Source of the DNA: a virus
Reading direction: 5' to 3' (one strand)
IMG/VR virus record: IMGVR_UViG_3300044691_000363
Coordinates: 1 to 40,180 of that record
Length of the DNA stretch: 40,180 nucleotides
The notes under the pieces are model-generated. The model made no database searches. It saw only the letters and a program-made list of their open reading frames with translations, and had not been told where the DNA came from. Below are positions 1 to 40,180 of this stretch, in pieces. Numbering within the stretch: position 1 is the stretch's first letter; every line of letters begins with the position of its first letter. A program made the position numbers and the translations under genes.

Positions 1-6
1 GTTACT

Positions 7-63
7 GGCGGTTTTCGCCTGGGCTCTCCGAACCCCATACCCCTGCCAGGGGCATAATATGCC
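7..63. promoter_or_regulatory. Cluster of small palindromes after the HNH gene
   Basis: Three short dyads lie just beyond the leftward HNH gene. A GGCG/CGCC hairpin with a GTTTT loop is at 7-19, CCCCT-GCC-AGGGG is at 40-52, and a perfect palindrome GGCATAATATGCC is at 51-63. The same GGCGGTTTTCGCC 13-mer recurs at 29636-29648. They could be a weak terminator, an operator, or part of a packaging or late control region, since terminase genes would be expected next. The function is not established. Confidence 0.35.
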
Positions 64-84
64 TCGGGATGGACCCGTCGGGCA

Positions 85-435
85 TCAGCGACGTGCGGCG
101 CGTGATCGCGCTGTCTTTGCCGAGTGATGCGAGCCACAGAGACACTCGCCGTTGGCCAAGTCGAAGGGCGCGCCGCCGTCCTTCAGTTCCTTCCGGTGGT
201 CCGCGAACATCCTGTTGCGGGGCGCGGCCTTCCGGCAACGACGGCCATCCTTGGTGATAGCTTCGCAGCGGGCGCCGGCCCGGGTGATGACGGCCTCGCG
301 CCAGGCGCGGTATTCGGGTGTGTGGTAGATCGCCTCGGCCTGCTTTGGGGCTGGCTTGACGCGGCGTGTGTCCAGGGTCGCGATGGTCTGAGTCAGGCTC
401 TGGAGCGGGACGCGGGCGCTCAGACGATCTCTCAT
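85..435 (-). CDS. HNH endonuclease
   Basis: A predicted 116-residue HNH nuclease that would cut DNA using a metal held by the Cys/His motif. The C-terminal half has the phage HNH pattern: a paired Cys (RCEAITKDGRRC), then ADHRKELKDGG, then the N-x-x-CLCGSHHSAKT box. I chose the ATG at 435 because GCGAGG sits just upstream; the reading frame stays open further up but looks non-coding there. It is 44 bases downstream of the gene at 480-851. HNH proteins of this kind often sit beside terminase genes and help packaging, which fits a late operon continuing off the left edge. The packaging role is inference. Confidence 0.8.
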   Translation of the reverse strand: MRDRLSARVPLQSLTQTIATLDTRRVKPAPKQAEAIYHTPEYRAWREAVITRAGARCEAITKDGRRCRKAAPRNRMFADHRKELKDGGAPFDLANGECLCGSHHSAKTARSRAARR

Positions 436-479
436 CGGGCCTCGCGAGCGTTGGGTGGGCGGGATGGCAAGCGGTTCGG

Positions 480-851
480 CTATGCGGCCGATGCCCAAGC
501 ATGGCGCGGCGGGCTGATGTCGAAGATCGTCCGGCCGGTGAGCGTGATGGCCGAGACCCGCACCAACCGTTGCCTGCCGTAAGACTCGGACGTGAACTCG
601 ACCGAGACCTCGCGCAGGGGATCGAGGCCGGCGCCGCACCGCTCCGGCAGCGCATCGCCCTCGACGCGGAGAACGACCGAGTCCATGTCCGGCAGGGCGC
701 GACTATCGAACGAGCCCGCGATGCGCAGGCCGGCATCGAACAGCGAGCCAAGCCCGTCGCGCAATAGTTCGGCGGTGCAGATGAGGACAGCTATGCGCGC
801 GGACGCGGTCTTCTTTGTCGGCGGAGCGAAACGATCGGCGCTCGTGGTCAT
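480..851 (-). CDS. Hypothetical phage protein
   Basis: A 123-residue protein of a family I do not recognise. The body is rich in beta-prone segments (DMDSVVLRVEGDAL and VSVEFTSESYGRQ), with no signal peptide or membrane helix. It is the first gene of the leftward pair with the HNH nuclease. Its start at 851 faces the plus-strand gene at 904, so the 52 bases between form a divergent control region. Coding is supported by sense-like composition and the absence of a better alternative frame. Confidence 0.65.
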   Translation of the reverse strand: MTTSADRFAPPTKKTASARIAVLICTAELLRDGLGSLFDAGLRIAGSFDSRALPDMDSVVLRVEGDALPERCGAGLDPLREVSVEFTSESYGRQRLVRVSAITLTGRTIFDISPPRHAWASAA

Positions 852-864
852 GGGGCCTCGCTAT

Positions 865-896
865 TACCGTGTGACGGATATCATTTCCGTGTTACG
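865..896. promoter_or_regulatory. Paired direct repeats in divergent promoter region
   Basis: Two near-identical 12-mers, TACCGTGTGACG (865-876) and TTCCGTGTTACG (885-896), are spaced exactly 20 bp apart, about two helical turns. They lie in the 52-bp gap between the leftward gene ending its start at 851 and the rightward gene at 904. Same-face tandem sites are typical operators. The BrnA-like product of 904-1182 is the obvious candidate binder, but that is inference. Confidence 0.5.
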
Positions 897-903
897 CTTA
901 TAC

Positions 904-1182
904 ATGGATGAGAAGCCAAAGCTTGGTCGGCCGCCGAAGCCTGACGCCAGGGTCCAGGTGAGCCTGCGCCTGCATCCCGACGTGCTGGCCGCCTATGTGG
1001 CCGGCGGTCCCGAGTGGCGCGGGCGGATGGAGGCGGCGATCATTGCGGGCCTGGAGCCCAAGACACCGAAGCCTCCGTCGGGTGGTAGCTCGGTGAAGGC
1101 CGCGCCGCCTGTTCGCGTCGAGGTTACGCGGCTCAAGTCGAAGATCGTCAACCGCCTCAAAGGCGAATGGAAAGCACCATGA
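904..1182 (+). CDS. BrnA-like (ribbon-helix-helix) DNA-binding protein
   Basis: A 92-residue protein whose centre reads RVQVSLRLHPDVLAAYVAGG followed by a WRGRMEAAI helix, which resembles the C-terminal DNA-binding part of BrnA-type antitoxins (V-S-L-R-L-D-P-D-V). BrnA represses its own promoter and neutralises the BrnT ribonuclease; no BrnT-like gene is visible, so a pure regulator is more likely. The C-terminus is basic (RLKSKIVNRLKGEWK). No Shine-Dalgarno precedes the ATG at 904, and in-frame GTG codons at 889 and 871 are alternatives. It starts a four-gene rightward run with overlapping stops and starts. Confidence 0.6.
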   Translation: MDEKPKLGRPPKPDARVQVSLRLHPDVLAAYVAGGPEWRGRMEAAIIAGLEPKTPKPPSGGSSVKAAPPVRVEVTRLKSKIVNRLKGEWKAP

Positions 1183-1376
1183 TCGACGCTCTGATCGCCA
1201 GACTCAGATTTGCCGACTTCTCCACCCAGGATGCGAGTCGCGCTTGGTGGAACTCGCTCTCGCGTGCCGAGCAGGCCCTGATCAAGCCGCATATGCGCTT
1301 TGGCGATCACAGTGCGGAGGACGAGCGCAGACACATCATCGAAGGCCTGGAGCGGATGCAAGGGAAAGCGCCATGA
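1179..1376 (+). CDS. Small hypothetical protein
   Basis: A 65-residue unknown protein, MIDALIARLRFADF onward, with a Trp pair (AWWNSL) and a mixed-charge helical tail. The ATG at 1179 overlaps the previous stop as ATGA and has GGAAAG at a good distance; an in-frame ATG at 1167 is less likely. Tight coupling places it in the operon headed by the BrnA-like gene. Nothing in the sequence gives a function. Confidence 0.6.
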   Translation: MIDALIARLRFADFSTQDASRAWWNSLSRAEQALIKPHMRFGDHSAEDERRHIIEGLERMQGKAP

Positions 1377-1639
1377 AACCACCAAAGATGCCGACCACGC
1401 CCGAAGAAATCGAAGCCGGGTTTCGCGAGGGCCAAGCGCAGCTAGACCGCGCGAACGACATGATGAGGTTGCAACGCCGCATCCTCCAGGACGTGAGTGG
1501 GGAACCGATCCCGATCACGCCGGAAGAATATCAAACGCTGGCGAAGGCGTGGAGCGACAGCGCTGCGGCGGGCCAAACGCCTCCGCTTGGCGGCTTCGCG
1601 ACCCTCTGTGGTCGGCGCTTTCAGGTTCGCCGCCCATGA
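1373..1639 (+). CDS. Small hypothetical protein
   Basis: An 88-residue soluble protein, MKPPKMPTTPEEIEAGF onward. It has a predicted helical centre (EGQAQLDRANDMMRLQRRIL) and a P-I-T-P-E-E-Y segment. The ATG overlaps the previous stop (ATGA) and GGGAAAG lies upstream. The family is not recognised; it is supported by coupling with both neighbours and by coding-like composition. Confidence 0.6.
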   Translation: MKPPKMPTTPEEIEAGFREGQAQLDRANDMMRLQRRILQDVSGEPIPITPEEYQTLAKAWSDSAAAGQTPPLGGFATLCGRRFQVRRP

Positions 1640-1911
1640 CCCCCGCTCTCGACGCCATGGTGAAGGCGATGGCCGCCGAGTTCGAACGGCAGGCTGACGA
1701 GGAGGGCTCGACCGGCATCGCGGACAAAGCACAAGGTGTTCGGCCCGGTCTAACCCGCCTCGATGGGATTTGGGACCTGGAGAAGGTCGCGCGCGCCGGG
1801 CTGGTGGCGATCAAGGAGTCGGGTGGGCCGACCATTTCCTACAGCGATCTGGTCGCCGCCGACGACTGTTTCGCCGCGATGGTCGACGTGATCCTGGCGG
1901 ACGCGACCTAA
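1636..1911 (+). CDS. Small hypothetical protein
   Basis: A 91-residue protein, the last of the rightward four-gene run, starting at an ATGA overlap with 1373-1639. It contains a D-G-I-W-D-L-E-K-V-A-R-A-G-L-V segment resembling small phage proteins of unknown function. It ends in a convergent 4-base overlap with the leftward gene 1908-2120, so the two operons meet with no spacer for a terminator. Confidence 0.6.
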   Translation: MTPALDAMVKAMAAEFERQADEEGSTGIADKAQGVRPGLTRLDGIWDLEKVARAGLVAIKESGGPTISYSDLVAADDCFAAMVDVILADAT

Positions 1912-2120
1912 GCCTGCACCCTCGTAGCCGCCGGCTGCGGTAGCCGAGACAGCAGGTAGTCCTCCGCCGCCTCTCGATCCACAAACCGCCCCATCACCGT
2001 CTCGCCGGTTCGGGTGAGCTTTACGACACGATAGCCCGTCGTGAAATACTGGATCACGTAGGGCGCGAGCCGAACAGTGGCGACCTCGATGCTCTCCTGA
2101 AGGGTGTCCAGCGCACACAT
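1908..2120 (-). CDS. Small hypothetical protein
   Basis: A 70-residue leftward protein, MCALDTLQESIEVATVRL onward. The middle (YVIQYFTTGYRVVKLTRTGE) alternates hydrophobic and polar residues as in a small beta sheet. The region upstream (2121-2435) contains no gene, so it may have its own promoter. It is convergent with 1636-1911. The family is not recognised. Confidence 0.5.
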   Translation of the reverse strand: MCALDTLQESIEVATVRLAPYVIQYFTTGYRVVKLTRTGETVMGRFVDREAAEDYLLSRLPQPAATRVQA

Positions 2121-2435
2121 GAGCTAGGATCCTGGGGCAGGGTGAGTTTTCGCCAGCGCGGACGCGGGCTGAACTATGGATGCTGATGCTTGGTCAGCGC
2201 TCCGGTGGCGAAAGGGTTTGACCGTATCCCAGAGCTGCCCGTCTTGGCGCTACTTGGCGCCATCGGCTGGCTTGGGTGCGATCTGGAATGCGGTAGCACA
2301 AGAGGTCCCGGCGCTAGCCAGTTCCCCCTAGGATCGGCCCGTCCCGCTGGGACATGTCTTTCTCGGGCGCGTTGCCACTGAGCCGGTCGTCCGCTTGCGA
2401 TATTGCCACGCTTTCCGAAAAACGCAACATCTGGT
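2121..2435. other. 315-bp stretch without a supported gene
   Basis: I see no convincing gene here. It contains a hairpin GCTGA/TCAGC at 2182-2198 and a second, GTCCC-GCT-GGGAC, at 2341-2353, either of which could contribute to termination of the leftward operon ending at 2436. There is also a TTGACC hexamer at 2218 without a good -10 box. Short open frames on both strands look non-coding. Confidence 0.4.
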
Positions 2436-2981
2436 TTAGGCGGCGCTCAGATGCGCGACATTTAGCGTTACCCCGCGACCGTGCGGTCCCTCGATCATCA
2501 CGTGGGCGCGGTCCTTTGTGGGTGTGGACAGGAGCTTTCCGATGAAGGCCTGCCATGGGCCGGACGTGACCCTTACGCGGTCGCCCTTCTTCGGGCGATA
2601 CGGTGGCGTGTAGACGCGCGTGGCGTCGAACGCCCCTCGCCGCTCATTGGCCTGAATCTCAATCACGGCGGCGGTCGGAATCGGCATCGGGACCATGATC
2701 TCGTTCGCCATGTAGCGGACGAACTGGTGGACGCCTTCGATGTCGAGGATCTGGTGGAAATCTTCCGGCGCGCACAGCACGAACATGTAGCCCCGGAACA
2801 GAGGGCGGTCGATCTTGACCTTGTTCCATCGGTTCTGGCTCCAGCGCGTCTCACAAGGCAGGAACACGGTGAAGCCTTGCTCGACCAGGCCGTCATGCGC
2901 GGCGGTTTCGCGGCGCGTCGCTGAGCGCACCGCGAACCACTGGCTCGAACTGTCGGCTCTGTCGGCATGAGGCTTGGCCAT
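2436..2981 (-). CDS. NusG-family transcription elongation/antitermination protein
   Basis: A 181-residue NusG/RfaH-type protein. An NGN domain (about residues 13-105) starts with QWFAVRSATRRE and includes GFTVFLPCETRWSQNRW and PLFRGYMFV. A KOW-type domain follows (about 128-181) with KKGDRVRVTSGPW. Family members bind the clamp of RNA polymerase and raise processivity or block Rho termination. As the last large gene of the leftward early operon it may act as a phage antiterminator in place of a lambda N or Q protein; that role is inference. AGGA lies 9 bases before the ATG, which overlaps a preceding 17-codon frame as TAATG. Confidence 0.85.
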   Translation of the reverse strand: MAKPHADRADSSSQWFAVRSATRRETAAHDGLVEQGFTVFLPCETRWSQNRWNKVKIDRPLFRGYMFVLCAPEDFHQILDIEGVHQFVRYMANEIMVPMPIPTAAVIEIQANERRGAFDATRVYTPPYRPKKGDRVRVTSGPWQAFIGKLLSTPTKDRAHVMIEGPHGRGVTLNVAHLSAA

Positions 2982-3034
2982 TAGCGGTTGTCCTGAGGGT
3001 ACGCGAGGGATGGGTGGCGGCGGGGTTGGGTCAT
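2981..3034 (-). CDS. Possible 17-residue leader ORF before nusG-like gene
   Basis: A tiny frame, M-T-Q-P-R-R-H-P-S-L-A-Y onward, whose TAA stop overlaps the ATG of the NusG-like gene (TAATG). Its only support is this overlap, which is the joining style used throughout the operon. It may couple or tune translation of the downstream gene rather than make a useful peptide. Confidence 0.25.
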   Translation of the reverse strand: MTQPRRHPSLAYPQDNR

Positions 3035-3038
3035 TGAT

Positions 3039-3107
3039 TTATTGGGGTTTTTGGTGCATCTTGAGGCCTAGTTGACCACCTTCGGGGCCGGCGGTTGCGG
3101 CGGTCAT
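3039..3107 (-). CDS. Possible 22-residue micro-ORF
   Basis: A short frame, M-T-A-A-T-A-G-P-E-G-G-Q-L onward, starting in an ATGA overlap with the stop of 3104-3445. It is supported only by that overlap; no function can be read. Confidence 0.25.
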   Translation of the reverse strand: MTAATAGPEGGQLGLKMHQKPQ

Positions 3108-3445
3108 GATTCCGCCCGATCCTGCAGAAACGGGAGGGCGAGTATTCTGTCGGCCTTCCGAAGGGCCGTGCTGTCGTTATGGCGAGCGCAGTCCTTCTCG
3201 CTGCGGGTCATGCCGAAACGGCGGCGACGCCCAAATTGAGGGTCAACGATCCTAGCCACGGCTTCGCGCTCAGCCTCCGTCGCAGCGGGCTCGGCGCTAG
3301 CGTTCACGCCATGAAGCGTGTGGACGGGCTGGCTCTGGGCGAGACCATGATCCGGCCCCACCACCTCTGCCGCGAGGTCAGCTGTCCGGTACTGCTCCTT
3401 GCCGGTGCAGGAGAGGAAGATGGGGGCGAGGTCGAGGGAGTTCAT
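3104..3445 (-). CDS. Hypothetical protein
   Basis: A 113-residue unknown protein, MNSLDLAPIFLSCTGK onward. The second half is rich in Arg and acidic residues (EAEREAVARIVDPQFGRRRR). I start it at 3445 because the ATG forms an ATGA overlap with the stop of the PAPS-reductase-like gene. It sits between that gene and the NusG-like gene in the leftward operon. Confidence 0.5.
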   Translation of the reverse strand: MNSLDLAPIFLSCTGKEQYRTADLAAEVVGPDHGLAQSQPVHTLHGVNASAEPAATEAEREAVARIVDPQFGRRRRFGMTRSEKDCARHNDSTALRKADRILALPFLQDRAES

Positions 3446-4356
3446 GCTGCCTCGGCTTCGCATTGGTCGCCGCAGCCTTCAGACGGCGGCAGGGATTCCC
3501 AATCCAGCGGGAAGAGAAGCGGGCTACTCGCGACGTGGCGCTTGATGTCGCGGTAGCTGTATTCCGTCACAAACCGCGCGCCGGTCGGCTTGGCGCCCAG
3601 GCCGGTCACGAGGTCTTCAGCGCCGATCCACCAATCGAGATTGTTGGGCCGTTCGCGCTCTTGGAACGCCAACACGTCGAAGCCCTTCAACATGCAGTCG
3701 TCGCAGTTGCCTTCGTAGTCGCGCAGGCCGAGGTCGAAGCCTTGCGGAAGGGGCAACGTCGGATGGCGAGGATCGCGGTTCCCGCCAAGCCAAAACGCCA
3801 TCACAGCAGCCTTGGCGACCCGCGCCTTGTCGAGCGGCATATATGACTGCCAGCGCTCTTTTCCGGCCTCGTTGCGCGCGTATTGCTTCAGAAGGCGGTG
3901 GCCCTCATCGTGGCGCAAGCCGACAACGTTCGTCCAATTCGTGTAGCCCTGCGCCAGCATGAATTGCTTCATGGTATCGATCTTCAGTTCGGCGGTGCAG
4001 AAGCGGGTGACGGCGTTCGGCAGGTAGCGCTTGCGGGCTATGAGGGCGAGGAACGGCTCACCGGCGCGAGACGCGGAATTGAGGCCGACTTCCGCATATC
4101 GGTCAGCACTGGGCGTCCCGCGACCCTCCCGATCCTGCCACTCCAGCCACCGGATTCGAACGCCCCAGCGCGACCCGCACTCGTGCACGAAGCGCAGAGT
4201 TTCCTCGCGCTCCTTCCCGGTGTTGGCGAAGGTGACGTGCACGTCCTTTGGCAGCGCGCCGCCATGCGCCTGGATGATCTGGTGCAGCATGAACGCCGAC
4301 GTGCGCCCGCCCGAAAAGCTGATCAGCGCCGGGCCTTCGATCAGGTACGGGTTCAC
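3442..4356 (-). CDS. PAPS reductase-like PP-loop protein
   Basis: A 304-residue PP-loop ATP pyrophosphatase-type protein of the phosphoadenosine-phosphosulfate reductase superfamily. The PP-loop is SGGRTS at residues 15-20 (canonical SGGKDS), followed by FANTGKEREETLRFV and a conserved C120 in RFCTAELKID. A GNCDDCMLKG box near 217-224 offers two further Cys. Relatives activate a substrate by adenylation, as in sulfate reduction, tRNA thiolation or, for DndC, DNA phosphorothioation. Here it is cotranscribed with a cytosine methyltransferase, so a nucleic-acid modification role is tempting but unproven; Dnd partner genes are absent. It starts at a GTG in a GTGA overlap. Confidence 0.8.
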   Translation of the reverse strand: MNPYLIEGPALISFSGGRTSAFMLHQIIQAHGGALPKDVHVTFANTGKEREETLRFVHECGSRWGVRIRWLEWQDREGRGTPSADRYAEVGLNSASRAGEPFLALIARKRYLPNAVTRFCTAELKIDTMKQFMLAQGYTNWTNVVGLRHDEGHRLLKQYARNEAGKERWQSYMPLDKARVAKAAVMAFWLGGNRDPRHPTLPLPQGFDLGLRDYEGNCDDCMLKGFDVLAFQERERPNNLDWWIGAEDLVTGLGAKPTGARFVTEYSYRDIKRHVASSPLLFPLDWESLPPSEGCGDQCEAEAA

Positions 4357-4490
4357 CGCTCAATCCTCCACCCAGCCCTCAGCATCGCCTCTACGGCGGC
4401 TTGCTGATCGGCGATTGCTTCTGTTTGGTAGGTGGGGGTCTCCCGGTCGTTCGGTTCGGCGCACATCGCGCGGGGAGCGGAGCGGGTCAT
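4353..4490 (-). CDS. 45-residue hypothetical protein
   Basis: A small soluble protein with a short predicted helix (QQAAVEAMLRAGWRIER) at its end. Both ends are coupled: the ATG overlaps the methyltransferase stop (ATGA) and its own TGA overlaps the GTG of the PAPS-reductase-like gene. This precise fit is the main evidence. The function is unknown. Confidence 0.55.
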   Translation of the reverse strand: MTRSAPRAMCAEPNDRETPTYQTEAIADQQAAVEAMLRAGWRIER

Positions 4491-5572
4491 GCGGCGGCGC
4501 TCTGGCCTGGCGCAGCGTCCATGTAGGCGCCTATGAAGTTGGCCGCGGCTTCCGCGTCGATCGCGTCACCGTAGAGGCGCAGGCGTCCCATACGGGCGGG
4601 AGTCGCATCAACCAGCGGGCATGTGCCGGGTTCAACCGGGCGCCAGAGGTCATCCGCGCATCGAAACCAATCAGCATCGCCGCCTGCCCTAGATCCTGGG
4701 GTCCACCCTTGCGACGTACCTCTGAAAGGGCCCCGGCCATCGTCCGAATATTCTTGTCGCCATCCGAGGCGCGACATGTTGGCCAGCCGCTCACCACTAT
4801 GGAGCGCGCCACCAACTCCAGCGTCACCGTCGCCTTGGACCCGTCCGGTCTTCGGCCAGCTGCCGTCGTGCCAGGGGGCACGCTCTGACCACCACTCGGT
4901 GTTGTCGGAGTCGGCCACCCAGTAAAAGCGCTGGCGGATATGGGCGCCGCCGAAGCCCGCAGCCGGAATATCAGGCGACCCGATGGCGTAGCCGCGGCTT
5001 TCCAGGTCAGTCGATACAAGATCGATCCACGCGTCCGCCGCATCAGATTGCTCACCAAAGATGCGGTCAGGCCGGCACTCGCTGACGAGCCGAAACCATT
5101 CCGGCCAAAGGTGGCGCGGGTCTTCGAAGCCGAGCTTTTTGCCGGCGACGGAGAAGGGGCCACAGGGGCAAGAGCCAGTCCAAACGGGCCGATCATCAGG
5201 CCACCCGGCGAGGCGCAAGGCGTGGCTCCAGACGCCTCCGCCAGCGAAGAAGTGACATTGGACGAAGCCGGCGAGGTCTTCGGGCTGGACGGCTTGGATC
5301 GGGCGTTCGTCGACGTAGCCATGGGCTATCGCGCCCTCCTCGATCAGGTTGCGAAGGGTTTGCGCCTTCTGACGGTCGTTCTCGTTGTAGTAGGCGCCCT
5401 TGGAGCTCCGCCCTCGGCGCGAGACACCACTGACCGCCGAAGAAATCCCTTGGGATACCGACAAAGCCTCGCTCACGAACGACTCCCCACCGCCATCGGC
5501 TTTGCGGGCTCGGAAGGATTCTGGTCTCTCCCGGGACCACGCCACTGACGACCTGTTGATCACGCGGTTCAT
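4487..5572 (-). CDS. C5-cytosine DNA methyltransferase
   Basis: A 361-residue methyltransferase that would transfer a methyl group from S-adenosylmethionine to C5 of cytosine. Motif I is FFAGGGVWSHALRLAGW (about 108-124). The catalytic Cys lies in SCPCGPFS (Cys137), motif VI is IFGEQ (Glu174) and a motif VIII-like HIRQRFYWVA is at 211-220. YGDAI near the C-terminus corresponds to motif X. An N-terminal stretch with YYNENDRQKAQTLRNLI precedes the catalytic core, as in other phage members. The region after residue 220 is short, so the target-recognition domain is compact. No cognate restriction enzyme is visible. It likely protects phage DNA or marks it; its site cannot be read from the sequence. 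Confidence 0.9.
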   Translation of the reverse strand: MNRVINRSSVAWSRERPESFRARKADGGGESFVSEALSVSQGISSAVSGVSRRGRSSKGAYYNENDRQKAQTLRNLIEEGAIAHGYVDERPIQAVQPEDLAGFVQCHFFAGGGVWSHALRLAGWPDDRPVWTGSCPCGPFSVAGKKLGFEDPRHLWPEWFRLVSECRPDRIFGEQSDAADAWIDLVSTDLESRGYAIGSPDIPAAGFGGAHIRQRFYWVADSDNTEWWSERAPWHDGSWPKTGRVQGDGDAGVGGALHSGERLANMSRLGWRQEYSDDGRGPFRGTSQGWTPGSRAGGDADWFRCADDLWRPVEPGTCPLVDATPARMGRLRLYGDAIDAEAAANFIGAYMDAAPGQSAAA

Positions 5573-6237
5573 GCTCCGCGCTCCGCCTGCCGACGGGCGA
5601 TCAGATCCCGCATGGCCTGCGTCAGCCCGCCCTCATCGACCTCACCCGCGATGCTCGGAAGCTCCGGCTTGGCCTTGGCCATCGTCCGACCTTCGAACTC
5701 CGCCAGCAGCGCCTTGACGGCTTCGGGGTCGGCGCGCGGCGCTTCGATCTCCGGTGGCGCATCGGCGATTTGCAGGGTCCGCTTGGCCCGGTAGTATCGG
5801 CTGAGCGTCCGGCACGGCGCCGTAAACGCCAGTTCCCGAAGCTGCCCCGGTTTCGGCATGAACTCGCTGTCGGGACGCTTCACATAGGCCTTCATCCCGG
5901 CCTCAAGGCTGGCCAAGGTGACGTCGGCCAGGGTGTCGTAGTAGTCGGCCCACCATGCTGCGGCCTCGGCGTCGGTGCGCTGCGGTTGCGGGTACAGCGC
6001 CAGCCGGCGGCCGATCACGGCCTTGACGCCATCGGTCCCGGCCTTAGCTTCAGCGACCGCCTTAAGCGCCGGCAGGGCGGATCTGACCTCGGCGAGTAGC
6101 GCGGGGTTTCCGATGATCCCGCGTACCGCCGCATCAGGGCTTTCCGTGGAGTCGAGCAGCGAGGTCAGCGCCTCGCTCAAAGGCGGCGAGATTGGCCTGG
6201 CGACGCTCGAATTTGGGGTCGTGGTAAGATCGTTCAT
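5569..6237 (-). CDS. Putative replication protein (helicase-loader-like)
   Basis: A 222-residue protein immediately downstream of the DUF1376 gene. The central segment (DTLADVTLASLEAGMKAYVK, then FMPKPGQLRELA) recalls small phage helicase loaders, in which a helical domain is followed by a P-x-x-G-x-L-R-E motif. The assignment is tentative and leans on position. Its first 104 bases lie inside the 3' end of the DUF1376 gene in another frame; the first ATG is at 6237 and no good start follows soon after, so the long overlap seems real. Confidence 0.55.
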   Translation of the reverse strand: MNDLTTTPNSSVARPISPPLSEALTSLLDSTESPDAAVRGIIGNPALLAEVRSALPALKAVAEAKAGTDGVKAVIGRRLALYPQPQRTDAEAAAWWADYYDTLADVTLASLEAGMKAYVKRPDSEFMPKPGQLRELAFTAPCRTLSRYYRAKRTLQIADAPPEIEAPRADPEAVKALLAEFEGRTMAKAKPELPSIAGEVDEGGLTQAMRDLIARRQAERGA

Positions 6238-7030
6238 GGCGGGGCTCGGGCTGCGGGAGGTGGGAGGTCAGGCGTTTGTCGCGGAGGGCCAAGGCATCGT
6301 CCTTGACCCAGGACCAAGACCGCAGGGGCTTGCCTCGGCTCTTGGCGCGGGCGGCGCACATCCGAACGGCGTCGAGGACTTCGCCCCATTCGCAGGGATC
6401 GCCGGTTGACGGTTCGCAGAGGGCGCGGAGGTCCCTGGCGTGCATCAGGCCGGTCGAGGTCCGGTCCATGCCATCGCCAGCTGCGGCTTGGGCCTCCGCC
6501 AGCCTCACCCCCCAATCGGGATCGCCCGCGTTGATGGTGGTGGGTTCTTGTCTTGTCTGCTCTAGTCTAGTCTTCTCTAGGGGCGTAACAGGTGGAGTTT
6601 CCGAGATGTTTTCATCACAGGTGGGGGGGTTCTGTCCGACACCTGCCGACTTCTCCTCGACACCCGGTGACTTCTCCTCGACTTCTCCCGACTTCTCCCC
6701 GGTCTGAGTGCGGCCAGAGCGCGACGTGGCGCCGCCCTTAACGGCCGACCGCTCGGCCTCGAATGCATCGTCCGACAGGTAGGTCCGACCGGATTCTTCG
6801 AAGGTGATCAGTCGGCCCTTTTCCACCAGCCGGCGGATGATCGGATTGAGCTTCTGGACAGCGCAGCCGCACCAGTTGGCGATGAAGGCGCGGTCATCCT
6901 CCAGCGGGCGCCAGGTGCTGTAGAGAAGGTCCAGCACGGTGTTGTAGACGCCGCGCTCCTCCAGCGTCAGGCCGATCATCCCGGAGAGGGCCTTGGACGG
7001 ATCGCGGCGATAGAAGTTCTCACGCTTCAT
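6134..7030 (-). CDS. DUF1376-type phage replication protein
   Basis: A 298-residue protein. The N-terminal 90 residues match the DUF1376/YdaU pattern: NFYRRDPSKALSGMIGLTLEERGVYNTVLDLLY, with a winged-helix-like fold. These proteins occupy the initiator position in many temperate phages and probably recruit the replisome to the phage origin. Residues 105-160 are a low-complexity Glu/Lys/Ser linker (repeated EEKSPGVEEKSAGV units). A C-terminal domain follows. The frame ends 104 bases inside the downstream gene. Confidence 0.7.
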   Translation of the reverse strand: MKRENFYRRDPSKALSGMIGLTLEERGVYNTVLDLLYSTWRPLEDDRAFIANWCGCAVQKLNPIIRRLVEKGRLITFEESGRTYLSDDAFEAERSAVKGGATSRSGRTQTGEKSGEVEEKSPGVEEKSAGVGQNPPTCDENISETPPVTPLEKTRLEQTRQEPTTINAGDPDWGVRLAEAQAAAGDGMDRTSTGLMHARDLRALCEPSTGDPCEWGEVLDAVRMCAARAKSRGKPLRSWSWVKDDALALRDKRLTSHLPQPEPRHERSYHDPKFERRQANLAAFERGADLAARLHGKP

Positions 7031-7284
7031 GCCGCCCGCTGCTCCCGCAAAGCCGCCAGCAACAGCGAGAGGTGCAGGGTGTCGTCGTTCGCGCGCCGGG
7101 GGATCGTCTCAAAGGTGGCCAATTGCGGCCGGGAGGCTTCCCTACGCAGCCGGAAGAACAGTTGCTGCACCGAGCCCTTGGTCGACCCCATCCGCTTGCC
7201 TATGGCGACCATGGATAGGCCGTCGCGCCGGTACTGCTTGGCTTCCTCGATGCGGCCTTCGGTCCATGTGACGTGGAAGGTCAT
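7027..7284 (-). CDS. Small GcrA/Myb-like HTH protein
   Basis: An 85-residue protein beginning MTFHVTWTEGRIEEAKQY. The block W-T-E-x-R-I-E-E-A, then GLSMVAIGKRMG and S-V-Q-Q-L-F-F-R-L-R, matches the N-terminal DNA-binding region of GcrA (W-T-D-E-R-V, G-x-S-x-x-x-I-A-x-x-L), but the GcrA C-terminal domain is missing. I set the start at 7284 because of the ATGA overlap with the DnaA-like gene. It probably binds DNA; the target is unknown. Confidence 0.6.
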   Translation of the reverse strand: MTFHVTWTEGRIEEAKQYRRDGLSMVAIGKRMGSTKGSVQQLFFRLRREASRPQLATFETIPRRANDDTLHLSLLLAALREQRAA

Positions 7285-7547
7285 GACGGCACCGCCGCCG
7301 CCTGGCGCCTGGCGAACGCCTTGCGCGCCACGATGCATCCGCCGGGCGTCGCCAGGCCGAAGTACCGCGCCACCTGCAAATTTGACCGACCGGGGTAGCA
7401 GAGCGCTATGGCCTCTTGCCTGGGCTCGGCGAGTTTGCGGCTGGCGAATCCGTTTCGAAGATCATCGACGGTGACGCCGTAACGCTTGGCGACCCGAGCG
7501 GTGATCGCGGCCATGTCTTCGCGGTCGGGGGAGGTGGCGGGGGTCAT
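7281..7547 (-). CDS. DnaA domain IV-like DNA-binding protein
   Basis: An 88-residue protein that resembles only the C-terminal DNA-binding domain of DnaA. The helix VTVDDLRNGFASRKLAEPRQ matches the start of domain IV. AIALCYPGRSNLQVARYFG matches the helices that lead to the signature, although the D-H-S-T-V signature itself is replaced by GGCIVARKAF. The AAA+ and DnaB-binding domains are absent. It could bind DnaA-box-like sequences in the phage or host origin, or act as a regulator. It overlaps both neighbours by four bases. Confidence 0.6.
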   Translation of the reverse strand: MTPATSPDREDMAAITARVAKRYGVTVDDLRNGFASRKLAEPRQEAIALCYPGRSNLQVARYFGLATPGGCIVARKAFARRQAAAVPS

Positions 7548-7840
7548 GCTGCGTCACCGAACAACAGCCCGTCGCGGGCGCCGACTTCGTTTCCCCAAGC
7601 GCTCCAGCCGGGGCGCGCCGAGCGAGCGAACAACTCAAGGCGGGGTCCGCCGACCAAGCGCTCAATGGCGTTGTACTGGAGGTCTGGCTTGGCGGAGTGG
7701 GCGCCGCGCGGGCAGTGGATAAGCTGCTCCACGCCCTTGCTAAGCCTCTTTGGAGAACCGCGCGTGAACAGCCAGCATTGCTCGGTCTGCTTGCGGGTCC
7801 AGTAGCCCATGCCGAAGGGGCCGGCGGGAAGTTCGCTCAC
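7544..7840 (-). CDS. MT-A70-like protein, C-terminal half only
   Basis: A 98-residue protein whose whole length looks like the C-terminal half of MT-A70-family N6-adenine methyltransferases: GMGYWTRKQTEQCWLFTRG, then HCPRGAHSAKPD, then LELFARSARPGWSAWGNE. The catalytic D-P-P-W motif and the cofactor-binding first half are missing, and the gene upstream encodes an unrelated HTH protein. The frame is nevertheless clean, starting at a GTG in a GTGA overlap and ending in an ATGA overlap. Either this is a decayed enzyme or a catalytically inactive fragment retained as a binding protein. Confidence 0.75.
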   Translation of the reverse strand: MSELPAGPFGMGYWTRKQTEQCWLFTRGSPKRLSKGVEQLIHCPRGAHSAKPDLQYNAIERLVGGPRLELFARSARPGWSAWGNEVGARDGLLFGDAA

Positions 7841-8220
7841 GCCCGGCCTCGCGAGTAGAGGTCGAGCGCGCGGCGCGCGGCAGGATCGAAGGCCGCGAGG
7901 CGCCGAAGCCGCGCCATCTGCTCCTCGGCCATCTGTTCAGCGAGCGGGGAGCGCTGACGAAAGGCCGCGACCGCTTGCTCTCCCCCCGTTGGCCGGGCGC
8001 CGCTGCGCATCTTCACGCCGATCTGGACGAGCTTGCCGATCAACACCCGGAGTGAGCCGGGTTTGCAGTTCAGGTCCGCCGCCATCGGCGCGGTGTCCAT
8101 GCCGGCGTTCCACGCTTCGGCTATGGCGATGACGGTCTCGCGGGGGAACACGCGCCAGTTGGTGCGGTTGATCGCGTCCAAGTCGGCATCGGTGAGCGCG
8201 TTGCGCAGCCAGGAGGTCAC
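7837..8220 (-). CDS. Putative HTH DNA-binding protein
   Basis: A 127-residue protein, MTSWLRNALTDADLDAINR onward. FPRETVIAIAEAWNAGMD followed by DLNCKPGSLRVLIGKLVQIG has the spacing of a helix-turn-helix with an A-A-D-L-N-C-K-P turn. A charged helical tail (EQMAEEQMARLRRLAAFD) could dimerise. It is joined to the GcrA-like gene upstream by ATGA and to the MT-A70 half downstream by GTGA. The specific family is not recognised. Confidence 0.5.
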   Translation of the reverse strand: MTSWLRNALTDADLDAINRTNWRVFPRETVIAIAEAWNAGMDTAPMAADLNCKPGSLRVLIGKLVQIGVKMRSGARPTGGEQAVAAFRQRSPLAEQMAEEQMARLRRLAAFDPAARRALDLYSRGRA

Positions 8221-8783
8221 ATGTACCTCCGCAGCGATCTGGCGAGTTCATTGCCGGTCTGCGGCCGGTTCGCTGGGATCGCCTGATGGGAACGCTGATG
8301 GTGTTCGGCGCAGTAGGTCCCGTCTGTACGGACGCCGCAGAACGTGAAGTCGTCGTCCTGGGGATCGCCGATCGGCCATTTGCACTGATGCCGGCCGATG
8401 GTCAGGACCGTTGCGGTTCCGGGCAGTTCGGCACGGATCGGGACCACGACACGAGGGCGACGAGCCGTGGCTTCCACAAAGACCGCCCCGCGGCCGGCGA
8501 TCTTCACGGCGCGCGGTGCGCTGGGGGCAATGCTCCTGGGCCTACCGATGTGGCGGGGCTTAGCGGCCCTCGTCTCGCCAAGGGCAGAGGCTCCCTGGCG
8601 GCCGGACAGCTTTAGGCGATGCAGCTTGCCGAGAACCGCGCTGCGGCTGACGGAGAGGCCAAAATCCTTGCGGAGCTGCTTGGCGATATGGGCGGCGGAA
8701 TGTCCATCAGCCCAGAGCTTGCCGGCGTAGGTCACGCACTCGTCTGTCCAGCCGCTAAGGGCTGCAACGCTGCTCACGCTCAT
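8217..8783 (-). CDS. gcrA-like: GcrA-like cell-cycle regulator
   Basis: A 188-residue member of the GcrA family, the alphaproteobacterial factor that binds RNA polymerase sigma70 holoenzyme and favours promoters with methylated GANTC. The N-terminal DNA-binding part (about 11-62) shows GWTDECVTYAGKLWADG, SAAHIAKQL and SAVLGKLHRLKLSGR. A variable linker follows. The C-terminal sigma-interacting part has the hallmark CKWPIGDP (Cys134) and the FCGVRTDGTYCAEHH cluster (Cys149, Cys158, His161). All hallmarks are present, so it should be functional. It sits in the early operon between HTH genes and could redirect host transcription or use host methylation as a cue. Confidence 0.88.
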   Translation of the reverse strand: MSVSSVAALSGWTDECVTYAGKLWADGHSAAHIAKQLRKDFGLSVSRSAVLGKLHRLKLSGRQGASALGETRAAKPRHIGRPRSIAPSAPRAVKIAGRGAVFVEATARRPRVVVPIRAELPGTATVLTIGRHQCKWPIGDPQDDDFTFCGVRTDGTYCAEHHQRSHQAIPANRPQTGNELARSLRRYM

Positions 8784-9097
8784 GACCGGCCACCCGCGTC
8801 CTGACGGGCCTTGGCGCAGTCGTCGCGGCCAATCTCGGTCAGCCTGTGCATCAACCCATCTGTGGCCAACGCTCCGGGCTCCATGGCCTCGCGAAGGCGC
8901 ACCAGGGCCGAGCGGACGGTCTCAAAGCCTAGGTCGGTGGCTCTGGCCAGACGGGGGACCGTGCGGCCCTGTGGCGGCCCGTTCAGGAGCGCGATCAGGA
9001 CCACGGCGTTGAACCGCGAAATCCCGAACCATGCGGCGTAGATTTCGGCGTCGGTCTGAGGCTGGGCCTTGGCGTCGCGGGTGGAGAGGCCGGTCAT
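8780..9097 (-). CDS. Putative winged-helix regulator
   Basis: A 105-residue protein with a pattern like MarR-type winged helices: ISRFNAVVLIALLNGPPQG, then VPRLARATDLGFETVRSALV as the recognition region, then a wing-like LTEIGRDDC. The start at 9097 is chosen for the ATGA overlap with rusA. It is probably a transcription factor; the ligand and target are unknown. Confidence 0.5.
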   Translation of the reverse strand: MTGLSTRDAKAQPQTDAEIYAAWFGISRFNAVVLIALLNGPPQGRTVPRLARATDLGFETVRSALVRLREAMEPGALATDGLMHRLTEIGRDDCAKARQDAGGRS

Positions 9098-9468
9098 GCG
9101 GCTACCGCGAGAGCTGTGGGCTCCGGGGCGCCGAAGCTGACCTCGACGCGCCCCGGCTTCATCGGCTCGGCGAAGGCGAACGCGGGCCAAAACCTCCGGT
9201 CGTTCACTCCAAGCGCGTCCGCGATCCCGTCGAAGTACGGCTTCATGCGGTTCGGATAGTTGGCCCGGTCCCCGCGCCTGTCGGGCGGGACGAAGCGAAC
9301 TTGAACGCGGATGTCGCCAGTGGCCGGAACGCTGGGCGCCGCGGCAAGGGTGGCTAGGCGTGCCCATTCACGATGCTTCGCCGTGGGGCCGCTCTTGGAA
9401 CGCCAGTGGCCAGCCGTGTGGCCGGATAGGCTGGCGGGCGGAAAGGGTAACGTGATGGTCGCGCTCAT
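9094..9468 (-). CDS. rusA: RusA-family Holliday junction resolvase
   Basis: A 124-residue crossover-junction endonuclease. The N-terminus (ITLPFPPASLSGHTAGHW) matches RusA, and the acidic active-site stretch reads GDRANYPNRMKPYFDGIADA then LGVNDRRFW, giving Asp67, Asn70, Lys76, Asp80, Asp84 and Asp90. RusA resolves four-way junctions produced by recombination, which fits the RAD52-like annealing protein encoded at 18229. It is coupled by ATGA overlaps on both sides. Confidence 0.85.
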   Translation of the reverse strand: MSATITLPFPPASLSGHTAGHWRSKSGPTAKHREWARLATLAAAPSVPATGDIRVQVRFVPPDRRGDRANYPNRMKPYFDGIADALGVNDRRFWPAFAFAEPMKPGRVEVSFGAPEPTALAVAA

Positions 9469-9608
9469 GACGGCTTCACCGCCTGCGCCAGGCCGGCGAC
9501 TGTTCGACGCTTCAGCTCAGCCCGCGCCTTCGTCGTCCCAGCCATTCCGGACGCCGCGATGGCTTTCAGTTCAGCCTCGGTTTTGACGGGGGGGCGCAGG
9601 CTGAGCAT
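9465..9608 (-). CDS. 47-residue hypothetical protein
   Basis: A small basic helical protein, M-L-S-L-R-P-P-V-K onward, with K-A-R-A-E-L-K-R-R in the middle. The ATG is just after the stop of 9611-9994 and its TGA overlaps the rusA start. The function is unknown; gene status rests on this tight fit and on coding-like composition. Confidence 0.5.
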   Translation of the reverse strand: MLSLRPPVKTEAELKAIAASGMAGTTKARAELKRRTVAGLAQAVKPS

Positions 9609-9610
9609 GG

Positions 9611-9994
9611 CTATGCGCCGAACCGCATCGACACGCCGTTTCCGAGGCGGACGATGCTGCGATCCTTGGCCTCGATCGGATCGAGGATCGCGCGCATCAA
9701 CTCGTAGGTCGCGCCCGACTTCCCGCCGGCAGTCTCGGCGATGTAGGCCGCCTCGATGTCCGCCCAGCGCTCGGCGAGGGCTTCCCAGTAGGGGCCGCCG
9801 TCTGCCGCCAGCTTGTCGAGCCCGGCGCGAGCCTTCGGCGCCGCCAGCAGCAGACGGTAGCAGCGGCCGAAGTCGTTGGAGTCACCGGGATAGGCCGCTC
9901 GCGCGGGCATTTCGCCCAAGGCGGTCAATGCGATGGCCTTGCTGGAGAGCCCGGTGTCGTGGCCGCCGAGCCAGCGGAGGATTGCGACGCTCAC
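9611..9994 (-). CDS. Conserved-looking phage protein
   Basis: A 127-residue protein with a G-D-S-N-D-F-G-R-C-Y-R-L-L-L segment, followed by GGPYWEALAERWADIE, a pattern I associate with unnamed alphaproteobacterial phage proteins located in early operons. It has no membrane segment or nuclease motif. It lies between the GapR-like gene (2 bases away) and the small 9465-9608 gene. Confidence 0.6.
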   Translation of the reverse strand: MSVAILRWLGGHDTGLSSKAIALTALGEMPARAAYPGDSNDFGRCYRLLLAAPKARAGLDKLAADGGPYWEALAERWADIEAAYIAETAGGKSGATYELMRAILDPIEAKDRSIVRLGNGVSMRFGA

Positions 9995-9996
9995 GG

Positions 9997-10287
9997 TCAG
10001 ATTTCCCCGATGGCCGACAGGTAGAGGTCGAGGATCGCGTCCTCCTCCATCCGCTTGGCGCGGTCCTGCTTGCGGATGCGCACCACCTTGCGGAGGATCT
10101 TGACGTCGAAGCCGTTGGCCTTCGATTCCGCGAAGACTTCCTTGATCTGCTCGGCGATTTCGGATTTCTCGGTTTCGAGACGCTCGATGCGCTCGATGAT
10201 GCTCTTGAGCTGGCCTTGCGCGGCTTGGTTCAGAACGTCAGGATGGGCGGAGGCGTCACCGCTGTTGTGCCCGGCGCCGGGGCTCAC
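9997..10287 (-). CDS. gapR-like: GapR-like (DUF2312) nucleoid protein
   Basis: A 96-residue member of the GapR/DUF2312 family. In Caulobacter, GapR is a nucleoid-associated protein that clamps overtwisted DNA ahead of replication and transcription and stimulates gyrase and topoisomerase IV. The whole family core is present: [19 protein letters not shown], a coiled-coil, then [20 protein letters not shown] and [13 protein letters not shown] at the end. The N-terminal GHNSG motif is also typical. It starts at a GTG in a GTGA overlap. A phage copy could support rapid phage replication or displace host GapR. Confidence 0.9.
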
Positions 10288-10505
10288 GACTGGTCATCCG
10301 CGAGCGTGGCGCCATCGGGCAGCAGGCCAGAGCCCATCAGCGCGTCCAGCGTCTTCTGCGCCGCATCGGCCGCAGCCTTGGCCTTTCGGATCGCCTTGAG
10401 TTTCTTGTCGTCCAGCCCGATCCGGTCTTGCTCGGCTTGGATTTTCACGCCCTCGTTCTCGTGCGCTTCCATGCGCTCGATCAGGTGTGCGACATCATCA
10501 GCCAT
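10284..10505 (-). CDS. Small coiled-coil protein
   Basis: A 73-residue protein, [12 protein letters not shown] onward, almost wholly helical and charged ([20 protein letters not shown]). GGAGGG lies just before the ATG at 10505. Its stop overlaps the GapR-like start (GTGA), so the two are translationally coupled; an accessory role with the GapR-like protein is possible but unproven. Confidence 0.55.
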
Positions 10506-10601
10506 GGTTGGCCCTCCCCTATCGCCTGGCCTCTCGGGCGGCCGGCTTGCCCCTAGCTCTCGATTGCCGTCCGCACCTCCCAACCGGGGCGCAGTTCGGC
10601 G

Positions 10602-11051
10602 TCAGGCGCGCGTCGGCGTGCCCGTGGTGGTGGTCTTCGTGGTGTCGAAAAGCGCGAGCTGGTCGGCGTCTACTTGTTCATGGTGATCCAGAGCCGCCTC
10701 ACGGCGTTCCTCAGGGCCTTCCAAACTCCCAACAGCCTGGCGGCGACGCTTGCGAATTTCGTCAAGGCGCTCCTCCAGTTGGCGTTGCTCCCGATCAATT
10801 CGGGCCAATGTGTCGTTGATCTCAGGCTCGAAAACGCACGCCAGCACGTCGCGGCCAAAGGCTTGCACGATCAGGCGCCAATGACGCGCGGTGGGCCAGC
10901 TCGTTCCATTCCGGAAGTGCTTGGCGGTGCGCTCGGTGCAGCCGATGGTGCGGGCCAGCACCTTCTCCGGATAGGGCCGCACGTACTCCGCGAACCGCTT
11001 CAGTAAAATGTGGTCGTCGCCGTCCATGTAAGTCGTTCCAGCCAAGCTCAT
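10602..11051 (-). CDS. HTH regulator heading the leftward operon
   Basis: A 149-residue protein. EKVLARTIGCTERTAKHFRN with GTSWPTARHW resembles a helix-turn-helix, and a long coiled coil follows (DREQRQLEERLDEIRKRRRQ). I start it at the ATG at 11051, with AAGG upstream; an in-frame TTG at 11075 and ATG at 11027 are alternatives. It is the promoter-proximal gene of the long leftward operon and may control it. It faces 11081-11302 across a 29-base gap. Confidence 0.55.
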   Translation of the reverse strand: MSLAGTTYMDGDDHILLKRFAEYVRPYPEKVLARTIGCTERTAKHFRNGTSWPTARHWRLIVQAFGRDVLACVFEPEINDTLARIDREQRQLEERLDEIRKRRRQAVGSLEGPEERREAALDHHEQVDADQLALFDTTKTTTTGTPTRA

Positions 11052-11080
11052 TGTGAGGACCTTGACGGGGAGCAACGGTC

Positions 11081-11302
11081 ATGGAGATCGAGACGGACGA
11101 ACGAGTTTTGGATCTGATCGAAGCCGGCGTGATGGCCGGTCGGTATTGGGCGGCGATCCGGGAAGATCGCTACCTTGAGGCGGGCTATACGAGGCTCGCG
11201 TTGCGACACCGGACCGTTGGTGCGGACCTGTGCAGTAAGATTTCGACGGGCGCTGGGCGAGATGCCGCGGCGTCCGTCGCCATGCCCCGAGCGGGACGGT
11301 GA
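11081..11302 (+). CDS. Possible small plus-strand protein
   Basis: A 73-residue frame, M-E-I-E-T-D-E-R-V-L-D-L onward, with GGGGAG 8 bases before the ATG. The first 55 residues look coding; the tail is less convincing. It is divergent from 10602-11051 and convergent with 11404-11697, with a strong hairpin after its stop. The function is unknown. Confidence 0.45.
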   Translation: MEIETDERVLDLIEAGVMAGRYWAAIREDRYLEAGYTRLALRHRTVGADLCSKISTGAGRDAAASVAMPRAGR

Positions 11303-11309
11303 AAACTGA

Positions 11310-11343
11310 GCGTCCTGCCACCGGAGAGACAGCAGCAGGACGC
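11310..11343. terminator. Hairpin between convergent genes
   Basis: A perfect 9-bp inverted repeat, GCGTCCTGC (11310-11318) and GCAGGACGC (11335-11343), with a 16-base loop. It lies between a rightward gene ending at 11302 and a leftward gene ending at 11404. The position suggests a bidirectional terminator, but there is no clear T-run on either side. Confidence 0.5.
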
Positions 11344-11403
11344 CCACACGCGCAGGCGCAGACCGGGGGGGCTCGTCAGGTCGCCGCGCAGTGTTCGGAT
11401 GGG

Positions 11404-11697
11404 TCATCGGCGATACCACGCGCGAATGGTCGTGGCGCCGGTCTTGATGATCGTATCGGGCTCGCGGTCGACGCCGCAATTGGCCTCAAGGCGGCGGATT
11501 TTGCGGCCACGCAGCCAGAATGCGATTATCCAACATGCGAGAGTGAAGCCCGTCAGCCGCCCAGAGAGATCGTCCGCGACGACCATTCCCAGGAGGCTTG
11601 CGGATGCCGCGAGCCCACACCCAGCGGCTTCGATGGCGTCACCTATGCGCGTCAGCCGCGCCACCCCGCCGACCGTCTCGTTGAGGGTCCCGGTCAC
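11404..11697 (-). CDS. Small two-helix membrane protein
   Basis: A 97-residue protein with two predicted membrane segments, GCGLAASASLLGMVV and LTGFTLACWIIAFWL, separated by a short acidic turn, then a basic R-G-R-K-I-R-R-L stretch that should face the cytoplasm. It starts at a GTG overlapping the HNH stop (GTGA). It is the last of a leftward group with several membrane micro-proteins. A role such as superinfection exclusion or envelope modulation is possible but not shown. Confidence 0.55.
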   Translation of the reverse strand: MTGTLNETVGGVARLTRIGDAIEAAGCGLAASASLLGMVVADDLSGRLTGFTLACWIIAFWLRGRKIRRLEANCGVDREPDTIIKTGATTIRAWYRR

Positions 11698-12158
11698 TTG
11701 GCGCCCCTCGCCTTCCGCATCGCCGCTGCCTTGGGCGCGTGCGCGATGCGGTATTGGCGCACGCATTCCCGACAGACGCGCTCCCCCGGGCGCCCCAAGC
11801 GCGTGTTCTCGGCGGTGAACTCATGACCGCGCTTGCAGTGCGTCTTGCGGGCGTTGATGGCGTGGGGCGCGTTTCCGCGCGCGATGTTCTCTTCGCGGGT
11901 TACAGCCTCGAGATGGTCCGGATTGCAGCAGCGGCGGTTGCGGCAAAGGTGGTCGATTTCCAGGCCCGGCGGGATCGGGCCGTTGGCAAGTTCGTAAGCT
12001 GCGCGGTGAGCGCGGATCAGTCGGTGACGCCCGCCAGCGCCAAGGGAGCCGTAGCCATTGTGGCCAACTGGTCCCGTCCAATTTCGACAGCCGGTCTCCG
12101 GATCGGTTTGGAGTCGCCGCTCAAGGCGTTCGCGTATGTCGAGGCGAGGACGAGCCAT
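11694..12158 (-). CDS. HNH endonuclease (homing type)
   Basis: A 154-residue HNH nuclease. The N-terminal part has GHNGYGSLGAGGRHRLIRAH and RAAYELANGPIPPGLEIDHL, followed by CRNRRCCNPDHLEAV and T-R-E-E-N-I, the classic H-N-H core. The C-terminal part has a zinc-ribbon-like KRGHEFTAENTR and CRECVRQYR. Such freestanding nucleases behave as selfish homing elements in phages. It follows a 30-residue membrane peptide with directly adjacent stop and start. Confidence 0.88.
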   Translation of the reverse strand: MARPRLDIRERLERRLQTDPETGCRNWTGPVGHNGYGSLGAGGRHRLIRAHRAAYELANGPIPPGLEIDHLCRNRRCCNPDHLEAVTREENIARGNAPHAINARKTHCKRGHEFTAENTRLGRPGERVCRECVRQYRIAHAPKAAAMRKARGAK

Positions 12159-12251
12159 CTAGCCCCTCCCCGATCCAACCCGCAGGCAAGCGGCTATGAA
12201 CAGCCCAGCCGGCAGTTGAAGGGCTATCCAGATGATGATCGCGAGGGCCAT
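12159..12251 (-). CDS. 30-residue single-pass membrane peptide
   Basis: M-A-L-A-I-I-I-W-I-A-L-Q-L-P onward: nearly the whole chain is one hydrophobic helix, ending R-V-G-S-G-R-G, which should be the cytoplasmic side. It starts directly after the TAG of the preceding gene and its own TAG directly abuts the HNH start (TAGATG at both ends). That double fit is strong evidence for a real micro-gene. Confidence 0.55.
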   Translation of the reverse strand: MALAIIIWIALQLPAGLFIAACLRVGSGRG

Positions 12252-12599
12252 CTATTGGGCCTCATCCCGGGCAGGAACAGACCGTTCGGAGGTGTCCGCG
12301 ATACGAAGCGCGTTGACCTTGAAATCCTGGCCGTAGCGGAGGCCGCAAGCGTCCATCAGCTTGGCTGCGTATTGAGCCCCGCGAAGGTCGCAACACGCGC
12401 AGAACGAAGCCGCATCGGCGCGGCACTTGAAGTCGAGGGAGAAGGTGAGGTGCGCGGTGAGCGTGCTGTTGTCGCGCTCAATCACACGGTAGCGCCAGCG
12501 CCCGCGGTATCCATCCCACGAGCGATCGGCAAATTCATAGGAGCGGTTAGGATCGCGGACACCTCCGGCCGTGGGATTCTCCCGGGATGAGCCAGACAT
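12252..12599 (-). CDS. Hypothetical protein
   Basis: A 115-residue soluble protein. The middle, WRYRVIERDNSTLTAHLTFS, looks like beta strands, and F-C-A-C-C-D-L-R-G gives three Cys close together, perhaps a metal site. The ATG is coupled to the upstream membrane gene (TGATG). The family is not recognised. Confidence 0.55.
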   Translation of the reverse strand: MSGSSRENPTAGGVRDPNRSYEFADRSWDGYRGRWRYRVIERDNSTLTAHLTFSLDFKCRADAASFCACCDLRGAQYAAKLMDACGLRYGQDFKVNALRIADTSERSVPARDEAQ

Positions 12600-12745
12600 C
12601 AGAACGCCCGCCTACGTGGACGCCGCAGACCCACCCGGAACCCATTGACCGGGCGGTTCTCACGACGATTGCCCAGCAACGGCCCAACAAGGATCACCAG
12701 GAAGAAGGCCGCGAAGCCGAGGGGGATGAGGGAGGCGTGGAGCAT
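12599..12745 (-). CDS. 48-residue single-pass membrane protein
   Basis: M-L-H-A-S-L-I-P-L-G-F-A-A-F-F-L onward: one hydrophobic helix over about residues 5-24, then a strongly basic tail (RVGLRRPRRRAF) that fits a cytoplasmic C-terminus. It overlaps the downstream gene start (TGATG) and begins 3 bases after the stop of 12749-12931. The function is unknown. Confidence 0.55.
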   Translation of the reverse strand: MLHASLIPLGFAAFFLVILVGPLLGNRRENRPVNGFRVGLRRPRRRAF

Positions 12746-12748
12746 GGC

Positions 12749-12931
12749 TCAGGCCGCCTTCCGCACTTCGGGAGCGGACGGGGGCAACTCGGACAGCCGG
12801 CCGCCAATGAATTCCAGACAGTCGTCCAGCGAGCCCGCGAACAGCAGCGCACTGAAGCGGCCAGGATCGCCGCCAGCGTCCCGTACGACGAAGCCGCCAT
12901 GTTCGGCGGGGATGATGATGAGGCCGTTCAT
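12749..12931 (-). CDS. 60-residue hypothetical protein
   Basis: M-N-G-L-I-I-I-P-A-E-H-G-G-F-V-V onward, a compact soluble protein with a DPGRFSALLFAGSLDDCLEF helix. It starts in an ATGA overlap with the membrane gene upstream. I do not recognise the family. Confidence 0.55.
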   Translation of the reverse strand: MNGLIIIPAEHGGFVVRDAGGDPGRFSALLFAGSLDDCLEFIGGRLSELPPSAPEVRKAA

Positions 12932-13053
12932 GCTCGCCTCCCCAGCACGACCAGCAACACCGCGATCAACAGCGCCCCCTGCGCCACCGAACCCCCGAAC
13001 TGGAGCATGGCGTGATCCAGGGCCGACAGGTTGGGGAAGATGGCGGAGAGCAT
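12928..13053 (-). CDS. 41-residue single-pass membrane protein
   Basis: First gene of the leftward membrane-micro-protein group. GALLIAVLLVVLG forms one membrane helix near the C-terminus, ending in R-R-A. The ATG at 13053 is preferred; an in-frame ATG at 13008 would still keep the helix. It faces 13145-13435 across about 90 bases that must hold its promoter. Confidence 0.5.
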   Translation of the reverse strand: MLSAIFPNLSALDHAMLQFGGSVAQGALLIAVLLVVLGRRA

Positions 13054-13144
13054 GGGCTAGACGACGCTCCCGTTAAGGTTGCCGCCGCTGAAGGCATGTT
13101 CGTTCACGAGCCGGTCATGACTGCATCCACCAATGGGCGGTTGC

Positions 13145-13435
13145 ATGTCAGTGTCAGTCAGTACCGAAACCGATCCCCAGCTTCCCTCACCGCACGCCGT
13201 CTTCACGGTCGTAAGGACCGGAGCCCAAGCGCTTTGCGTGGTGCTGGGGCGACGAAAGGCAGAGCGGTTCCTGCGGGAGTGGGTGCGGATCGCCTCGACC
13301 GAGGAGTCCATCCGGACGCTGTTTCCGACGCGCCCGGCTTCCGAGCGGCAGGCCCAAGCCTTGGCGCAGCTGGAAGCGCTCGCGTGGCTGCGGCAGGTGT
13401 TGCCGGCGATGATTGCTACGCTGCCCCCCAGGTAG
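13145..13435 (+). CDS. Hypothetical plus-strand protein
   Basis: A 96-residue protein. The body FTVVRTGAQALCVVLGRRKA, then ERFLREWVRIASTEESIRTL, reads as a genuine alpha/beta protein, and it is more coding-like than the opposite-strand frame at the same place. I chose the ATG at 13145; 13133 is also possible. It ends one base before the convergent GIY-YIG gene. The function is unknown. Confidence 0.55.
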   Translation: MSVSVSTETDPQLPSPHAVFTVVRTGAQALCVVLGRRKAERFLREWVRIASTEESIRTLFPTRPASERQAQALAQLEALAWLRQVLPAMIATLPPR

Positions 13436-13436
13436 G

Positions 13437-13772
13437 TCATGCGGCGGTCGCCAACTGCGGCCAGCGGTGGGTGACGTAGTGGCTGGTTTTCATGAAATTG
13501 TAGCCGTGAGGATGAGCGGTGCGGTGGCGCTCGATCATCAGCGTCTCGAATGCGGCCGCGTCGTCCGCGCCTTCCACAACCGCAAGCGTTGTCACCTTGA
13601 ATGCGGCTTTGCCGAACCGGCCAATGGCGTCAGCCAGGAGCGCCCGGCGATGACCCGGCCACTCGCGATGGTCGGCCTGATGGCTGCGCCAGCGCTCTGC
13701 CGCAGTCTTGGAGGTGCAGCCGATGTAGCTTCTGCCCTCGGGGCAAGTGATCTTGTAGATGGTGAAGCTCAC
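13437..13772 (-). CDS. GIY-YIG nuclease
   Basis: A 111-residue single-domain GIY-YIG protein. The motif appears as TIYKI (4-8) and SYIG (15-18), followed by the catalytic-region Arg in AAERWRSH, a Glu in AAFETLMIE, and the closing HPHGYN. Such domains nick DNA and in phages are often homing endonucleases or repair-like nucleases. It is coupled to the Cro-like gene by an ATGA overlap, so it is expressed from the leftward switch promoter. Confidence 0.85.
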   Translation of the reverse strand: MSFTIYKITCPEGRSYIGCTSKTAAERWRSHQADHREWPGHRRALLADAIGRFGKAAFKVTTLAVVEGADDAAAFETLMIERHRTAHPHGYNFMKTSHYVTHRWPQLATAA

Positions 13773-13960
13773 GCCGCGGCGTCCTTTAGGAAGGTCGAAA
13801 TCGGCAGCAGCGTGCGGTCAGCCAAGCGGGCGGCGACCGTCAGAGACGGCTGGCGTTCACCCTTGCGGATGCGGGTGATGTACGGGCGCGAGACCCGGAC
13901 TTGCTCGGCGAGCCAAGTGTCCGTTTTGTCTTCGCGGGTCATCCACTCTTCTAGGGTCAT
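13769..13960 (-). CDS. Cro-like HTH protein
   Basis: A 63-residue XRE-type helix-turn-helix protein. T-W-L-A-E-Q-V-R-V-S-R-P-Y-I-T-R-I-R-K-G-E-R gives the two helices with an A-E-Q-x-x-V-S turn. The gene is divergent from the repressor at 14056, as cro is from cI. A CATAAT box (leftward) sits only 5 bases before the ATG, so the transcript may be leaderless. The operator at 13971-13985 lies in the same promoter. Confidence 0.8.
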   Translation of the reverse strand: MTLEEWMTREDKTDTWLAEQVRVSRPYITRIRKGERQPSLTVAARLADRTLLPISTFLKDAAA

Positions 13961-13970
13961 GGCGTATTAT

Positions 13971-13985
13971 GTGCCATAAGGGCAC
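13971..13985. promoter_or_regulatory. Repressor operator O1
   Basis: A 15-bp dyad, GTGCC-ATAAG-GGCAC, directly upstream of the leftward CATAAT box of the Cro-like gene. Read on the minus strand its core is CTTAT, matching the centre of the operators at 14612 and 14647. A half-site GTGCC is also at 14005. Binding here would shut off the leftward switch promoter. Confidence 0.7.
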
Positions 13986-14055
13986 GACGATAGCAAGCGG
14001 CGTTGTGCCCCATGTGATCTACCTCGTGGGGCGACGCGGTGTGACTATGTGGCCC

Positions 14056-14361
14056 ATGGCAAAGAGCCACTTCATCCGCGAATGGCGAAAGCATCGGGAC
14101 CTGTCGCAAGACCAGCTCGCCGAGCGCATCGGGATGAGTCGCGCCTACCTCTCCAAGATCGAGAGCGGGAAGCGCCGGTACGACCAGCCGTTCCTAGAGG
14201 CCGCCGCCGAGGTGCTGCGTTGCGAGCCTGCCGACCTGATCATCCGCGACCCGAGCGACCCGGAAGGCATCTGGTCGATCTGGGATAGCCTGCGGCCCGT
14301 CGAGCGCGCCCAGGTGGTCGAGATCGCTAAGACCCTGAAGCGCACGGGCACCGAGGGCTAG
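14056..14361 (+). CDS. CI/C2-type phage repressor
   Basis: A 101-residue XRE-family protein: EWRKHRDLSQDQLAERIGMS then R-A-Y-L-S-K-I-E-S-G-K-R is a textbook helix-turn-helix, and LRPVERAQVVEIAKTLKR in the C-terminal part may dimerise. There is no LexA-like Ser/Lys peptidase domain, so induction would not be by RecA-driven self-cleavage. The ATG at 14056 is chosen over upstream starts since homology begins there. It is divergent from the Cro-like gene and flanked by matching operators, so it is the likely lysogeny repressor. Confidence 0.8.
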   Translation: MAKSHFIREWRKHRDLSQDQLAERIGMSRAYLSKIESGKRRYDQPFLEAAAEVLRCEPADLIIRDPSDPEGIWSIWDSLRPVERAQVVEIAKTLKRTGTEG

Positions 14362-14362
14362 C

Positions 14363-14557
14363 GTGAAGGCCGTCGCTCTCTGGATGGCCGGGGGCTCGCT
14401 CTATGTCGCGTACCTGGCGCTGACCTCCCATCGCGACTGGCCCAACCACTATCCAGTGGCCAACGTCGCCTATGTTGCCGGCCTCGCCACCCCCATCCTG
14501 ATCATCTGTTTCTGCATCGGATGGTTCGGGTTTCGGAAGCGGAAAGACCCCTCCTGA
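14363..14557 (+). CDS. Two-helix membrane protein beside the repressor
   Basis: A 64-residue protein with two membrane segments, VALWMAGGSLYVAYLAL and ATPILIICFCIGWFGF, and a basic tail (R-K-R-K-D). The GTG start at 14363 is one base after the repressor stop, with GAGGG upstream, so it is cotranscribed with the repressor and would be made in the lysogen. Small membrane proteins in this position are often superinfection-exclusion factors; here that is inference. Confidence 0.6.
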   Translation: MKAVALWMAGGSLYVAYLALTSHRDWPNHYPVANVAYVAGLATPILIICFCIGWFGFRKRKDPS

Positions 14558-14611
14558 CGCCAGCCTGAGTAGGCGATAGGCACGCCCTCTCCAAGTGGGC
14601 CGCGAACGAAT

Positions 14612-14661
14612 GTGCCCTAATGGCGCATTTTGTGCTTGCGCCATCCGTGCCATGGGGGCAC
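14612..14661. promoter_or_regulatory. Repressor operators O2 and O3
   Basis: Two dyads match O1: GTGCC-CTAAT-GGCGC (14612-14626, one mismatch) and GTGCC-ATGGG-GGCAC (14647-14661), with centres 35 bp apart. Between them a further inverted repeat TGGCGCA/TGCGCCA spans 14621-14643. They precede the first gene of the rightward operon (14690), so they should control its promoter. No strong -10/-35 pair could be fixed; TTGCGC at 14636 is a possible -35. Confidence 0.65.
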
Positions 14662-14689
14662 AGTGTTCTCGTCAATACGAGGACAGCAC

Positions 14690-14950
14690 ATGCCCCAAGC
14701 CGCCATCGAAACCACTCCTGAGCCGCCCGAGGCCGTGACGCTCACGGTATCGCGGCGAGAGCAGGACGTGATCATTCAAGCGCTTCGCCAGTCCGCATCG
14801 GGTCATGAAGCCTACGGGCGCGGCGCACCTCACCTATCGCTCGCCGACCGCGGCAAGATTTTCGGCGAGGCCAAGGCTTGGCGCGACCTTGCCTTGATGA
14901 TCGCAAACGACATGCCCGGCCCAGACCTCCACGCCAAGCAGGAGGCCTAG
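14690..14950 (+). CDS. First gene of the rightward operon, unknown
   Basis: An 86-residue protein. T-L-T-V-S-R-R-E-Q-D-V-I-I-Q-A-L-R begins a helical domain, followed by a LSLADRGKIFGEAKAWRDLA helix. A clear Shine-Dalgarno (CGAGGAC) precedes the ATG. It lies directly behind operators O2/O3, the place of early regulators in lambdoid phages, but no DNA-binding motif is evident. Confidence 0.65.
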   Translation: MPQAAIETTPEPPEAVTLTVSRREQDVIIQALRQSASGHEAYGRGAPHLSLADRGKIFGEAKAWRDLALMIANDMPGPDLHAKQEA

Positions 14951-14954
14951 CCCC

Positions 14955-15383
14955 ATGCCCGTCACCCACACCCTTAAAGTAGAAGACGACGATAGCGTCT
15001 CCCAGAGCCAGCCGTGCGGCGCGCGGGAACCCATATCCCGCGCTGCCCCCGAGGCCGAGCCCACTGCGGCGTTGCTAGCCGACCTCCATCGCGTCGGCCT
15101 CGCGCTCCAGCAGCTTTCCAAGCAGGGCGAGGACTACATTTGGCGCCCGTGCGACGCGGCGTTGCCGGTGATCGAGCGGGCTATGGCGCGCATCGCGGCT
15201 GACGCTGACCTGCTGGCGGAGCTTCGGGCGCTGGTTACCGCCGTGACCTACGTCACGCCGCCGACCGACTTCGGCACACCCGATGAGCCAAACCCCTGCT
15301 TTGAGGCGCGGGTTCCGGTGGAGTTCGTAGACCGCGCCCGAGCCGCCATCGCGCGCGCCTCCCTCGCCAAGCAGGAGGGCTGA
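14955..15383 (+). CDS. Hypothetical protein
   Basis: A 142-residue protein. The N-terminal 35 residues look disordered; the rest is helical with a Trp-containing QGEDYIWRPCDAALPVIERA segment. No membrane segment or catalytic motif. Four bases separate it from 14690-14950. The family is not recognised. Confidence 0.6.
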   Translation: MPVTHTLKVEDDDSVSQSQPCGAREPISRAAPEAEPTAALLADLHRVGLALQQLSKQGEDYIWRPCDAALPVIERAMARIAADADLLAELRALVTAVTYVTPPTDFGTPDEPNPCFEARVPVEFVDRARAAIARASLAKQEG

Positions 15384-15387
15384 GACG

Positions 15388-15849
15388 ATGCCCGCGACCG
15401 CAATCCAACTCTCCCCCGCCGAAATCCAGAGCGGCCATGACCGCGTGAGGTGGGCGGAAGGCTTGATCCTTCAGCTTCCCGCGAACCACGACGGGCGCAA
15501 CAGTTGGCTCCTGAACTACGGGACCGGCGACGAGAGCGACGCCATCCGAGCCGCCCACGCTCGCGGCGAGCACTACGGGGCCAAGTTCGCGACGCCGATC
15601 ACCAAGCCCGAAGCGCCCACAGTCCGCCGCGACTATCGCCTGTCAGACGCAGATTACGACCGCCTGATCGAAGCCAGCAAGCCGGTCATGTATCTGGTGG
15701 CCAACGGCTCCGAACCAACGAGTCCGCGTGACGCGGCGCTGCGCATCTGGCGCGAGATCGCCGACCGCGAGGGCTTCGACGTGGACAGCGTGAAGCAGGG
15801 GTCGGACGGCAACGGCCACTTCACGGCCATTCCGAAGGGCGCCGTCTGA
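15388..15849 (+). CDS. Hypothetical phage protein
   Basis: A 153-residue protein that contains a GHDRVRWAEGLILQLPANHD segment and a NSWLLNYGTGDESDAIRA segment, both resembling unnamed phage proteins of alphaproteobacteria. The C-terminal part (IWREIADREGFDVDSVK) is helical. It overlaps the next gene by one base (TGATG). Confidence 0.6.
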   Translation: MPATAIQLSPAEIQSGHDRVRWAEGLILQLPANHDGRNSWLLNYGTGDESDAIRAAHARGEHYGAKFATPITKPEAPTVRRDYRLSDADYDRLIEASKPVMYLVANGSEPTSPRDAALRIWREIADREGFDVDSVKQGSDGNGHFTAIPKGAV

Positions 15850-16178
15850 TGGCCGCCGCGACCTTCACCCTCCCCGAACTCGCCGCGATGGCGACCTACC
15901 GGCTCGACCCCGGCCATTCTGACCTCGACAACGAACAGCCCATGGCCGTGACCGTCGGGACCGAAACCCTGCGCTGCACCTTGGGCGACATCCACGCCGC
16001 CCGGCGGATCATCAGCACGGCGCGCTTCCCCGTCGCCCGCGCCCTTCGCGAACTGCTGGAGCAGATCGACAGCCTGGAGGGTGTGACCTTCACCCGCGAT
16101 CTTGAGCCGCACGAGGCCGAGGTCTGCTGGGAAGCTGCGATCGATCAGGCCCGCAGCGTTCTGAACGGGGGCGTCTGA
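15849..16178 (+). CDS. Hypothetical protein
   Basis: A 109-residue protein, MAAATFTLPELAAMATYRL onward, with an acidic C-terminal region (RDLEPHEAEVCWEAAIDQA). TGATG coupling to the gene before. No recognised domain. Confidence 0.6.
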   Translation: MAAATFTLPELAAMATYRLDPGHSDLDNEQPMAVTVGTETLRCTLGDIHAARRIISTARFPVARALRELLEQIDSLEGVTFTRDLEPHEAEVCWEAAIDQARSVLNGGV

Positions 16179-16179
16179 C

Positions 16180-16572
16180 ATGGCCTCCCCCTTCACCCGC
16201 GCCCAAACCATCATCGCGGCCCAACTCGCCCGCCGAGCCGCCCATCCCGCCACAGGCCTTTCATGGTCCGGCATGCCCGGCCGCGAACCGCCGATGGTCG
16301 AAACCCTCGCCGCGTGCATGGCCCGGCTGGAGCGCCAGGACGCCGCGCTCGCCGCCTTCCGCGCCAGTCCTGCGGGCCGCTTCCGCGCCGCCGCGTTCCT
16401 GATCTACGAGGCGACCGGCGACGACCGGCTGCTGAGCTGCGCAGACCGTGGGCTCGACGGGGACGCTGGCCGGGCCGTCAAGCTGCTCGCCGGCATGGAG
16501 GGTCCCGCTGCTGACGAAGCGCGGGCTGCCCTGGCCGATTTCGGGGCGCACGGACAGCGGGTGGCGGCATGA
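16180..16572 (+). CDS. Hypothetical helical protein
   Basis: A 130-residue Ala-rich helical protein. A W-S-G-M-P-G-R-E-P-P segment breaks the N-terminal helix, and the C-terminal part carries an AGRAVKLLAGMEGPAADEAR helix. One base separates it from the preceding gene; its TGA overlaps the next ATG. The function is unknown. Confidence 0.55.
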   Translation: MASPFTRAQTIIAAQLARRAAHPATGLSWSGMPGREPPMVETLAACMARLERQDAALAAFRASPAGRFRAAAFLIYEATGDDRLLSCADRGLDGDAGRAVKLLAGMEGPAADEARAALADFGAHGQRVAA

Positions 16573-16886
16573 CCGGCCTTCCTGCTCATACGCCGGGGCC
16601 ATCCAACGCGAGATGGGAAGCCGCAAACATATTCGGCACTTGGTATGTCGAGTGGGTCACAGAGCACAGGTCGCACCTCGTCACTGTGGCTCAGGGCGAA
16701 GACGGCAACCCGCTTGTGCTTCCAAGCAAGCATGCAGCCGAGAAGAAGGCCAGAAGCCTCAATCGATCCGCCGACGATGAAGCCCTCGGAGCCTCAACCG
16801 CGAGACCCGAAGGTGGCCCGTCACATCGTCTGGACGCCCCCAAAACCCCTTCCAACACTCAACCCCAAGCACCGGAGACCACATGA
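16569..16886 (+). CDS. Hypothetical protein
   Basis: A 105-residue protein starting M-T-G-L-P-A-H-T-P-G-P-S, a Thr-Pro-Gly-Pro opening shared by many small phage proteins. GTWYVEWVTEHRSHLVTVAQ looks like paired beta strands, and the C-terminal 40 residues are low complexity. ATGA coupled at both ends. Confidence 0.55.
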   Translation: MTGLPAHTPGPSNARWEAANIFGTWYVEWVTEHRSHLVTVAQGEDGNPLVLPSKHAAEKKARSLNRSADDEALGASTARPEGGPSHRLDAPKTPSNTQPQAPETT

Positions 16887-17242
16887 ACGCGCCCGTCGAT
16901 ATCAGCCGGATCAAGCCGGGCGACGAGGTTCTGGTGCGGTGTGTCGCCGCTCCCGGCTTTTGCCCGCAACGGCCATTGGTCACGCCCGATAGCGGGGCGC
17001 TCGTCGGCAACGAATTCATGCCGCCGTCGAAGGCCATCGTCTCCCACACCCCCAAGGCGCTCAGCGTCGGGGACGTGGTGAGGGCGGCCCCGCACGTCAG
17101 CACGTGGAAAGACAAGCCCCACTCTGGCGTGATCCGCGCCATCGACGGCGACGCAGCGTGGCTGCGCTGGGATCATCTGGAGCGTGAGCCCTACAGCACC
17201 GACAACATCTGGCCGCTCTCCGATCTGGAGCGCGCCCAATGA
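16883..17242 (+). CDS. Hypothetical beta-rich protein
   Basis: A 119-residue protein. SRIKPGDEVLVRCVAAPG and SGVIRAIDGDAAWLRWDH resemble small beta barrels of the SH3/KOW-like kind, although I cannot name a family. ATGA coupling on both sides. Confidence 0.55.
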   Translation: MNAPVDISRIKPGDEVLVRCVAAPGFCPQRPLVTPDSGALVGNEFMPPSKAIVSHTPKALSVGDVVRAAPHVSTWKDKPHSGVIRAIDGDAAWLRWDHLEREPYSTDNIWPLSDLERAQ

Positions 17243-17568
17243 ACGCGCCCGTCATGCCCGCGCCCGGCCGCTTCGAGGAAGTCCTGGCCAGCGCTCGCCG
17301 CATCGAGCCAGCCCAGCCCGAGACCACCTTCAAGCCCCACAAAGACGGCGTCCTGATGACCGTGGGCGCCCGGACCTTCCTCCTGACCCTCGCCCAGGTC
17401 GATGACCATCTGGCGCTGTACGAGCGCGAGGGACGGGCCGCGGAGGCTGAGGCCAAGTTCTGCAACCGCCGGGTTGCCGCTCTGTGGGATGCGCGCTGTG
17501 CGGCCATGGATGAGTTTGGGGCGACCCAGGCCGACGCGGCTTTGGTTCGGCTGGTGGGGGCTTCCTGA
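17239..17568 (+). CDS. Hypothetical protein
   Basis: A 109-residue protein with FKPHKDGVLMTVGARTFLLT followed by a long charged helix (YEREGRAAEAEAKFCNRRVA). Its start codons and first residues (M-N-A-P-V) duplicate those of 16883-17242, but the rest differs. TGATG couples it to the membrane gene that follows. Confidence 0.55.
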   Translation: MNAPVMPAPGRFEEVLASARRIEPAQPETTFKPHKDGVLMTVGARTFLLTLAQVDDHLALYEREGRAAEAEAKFCNRRVAALWDARCAAMDEFGATQADAALVRLVGAS

Positions 17569-17729
17569 TGCTGGCTCATATCGCACTTTGGGCCGCGTCG
17601 GTCGCCTTCGCCTACTTGACGTGGGCGGCGTGGGAACTGGCCGGCGAGCAATTGGGCCGCCGCGGACCCTACCGTCTGGCCGGCGTGATCCTCTGCACCC
17701 TGGCCCTGATCTGCGCGAGAGCCGCATGA
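17568..17729 (+). CDS. 53-residue two-helix membrane protein
   Basis: Two membrane segments, ALWAASVAFAYLTWAAW and AGVILCTLALICA, joined by a basic loop (GEQLGRRGPYR). It overlaps both neighbours (TGATG before, ATGA after). The function is unknown. Confidence 0.55.
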   Translation: MLAHIALWAASVAFAYLTWAAWELAGEQLGRRGPYRLAGVILCTLALICARAA

Positions 17730-17827
17730 ACCGCCCCCGCTACATCGTCAGCGATTGGGTCCTCTACATCGGCGCGCTGCTCGCCGCCGCCTGCCTTCTG
17801 GCTGAACACCTTCAGAAAGGGACCTGA
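17726..17827 (+). CDS. 33-residue membrane peptide
   Basis: M-N-R-P-R-Y-I-V-S-D-W onward, then a single membrane helix VLYIGALLAAACLLA and a short polar tail. The basic N-terminus suggests N-in topology. It overlaps the preceding gene as ATGA. It may act with the membrane protein before it, which is inference. Confidence 0.5.
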   Translation: MNRPRYIVSDWVLYIGALLAAACLLAEHLQKGT

Positions 17828-17828
17828 C

Positions 17829-18056
17829 ATGGGCGAGTACGCCGAAATGTGCCTCGACGGGACAATGGATCCCGAGACGGGCGAGTTCAACTTCGACGGC
17901 GAGGATGGGCCGGGCTTCCCGATGACGGGCGCCCAGGCTGCTGAATATCGCCGGTCCACGCGGTTCGCGCCGAAAGGCCCGCACGGTTCCAACCCCCGCA
18001 ACGCCCGCCGCAGGGCCAAGAAGCGCGCCGCGAAGGCTGCTGGAGCGCCAGCATGA
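17829..18056 (+). CDS. 75-residue hypothetical protein
   Basis: An acidic N-terminus (M-D-P-E-T-G-E-F-N-F-D-G-E-D-G) and a very basic C-terminus (NARRRAKKRAAKAAG) give it strong charge asymmetry; the tail could bind nucleic acid. ATGA coupled to the next gene. The family is not recognised. Confidence 0.55.
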   Translation: MGEYAEMCLDGTMDPETGEFNFDGEDGPGFPMTGAQAAEYRRSTRFAPKGPHGSNPRNARRRAKKRAAKAAGAPA

Positions 18057-18232
18057 GCCGGGTCCGCACCGAATACGCCGAGCTGATGGCTGAGCAAGTC
18101 AAGGTCGAGCGGAAACTGTCCGCGCAAGGCCGGGCCTTTAGCCGCTGGTTTCCAGCCAAGCCCGAGCCCGATCATTTCGTCTGGCGCGACCCGTTCGCGG
18201 GCGCTCCGGCCATTGGGGAGATTTCCGAATGA
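18053..18232 (+). CDS. 59-residue hypothetical protein
   Basis: M-S-R-V-R-T-E-Y-A-E-L-M-A-E-Q-V onward; a helical first half and a F-S-R-W-F-P-A-K-P-E-P-D-H-F-V-W segment. It is joined by ATGA overlaps to both neighbours, the second being the RAD52-like gene, so it may be coexpressed in recombination. The function is unknown. Confidence 0.55.
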   Translation: MSRVRTEYAELMAEQVKVERKLSAQGRAFSRWFPAKPEPDHFVWRDPFAGAPAIGEISE

Positions 18233-18981
18233 ACAAGGCCGTCACCCACCTGACGCCAGAGAGCGAGGTCACGAGCGATCCGCTGGCCAAGCTGCGCGAG
18301 CCGTTCCCGGCGAACCTGATCAGCAAGCTCCCGAAGCCGTACAAGAAGGACTCGCCGAAGGGCAAGTGCGCAGAGTGCGGAGGCTACCACGGCCTGCCCG
18401 CCGTCCACCTTGATTACGTGGGGCACGCGGCCTTGACGACCCGGCTGCTGGACGTCGATCCCCTCTGGACCTGGGAGCCGATGGGCTTCGCTCCGGATGG
18501 GACGCCCGCCTTCGACAAGATCGGCGGCCTCTGGATCAAGCTTACCATCTGCGGCGTCTCGCGCCTCGGTTATGGGACCGCAGACGGCAAGCAGGGAGGC
18601 GACGCGGTAAAGGAAGTCATCGGCGATGCCCTGCGCAACGCCGCGATGCGCTTCGGCGCCGCCCTGGACCTCTGGCACAAGGGCGACCTGCACGCCCACG
18701 AGGAAGAACCGGCACCCTCTCTGGAAGAGAAGGCCATCGCCCATCTGCGGTCGTGCGCCATCGACCCCGACACCTTCAAGACCGCGTGGGAGACCAACAA
18801 GGCCGGCTGGAAGGCGACGTTGGATACCCCCGCATGGGCTCGCGTCATCGCCGAGATGAAGCGCCTGGCCGGGACCTTCCCGAAGGACGAGCCCGCGCCG
18901 TCGGCGCCCGCCGCTCAAGCCGCAACCCCCGTCGCCGCTGCCGAGGACTTCGGCTTGGCGGACGACGAGATCCCGTACTAG
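18229..18981 (+). CDS. RAD52-superfamily single-strand annealing protein
   Basis: A 250-residue phage recombinase. The core (about 60-155) shows YVGHAALTTRLLDVDPLWTW, GGLWIKLTICGVSRLGYG, and DAVKEVIGDALRNAAMRFG then A-A-L-D-L-W, the pattern of Rad52/Sak-type phage proteins that anneal single strands coated by SSB. A CAECGGYHG pair of Cys precedes the core. The C-terminus is a Pro/Ala linker then an acidic tip ending D-D-E-I-P-Y, much like the SSB tail D-D-D-I-P-F. It probably works with RusA (9094-9468) in phage recombination. Confidence 0.82.
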   Translation: MNKAVTHLTPESEVTSDPLAKLREPFPANLISKLPKPYKKDSPKGKCAECGGYHGLPAVHLDYVGHAALTTRLLDVDPLWTWEPMGFAPDGTPAFDKIGGLWIKLTICGVSRLGYGTADGKQGGDAVKEVIGDALRNAAMRFGAALDLWHKGDLHAHEEEPAPSLEEKAIAHLRSCAIDPDTFKTAWETNKAGWKATLDTPAWARVIAEMKRLAGTFPKDEPAPSAPAAQAATPVAAAEDFGLADDEIPY

Positions 18982-18994
18982 CCCAGGAGCCGAC

Positions 18995-19186
18995 ATGCCC
19001 CTACCGACCCACTACCCGTCCGCCAGCAAGGGCCCGACCGAGATTGCGTCGATGCAATTCGACCATGCTCAGCGGACCGTTGCCAAGCTCATCCGCGAAG
19101 ACGGCGACCCCAAGATGATCGACGCCATTTCGGCGCACATTGCGGCGATCGAGGCGACCTTCGGCGACAAGGTGGAAACGCTGTGA
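18995..19186 (+). CDS. 63-residue hypothetical protein
   Basis: M-P-L-P-T-H-Y-P-S-A-S-K-G-P-T-E-I-A onward; a soluble helical protein sandwiched between the annealing protein and the coiled-coil gene, with a GTGA overlap to the latter. It may belong to the recombination module by position only. Confidence 0.55.
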   Translation: MPLPTHYPSASKGPTEIASMQFDHAQRTVAKLIREDGDPKMIDAISAHIAAIEATFGDKVETL

Positions 19187-19929
19187 GCGTCGCCCTCTCC
19201 GAGCCGGCGCCCATCGGCCACAACCGCGCTCCACACGATGCTGCGCCCGACCCGTTCGCCGCGATCAAGCTGCACTGCGACGACCTGTATGAGCGCGCCA
19301 CGCCGTGGCTTACCGGCGCTCCGATCACCACAGACGCCCAGGCCGAGGAGGTGGATCAGTTCCTGAAGGATGCGCGTCAAGCCTTCAGCGCCGCCAACGC
19401 CCAGCGAGTGGAAGAGAACGAGCCTTTCGACACCGGGAAGGCTGCGGTTCAGGAGAAGTACGCGCCACTGATCGGCAAGACCAAGACCGTCACGGGCTCG
19501 ATGTTGCGGCTCCAGGCGGCCTGCCTAGCCGTGCTTGACCCTTGGCGGAAGAAAAAGGCCGATGAGGCCGCCGCCGCCGCCGAGGCGCTGCGCCAGGAGG
19601 CCGCCAAGCGTGCCGCCGAGGCTGCGGAAGCCGCGAAAGCTGCTTCTGGCGACCTTGAAGCCACCGAAGCCGCCGAGGAGCTTGTTCGCGTCGCCCAGAC
19701 GGCCCAGCGCGACGCGACCCGCGCCGAGAAAGCCGCGACCACAGGAACTGGCCTGCGGACGGTCTACGTGGCCACCATGACCGACAACAAGGTGGCTTTC
19801 CGTCATTACCTGAATGATCAGCCCGAGGAGTTCTTGGCGCTCGCGCAGCGCTTGGCCGACATCGATGTGCGGAACGGGAAGCGCGCCATTCCGGGTTTCG
19901 ACGTCAAGCCAACTAAGGTCGCGGTCTGA
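19183..19929 (+). CDS. Long coiled-coil phage protein
   Basis: A 248-residue protein. It opens with P-I-G-H-N-R-A-P, similar to the GHNSG opening of GapR-type proteins. A helical DAQAEEVDQFLKDARQAFSA segment leads to a long Ala/Glu/Lys coiled coil (about 120-200), ending in a basic globular tail with NGKRAIPGFDV. Proteins of this layout commonly accompany phage single-strand annealing genes; the role is unknown. The start is GTG in a GTGA overlap. Confidence 0.65.
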   Translation: MSVALSEPAPIGHNRAPHDAAPDPFAAIKLHCDDLYERATPWLTGAPITTDAQAEEVDQFLKDARQAFSAANAQRVEENEPFDTGKAAVQEKYAPLIGKTKTVTGSMLRLQAACLAVLDPWRKKKADEAAAAAEALRQEAAKRAAEAAEAAKAASGDLEATEAAEELVRVAQTAQRDATRAEKAATTGTGLRTVYVATMTDNKVAFRHYLNDQPEEFLALAQRLADIDVRNGKRAIPGFDVKPTKVAV

Positions 19930-20396
19930 TGGCCAAAGACCTCCTGATGGTCCGCAGCGGCACGCACTTAGTCCCGGCCGACGGCCTGGCGGAAGAGGAC
20001 GTGCTGGAGCTGCCGAACGCCAAGCCGCTGATGGTCAAGATCACGACCACCCGCTCGCTCCCGCAGCATCGCCTGCTGTTCGGCCTGATCCGCAAGACCG
20101 CCCGCTCAACGCCAACGCCCATCACCGAGAATGCGCTGCGCCAGTGGCTCACCGTACGAACCGGCCATGTGGACATCATGCCGCTCGGGTTCGGCAAGAG
20201 CTACGAAGCGCCGCGGTCGTGGGCCTTCGACAGGATGGACGGCGACGAGTTCCGCAAGCTGTTCGATGACGTGGTGCACCTGATCCTGACGGAGGTGGCG
20301 CCAAACCTACCGGACACCTTCGCTGACGAGTTTCTCGCAATCTTGGACGGCAGGGACGGGGCGGCTGCCAAAAACGCCGCCCCGCGTGCCGCCTAA
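19929..20396 (+). CDS. DUF1367-like phage protein
   Basis: A 155-residue protein resembling DUF1367, a family found next to phage recombination genes. The diagnostic parts are H-L-V-P-A-D-G-L-A-E-E-D-V, LPQHRLLFGLIRK (the family has a N/H-x-x-F-F-x-L-L pattern here), and the DGDEFRKLFDDVVHLILTE helix. The catalytic role of the family is unknown. It begins one base into the preceding stop (TGATG) and ends in TAATG. Confidence 0.6.
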   Translation: MAKDLLMVRSGTHLVPADGLAEEDVLELPNAKPLMVKITTTRSLPQHRLLFGLIRKTARSTPTPITENALRQWLTVRTGHVDIMPLGFGKSYEAPRSWAFDRMDGDEFRKLFDDVVHLILTEVAPNLPDTFADEFLAILDGRDGAAAKNAAPRAA

Positions 20397-20509
20397 TGCC
20401 CCGCTTCTCCGTCCAGGGAAAAGGCCACCACGCCCTATCCCTCCTCGCCACCGGCCCGGCCACGCTGGAGCAAATCCGCGACCATGCCAACCCGCCGCGT
20501 GCCGCATGA
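20396..20509 (+). CDS. 37-residue hypothetical protein
   Basis: M-P-R-F-S-V-Q-G-K-G-H-H-A-L-S-L-L onward. The segment ALSLLATGPATLEQIRDHA suggests part of a helix-turn-helix. TAATG before and ATGA after support a real gene. Confidence 0.5.
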   Translation: MPRFSVQGKGHHALSLLATGPATLEQIRDHANPPRAA

Positions 20510-20679
20510 ACCGGCCCATCTTCGGAGAGATCGTCTTCACCGACGACATGATCAGCCATCGCGGCACAACCACGCAGCCCACCCCGGCGTCTGAAGCAAT
20601 CCAGGCGGAGCGGAAGAGGCTGGCCGAGGTCAAGAAGGCTCGGAAGGCGGCGAAGATGATGGGGGTGGGACATGGGTGA
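20506..20679 (+). CDS. 57-residue hypothetical protein
   Basis: M-N-R-P-I-F-G-E-I-V-F-T-D-D-M-I onward, ending in a basic helix (RKRLAEVKKARKAAKMM) that may contact nucleic acid. It overlaps the Rieske-type gene by eight bases. The family is not recognised. Confidence 0.5.
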   Translation: MNRPIFGEIVFTDDMISHRGTTTQPTPASEAIQAERKRLAEVKKARKAAKMMGVGHG

Positions 20680-21286
20680 ACCGGTCCGCATCACCGACCT
20701 GTCCGCACCGCCCGTCGTCGGGCGCTGGTACCTCGTGCCGACGGTCCGCTTTGGCTACATGACCGACAGCGCCCAGGACTGGCCTGTGTTCCTGCCGAAA
20801 CAGGAAGACGCCCGCTTTTTCGAGTTCAAGGACGTCCACTATCATCCCGATCCGCGCTTCATGTCGAAGGCGCTTCTGCGCCTGACCTGGGGCGTGGACG
20901 GTGACGACAAGCTGGCGGCGCTGCAGCGGATGCCGCTGGCGAAAAAGCGCTTCGGCCCGTGGGCGATCGACCCGCCCGAGCCGATCTGGCGCAGGCGGCT
21001 CTGCCAGAGCACCGACGTCTCCTACCAGTTCGGCCACAATCCCAAGGTCGTAGCGCTCCGCGAGCACTTCGCCGGTCAGCACTGCAAGGCCAACCGGCAT
21101 GGCTGGGTATGCCCGCACCAGAACTGGCCGATGGGTTCCGCCGCGCCGGACGAAAGCGGGGTGCTGACGTGCCCGCTGCACGGCCTCCGCGTCCGAGCCA
21201 GCGACGGTTTGGTGCTATCCGACCCGGCTGCGGAGCGGGCGCGGGAAATCCATGTCGAACTGAGCGGGACCATCCCCCATGCGTGA
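20672..21286 (+). CDS. Rieske-type [2Fe-2S] protein
   Basis: A 204-residue protein. The C-terminal part has two boxes, WVCPHQNWPMGS (Cys147, His149) and T-C-P-L-H-G-L-R (Cys167, His170). Their C-x-H, 17 residues, C-x-x-H spacing is that of Rieske [2Fe-2S] centres. The N-terminal 130 residues (YLVPTVRFGYMTDSAQDWPV and PRFMSKALLRLTWGVD) do not resemble an oxygenase catalytic domain. Such proteins occur in some phages without known function; electron transfer or redox sensing is plausible. There is no signal peptide, so it is cytoplasmic. Confidence 0.75.
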   Translation: MGEPVRITDLSAPPVVGRWYLVPTVRFGYMTDSAQDWPVFLPKQEDARFFEFKDVHYHPDPRFMSKALLRLTWGVDGDDKLAALQRMPLAKKRFGPWAIDPPEPIWRRRLCQSTDVSYQFGHNPKVVALREHFAGQHCKANRHGWVCPHQNWPMGSAAPDESGVLTCPLHGLRVRASDGLVLSDPAAERAREIHVELSGTIPHA

Positions 21287-21392
21287 CCAAACCCGCCACC
21301 GCCTACTCCGAGCCGGCGCCCTCGCCACTGCCACTGGGATGCTCTGCGCCCTGGTGGTTTGGGTGGGGGAGTTGATGGGGTTCGCGAAATGA
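21279..21392 (+). CDS. 37-residue membrane peptide
   Basis: M-R-D-Q-T-R-H-R-L-L-R-A-G onward, then one membrane helix ATGMLCALVVWVGEL. The basic N-terminus indicates N-in topology. It overlaps the Rieske gene end by eight bases and the next start by ATGA. Confidence 0.5.
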   Translation: MRDQTRHRLLRAGALATATGMLCALVVWVGELMGFAK

Positions 21393-21574
21393 GCGAGGCG
21401 TTCGAAGACGACTTCGAAGACGAGTCCGGCGACTGCCCCGAGTGCGGCGGCGAAGGCGGCTACAACTCCTGCATGGAGGACACCTGCTGCGCCATCGGCG
21501 GCGAGGAGGGCTGCGACGATCCGGCGTGCTGGCGTCGCTGTGCGGTCTGCCGCGGCACGGGGTTTGTCGGATGA
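21389..21574 (+). CDS. 61-residue Cys-rich zinc-finger-like protein
   Basis: Contains D-C-P-E-C-G-G-E-G-G and C-A-V-C-R-G-T-G, both resembling the CxxCxGxG units of the DnaJ zinc domain, with four further Cys between. It probably binds zinc. ATGA coupling to the HNH gene. The partner is unknown. Confidence 0.6.
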   Translation: MSEAFEDDFEDESGDCPECGGEGGYNSCMEDTCCAIGGEEGCDDPACWRRCAVCRGTGFVG

Positions 21575-21957
21575 AGCCCGCCCCCTCGCACGCCCAGCCC
21601 ACCCTCGCGCGACGCCAAATCCCCGAGTGGATCGGCGCCACCCCGGACTCCGATATCCCCAAGCACGTCAAACTGCGCATCTGGGATCGCTACGGCGGGC
21701 GCTGCTACCGGACGGGCAAGAAAATCCGGGTCGGCGACAAATGGCAGTTCGACCACATCGTTGCGATCCGCGACGACGGCGAACACCGCGAGTTCAACAT
21801 CGCCCCGATCTTGGATGCCCCGCACAAGGCCAAGACGGCAGCCGAGGCCAGCGATCGGGCGCACATCGACCGGATGAAGGCGAAGCATTTGGGAATCTAC
21901 CCGCCCAGCAAGTTCAAGATCAGGAACCGGGGCTTTTCGAGGAGGGCTGAGGGGTGA
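21571..21957 (+). CDS. HNH endonuclease
   Basis: A 128-residue HNH protein. HVKLRIWDRYGGRCYRTGKK is followed by W-Q-F-D-H-I-V-A-I-R-D-D-G-E-H, then FNIAPILDAPHKAKTAAE, giving the His-Asn-His metal site. It differs from the other HNH proteins in the window and resembles the small phage type encoded near recombination genes. It is coupled by ATGA before and GTGA after. Confidence 0.85.
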   Translation: MKPAPSHAQPTLARRQIPEWIGATPDSDIPKHVKLRIWDRYGGRCYRTGKKIRVGDKWQFDHIVAIRDDGEHREFNIAPILDAPHKAKTAAEASDRAHIDRMKAKHLGIYPPSKFKIRNRGFSRRAEG

Positions 21958-22340
21958 AGTTCGATCTCCGCACCCCATGCAAGAACTGCCCGTTCCGTAC
22001 CGACGAGACGGCGATCCGCTTCGCCTGTCGAGAACGCGCGGAGGAGATCGAGGAAAGCGCCTACCGAAACGGCTTCCCATGCCACCTGTCCGCCGAGTTG
22101 AACGAAGACGACGAGGACGGCGGTTACGAGTTCGGCGACAACACCCAGCACTGCGCCGGCGCCACGCTCATGTTCCAGATAGGCGGCTTCAGCGGGAACG
22201 TCCCATTTGAACGGCTACCTGATCGACAACAGGACCGGATCACGTCGAGGCTCGACTTTGACGCCCCGGTCTACGACGGCCCCGACGCTTTCCTCGACTC
22301 CTACGGTCCTGCGGAGATCGAGGAAGACGAGGCTGCATGA
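21954..22340 (+). CDS. Cys-containing protein, CKNCPFR family
   Basis: A 128-residue acidic protein. It opens P-C-K-N-C-P-F-R, a motif of a widespread small phage/actinobacterial family of unknown function (I believe DUF6283), followed by F-P-C-H-L-S and Q-H-C-A-G-A, so four Cys plus His could hold a metal. The start is GTG in a GTGA overlap with the HNH gene. Confidence 0.6.
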   Translation: MKFDLRTPCKNCPFRTDETAIRFACRERAEEIEESAYRNGFPCHLSAELNEDDEDGGYEFGDNTQHCAGATLMFQIGGFSGNVPFERLPDRQQDRITSRLDFDAPVYDGPDAFLDSYGPAEIEEDEAA

Positions 22341-22534
22341 CTCGCCGCGCCACCTTCCGCGAGGCCGACCTTAACCGCGCCGTCAAGGTTGCGGAGAAGC
22401 ACGGCTGGAAGGTGGAAATCGAGGGAACCAAGATCACCCTCTTGCCAATCGACCCCGACGCGCGCCTACCCTCGCCCGATCTGACCGACTCTGATTTCGA
22501 GGCGAGGCTCGCGCAATGGTCACGTTCCGCATGA
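22337..22534 (+). CDS. 65-residue hypothetical protein before integrase
   Basis: M-T-R-R-A-T-F-R-E-A-D-L-N-R-A-V onward. AVKVAEKHGWKVEIEGTKIT followed by I-T-L-L-P resembles a small alpha/beta fold commonly encoded just before phage integrases. It ends in ATGA with the integrase. It may influence integration direction, but no excisionase HTH is visible. Confidence 0.6.
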   Translation: MTRRATFREADLNRAVKVAEKHGWKVEIEGTKITLLPIDPDARLPSPDLTDSDFEARLAQWSRSA

Positions 22535-23559
22535 GGTACGTCCAGGCCTACGCGGATCGCCACGGACGCCAGCGCTACTACTATCGGCGACCGGGCTTTC
22601 CGAGGGTGGCGCTGACCGGGGAGCCCGGCTCCGAGGAATTCGCAAAGGCCTATGATGTGGCTCGCACCAGCGCACCGCGCCGGATCGGTGAGGATCGCGT
22701 GGCGGCCGGGACGTTCTCCTGGCTGATCGTCGCCTACTACGACAGCGCGGCCTACGGAAAGCTCAAGCCGATCACCAAGCGGACCTATCGCAACGTGCTT
22801 GAGCGGTTCCGCCAGACGTTCGGCGACGACGCCGTGAAGTCGATGACACCGAAGCGGCTGGACGCGCTACTGGAGGCCACACCGAAGAACCTCAAGACCG
22901 TCCGCCAAGTGCTGCGACTGATCCTGAAGCTGGCGGTTCGCCGGGAACTGATCACGGTCAACCCCATGGATGGCCTGCGGCTCGCCAGGACGGCCGGCGC
23001 GGGGTTCAGAGCATGGACTGAGGACGACATAGCCGCCTACTGCGCCCACTGGCCCACGGGCTCTCGAGAGCGCCTCGCACTGGCGCTGCTGCTGTACACG
23101 GCCCAGCGCCGGGCTGATGTGGTTCCAATGGGCCGCCAGCACGTCAGGGCAGGAAAGATCCGGGTGGTGCAGAGCAAGACCGGAACGCCGCTATGGATTC
23201 CGCTGCATCCTGAGTTGGCCGCCGAGATCGAGGCGGCGCCCAAGGATCAGCTCACCTTCCTGCAGACGCAATACGGAAAGCCGTTCTCGCCGGCCGGGTT
23301 CGGCAACTGGTTTGGGGAGCGCGCGGAGAAGGCCGGATGCCCTGACGGCTGCACGGCGCACGGCCTGCGCAAGGCCGGATCGCGGCGCCTGGCCGAAGCC
23401 GGGTGTACGCCGCACCAGATCATGGCCATCACCGGCCACAAGAACCTATCGGAAGTGACGCTCTACACGGCGTCTGCGGATCAGGAACGACTTGCTGATC
23501 AGGCCATAGAGCGAACAAAAACGTCTAACCCCGCAAGACCGGTTAGACAAAATGGCTGA
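22531..23559 (+). CDS. int: Tyrosine integrase
   Basis: A 342-residue phage integrase. An N-terminal arm-binding region (R-Y-V-Q-A-Y-A-D, Y-Y-Y-R-R) precedes a SAM-like core-binding domain (about 75-145). The catalytic domain carries the full set: Arg193 (YTAQRRADV), Lys216 (Q-S-K-T-G-T), His277-x-x-Arg280 (A-H-G-L-R-K), His303 (I-T-G-H-K-N) and Tyr312 (V-T-L-Y-T). It would recombine attP with a host attB. I start at 22531 for the ATGA overlap; 22516 is five codons upstream. It is the last gene of the rightward operon, directly before the repeat-rich region. Confidence 0.92.
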   Translation: MRYVQAYADRHGRQRYYYRRPGFPRVALTGEPGSEEFAKAYDVARTSAPRRIGEDRVAAGTFSWLIVAYYDSAAYGKLKPITKRTYRNVLERFRQTFGDDAVKSMTPKRLDALLEATPKNLKTVRQVLRLILKLAVRRELITVNPMDGLRLARTAGAGFRAWTEDDIAAYCAHWPTGSRERLALALLLYTAQRRADVVPMGRQHVRAGKIRVVQSKTGTPLWIPLHPELAAEIEAAPKDQLTFLQTQYGKPFSPAGFGNWFGERAEKAGCPDGCTAHGLRKAGSRRLAEAGCTPHQIMAITGHKNLSEVTLYTASADQERLADQAIERTKTSNPARPVRQNG

Positions 23560-23695
23560 TTTCTGCAATAAATACAGCGTTAAAATCGGGCCATGGCAGT
23601 CCCTAGGGAAGAACCACAGCCTAGGGATTTCAACGCGAAAATTGTCTACCTGCGATTTTAGCGCCCGAGAGGGCCGATAGCGGAGTGTCTAACCC
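23523..23695. other. Candidate attP with nested inverted repeats
   Basis: Directly after int. GTCTAACC occurs at 23523-23530, inverted at 23541-23548, and direct again at 23687-23694, with a shorter GTCTACC at 23644. An outer dyad GCGTTAAAATCG (23577-23588) and CGATTTTAGCGC (23653-23664; one mismatch) encloses an inner perfect dyad TCCCTAGG (23600-23607) and CCTAGGGA (23620-23627). This looks like arm sites around a core, as in phage attP, though the inner hairpin could also terminate int. No tRNA-like core is visible. Confidence 0.5.
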
Positions 23696-23947
23696 GTGAG
23701 CAACCGAACCCTGATCGAGATCAACCACGACTTTTGCCACGCGCTCGATCATCCCAAGTTCCTGCGTGACCTCCGTCGCTACCTAAACAGCGCCAGCCGC
23801 GAAACTGCGGACGCCCTGGAGCGCTACGGCGTCCGCGTCATTGGGATGCGCCACCACTCGGGCAACTTCGTCTTGGACGGCGAGCCCGATGGGTTTCCGG
23901 TGCAGTACCTTGAGCGCGTCAGGTTTTCAAAGACGGGCAGCTCCTAG
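23696..23947 (+). CDS. Hypothetical protein
   Basis: An 83-residue protein, M-S-N-R-T-L-I-E-I-N-H-D-F-C onward, with a ADALERYGVRVIGMRHHSGN segment. GTG start with GGAG 11 bases upstream. It is the first gene beyond the attP candidate, where cargo genes expressed in the lysogen are common, but no function is seen. Confidence 0.6.
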   Translation: MSNRTLIEINHDFCHALDHPKFLRDLRRYLNSASRETADALERYGVRVIGMRHHSGNFVLDGEPDGFPVQYLERVRFSKTGSS

Positions 23948-23978
23948 CCCCTCAACCCCACGGTGAACGGAAATCCGC

Positions 23979-24185
23979 ATGAACATCCCAGGGATCAAGT
24001 CAGGCCACCGGATCATCACCCCGACGTGCCGCGCGAACCGGGGGATGACGCCGGCCTTCCTCCTCGCCGCCGAGGAGTTGCGCGCCATCTACGACAACTA
24101 CGCCCGGACGCCCGAAAACGCCGGGGTGAACTGGCATCTGGTCTTGCTCCGCGACGATCCCGCGGAGACCGAAACCCCAGCCTAG
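23979..24185 (+). CDS. 68-residue hypothetical protein
   Basis: M-N-I-P-G-I-K-S-G-H-R-I-I-T-P-T-C-R onward; F-L-L-A-A-E-E-L-R-A-I-Y-D-N-Y is a helix. ACGGA lies upstream of the ATG. No recognised family. Confidence 0.55.
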   Translation: MNIPGIKSGHRIITPTCRANRGMTPAFLLAAEELRAIYDNYARTPENAGVNWHLVLLRDDPAETETPA

Positions 24186-24249
24186 CCCTCCCCTCTCGGC
24201 TCACCGTCCACAGGTGTTCAATTGGGCCCTGGGATAGACTAGATAGCGG

Positions 24250-24519
24250 ATGCCCTCCCCGCCCGACGACGGCGTCCCGCTGAGCCATTACCTCGCCCAT
24301 GGGGACCTATACGGCCTGCGGTTTGAGTGTCTCGCCTGCCAGGAATCGTTCGACGTTCCCCTCTCCGAAGTCGTCGCCAAGCTCAAGTCTCAAGGCCTTG
24401 GGGATGAGAACACTGGGGTCAAGGCGGTCGGGCGGCTGTCCACCAGGCCCTGCGGACGTTGCGGGGCGGTTCGGTGGATGACGAGGCCGGCGCACCATCC
24501 TAGGCCGCCGAGGGAGTAG
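24250..24519 (+). CDS. Zinc-ribbon-like protein
   Basis: An 89-residue protein with two Cys pairs, F-E-C-L-A-C-Q-E-S-F and R-P-C-G-R-C-G-A-V-R-W, spaced as in a zinc ribbon, and a helix D-V-P-L-S-E-V-V between. It probably binds one zinc ion. The C-terminus is Pro/Arg-rich. Confidence 0.6.
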   Translation: MPSPPDDGVPLSHYLAHGDLYGLRFECLACQESFDVPLSEVVAKLKSQGLGDENTGVKAVGRLSTRPCGRCGAVRWMTRPAHHPRPPRE

Positions 24520-24681
24520 ATGCTGCGGGCCGGGCGCGTCTCCCGGATCAACGCCGCTCTGCGGCTTGGCAGAGGACTTCCCGTTCGAGTGGTTGCCCGG
24601 CCCGCAGTCAGGTGCTCGCCTACGAGCGTAGCGGATGCACTGAAGATGGCGACCCGTATGCCGTCGCGCGCGCCCGTTTGA
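24520..24681 (+). CDS. Doubtful 53-residue frame
   Basis: An Arg-rich frame, M-L-R-A-G-R-V-S-R-I onward, starting directly after a TAG (TAGATG) with GAGGGAG close by. It coincides with a perfect inverted repeat, so the DNA may be conserved for structure rather than protein. No homology is suggested. Confidence 0.3.
   Translation: MLRAGRVSRINAALRLGRGLPVRVVARPAVRCSPTSVADALKMATRMPSRAPV
24523..24607 (+). repeat. Perfect 13-bp inverted repeat with internal hairpin
   Basis: CTGCGGGCCGGGC (24523-24535) pairs perfectly with GCCCGGCCCGCAG (24595-24607) across 59 bases. Inside, CTCTGC (24557-24562) pairs with GCAGAG (24569-24574). The fold would be a long GC stem with an enclosed hairpin, suggesting a structured RNA or terminator. 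It is not a tRNA: T-arm and anticodon positions do not fit. Confidence 0.5.
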
Positions 24682-24719
24682 AACTCATCCGCAGCCTTCA
24701 CAATATGCCGGAAAGCGCC

Positions 24720-24747
24720 TTGAATCTCAACCCGTTTCGGCTAGTCT
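24720..24747 (+). promoter_or_regulatory. Possible promoter for 24836-25279
   Basis: TTGAAT (24720-24725) and TAGTCT (24742-24747) are separated by 16 bp. The -35 box forms a GAATC with the next base, a GANTC site that CcrM would methylate. Downstream lies a leader with a GC hairpin (about 24783-24810). No gene is supported between 24682 and 24835. Confidence 0.4.
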
Positions 24748-24835
24748 GGGGTTGTCCGAAAGGAGCGGGAAGCGGCCCGCGTGAGGGTGGCGCCGCTTTT
24801 TAGCGCCCTCGCCTCTCCCTGAGAGAGGATTTCCC

Positions 24836-25279
24836 ATGAGCATGGGCGTGTTCGAGGAGCCGACGCATCGCGATGCGCTCCGAGCGGCTTGGCACGAGTT
24901 CAAGGAAGGCGTCGCGTTCAGGGCGTTCTGCCTCCACGAGCCCGACCCGTTTGAGAAGGGCGGCGGGTTGCCGCTGCCCATGGCGTGGCTGTGCGCGCCC
25001 TGGAGGCCGCTGGCCTATCGCTTCACGCCCTTCAACCTAGAGCGCATCTTCCGGCCTCGGAAGGTCGAGCGCCGGCAGCGACTGAGCGACCTCAGCGAGT
25101 TTGTGTTTGTCTGCGGCGCGTCGGAGATGACCGAGGAGAGATGGGCGGAAGCCGATGCCCTGGTTGCGGAGTTTGGCGGCGACTTTCCCCCGCGCGATTG
25201 GCAGCCGATGAGCGTCTGTGAGACGGTCGGCGCCATCATGGGCATGGCGCGGGATGAGGTCGCCGAGATCGTGGCCTGA
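24836..25279 (+). CDS. Hypothetical phage protein
   Basis: A 147-residue soluble protein with several aromatic patches (FCLHEPDPFEKGGGLPLP, then W-L-C-A-P-W-R-P-L-A-Y-R-F). The C-terminal part is acidic and helical. A clear ribosome site (GAGAGGA) precedes the ATG. It has its own likely promoter at 24720. The family is not recognised. Confidence 0.65.
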   Translation: MSMGVFEEPTHRDALRAAWHEFKEGVAFRAFCLHEPDPFEKGGGLPLPMAWLCAPWRPLAYRFTPFNLERIFRPRKVERRQRLSDLSEFVFVCGASEMTEERWAEADALVAEFGGDFPPRDWQPMSVCETVGAIMGMARDEVAEIVA

Positions 25280-25370
25280 CTAGCAGTTCTGGCCGCGAAG
25301 CGGACTGATTCTCAGAACGCCGTGAAGCCCGCTAGATGAACCCCTAATCCACCCTCGCCGTTGAATCGGC

Positions 25371-25580
25371 ATGCCCCCTCCCCGCTATCAGGTCTTCGCC
25401 ATCCTCCATGATGGACGGATCTGGCATGGCGACTGCGCCATGGTGGACAAGGGGATGATCTGCGTGAGGAGCGCCTATGGAGGCGAGACGGGCGCAGTAG
25501 GGCGGCGAAGGCCTGAGCGGGTTGCGGTGGAGGTGTTGGAGCGGCTTGTGGTGGATTGGCGGCGCAAGCAGCGGTCTTAG
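25371..25580 (+). CDS. 69-residue hypothetical protein
   Basis: YQVFAILHDGRIWHGDCAMV is a beta hairpin and LERLVVDWRRKQRS a basic tail. The stretch before it (25280-25370) holds small dyads GTTCTG/CAGAAC and CCGC-GAA-GCGG and a TTGAATC motif, but no gene. It converges with 25577-25750 by a 4-base overlap. Confidence 0.55.
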   Translation: MPPPRYQVFAILHDGRIWHGDCAMVDKGMICVRSAYGGETGAVGRRRPERVAVEVLERLVVDWRRKQRS

Positions 25581-25750
25581 CCCTTCTGGCGTTCTCGGCG
25601 CTTGAGTTCTCGGTCTAGGGCTTGGCGGAGAAGATCGGCTTGAGCGCCCTTTGGCGGTTTCTCGCCTAGCAACTTCGCCAGCCGCGCCCGCGTCCCGAGC
25701 GGATAGCGCCCGAGGATTTCCTCCAGCTCCTGATTCTTTGGCCCCGGCAT
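25577..25750 (-). CDS. 57-residue leftward helical protein
   Basis: M-P-G-P-K-N-Q-E-L-E-E-I-L-G-R-Y onward; K-L-L-G-E-K-P-P-K-G-A-Q and a charged terminal helix LRQALDRELKRRERQ. It is the only leftward gene in this rightward region and has the triple CGATATCG element upstream, so it may be a small regulator acting there. I use the ATG at 25750; a TTG at 25798 would lengthen it through two of the bases in the first repeat. Confidence 0.5.
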   Translation of the reverse strand: MPGPKNQELEEILGRYPLGTRARLAKLLGEKPPKGAQADLLRQALDRELKRRERQKG

Positions 25751-25765
25751 CTGCGCCGTTGTGGG

Positions 25766-25866
25766 CGATATCGCGGTTGCGGTCAAAGACTGGCTCAAAA
25801 TCGGTTATCCTCGATATCGTGGATTGACCATGCCACAGATCGGCGTATGGTTCAACTTCGATATCG
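25766..25866. promoter_or_regulatory. Three regularly spaced CGATATCG sites
   Basis: The 8-bp palindrome CGATATCG occurs at 25766-25773, 25812-25819 and 25859-25866, 46 and 47 bp apart. Each is followed by a related (C/T)GRTTG-like stretch (CGGTTG, TGGATTG, CGATTG). They span the divergent gap between 25577-25750 and 25882-26070. The equal spacing, over four helical turns, suggests a cooperative operator or looping site. Confidence 0.6.
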
Positions 25867-25881
25867 CGATTGGAGCCAAAG

Positions 25882-26070
25882 ATGTACCCGTCAACCGCCC
25901 CGGCCATCGGCCAAACCGCCGTCGTCTACCAAGGCGACCGCGAACGCTTCGTCGGAAAAATCATCGCGAAGGGCGAGCGCCAGTGGGCGCGCCACTGGCA
26001 GGTGCAGAGCCGCCGGGGCCTGCGCGAGTGGGTCTCCGAAGATCAGATCGCCTGCGTGACGGCCCGATGA
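25882..26070 (+). CDS. 62-residue hypothetical protein
   Basis: M-Y-P-S-T-A-P-A-I-G-Q-T-A-V-V-Y onward, with RHWQVQSRRGLREWVSEDQI, an SH3-like beta pattern. GGAG lies 6 bases before the ATG at 25882. It is the first gene of the next rightward run and its promoter overlaps the third CGATATCG site. Confidence 0.55.
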   Translation: MYPSTAPAIGQTAVVYQGDRERFVGKIIAKGERQWARHWQVQSRRGLREWVSEDQIACVTAR

Positions 26071-26237
26071 AGGCCGAGCGCTACTACGCCGTGGAGCGCG
26101 AGCTTCGCTACCTGCGCGATGCGGTGTGCGACATGCTCGCGGCGAACCCGAAGCTGCCGCTGCACATCACCGAGCCTCTAGGTCGCCGCCTGATCGACGC
26201 GACGACCGCGCTCAGCCTGCCGGAGGATTTGAAATGA
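26067..26237 (+). CDS. 56-residue hypothetical protein
   Basis: M-K-A-E-R-Y-Y-A-V-E-R-E-L-R-Y-L-R onward; two amphipathic helices, the second with P-L-G-R-R-L-I-D-A-T. ATGA overlaps at both ends. The function is unknown. Confidence 0.55.
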   Translation: MKAERYYAVERELRYLRDAVCDMLAANPKLPLHITEPLGRRLIDATTALSLPEDLK

Positions 26238-26374
26238 GTGCCTTTGAAGAAGGTCGCGCCGCCTACGAGCGCGGCGGACCCCTTCCGGCGCGCAACCCCT
26301 ACGGCGCGGATGAGCAGTGCAGCCGATTCGATTGGCGGAAGGGTTTCTTCGCGGCGCTTCGTGGTGACCTATGA
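26234..26374 (+). CDS. Small RMF-like-motif protein
   Basis: A 46-residue protein: F-E-E-G-R-A-A-Y-E-R-G-G-P then N-P-Y-G, followed by R-F-D-W-R-K-G-F-F-A-A-L. The G-R-x-A-x-x-x-G...N-P-Y...W-x-x-G-F pattern resembles ribosome modulation factor and many short phage proteins. A ribosome-binding role is possible only by this resemblance. Confidence 0.55.
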   Translation: MSAFEEGRAAYERGGPLPARNPYGADEQCSRFDWRKGFFAALRGDL

Positions 26375-26733
26375 ACAAGGAAATCCGCTCCCGCCTCATG
26401 GCTTGGGTCGCGCTCATAGAGCGTACCGCCGCCGATGGGGACAACCGCCTGATGGTGGACGCCGATGTCGCGGCTGAACATGCGCGCGACTTGCGCGCTC
26501 TGCTGTGCGGTACGCCGATCCGCCCAGGCGACACCGTCGAGTGTGTCGACGCATGGGACACCTTCAATGCCCTGACGGTGGGCAAGCTCTACGACATTCT
26601 GGACGCCCGCGACGGCATGGTCTTCGTCAAGGGTAACGCGGGCCATATCGGCGGCTGGTGGCCCTCTCACTTCAAGCATGTGGAAGCGCCCGCAACTCCC
26701 CCGCCCGGATTTGAGCAATGGGGCCGCACATGA
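26371..26733 (+). CDS. Hypothetical beta-barrel-like protein
   Basis: A 120-residue protein. After an N-terminal helix it has IRPGDTVECVDAWDTFNALT then Y-D-I-L-D-A-R-D-G-M-V-F-V-K-G, and I-G-G-W-W-P-S-H-F, resembling small phage beta-barrel proteins (KOW/SH3-like). ATGA overlaps at both ends. Confidence 0.55.
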   Translation: MNKEIRSRLMAWVALIERTAADGDNRLMVDADVAAEHARDLRALLCGTPIRPGDTVECVDAWDTFNALTVGKLYDILDARDGMVFVKGNAGHIGGWWPSHFKHVEAPATPPPGFEQWGRT

Positions 26734-26861
26734 CCACCTACTTCCTCACCGCCCTACGTGAAGATGGGGGGAGAAGGGATATGGTATCCGTTGCCGAGAG
26801 CGGCGGTAGTCCGCCTGCGGCCAAATCCGACAATCACAACCATTCTGAAGGAGGCCGCTGA
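26730..26861 (+). CDS. 43-residue hypothetical protein
   Basis: M-T-T-Y-F-L-T-A-L-R-E-D-G-G onward; the tail is polar and probably disordered. Coupled ATGA before and TGATG after. The function is unknown. Confidence 0.45.
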   Translation: MTTYFLTALREDGGRRDMVSVAESGGSPPAAKSDNHNHSEGGR

Positions 26862-27355
26862 TGTCGGCTGAGCGGGTGGTAGCCCATGTGCTGATCGAGC
26901 CGGAAGATCTGCAGGAGCTTGTCCGGCACGCCTACCTAGCTGGCTGCCGAGACGTGCACGAGAACTATCAGGAGGATGCCGATCCTGACTTTACCGAGGC
27001 GAGTTACGACTATGTGGCGAGCCTCGACTTCACAGAAACCACGAAGCCTTATAGGGGTGCGCGCGACACTTGGCGACCGATCGAGAGCGCGCCGAGGGAT
27101 GGGACGGAAATCATTCTTCGGCGAGATCAGCGTATCGGCGGCGGGTTTTGGATCACATGGCCTGACACCGAAACCTGTGAAGGTGGCGAGGGATGGAGCG
27201 TCGGAGCCGACGGCTGCCACTGGGATGACGCTGCTGCCCCTACCCACTGGCAACCCCTCCCCACTCCGCCCCTCCGCGCCGAGCTGCTGGCCGATGCGAA
27301 CTCCCACTACAGTGAAGCCCAGCTTGAAGAGATAGCCGCCGGTGACCGCTCATGA
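26861..27355 (+). CDS. DUF551-like protein
   Basis: A 164-residue protein. The C-terminal half has W-R-P-I-E-S-A-P-R-D-G-T-E-I-I-L, then G-G-G-F-W-I-T-W, then T-H-W-Q-P-L-P, the DUF551 pattern seen in many phage and prophage proteins of unknown role. The N-terminal 60 residues are acidic and helical and resemble other small phage proteins. GAAGGAGG precedes the start. Confidence 0.7.
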   Translation: MSAERVVAHVLIEPEDLQELVRHAYLAGCRDVHENYQEDADPDFTEASYDYVASLDFTETTKPYRGARDTWRPIESAPRDGTEIILRRDQRIGGGFWITWPDTETCEGGEGWSVGADGCHWDDAAAPTHWQPLPTPPLRAELLADANSHYSEAQLEEIAAGDRS

Positions 27356-27486
27356 CCGTCAAGCCGATCTTCGCTTGGTACGACATGTGGGTCGGCGCGT
27401 TCTGGGACAGCGCCAAGCGCCGCCTCTACGTCTTCCCGGTGCCGATGCTGGGCGTCGTGATCCAGTTTCCGGCGGCTCGGCGATGA
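27352..27486 (+). CDS. 44-residue hydrophobic protein
   Basis: M-T-V-K-P-I-F-A-W-Y-D-M-W-V-G-A-F-W onward, aromatic-rich, with L-Y-V-F-P-V-P-M-L-G-V-V-I; possibly membrane-associated rather than a clean transmembrane helix. ATGA overlaps on both sides. The function is unknown. Confidence 0.5.
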   Translation: MTVKPIFAWYDMWVGAFWDSAKRRLYVFPVPMLGVVIQFPAARR

Positions 27487-27758
27487 GGATCACATACACT
27501 GGCCCCACCGCCTGCTTCGACGCCGCCATGCTCATCGTGTCGCGGGAGATGGTCTATTGGGAAGCTAGGTACACCAAGGTCGGGTGGGGCTGGCAATTCA
27601 ATGGCCGATATCATCCAGACGGAGAGTTCTTCGTCCGCAGACTGAAGGACGGCTTGTCGGTGAAATGCACCCGAGATCCAGCGGAGACCAGCGCCAGCAG
27701 TCCGAGCGCTGAAGGCGCGGGTGCTGGCAAGGATGCGCGTGATGACCCCGAAACCTGA
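27483..27758 (+). CDS. Hypothetical protein
   Basis: A 91-residue protein. EMVYWEARYTKVGWGWQFNG is a beta segment rich in aromatics and Y-H-P-D-G-E-F-F-V-R-R follows; the last 30 residues are low complexity. ATGA coupling to the gene before. The family is not recognised. Confidence 0.55.
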   Translation: MRITYTGPTACFDAAMLIVSREMVYWEARYTKVGWGWQFNGRYHPDGEFFVRRLKDGLSVKCTRDPAETSASSPSAEGAGAGKDARDDPET

Positions 27759-27788
27759 ATCCGACCGGCTGAACAAAAGGGAACGGCC

Positions 27789-27983
27789 ATGAGCAGGAAG
27801 CATGACCCAAGATATCTGGAGCGCGCTCGCAACCAGTCGCTTAGCTGGGCGCAAGGTCGTCCATATCACGAGCCGATCAATGACGAGTGTTGCCCTGACT
27901 TCTCGTGCTGCTGCCCCGACCTTTTCACGAAGGACGAGGCCGAACGCTGGCAGACCCACGCGGCAACATACGGAGCGCACTAG
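27789..27983 (+). CDS. 64-residue Cys-rich protein
   Basis: M-S-R-K-H-D-P-R-Y-L-E-R-A-R-N onward. The E-C-C-P-D-F-S-C-C-C-P-D-L-F segment places five Cys in 11 residues, which could bind a metal or form disulfides. The start has a weak AAGGGAACGG ribosome site. The function is unknown. Confidence 0.55.
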   Translation: MSRKHDPRYLERARNQSLSWAQGRPYHEPINDECCPDFSCCCPDLFTKDEAERWQTHAATYGAH

Positions 27984-27986
27984 GCT

Positions 27987-28196
27987 ATGGCCCACCTACC
28001 CGACAAGCCCATGAAGGAAGAGCCGCACGTCACCCGCTCCGTCCGCTACTGGGTCTACAGCCCGTTTGGCGATCCGATCCTGTGCGTTCCCGACTATGCC
28101 GAGGCCCTGGCCTACGCGCGGGAAGTTCCCCGCCGGACGATGGAACTGATCGTGGTCGCGGCGACCCGCACACCCATCGAGGTTCGGCCAGCATGA
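27987..28196 (+). CDS. 69-residue hypothetical protein
   Basis: M-A-H-L-P-D-K-P-M-K-E-E-P-H-V-T onward, then RYWVYSPFGDPILCVPDYAE and a short helix. It ends in an ATGA overlap with the DUF736-like gene. No recognised family. Confidence 0.5.
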   Translation: MAHLPDKPMKEEPHVTRSVRYWVYSPFGDPILCVPDYAEALAYAREVPRRTMELIVVAATRTPIEVRPA

Positions 28197-28402
28197 CCTT
28201 CACCGCCAAGCCCGGCAACGGAGCGCTGTTCAAGAACGAGCGCAAGGTCAAGGATCACCAGCCCGACTATCGCGGCTCGCTCACCCTCCCCGACGGCACG
28301 ACCATGCAACTCGGCGGCTGGATCAGCCAGGGCGCGAACGGGAAGTACCTGTCGCTGAAGGTCAGCGCGTTCCTGCCGGCCGTGGGCGATCCTGAGGCCT
28401 AA
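28193..28402 (+). CDS. DUF736-like small protein
   Basis: A 69-residue protein: G-N-G-A-L-F-K-N-E-R-K, then D-Y-R-G-S-L-T-L, then W-I-S-Q-G-A-N-G-K-Y-L-S-L-K. This matches the DUF736-type pattern (N-G-x-L-F-K-N, P-D-Y-x-G, G-K-F-x-S-L), an OB-like fold common on plasmids and phages of alphaproteobacteria. It may bind single-stranded DNA, which is inference. Confidence 0.65.
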   Translation: MTFTAKPGNGALFKNERKVKDHQPDYRGSLTLPDGTTMQLGGWISQGANGKYLSLKVSAFLPAVGDPEA

Positions 28403-28428
28403 ACCCCGCCCGAAGCGTTCTCGGCATC

Positions 28429-28623
28429 ATGGCGACGATCACGATTCCAGACGATTGGGCCCCGACCGCAGCAAACATCAACGCCCTGCCGATGCCGCTG
28501 CGCCGATTCATCATGCAGCTGGAGACCCACATGGACCCCCAGCTCACCCTGCAGCAGCTCCACGCGTGCGAGCAGAACACAAGGGCTCTGGCGGCCATGG
28601 TGGCGATGTTGCGGGAGGACTGA
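28429..28623 (+). CDS. 64-residue hypothetical protein
   Basis: M-A-T-I-T-I-P-D-D-W-A-P-T-A-A-N-I-N onward, with a helical C-terminal half ending in acidic residues. It is the last rightward gene and is followed by a strong hairpin. The function is unknown. Confidence 0.55.
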   Translation: MATITIPDDWAPTAANINALPMPLRRFIMQLETHMDPQLTLQQLHACEQNTRALAAMVAMLRED

Positions 28624-28632
28624 GGCCGGAAT

Positions 28633-28672
28633 CGAAAAGCCCGGCCGCTCCCCGCGAAGGGAACGACCGGGC
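28633..28672 (-). terminator. Rho-independent terminator of the late operon
   Basis: A long GC stem, outer arms GCCCGG (28639-28644) and CCGGGC (28667-28672), continued by CGCTCCC/GGGAACG with one mismatch, over a 6-base loop. Read leftward it is followed by TTTTCG (complement of 28633-28638), a proper T-run. It sits just past the DUF1353 gene, so it ends the leftward late operon, and may also stop the rightward operon ending at 28623. Confidence 0.75.
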
Positions 28673-28705
28673 CAAGGTTGCGGCGAGGGAGGTGGGGTCG
28701 CCGGG

Positions 28706-29302
28706 TTAGGAGCCGAATCCTTTCGCGCCGAAGCCGCGCACGGCCGACCAGATCGTGACCCGCTTCCATGTCGGCACGCCGAGCGCGACCATGGCTTCGC
28801 GCAGGATTTCGTCGCACTCGGCCCGAGTGTACGGCACCGCCCGCGTCCGCCCGACGTGGCCGTACCAAAGGAAGGTCCCCTTGGTCCGATAGCAGTTGTC
28901 ATGGGGGATCGAGGCCTCGGCCCAAGGGCCGTCCGGCGGCATGATCCCCCACACGACCTGGGGGATTGAAGCGAGGTCCGTCCTTGACCCGGCGAACATG
29001 CCGACCAGATCACCGGCGTCGGTTCGAAAGCCGATGGTGTTCCGCAGGGCGTAATACTGGTGGCCGTTGCGGAGGACCGGCCTCTGTCCCCTGTTGAACA
29101 GCGGGACCAGTTCGAACTTGCCGGCGAAGCGGTGCGGCGCGATCGGCAGCGGAATCGTCATCCGCACCGCGGCGCCGGACAGCTTGCACGGTCCCGCTGT
29201 ACAGGGGTCGCCAAGCGGCCCGGGGCCGGGCTGGGCGGCAACGGGCCCGGAAACCGCCGCCATGGCGCAGGCGAGCGCCAGGACGGCGTGAAGGAGCCTC
29301 AC
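28706..29302 (-). CDS. Secreted DUF1353 protein
   Basis: A 198-residue protein. The GTG at 29302 gives a signal peptide (R-L-L-H-A-V-L-A-L-A-C-A-M-A-A, then A-A-Q). The core G-S-R-T-D-L-A-S-I-P-Q-V-V-W then S-I-P-H-D-N-C-Y-R is the DUF1353 signature (D-x-A-S-x-P...H-D-x-x-Y). DUF1353 genes are common at the end of phage lysis or tail regions with no known enzyme activity; an exported form suggests an envelope role. It is the last gene of the late operon before the terminator. Confidence 0.75.
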   Translation of the reverse strand: MRLLHAVLALACAMAAVSGPVAAQPGPGPLGDPCTAGPCKLSGAAVRMTIPLPIAPHRFAGKFELVPLFNRGQRPVLRNGHQYYALRNTIGFRTDAGDLVGMFAGSRTDLASIPQVVWGIMPPDGPWAEASIPHDNCYRTKGTFLWYGHVGRTRAVPYTRAECDEILREAMVALGVPTWKRVTIWSAVRGFGAKGFGS

Positions 29303-29307
29303 AGCGG

Positions 29308-29559
29308 CTACTTCGGCGTCTCGGTCGAAACCGGAGCCACGATAGCCCCCGGAGCCGCCGCCTTGCACGTGATCTGGAAGGTGAAGGTCGGGGGTACGCC
29401 GGTTCCGCCCTGATAGATGCGGTCGCAAGTCTCGACGTGGTTGAGGATTTGCTGCAGGGCCGGGTTGGTGGTGGTGGACGGCATCAGGCTTCCGAGGCCA
29501 GCACAGCCAGACAGGGCAACGCACGCGAGCGCGCAGCCCGCGAACAGGAGGGTCTTCAT
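29308..29559 (-). CDS. Small lipoprotein
   Basis: An 83-residue protein with a lipoprotein signal M-K-T-L-L-F-A-G-C-A-L-A-C-V and the lipobox A-L-S-G-C (Cys19), so it should be lipidated and anchored in the outer membrane. Near the lysis genes such a product could be an outer-membrane spanin, but the partner inner-membrane spanin is not evident. A second Cys pair (E-T-C-D-R, I-T-C-K) may form a disulfide. Confidence 0.65.
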   Translation of the reverse strand: MKTLLFAGCALACVALSGCAGLGSLMPSTTTNPALQQILNHVETCDRIYQGGTGVPPTFTFQITCKAAAPGAIVAPVSTETPK

Positions 29560-29708
29560 GGGTGGTCTCCGGGGTTGTGCCCGCGAGGGGCGGTTGGCGG
29601 ATTCCGCGGATATTCGCGGATAACCGTCGATTAACGGCGGTTTTCGCCGGGTTTTGACGGATTTTGCCGAGAGGTGGCGGGACGACCGGAGCCGCCCCGC
29701 CTTGGTGG
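29560..29708. other. Non-coding gap with tandem repeats and hairpin
   Basis: Contains tandem near-repeats ATTCCGCGGAT (29601-29611) and ATTCGCGGAT (29612-29621) and a CGGCG-GTTTT-CGCCG hairpin (29635-29649) that could terminate the leftward gene 29709-29981. The repeats lie just upstream of the lipoprotein gene and may belong to its promoter. Confidence 0.4.
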
Positions 29709-29981
29709 TCAGGCCGGGTCGTAAGTCTCGGCGAAGATGTCAGGCTTGCAGGGATAGAGTTCTCCCCTCACCCCACGGACGATCCAGTCGCCCAGCTCGG
29801 CGGACATCGTGCCTTCCAGGGTTCGGATGCGGAGAAGCGGGCGGCCAAGTTTGCGGGGCTCGAACCAGACCGCTCCGTCCTCAACCGCGGCCATCAGCCA
29901 ATCCGGCCGAGTGTCCTGGCCCACCTTGTTTTCAAACAGGTAGGCCTCGATCACGAGGGGCTTCTTGCGAAACTGCGCCAT
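29709..29981 (-). CDS. Conserved phage protein
   Basis: A 90-residue protein: F-R-K-K-P-L-V-I-E-A at the start, then G-D-W-I-V-R-G-V-R-G-E-L-Y-P-C-K-P-D-I-F near the end. This pattern (K-K-P-x-x-I-E-A ... G-D-W-I-I-x-G-V-x-G-E-x-Y-P-C-K-P-D-I-F) is very widespread in phages of many hosts, with unknown function. It is divergent from 30064-30285. Confidence 0.75.
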   Translation of the reverse strand: MAQFRKKPLVIEAYLFENKVGQDTRPDWLMAAVEDGAVWFEPRKLGRPLLRIRTLEGTMSAELGDWIVRGVRGELYPCKPDIFAETYDPA

Positions 29982-30005
29982 GACTAGCGGATCATCTCAG
30001 TGGTC

Positions 30006-30062
30006 TTGCCTTGGGGGATTATGTCGTTTACATAGAAGGCCGCGCTGATGGAGGGCGCGGCC
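30006..30062 (+). promoter_or_regulatory. Promoter and start-site hairpin of 30064-30285
   Basis: TTGCCT (30006-30011) and TTACAT (30028-30033), 16 bp apart, make a reasonable promoter. Then GGCCGCGC (30038-30045) and GCGCGGCC (30055-30062) form a perfect 8-bp stem whose 9-base loop (30046-30054) carries the GGAGG ribosome site, and the ATG follows one base after the stem. The hairpin therefore holds the ribosome site in its loop and could gate translation. Confidence 0.55.
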
Positions 30063-30063
30063 T

Positions 30064-30285
30064 ATGCGTGCGCCAAGCCATCTGCTCATCCAAGATGAGC
30101 CAGCGACCCGAGAAGAGGCGATTGAACGTCTAGCCGAGGAGCTTCACTTCAAGATGGAGCATCTGGACCCAGGCGACGGCCCCTGGAGCGAGTTGCTTGA
30201 CTACGAGCGGGAGTTCTACCGGCAGTGTGTGGATTGGGTATTAGCCCACCGAAAGCTGGTACTCCGAGCGCTGGAGCGCCGATAG
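30064..30285 (+). CDS. 73-residue accessory protein
   Basis: M-R-A-P-S-H-L-L-I-Q-D-E-P-A-T onward; acidic helical protein with EEAIERLAEELHFKMEHLDP and a EFYRQCVDWVLAHRKL helix. It is a rightward gene inside the leftward late operon with its own promoter, typical of a moron expressed independently. Its 3' half overlaps the tail of the opposite HNH frame. Confidence 0.6.
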   Translation: MRAPSHLLIQDEPATREEAIERLAEELHFKMEHLDPGDGPWSELLDYEREFYRQCVDWVLAHRKLVLRALERR

Positions 30286-31123
30286 GTCGACCCACGACTG
30301 CTATGAATGATGGGGTGGGCCGATTGGCGAAAAACCTCATCCCCACGACATAGACGCGCTCCACGACCGGCCCAACTACCGTCCATCTCGGCACCGAGGC
30401 CAAGTTGATGGTCAAGAAGTGAAGCTCGGACATCCCCACGTCATGGCTGTCGTGTATTCCCATAAGGTGCGCATCGAACGGCGGTTCATTTGCGAGGATG
30501 TAGCCAGTCAGAAAGGGAGTGAACGCGTCGGGGCCAAGCTTAGCGCAGGCATAGGCGTGCGCCGTCTTGGCGATGACTTGGCCGAGCACGCCCATGTGCC
30601 CATAGTAGGATGTTTTGTAATGTGCCGGGCGACCGACCCACTTCAATGCCACCGGATTCCAGTCGCGTTGTCCGAACATCCCCAATTGAAAACTCTTCTG
30701 CGCGTCCTTTGGCGCCGCGCCGGTCAGTATGCCCGGAAGGTTGTCCGAAATCGGAAGCGCCAGCATGAAGGGTGCGGCGTTGGCGAGTGGGAGGTCCGCC
30801 AACTCGCCGTCGTCGGCGTACTCTATCCTGGCGGTCAGCGGGCGCGACTTTCTCTTTCGTGACCGCACGCCGACGACGCCGCGCGCGAACTGGAATTCAC
30901 TGTTGATGACATGAGATTCAAATTTGTTGGTGTGCTTGGCGCAGCACGTACAGCTTGCGCGTAGGTAGACAAGATCGCCGCCCAGGCCATCCGCGATGAT
31001 GTGTTCGCGTGTTAGATCGACCTCGGGCGGCTTTTTTCCGCAGTAGATGCATCTGTCGGCAGGGCCTAAATTCTCTACCGGCCCGCGTGGCCACGGAGCT
31101 TTGTAGAAAATGTCTGACAAGAC
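30149..31123 (-). CDS. HNH endonuclease, accessory insertion
   Basis: A 324-residue HNH-type protein. The N-terminal zinc/HNH core is C-I-Y-C-G-K-K-P-P-E-V-D, then TREHIIADGLGGDLVYLRAS, then C-T-C-C-A-K-H-T-N-K-F. The rest (about 100-280) is a large unrecognised domain. It is visibly more AT-rich than the phage backbone. The last 45 codons run opposite the gene 30064-30285 and look low quality, so the natural end may have been lost. No good ATG exists; I use a TTG at 31123 with AGGA upstream. Confidence 0.65.
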   Translation of the reverse strand, partial: VLSDIFYKAPWPRGPVENLGPADRCIYCGKKPPEVDLTREHIIADGLGGDLVYLRASCTCCAKHTNKFESHVINSEFQFARGVVGVRSRKRKSRPLTARIEYADDGELADLPLANAAPFMLALPISDNLPGILTGAAPKDAQKSFQLGMFGQRDWNPVALKWVGRPAHYKTSYYGHMGVLGQVIAKTAHAYACAKLGPDAFTPFLTGYILANEPPFDAHLMGIHDSHDVGMSELHFLTINLASVPRWTVVGPVVERVYVVGMRFFANRPTPSFIAVVGRPIGAPALGVPAFGGLIPNPHTAGRTPARSQATRSRGRRLGPDAPS

Positions 31124-31271
31124 GGTTGATCCTGACGAAGTGCCCCCTGAGGAGGCCGCGCGACGCCGCGACGAAATTGTTCGGCGCATGATCGCTACGC
31201 CACCCCAACCGCGCCCGTCAAAGCCTGATGGTTCCAAGCGCGGTAGACCGCCCAAGGCGAAGTCTCAGTAG
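31110..31271 (+). CDS. 53-residue alphaproteobacterial-type small protein
   Basis: M-S-D-K-T-V-D-P-D-E-V-P-P-E-E-A-A onward, then R-R-R-D-E-I-V-R-R-M-I-A-T-P-P-Q-P-R-P-S-K and a basic R-G-R-P-P-K tail. The R-D-x-x-x-R-R-M-x-x-T-P-P-x-P pattern is frequent in short proteins of alphaproteobacterial chromosomes and plasmids, sometimes with toxin-antitoxin loci. It is divergent from the HNH gene, overlapping its start by 14 bases. Confidence 0.55.
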   Translation: MSDKTVDPDEVPPEEAARRRDEIVRRMIATPPQPRPSKPDGSKRGRPPKAKSQ

Positions 31272-31325
31272 CTTCGCCCTCGCATCTTTCCCTTGCCCTT
31301 GGTTCGCCAGCGCCCCTTGTGATGG

Positions 31326-32306
31326 TTATGCGTACCCTTCGGCGGCGTAGAGGCCAAAGGATCGCCTGCCGTGAGGCTGTCGGTAAGTCAGACGCTTGCC
31401 AACGGCGCCAGCCACCAGACGGGCCGCGCGGGTCGCGTCGTCCACGCCAACGGCGATCCGGTTCGAGTACCTGAAATCGAACTCGGCGATGTAGCGGTGC
31501 ACGTGCCGCGAGGCACAGTGTTGGTAGACGCCTTTCATCCCGCGCTTGAAGATCGAATAGAACCCTTCGACCGTGTTCGTGTGGATGCGGCCATCGGATT
31601 GCGAGACGTACTCGCCCTTGCCGTGGTTCACGACGCCATGGGCTGAGAAGTTCCAGCCAAGCGACGTGTAGCGGGTCGCCTCGTCGCTCATCAGCCACGC
31701 CTCGCGGGCGATATTGGCTTCGATGATCGGCGTGATGGTGGACATGCGCAGGTCCTTCACCACGAAGCTGCGGGCCTCGCCGGTGGAACGGTCCACCAAG
31801 GAAAGCACCTTGTTCATGTTGTGGATGCCGAACTTCTCCTTCGGGCCCGGTGGCGTGAGAATGTCGCGACCGATGAACGTCTCATCGACTTCGACGGGCG
31901 TTCCGTCGCCACCCATCGGCGGAAGATCACCAGCGGGGCGCATTGCTTCACGGATGCGATGAGCCATGAACCAGGCGGTGCGGTACGAACCGAAGCCGAG
32001 CATCCGATACAGCTGATGGGCGCTGATGCCCTTCTTGCTGGAAGCCATCAGGTGCGAGGCCAGCAGCCATTTGTGCATCAGGATATGCGACCGCTCGTAG
32101 ACGGTCCCCATGGTCGCGGTGAAGGGCTTGCGGCAGGCGCGGCAGTTGTAGAGCCCGCGACGCGTCGTCTTGCCGGTCGAGCCCTCCGACTGGCCGACGA
32201 CACCGCAATGCGGGCAGGAGCGCCCGGTAGGCCAACGGATCGCTTCGAAGTGCGTCCAAGCGGCGTCTTCGTCGGTGAAAATCGGGTTCGTCAGGTCGGC
32301 GGTCAT
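31326..32306 (-). mobile_element. IS1595-type (ISXO2-like) transposase gene
   Basis: A 326-residue transposase. An N-terminal zinc ribbon (C-P-H-C at 31-34, C-R-A-C at 55-58) is followed by HTH-like KKGISAHQLYRMLGFG and a DDE/N core: Asp141 (V-E-V-D-E-T-F-I-G), Asp208 (L-M-S-D-E-A) and Glu247 in H-T-N-T-V-E-G-F-Y. The frame is full length and seems intact. I could find no matching terminal inverted repeats or target duplication around it, so the element's ends are undefined; it may be a stranded or domesticated copy. Confidence 0.85.
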
Positions 32307-32347
32307 CAGGGTCTCTCCAGTGAGAAAACCCTAGCAAATCGCCCATT

Positions 32348-32635
32348 CTATCTCAAGTGCATAATCGCCTTGCCTTGGGCGTTTTCGAGGACGCCCCAGT
32401 CGTACCAGTTGCCGCCGATCCCCTTCGAGATGGCGTCTTGGTCAGGACCGGGCTCGCCCCCGACAAAGAACTGCGTCGTGCGGTTGCCTTCATCGGCGAC
32501 GCCGACCTTGTCCTTGAAGACGTAGACTTCCTTGACGCCGTTATCGGTGGCAGTGACCCAGATGCCGGCGCACTCCATGACAGCGACACGGCCAGACGGA
32601 GTCGGGGTGTTCTGGTAGAGCTTCAGGGTGAACAT
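32348..32635 (-). CDS. Conserved-looking phage protein
   Basis: A 95-residue protein: M-F-T-L-K-L-Y-Q-N-T onward, E-C-A-G-I-W-V-T-A-T, F-F-V-G-G, and the ending W-Y-D-W-G-V-L-E-N-A-Q-G-K. It resembles small beta-rich phage proteins encoded near lysis genes. It lies between the secreted HNH-like gene and the transposase. Confidence 0.6.
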   Translation of the reverse strand: MFTLKLYQNTPTPSGRVAVMECAGIWVTATDNGVKEVYVFKDKVGVADEGNRTTQFFVGGEPGPDQDAISKGIGGNWYDWGVLENAQGKAIMHLR

Positions 32636-32707
32636 GGGGGTTCTTCTTCTGCTGATCGGCTATCGGCGGCCGTCGCCTTCAGCCGCAGAGCGCGGCGGAA
32701 CTTGGGA

Positions 32708-33196
32708 TCAGTGGCCGCTCGGCATGAGCGGATAGGGATGGTGCGCGGCAATCCAGGCGGCGGTGAACGCCTGCCCTTGCGCGATGGTCATCGTGTGGGT
32801 CTTGCAGATCGCGCGGTGAACGACGCCCTCGACCTGATGATCCTTGGTTCGCGCGCCGCTCGGCCCGGTCCAGTATTGGGGCCGCAGGTTCGCCGGATTG
32901 CGGGGATCTCCGCCGTTGGAGATCGCCTGCACATGGTCCTCCTCGTAGAGGCGCAGGTTCGTGCCCGGCGGCAGTTGGGACGCCTTCAGCTTGTTCGTGT
33001 AGGAGCCTGGCGGCCGAATTGGCGGAAGGTCCCAGTTGGGGACGCAGATGGTCTTGGCGGCGTTCGCATCGGTCACGGCCGGGTTCATGGCGCCAAGAGT
33101 CGGGTGCGGGTCGGCTGGAAGCGGATCAGCCGTCTGCGCGACCGCGGTTCCGGCCAGCAGTGAGCACGCCACGAGGGCGATGATGGCGAGACGCAT
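32708..33196 (-). CDS. Secreted HNH-like nuclease
   Basis: A 162-residue protein with a signal peptide (M-R-L-A-I-I-A-L-V-A-C-S-L-L-A then A-V-A-Q). The mature part contains Y-E-E-D-H-V-Q-A-I-S-N-G-G, N-P-A-N-L-R-P-Q-Y-W, a K-D-H-Q-V-E segment and a C-terminal helix with I-C-K-T-H. This E-D-H ... N-L ... K-D-x-x-E pattern is that of exported HNH-type nuclease-like proteins. A periplasmic nuclease could degrade host or incoming DNA at lysis or exclude other phages. Confidence 0.65.
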   Translation of the reverse strand: MRLAIIALVACSLLAGTAVAQTADPLPADPHPTLGAMNPAVTDANAAKTICVPNWDLPPIRPPGSYTNKLKASQLPPGTNLRLYEEDHVQAISNGGDPRNPANLRPQYWTGPSGARTKDHQVEGVVHRAICKTHTMTIAQGQAFTAAWIAAHHPYPLMPSGH

Positions 33197-33208
33197 GGGA
33201 TCTCCGGT

Positions 33209-33298
33209 TCAGCGGATTTGCTTGAGGATCACGAGGACCGCCAAGGCGGCCACGATCAGCGCGGCGGCGTAGAAGAGGCAGTCGGGGTCGAAGTTCAT
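33209..33298 (-). CDS. 29-residue membrane peptide of lysis cassette
   Basis: M-N-F-D-P-D-C-L-F-Y onward, with one membrane helix AAALIVAALAVLVILK. It is coupled to the endolysin by an ATGA overlap and its stop lies just before the ribosome site of the secreted HNH-like gene. It might be a holin accessory or small holin; not proven. Confidence 0.55.
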   Translation of the reverse strand: MNFDPDCLFYAAALIVAALAVLVILKQIR

Positions 33299-33915
33299 GC
33301 GGCCCGGATGCCGAAGATGCCCTTGGCCCGGGCGACCGCGGCCTTGCGCTCGGGGAGGCCCGTCAGCCCGCCATTGATCGCCCGGGTGATGCCCTCGATG
33401 TCATCGGCGTCGGCCCTAGCGTTGAGGCCGTGGTCGGACCAGTAGAGGGCCGCGATCCGCGCGCCAGGGACCGGCTGAGCGGCCAACTCCGGGTGCTTGG
33501 TCAGCGGCAGACCAAGGGCGGCGCCATACATCCGGTAGGCCGCGCGACCGGTGATCATCATGGGTCCGCGCCCGATGAACTTGCCGGCGTCATCTGACGT
33601 GACGTTGCCCATCCGGCCGGAGTACACACGGACAGCGAGCGCGTCGGGATTGTGGGCGAAGGGCTCGGCGGATGCGAGGGTCGGGAACCGCCCCGGCCAG
33701 ACCTGGCAGAGCCGTTCGGCGGAGTAGCTCAAGTTCTCCGTCAGGTGGACGAAGCCGGCCGATTCCTCGCACAGCTGGCCCAGCCAATGCGCGAGCCGCA
33801 GGGGCGTGTTGATCTCCCGCTCGGCGGCGGCGGAGGACAGGGCCGGCGCCCATACCTCGGCGTCGCAATCAGGTGCGAGTGCGGCGAGTTGAGCGGCGGT
33901 CAGCAGATCAGGCAT
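33295..33915 (-). CDS. GH19 endolysin (chitinase-like muramidase)
   Basis: A 206-residue glycoside hydrolase family 19 protein that would cut peptidoglycan glycan strands at lysis. L-A-H-W-L-G-Q-L-C-E-E-S-A-G-F carries the first catalytic Glu (about 51), and L-T-E-N-L-S-Y-S-A-E-R-L the second (about 60). G-K-F-I-G-R-G-P-M-M-I-T-G-R-A-A-Y is the substrate-groove box. There is no signal peptide, so export needs a holin. The start at 33915 is chosen since the homology begins there. Confidence 0.9.
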   Translation of the reverse strand: MPDLLTAAQLAALAPDCDAEVWAPALSSAAAEREINTPLRLAHWLGQLCEESAGFVHLTENLSYSAERLCQVWPGRFPTLASAEPFAHNPDALAVRVYSGRMGNVTSDDAGKFIGRGPMMITGRAAYRMYGAALGLPLTKHPELAAQPVPGARIAALYWSDHGLNARADADDIEGITRAINGGLTGLPERKAAVARAKGIFGIRAA

Positions 33916-34081
33916 GATCGCCCCTCCCGGTTCCATTGAAGCGAAGCCCGGCGTCAGGCTCGTAGGTCGGGATCGGGCGGCGGAACTCGGCGTCGCAGAG
34001 CGCCCTCACCTCCGCCAGCGTGGGGAGCCGGGAGGCATCCGCGCCAAGTGCTGGCTCGATCTCGCCGAGCGGCAGCAGCAC
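33908..34081 (-). CDS. 57-residue hypothetical protein in lysis cassette
   Basis: A GTG start two bases after the preceding TAG; I read M-L-L-P-L-G-E-I-E-P-A-L-G onward and P-T-L-A-E-V-R-A-L-C-D. The end overlaps the endolysin start by eight bases. The coupling on both sides supports it. The function is unknown. Confidence 0.55.
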   Translation of the reverse strand: MLLPLGEIEPALGADASRLPTLAEVRALCDAEFRRPIPTYEPDAGLRFNGTGRGDHA

Positions 34082-34083
34082 GG

Positions 34084-34530
34084 CTACGGGTGCTTGCCGG
34101 AAAGCCCTATCGCCGCCGCAATGGCGAATAGGACGGTGAGCAGCCAGGGCATGTTCTTCGCGAGCCAGCCGAACACCCCGCCAGCGCCCTCGATCCGGCT
34201 CCTGAAGGTCTCCAGGGCCGCTGTGCGGGCTGCCAGGTCGGTCAGGCCGTCGCGCATCTCGGTCGTGATCTTGCTGGCCGTGTTGACCAGATCGGAGCGA
34301 CCGTCGGAGCCAACCTTCTCGATGGCGGCCCCGAGCTTCGCCATTTCCGCTGGGATCGCTTGGGCTTCCGTCGCGACCCGAAGCGCCCTCGCCGTGTCGC
34401 GGGCCTCGCGGGCGTCGTCTCGGGTTTCGGTGACGCGGGCGTTGGTCTCCGTGATCCGCCCGTCCATGCCCCGGATCAGCGCGAGGATTTCGCGGTAGCT
34501 GCCTTTGTCGAGGTCGGCGTCAGTGGGCAT
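34084..34530 (-). CDS. Coiled-coil membrane-anchored protein
   Basis: A 148-residue protein. A coiled coil (about 20-75, with TETNARVTETRDDAREARD) is followed by a C-terminal membrane helix M-P-W-L-L-T-V-L-F-A-I-A-A-A-I. AGGAG lies 10 bases before the ATG at 34530. An in-frame ATG at 34629, overlapping the holin stop, would add a Pro/Arg-rich leader of 33 residues. Next to a holin, the layout suggests an inner-membrane spanin or holin partner. Confidence 0.6.
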   Translation of the reverse strand: MPTDADLDKGSYREILALIRGMDGRITETNARVTETRDDAREARDTARALRVATEAQAIPAEMAKLGAAIEKVGSDGRSDLVNTASKITTEMRDGLTDLAARTAALETFRSRIEGAGGVFGWLAKNMPWLLTVLFAIAAAIGLSGKHP

Positions 34531-34628
34531 CGGCTTGATACTCCTGGGCGCCGATGCTCTCGGTCGCGGCTGAGGTGAAGGGGCCCGGCGCGCGGGCTGC
34601 GGTCGGGTGTGGCGCTCGAGCCGGCGCA

Positions 34629-34958
34629 TCAGGAACCTGAGTTCGCGCCGGCTAGCTGAGCGATAGTGGCGCTCTGCGTCTTGCTGCCGCTGGACGAGCC
34701 TAGCCAGAAGCCGATGGCCAGAGACACGGCGTTGGTCACGGCGGCGATCAGACCGCCCAAGACGCCCAGCATCACCGGGTCAATCTTCACGCCGAACGCG
34801 ATCAGGGCGAAGATCCCGACGCCGACCGCATTGAACTGGCCAAGCAGGACGTAGGTGACGATCGCCTGCGTCGAGGTGCGATCCGATGGCGTCGCGGCAG
34901 TCGTCGGCGCTACGGCAGGCGCAGCTTCAACCGCCGCATCGGGCTTGGGCGTGGCCAT
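34629..34958 (-). CDS. Putative holin
   Basis: A 109-residue protein: a Pro/Ala/Thr-rich cytoplasmic-like N-terminus, then two membrane helices, A-I-V-T-Y-V-L-L-G-Q-F-N-A-V-G-V-G-I-F-A and V-L-G-G-L-I-A-A-V-T-N-A-V-S-L-A-I-G-F, and a polar tail with G-S-S-S-G-S-K. The family is a holin-like group encoded near lysins. It would make membrane holes at the end of infection to release the endolysin. Confidence 0.7.
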   Translation of the reverse strand: MATPKPDAAVEAAPAVAPTTAATPSDRTSTQAIVTYVLLGQFNAVGVGIFALIAFGVKIDPVMLGVLGGLIAAVTNAVSLAIGFWLGSSSGSKTQSATIAQLAGANSGS

Positions 34959-34994
34959 GCGGCCTCCTGGGTCTGGGGGAAACAGTCGGCGCGA

Positions 34995-35315
34995 TCAGGC
35001 GGCGGGCTTCTGCAGCGCCAAGCCGCCCTCCACGGCGTCGGCCATCCGGTTGTCGGCCTTGAGGATCGCGTCGACGGTGACTTGCGCCGGGCCGCCCTGC
35101 GCCTGGATCGCCTCAAGCGCGACGGCGCAGCGGGTCACCGCGTCGATCAGGGCTGGCGGAACGGCAAGCATGATGCCGGCGGCCAGCGCATCGGCGATCT
35201 TCTCAGCGATCAGGTTCAGAGCTTCCGCCGCGAGGATCGTGGGCGTCTCCTGGCCCTTGGGGATGCCCTCGTTGGAGGCTTCAGCGTCGATCTGGGCATG
35301 GGTTGGGGTGGCCAT
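34995..35315 (-). CDS. Hypothetical helical protein in lysis cassette
   Basis: A 106-residue helical protein, M-A-T-P-T-H-A-Q-I-D onward, with LAAGIMLAVPPALIDAVTRC in the middle, possibly amphipathic rather than membrane-spanning. AAAGGA is present upstream of the ATG. It precedes the holin in the late operon. The function is unknown. Confidence 0.55.
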   Translation of the reverse strand: MATPTHAQIDAEASNEGIPKGQETPTILAAEALNLIAEKIADALAAGIMLAVPPALIDAVTRCAVALEAIQAQGGPAQVTVDAILKADNRMADAVEGGLALQKPAA

Positions 35316-35319
35316 GGGT

Positions 35320-35400
35320 CTATCCTTTCAGGAGGGCGAAGACGGTGATCAGGGCGAGCAGCGCGAGGGCCAGGCCGGACGCGAACATGCGGCGGGTCAT
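35320..35400 (-). CDS. 26-residue membrane peptide
   Basis: M-T-R-R-M-F-A-S-G onward, then one helix LALALLALITVFALL. It overlaps the wHTH gene stop (ATGA) and precedes 34995-35315 closely. Basic N-terminus suggests N-in topology. A role in lysis is inferred from position. Confidence 0.5.
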   Translation of the reverse strand: MTRRMFASGLALALLALITVFALLKG

Positions 35401-35771
35401 GGGGTCGGCTCGAGCGGCCGTTTCAGGAGGCGGTCGTGGAAGGCTTTGCTCATCCGGTAGCCAAGGCCGTATTCGGTGATGGCGCAGCCCTTGCCGAGCT
35501 TCCGGCGGGCGCGCTTGACGGCGGCATCCACGGCACGGTCGTAGCGGTCTGGCCGTTCCGGCATGCGGCTGAGGATGTAGTCTCGGGTCAGGGTTCGCGG
35601 GCAGGCCTCAAAGAGCAGTTGCATCACCCGTGCTGGCATCGCCTGCAGGCCTAGCAGCCACTCGGGCGAGACTTCTGGCGGATGAGTCAGGGCTTCGATC
35701 TGGCGCTTCAGCTCGGCGATTTCGGCGCGCAAGGCCTCGATGTCGCGCGACCGACCCGGCGTCATGTCCAT
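35397..35771 (-). CDS. Winged-helix protein, OmpR-type DNA-binding fold
   Basis: A 124-residue protein. A coiled coil (RAEIAELKRQIEAL) is followed by W-L-L-G-L-Q-A-M-P-A-R-V-M-Q-L-L-F-E, then Y-D-R-A-V-D-A-A-V-K-R-A-R-R-K-L-G and Y-G-L-G-Y-R-M, the pattern of the OmpR/PhoB winged helix (R-L-R-x-K-L, T-x-x-G-x-G-Y). No receiver domain. It may control late transcription. GAGG lies before the ATG at 35771. Confidence 0.65.
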   Translation of the reverse strand: MDMTPGRSRDIEALRAEIAELKRQIEALTHPPEVSPEWLLGLQAMPARVMQLLFEACPRTLTRDYILSRMPERPDRYDRAVDAAVKRARRKLGKGCAITEYGLGYRMSKAFHDRLLKRPLEPTP

Positions 35772-35841
35772 GATCACCTCGCGAGATGGGATTGCGCGCC
35801 CTAGCTGTGCGGTTGGCGCGGTTTGTGCTTAGGTTGCGGGT

Positions 35842-35949
35842 ATGCTCACGCCAACAAACCTCGCGGCGGCCTTCGTCGGGCTCATGATCGTAGGGGCGCT
35901 AGTCGCCGTCCTGTTTATACTGGCGCTGCTTTTCGGGGGCGGTCGCTAG
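35842..35949 (+). CDS. 35-residue rightward membrane peptide
   Basis: M-L-T-P-T-N-L-A-A-A-F onward, then V-G-L-M-I-V-G-A-L-V-A-V-L-F-I-L-A-L-L-F, one membrane helix. It lies between leftward genes and its TAG shares CTAG with the stop of the glycosyltransferase gene. No clear promoter; the hydrophobic pattern is the main support. Confidence 0.4.
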   Translation: MLTPTNLAAAFVGLMIVGALVAVLFILALLFGGGR

Positions 35950-36719
35950 TATCCGGCGCGGTAAGCGAGGGCGATGGCGCTCGCGACAGGTGCTGGCCAC
36001 ATACGCCGGAACATCAACAGGTCTTCGGTCGCTCGTGTGCCGTCTGCGATCAGCCTCGACGTGGCCGTATGCTCATCGTGGCGGCGACCGACCAGCGGGA
36101 AGACTATGCGGGCGAAGCGGTGCCCTATGTCGAGTAGGCGGAGCCAGGCATCCCAGTCCAGATTGCTGGCGAAGTCGCTGGAAAACGTGAAGTCACCCAG
36201 CTTGTCGAGGTCGTAGGTCACCGAGGGGCATGGAAGCGGGTTGCCGAGCGCCAGGAACGCCCACATCCGCCATGCGCTTGGGGCGCTCGACCGTCCAAGG
36301 GTGACGGCCTCCAGAAAGTGCTTGGCGCGGCTGATCTTGGAGCCTCTGACGGGGCGTCGGTAGGCGTCGATCTCCTCATAGCTGGTGAAGCACAGCGCGG
36401 CATCGTGTTGCTCAAGCGCCCCCAGGGAACAGCCCGCGAAGTCCGGATGATAGGTGTCGTCCTGATGGGCCAGCGTCACGAACCGCGCGCCGCTCACGCG
36501 CAGGCCGAAGTTCCAATCCGCCGCGATCCCCTCGCGTCGCGGATTGACGATCAACTCCGCGCCGAAGGCCTCTGCCGCGCCCCGGATCGATCGGCTAGGC
36601 GTGGAGGTCGCCACCACCACCCGGGCAGGATGTGTTTGCAGCGACAGGCTCTCCAAGCATTGCGCCAGATATGGCGAATGTCCGTAGGCGAGGACGACGA
36701 AGGCGTGTTCTGCGCTCAC
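35946..36719 (-). CDS. GT-A family glycosyltransferase
   Basis: A 257-residue family-2-like glycosyltransferase. The N-terminal fold reads A-F-V-V-L-A-Y-G-H-S-P-Y-L-A-Q-C-L, then S-L-S-L-Q-T-H, then N-F-G-L-R-V-S-G-A-R-F-V-T-L-A-H-Q-D-D (the D-D near 87-88 stands for DXD). A L-D-W-D-A-W-L-R-L-L motif near 185-195 is the likely acceptor-side Asp. It could glycosylate the virion, the host surface (receptor masking) or DNA; adjacency to the fibre gene favours the first two. GTG start at 36719. Confidence 0.75.
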   Translation of the reverse strand: MSAEHAFVVLAYGHSPYLAQCLESLSLQTHPARVVVATSTPSRSIRGAAEAFGAELIVNPRREGIAADWNFGLRVSGARFVTLAHQDDTYHPDFAGCSLGALEQHDAALCFTSYEEIDAYRRPVRGSKISRAKHFLEAVTLGRSSAPSAWRMWAFLALGNPLPCPSVTYDLDKLGDFTFSSDFASNLDWDAWLRLLDIGHRFARIVFPLVGRRHDEHTATSRLIADGTRATEDLLMFRRMWPAPVASAIALAYRAGY

Positions 36720-36764
36720 ACGCCCACCTTAGGCCAGTACGGCAAGGCTTCAACAGTCTTCGCT

Positions 36765-38351
36765 TTACGAGGGAGCGGTCGTCCCGAAGTTGGTTATCCA
36801 CGCCTCTCCAACCGTAAACGGCACACCCCCGTATCCGATAGCATTCACGGACGAAAGAAAGGTCGCAATCGTTCTTGTCGTTAGTTGAACCCAAAGTGAC
36901 CCATCAATCGAGTAGTATAGCGTTAGTGTTGTCCCGTCGCTATGTATACGCAGCCATTGTGGCGTTTGATTTGTGCCAAATGTTTTGCTTGTTAGGCTGC
37001 TTGAAAACGTGGTGGCGTTTGTCCACTCTTGGACACTAAGTCCAACGGTTCCTAGACTGCGCGAAAACAACAGCAGCTTTCCCGTTGATGAATTGCTAAC
37101 TACCAAGCCGAATTGATCGTTAGCGTTCGTAGTGCTGCTCGCTATGAAGTTGAAATTTATGTAAACATCCCACGGAGTAGACCCTGGAGCGGATTCATAA
37201 TAGTGCTGTACTGTATTTGAAGCTGATGCAGTCCAACCATCCTGAATGGAGATCGCGCCCTGAGTAAGCGTCATGTTGGACACGTGAACGGCGGTCATGC
37301 CGCTGGCGGCGTCCAAGGAGCCGTAGGCTTGGTACTTATGCGGGACGGTTCCGGTCCCTCCCGCCGCTTTAAGGTCGATGGCCCCCGCCGTGTTGGTGAT
37401 CACTACGGAGCCATCACTTGACGCCAACGTCGCCAACACTGGATCGGCCCCCGTCGAGCCGATGGGGATTTGTCCGTTGGTCGCCGCGCCCAACACCTTG
37501 ATATCGTCGGAGCCGTTGCCGATGACCAGTTGATGGGCAGCGAGCGCACCGGCCGTGTGGGTGACGGTGCCGGCTGCGGTGATCGCCACATTGGAAGCCG
37601 CGGTGATCTGGCCCTTGGCGTTGACCGTGAACTGGACGACGTGGGTCGCGTCGCCGAACGTGCCGACGTTGCTGTTGACCGTCGCCAGCGTCCCGGCCGC
37701 CGTGACGTTGCCGGAGCCGTCGAAGCTCGGCGAGATGTAGGCGAGGTCCCCGGTGATCGAGAGCGTGCGGCCCGTCGTCCACTTGGCGGCCTGGCTTGTC
37801 GTCGTGACGCAGGAGCCTGCGCTCCTCGTCGTGTCGCCGGTGAGCGCCGGCAACCGTCCGCAGGCGACCGTGCCGGTCAGGTTCGCCGCATCGGTCCCAG
37901 AGAAGAAATAGGTGGGCGAGACGCCGTTCAGCTTGGTGACGTTGAGCGCGCCCGTTGAGGTGCTGAGCGTGCCGTCGCCGTTGACGGTGGGCACGCCCCC
38001 GAACGTCCCAGAGTTGTTGTACTGAAGCTGGCCACTGGAGCCGCCGGGGGACGCCGACGAGGCCTGGAAGGTCGGGTCCGATCCCGCGCCATTGTCCGTC
38101 AGCACCTGGCCGGCGCTGCTGGGGCAGGCGATGTGGAACGCCGAGGTAGTCTCGCCGATCAGCACGCAATGGGCGGTGAAGGTGGCCGCGCCCGTACCGC
38201 CGTGAAGCACGCCGACGGTGTCGCCCGTCGCCATGACAGTGGGGATGCCGCTGCCGCTGGTGGCCTTCTTGAGCGGCACCTGGTCGGCCGCCCATGCTGG
38301 CGTCGCCAGGCAGCAGACGGCGAGCAGCGCCGCGAGGAGATTTCTGAACAT
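36765..38351 (-). CDS. Tail fibre/receptor-binding protein with signal-like N-terminus
   Basis: A 528-residue protein. The N-terminus M-F-R-N-L-L-A-A-L-L-A-V-C-C-L-A-T-P-A-W-A-A-D looks like a Sec signal peptide. A shaft follows with G-G-T-G-A-A-T-F-T, G-Q-V-L-T-D-N-G-A-G-S-D-P-T-F, and N-G-D-G-T-L-S-T units typical of phage tail fibres. The C-terminal 160 residues resemble a concanavalin/LamG-like lectin domain. Its DNA is markedly AT-richer (28 of 60 G+C in 36901-36960, 27 of 60 in 36961-37020). The start at 38351 overlaps the upstream stop (TGATG). Confidence 0.8.
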   Translation of the reverse strand: MFRNLLAALLAVCCLATPAWAADQVPLKKATSGSGIPTVMATGDTVGVLHGGTGAATFTAHCVLIGETTSAFHIACPSSAGQVLTDNGAGSDPTFQASSASPGGSSGQLQYNNSGTFGGVPTVNGDGTLSTSTGALNVTKLNGVSPTYFFSGTDAANLTGTVACGRLPALTGDTTRSAGSCVTTTSQAAKWTTGRTLSITGDLAYISPSFDGSGNVTAAGTLATVNSNVGTFGDATHVVQFTVNAKGQITAASNVAITAAGTVTHTAGALAAHQLVIGNGSDDIKVLGAATNGQIPIGSTGADPVLATLASSDGSVVITNTAGAIDLKAAGGTGTVPHKYQAYGSLDAASGMTAVHVSNMTLTQGAISIQDGWTASASNTVQHYYESAPGSTPWDVYINFNFIASSTTNANDQFGLVVSNSSTGKLLLFSRSLGTVGLSVQEWTNATTFSSSLTSKTFGTNQTPQWLRIHSDGTTLTLYYSIDGSLWVQLTTRTIATFLSSVNAIGYGGVPFTVGEAWITNFGTTAPS

Positions 38352-40180
38352 CAGGCCACCAAGAGGATTTCTGGATCGAATAGGAGCGTGGTTGCCGAGA
38401 GCGCGATACCCACGCGCTGCACGAGATTGCCGGAGGCGGACGGCTGTGTTGCCGTGATCCCTCCGCCGGTCGTGTCGAGGTAGTAGGGTGCGCCTGGGGT
38501 CAGACTGGACAGCCCCGTGACGATCTGGCCGGCGAAATAGATCGTCGCGCTGTTTGTGCTCACGTAGCTGGCCAGCACGAAGCAGTTCGCCGGCTTGGTG
38601 TCGTCGGTCGCATTGGCGTTGCGCAACTTCGCGCCGGAGGACGAGTAGAGGTTGCAAACCGCGCCGGCCGCGATGGTTTCCGTCGCCGTCGCAGTTCCGG
38701 TTCCGCCGCCGAAGGTGATCGCCGAGGTCGTTGCGTTCTGACCCGCCGTCGGGCTGCTTGATCCAACCGAGTTAACGGCCGCCAGGAAGAGCGTGTAGCC
38801 CGTCGATGGCGGCAGGCTGCTCTCCGTGAAGCCCAAGGCCGAAACGGTCGTCAGAAGCGTTGCTGAACCAAACGAGGCCCCGGTTCCTGCAGCCTGCCAG
38901 ACCTGATAGCCGGTGACGTTGTCCGTGGTCGGGTTGGCGGTCCAAGCCCCGGAGACCTGGGCATTGCCGCCGGTCGCCGTGAAGCCGGTCGGCGCGGTCG
39001 GAACGCCCGCCGTCCCGCCGCCGAAGCCAGCCCCAGTGGGCGTGTAGGTGTAGACCGCGCAGGTGGAGATATCCTGCAGGCCTTGGCCCCAGATGTTGAA
39101 GCTCTGGAACTTCAGCGAGAGCGGAACGCCGATGTATGCATCGGGCAGTTGGGCGGCGAAGGTCGCGTTGTCGAGCCGAGCGAATAGGGCGCCGGTCAGA
39201 TGCGCTCCGGCCGTCGTTCCAAGCAGCCCGCGATAGAGATTGGTCAGATCGTAGGCGTTCGCGCCCGTCAGGGTGGCCGTATCCGGGCCGATCAGCTCGA
39301 TCCCGCCGCCCGCATCCTGGACAACGCACAAGGTGGCTCCCGCCGCCGCCGTGGCTCCGGAGGACGCGCTTTCCAGCGCACCGTTGCTTTCCACGAGGCT
39401 GACCGCGAGGGTGTGGGCGGCGTCAGGCGGTGAACCACCATAGGTCGCAAGGCCCGCGGTCAGCACGCCCATGCGGGACGGCTGGTTGATCACGCCGAAG
39501 GGCGCGTAGGTGGTCCCATCGGTGGAGACGAAGACGTTGCAGCCGCCCCAGTTGGGATCATAGGCCCCCGCGGGTCCCGCGCAGACCGCCGCCATCAGCA
39601 CCGGAACCGGAGATCCGGTGAGGAAGGTCGCAGCCTCCGAGTTGGGCTCGAAGATCAGTGGCGTATTGATCGCCGACGCCGCCACCTGGGAGTTGATCAC
39701 GCCGGGGCTCGGCGGATTGGTGGTCGCCGTCGTGGGCGCGCCGACCGTGCCGGGGAACTCCTCGAAGATGATGGTCAGGATGTCGCTTTCGTCTTCCTCG
39801 ATCGACTGGATCCGCACCGGCAAGTGATCGATCCCGGCCTTCAGGTCGGTGATGAACCCGCAGCGCATCGGCAGATGGACCGCATACTCCGGCCCGAACT
39901 TGGCGGTGAAGGTGTCGCGGATGTTGACCATCCGCTGGCCGATCAGCGAAACGACCTGCGTGGCCATGTCCGTTTCGCAGATCTCGTGGGCTGAGATCGT
40001 GGAGGCTTGCCGCCGGCCAAGCAGCTGCGACGACGACTGATCGATCCAGTCGATCGGCACCCGGTTATAGTCGTAGTCGCGGATCGAGCACTCGATGGCG
40101 ATGGCGTTGCGCGCATCGATCCAGTCGGAGATCGAGCGCACCAGGGGGTCGTTGTCGCCTTCCTGCAGGTAGTCGTTCTC
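38351..40180 (-). CDS. Tail-tip host-specificity protein, 3' part
   Basis: The last 609 codons of a larger gene that runs off the right edge. The start of this part (ISAHEICETDMATQVVSLIG, then F-G-P-E-Y-A-V-H-L-P-M-R-C-G-F-I-T-D) resembles the C-terminal region of GTA/phage tail proteins related to lambda J. N-Y-R-G-L-L-G-T-T-A appears later as L-T-N-L-Y-R-G. A fibronectin type III domain (about 385-480: P-T-A-P-T-G-F-T-A-T-G, G-Y-Q-V-W-Q) follows. The C-terminus carries a further beta-rich domain. It would form the central tail tip and begin receptor contact. Confidence 0.78.
   Translation of the reverse strand, partial: ENDYLQEGDNDPLVRSISDWIDARNAIAIECSIRDYDYNRVPIDWIDQSSSQLLGRRQASTISAHEICETDMATQVVSLIGQRMVNIRDTFTAKFGPEYAVHLPMRCGFITDLKAGIDHLPVRIQSIEEDESDILTIIFEEFPGTVGAPTTATTNPPSPGVINSQVAASAINTPLIFEPNSEAATFLTGSPVPVLMAAVCAGPAGAYDPNWGGCNVFVSTDGTTYAPFGVINQPSRMGVLTAGLATYGGSPPDAAHTLAVSLVESNGALESASSGATAAAGATLCVVQDAGGGIELIGPDTATLTGANAYDLTNLYRGLLGTTAGAHLTGALFARLDNATFAAQLPDAYIGVPLSLKFQSFNIWGQGLQDISTCAVYTYTPTGAGFGGGTAGVPTAPTGFTATGGNAQVSGAWTANPTTDNVTGYQVWQAAGTGASFGSATLLTTVSALGFTESSLPPSTGYTLFLAAVNSVGSSSPTAGQNATTSAITFGGGTGTATATETIAAGAVCNLYSSSGAKLRNANATDDTKPANCFVLASYVSTNSATIYFAGQIVTGLSSLTPGAPYYLDTTGGGITATQPSASGNLVQRVGIALSATTLLFDPEILLVA

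Follow-up and report, generated by a model that had tools for sequence, protein, structure and literature searches.

The Arc and Mnt proteins of phage P22 are short RHH autoregulators, which act on palindromic operators at divergent promoters. The locus described here is similar, in combining a proposed short phage autoregulator of the RHH type with palindromic operators in a divergent promoter. However, its protein has no direct homology to Arc or Mnt, two members of the wider family having weak matches to PHROG families of Arc-like repressors. Furthermore, the operators comprise two to four separate palindromes, one of which lies in the spacer of the putative repressor's promoter, at a distance of 15 nt from a start that is probably leaderless, and the presumed target is an accessory operon.

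Other described regulators share individual properties with this system. The solved CopG-family RHH regulators (7by2, 6iya and 2k5j) have only the fold in common with it, as far as tested, by the family profile. The NCBIfam YlcI/YnfO model (NF041551), named after E. coli prophage proteins, is matched by 22 of the 25 members of the family, one of those tested singly being above the cut-off, but not by the protein studied here, which had no match at E 1, nor by its near twin. The protein was not assigned to this NCBIfam family, and no function for YlcI/YnfO was found in the literature searched. The system also resembles the Aca regulators, in that a small phage protein is proposed to shut down an operon in which the genes are small and early, and some are anti-defence. 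Yet archaeal Aca8, a regulator of anti-CRISPR operons, is a predicted winged-HTH protein (PMC11065993), whereas the regulator here is RHH-like and divergent, and no anti-CRISPR (acr) gene was recognised.

The device is of a known kind, represented by Arc, Mnt and CopG. What appears to be undescribed in the sources searched is the family, together with the fixed geometry of its arrays and the natural switching of specificity: a literature search, with most subscription papers outside its reach, returned no description of the family or the array, and the relative is annotated as a "hypothetical protein" in three described phages, StopSmel, Pam5 and DMCA.

A palindrome triplet in a divergent promoter

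The window analysed is a complete IMG/VR record of 40,180 bases. It contains three exact copies of the palindrome CGATATCG, at 25766-25773, 25812-25819 and 25859-25866, with start-to-start spacings of 46 and 47 bp, reproducing the description in the first-pass annotation. An exact-match count over the entire record found these three copies and no others, where dinucleotide shuffles gave a mean expectation of 0.68, and the octamer is therefore not common elsewhere. Among 1000 Markov-simulated windows, none had three copies of CGATATCG inside 110 bp, and nine had three copies of any palindromic octamer within this distance. As a triplet of some octamer thus arises in about 1% of simulated windows, the window taken alone is suggestive, and the case for operators rests on the comparison with relatives. 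A coding origin of the repeat was rejected: in the plus-strand frame (DIAVAVKD and DIAIGAKD), every difference between copies alters an amino acid, and the sites lie within a conserved promoter.

The palindromes, here numbered as putative operators 1 to 3, lie between genes whose coordinates had been correctly assigned, the minus-strand gene beginning with ATG at 25750 and the plus-strand gene with ATG at 25882, the latter preceded by a ribosome-binding site read as GGAG (25872-25875, plus strand). Operator 1 is 15 nt upstream of the leftward start codon, between a -35 element, TTGACC (25781-25786, minus strand), and a -10-like element, CACAAC (25758-25763, minus strand); the latter, read from the sequence 7 nt before the ATG, is a weak match to the consensus, and is likewise placed in the related loci L037 and L041. 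The rightward promoter, TTGACC-N16-TATGGT (25824-25851, plus strand), was the sole sigma-70-like site found in 25300-26300, where 0.2 were expected. Operator 2 is 4 nt upstream of its -35, and operator 3 is 7 nt past its -10, at the expected transcription start. Hence the order of elements on both strands places operator 1 in the leftward spacer, with operators 2 and 3 flanking the rightward promoter. There is no evident Shine-Dalgarno sequence before the leftward gene, and its start codon roughly coincides with the expected transcription start; a leaderless mRNA is therefore probable.

A GRTTG-like stretch had additionally been noted after each site. It is present in the window, yet does not belong consistently to the sites: the stretch that follows operator 2 is the -35 element TTGACC, and past operator 3, reading the other strand, L037 has a GGAGATAG-type sequence in its place. 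A conserved extension is consequently not supported.

Conservation of the array in relatives

No near-identical DNA was found in the phage collection, nor was the exact 46/47 spacing found in other viral contigs. When the gaps were relaxed to 10-40 nt, a search of viral contigs by DNA alone, blind to proteins, returned 32 loci with three copies of CGATATCG. In 14 of these, including the identical sequences L037 and L065, there was a divergent promoter in which an ATG or GTG exactly 15 nt past the last palindrome opened an RHH-like ORF of 54-74 aa. The other 18 were not of the RHH type, with many having multiple-of-three spacings in repetitive sequence (for example L039, L042, L047, L057 and L068).

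The near twin, L037, encodes a protein 70-72% identical to that of the window, and retains both promoters and all three sites. On the RHH side, TTGACCGCAACCG precedes the last site and CACAAC follows it; on the opposite side, TTGACC-N16-TAGAGT-N7-CGATATCG occupies the same positions as the rightward promoter and operator 3 of the window, including the 7 nt between them, and the equivalent of operator 2 is 3 nt upstream of TTGACC. The remainder of the 14 loci are mainly an MGRPP group, whose extra members, found through their proteins, also have a site at 15 nt.

A search with the 57-aa protein itself identified four viral relatives, one of which led to about twenty more. These are of about 50-70 aa, with a pattern of strand, helix, helix and basic end, and identities to the window protein outside the near twin are 38-49%. 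Nearly all have two to four palindrome-like words in the divergent promoter upstream, with the word differing between them, and at 15 nt the relatives found by protein alone (L071-L086 and StopSmel) carry either CGATATCG itself or a word differing from it by one mismatch. The exceptions are L083, which lacks a palindrome cluster, and L087, which has no copy at 15 nt. In the Mu-like phage StopSmel (L089, 876-1112), the annotated RHH start at 876 is upstream of the last operator; this start is probably wrong, with the true one near 912.

This anatomy is conserved in many phages. In an alignment of 25 loci, TTGAC at -36 to -32 relative to the RHH start was invariant, and a site was found at -23 to -16 in all 25, its sequence being nearly invariant as CGATATCG. 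The arrangement of the window recurs in 24 other compared loci, in each of which exactly 15 nt separate the last palindrome from the start of the putative repressor gene. Spacings between palindromes are more variable: taken towards the RHH gene, they are 46/35 bp in L037 and 47/46 bp in the window, giving differences of 1 bp and of 11 bp, or approximately one helical turn in the second case. Across relatives, sites 1 and 2 are separated by 35-36 or 42-47 bp, and sites 2 and 3 by 22-25, 32 or 46-47 bp. The two ranges between sites 1 and 2 are at most suggestive of helical phasing, the loci not being independent. The gene opposite differs from locus to locus, whereas the RHH gene and the array are constant; hence the array belongs to the RHH gene.

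A family of short RHH-like proteins

The gene at 25577-25750 (minus strand) is alone in being reversed within a run of rightward genes, and gene 25371-25580 is convergent on it. On sequence comparison, its product can be placed in an unannotated family of short RHH-like proteins in temperate phages, mostly of Alphaproteobacteria. The family profile, built from the window protein and 24 relatives, matches the CopG-type RHH structures 7by2 (E 2.9e-5) and 2k5j (E 0.0096), and its alignment to solved CopG-family RHH proteins covers the strand and both helices. One relative also matches Pfam RHH_1 at 0.0087, below the cut-off. Similarity to the RHH (MetJ/Arc/CopG) superfamily was thus detected with the family profile and not with the window protein alone, which had no confident match to any Pfam, NCBIfam or PHROG family. 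The AlphaFold2 model of its monomer (pLDDT 87) has an extended N-terminus and helices at residues 20-28 and 36-56; two helices without a strand would be expected of an RHH chain modelled alone, and fold searches with this monomer returned no structural match. An RHH fold is the predicted structure of the window protein.

Operator words change with the predicted contact strand

Strand residues were numbered by alignment with Arc, in which the contact residues are 9, 11 and 13. Proteins of the L11/R13 type are found with CGATATCG, those with MQARF (Q11/R13) with TCATATGA, and those having P11 (MPARF) or V11 with R13 (L003, L096, L123 and Caulobacter phage DMCA), with TGATATC[AT]. NLTL proteins (N11/T13) accompany a TGTACA-centred operator, ITLPL proteins (T11/P13) accompany CGTACATACG, and ILVTL proteins accompany a TATATA-type word. 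Finally, Pseudanabaena phage Pam5 (KVR), with K at position 11 where its relatives have L, has CGGGGACG. Pam5 is a member of the MGRPP group, and its operator core has changed from ATAT to GGGA, with the flanks of the group (AAGCG....CGCTT) and the 15-nt distance being kept.

Across these seven classes, the operator word changes together with the predicted DNA-contact strand, and this joint change indirectly suggests that the strand residues may contact the operator bases. A tree calculated without the strand nests Pam5 within the CGATATCG group but leaves the window pair outside, with the window pair and this group both using CGATATCG. On this tree the seven classes need seven changes, support being low because the proteins are short, and independent operator switches are few because the covariation classes largely coincide with clades.

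The divergent operons and their surroundings

The presumed target in the window is a rightward operon of about ten small genes (25882-28402, plus strand), which closes with an SSB-like protein (28193-28402, plus strand; phrog_18154, E 1.8e-10). DUF6501-like and DUF551-like matches within it were just below the cut-off, and its first gene (25882-26070), used as search bait, returned no relatives. The divergent operons of relatives similarly contain mostly small genes of unknown function, the recognisable ones being excisionase-like genes, DNA methylases, Tad2-like, Acb2/Tad1 and RyR. The Tad2-like gene (L041:6305-6589; PF11195, E 4.6e-22) and the Acb2/Tad1 gene (L012:1707-1952; PF24729, E 6.7e-15) are each in an operon divergent from the RHH gene, and the RyR-domain gene is in that of a third relative; proteins with this domain from phages reportedly overcome Thoeris defence (PMC13232231). 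These represent three candidate anti-defence proteins among 111 encoded by divergent operons, compared with one, an Acb2/Tad1, among 110 controls from the other side of the RHH gene. Such numbers are a lead, and too few to claim enrichment.

Elsewhere in the window, a tyrosine integrase (22516-23559, plus strand) has 41% identity to that of Pseudanabaena phage Pan3; Pam5, which is also related by its integrase, carries its RHH gene beside its own integrase. An ORF at 31326-32306 (minus strand) resembles, by eye, an ISXO2/IS1595-type transposase, and a DUF1353 protein (PF07087, E 6.4e-19; PHROG "tail assembly chaperone") is encoded at 28706-29161 (minus strand).

A model of regulation and its alternatives

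These comparisons point to an operator array that is probably bound by the product of 25577-25750, as the first-pass annotation had suggested. With a probability of about 0.87, the three palindromes are operators of this putative RHH protein, through which it would repress its own gene and silence the rightward operon. At each CGATATCG, the major groove would receive the two-stranded sheet of an RHH dimer. A dimer at operator 1 would occupy the spacer of the promoter that serves the repressor gene itself, flanked by the -35 and -10-like elements; at operator 2, it would abut the rightward -35; and at operator 3, it would cover the rightward start site. Owing to these positions, a filled array would shut both promoters. 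The repressor would thereby cap its own synthesis, and keep the rightward operon off until repressor became scarce, for instance just after infection or on induction, when the operon would be released.

The array had originally been interpreted as a multimeric operator or a looping element. The recurrence of the array, and the change of operator with strand, favour the operator, whereas the varying spacings in relatives do not favour looping. A looped repressing state, with dimers at sites 1 and 3 bridged over site 2, is very unlikely: these sites are 93 bp apart, which at about nine helical turns is near integral, and L037 differs by 11 bp in one spacing, but a loop of this length would be very short, and the overlap of the sites with promoters allows direct block. 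Moreover, side-by-side cooperative binding would serve spacings of 46-47 bp equally, and would suit the 22-25 bp between sites 2 and 3 in relatives, with the spacing values not being phylogenetically independent. The model does not need DNA looping. It is very unlikely that the sites are instead bound by a protein of the host or by another phage regulator, such as the CI-like HTH proteins encoded at 13769-14361, with the RHH-like gene as a passenger. Apparent HTH regulators can be seen by eye elsewhere in the window, and palindromes of the GATATC type could in principle suit many proteins; however, this would not be expected to leave the operator word tracking the RHH contact strand over seven classes, the site position fixed relative to the RHH start, and the record free of CGATATCG elsewhere.

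Antitoxins that act on palindromic operators are numerous among RHH proteins, raising the highly improbable alternative that this autoregulation is that of a toxin-antitoxin pair. A type II antitoxin shares an operon with its toxin gene, whereas in the window and relatives the RHH gene is alone, reversed and without a co-transcribed partner, being monocistronic between convergent and divergent neighbours, the latter varying from phage to phage. A chance cluster, at about 1% per window for a triplet of any palindromic octamer, or a set of arm-type integrase sites, given an integrase gene (22516-23559) only 2.2 kb away, is scarcely credible: both were refuted by the recurrence of the array next to the RHH genes of phages that are unrelated, the Mu-like StopSmel among them, and by the palindromic, promoter-linked nature of the sites.

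Implications of the proposed repressor family

Autoregulation by a divergent RHH repressor would make the repeat one half of a regulator-operator pair that can be tested, and provide a likely function for the hypothetical proteins of phages StopSmel, Pam5 and DMCA. The approximately seven natural classes of contact strand and operator constitute a data set for the RHH recognition code, and for orthogonal repressors. The array is also a DNA signature of phage operons in which nearly all of the small genes are uncharacterised. More tentatively, at somewhat less than even odds, a large unnamed family of leaderless RHH repressors in temperate phages may form a natural set of mutually orthogonal switches, in which few strand residues reset the operator word, and the promoter chassis (TTGAC, the spacer operator and the 15-nt distance) remains constant. 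The array would then mark operons of undescribed early, possibly counter-defence, genes, which searches for it could find.
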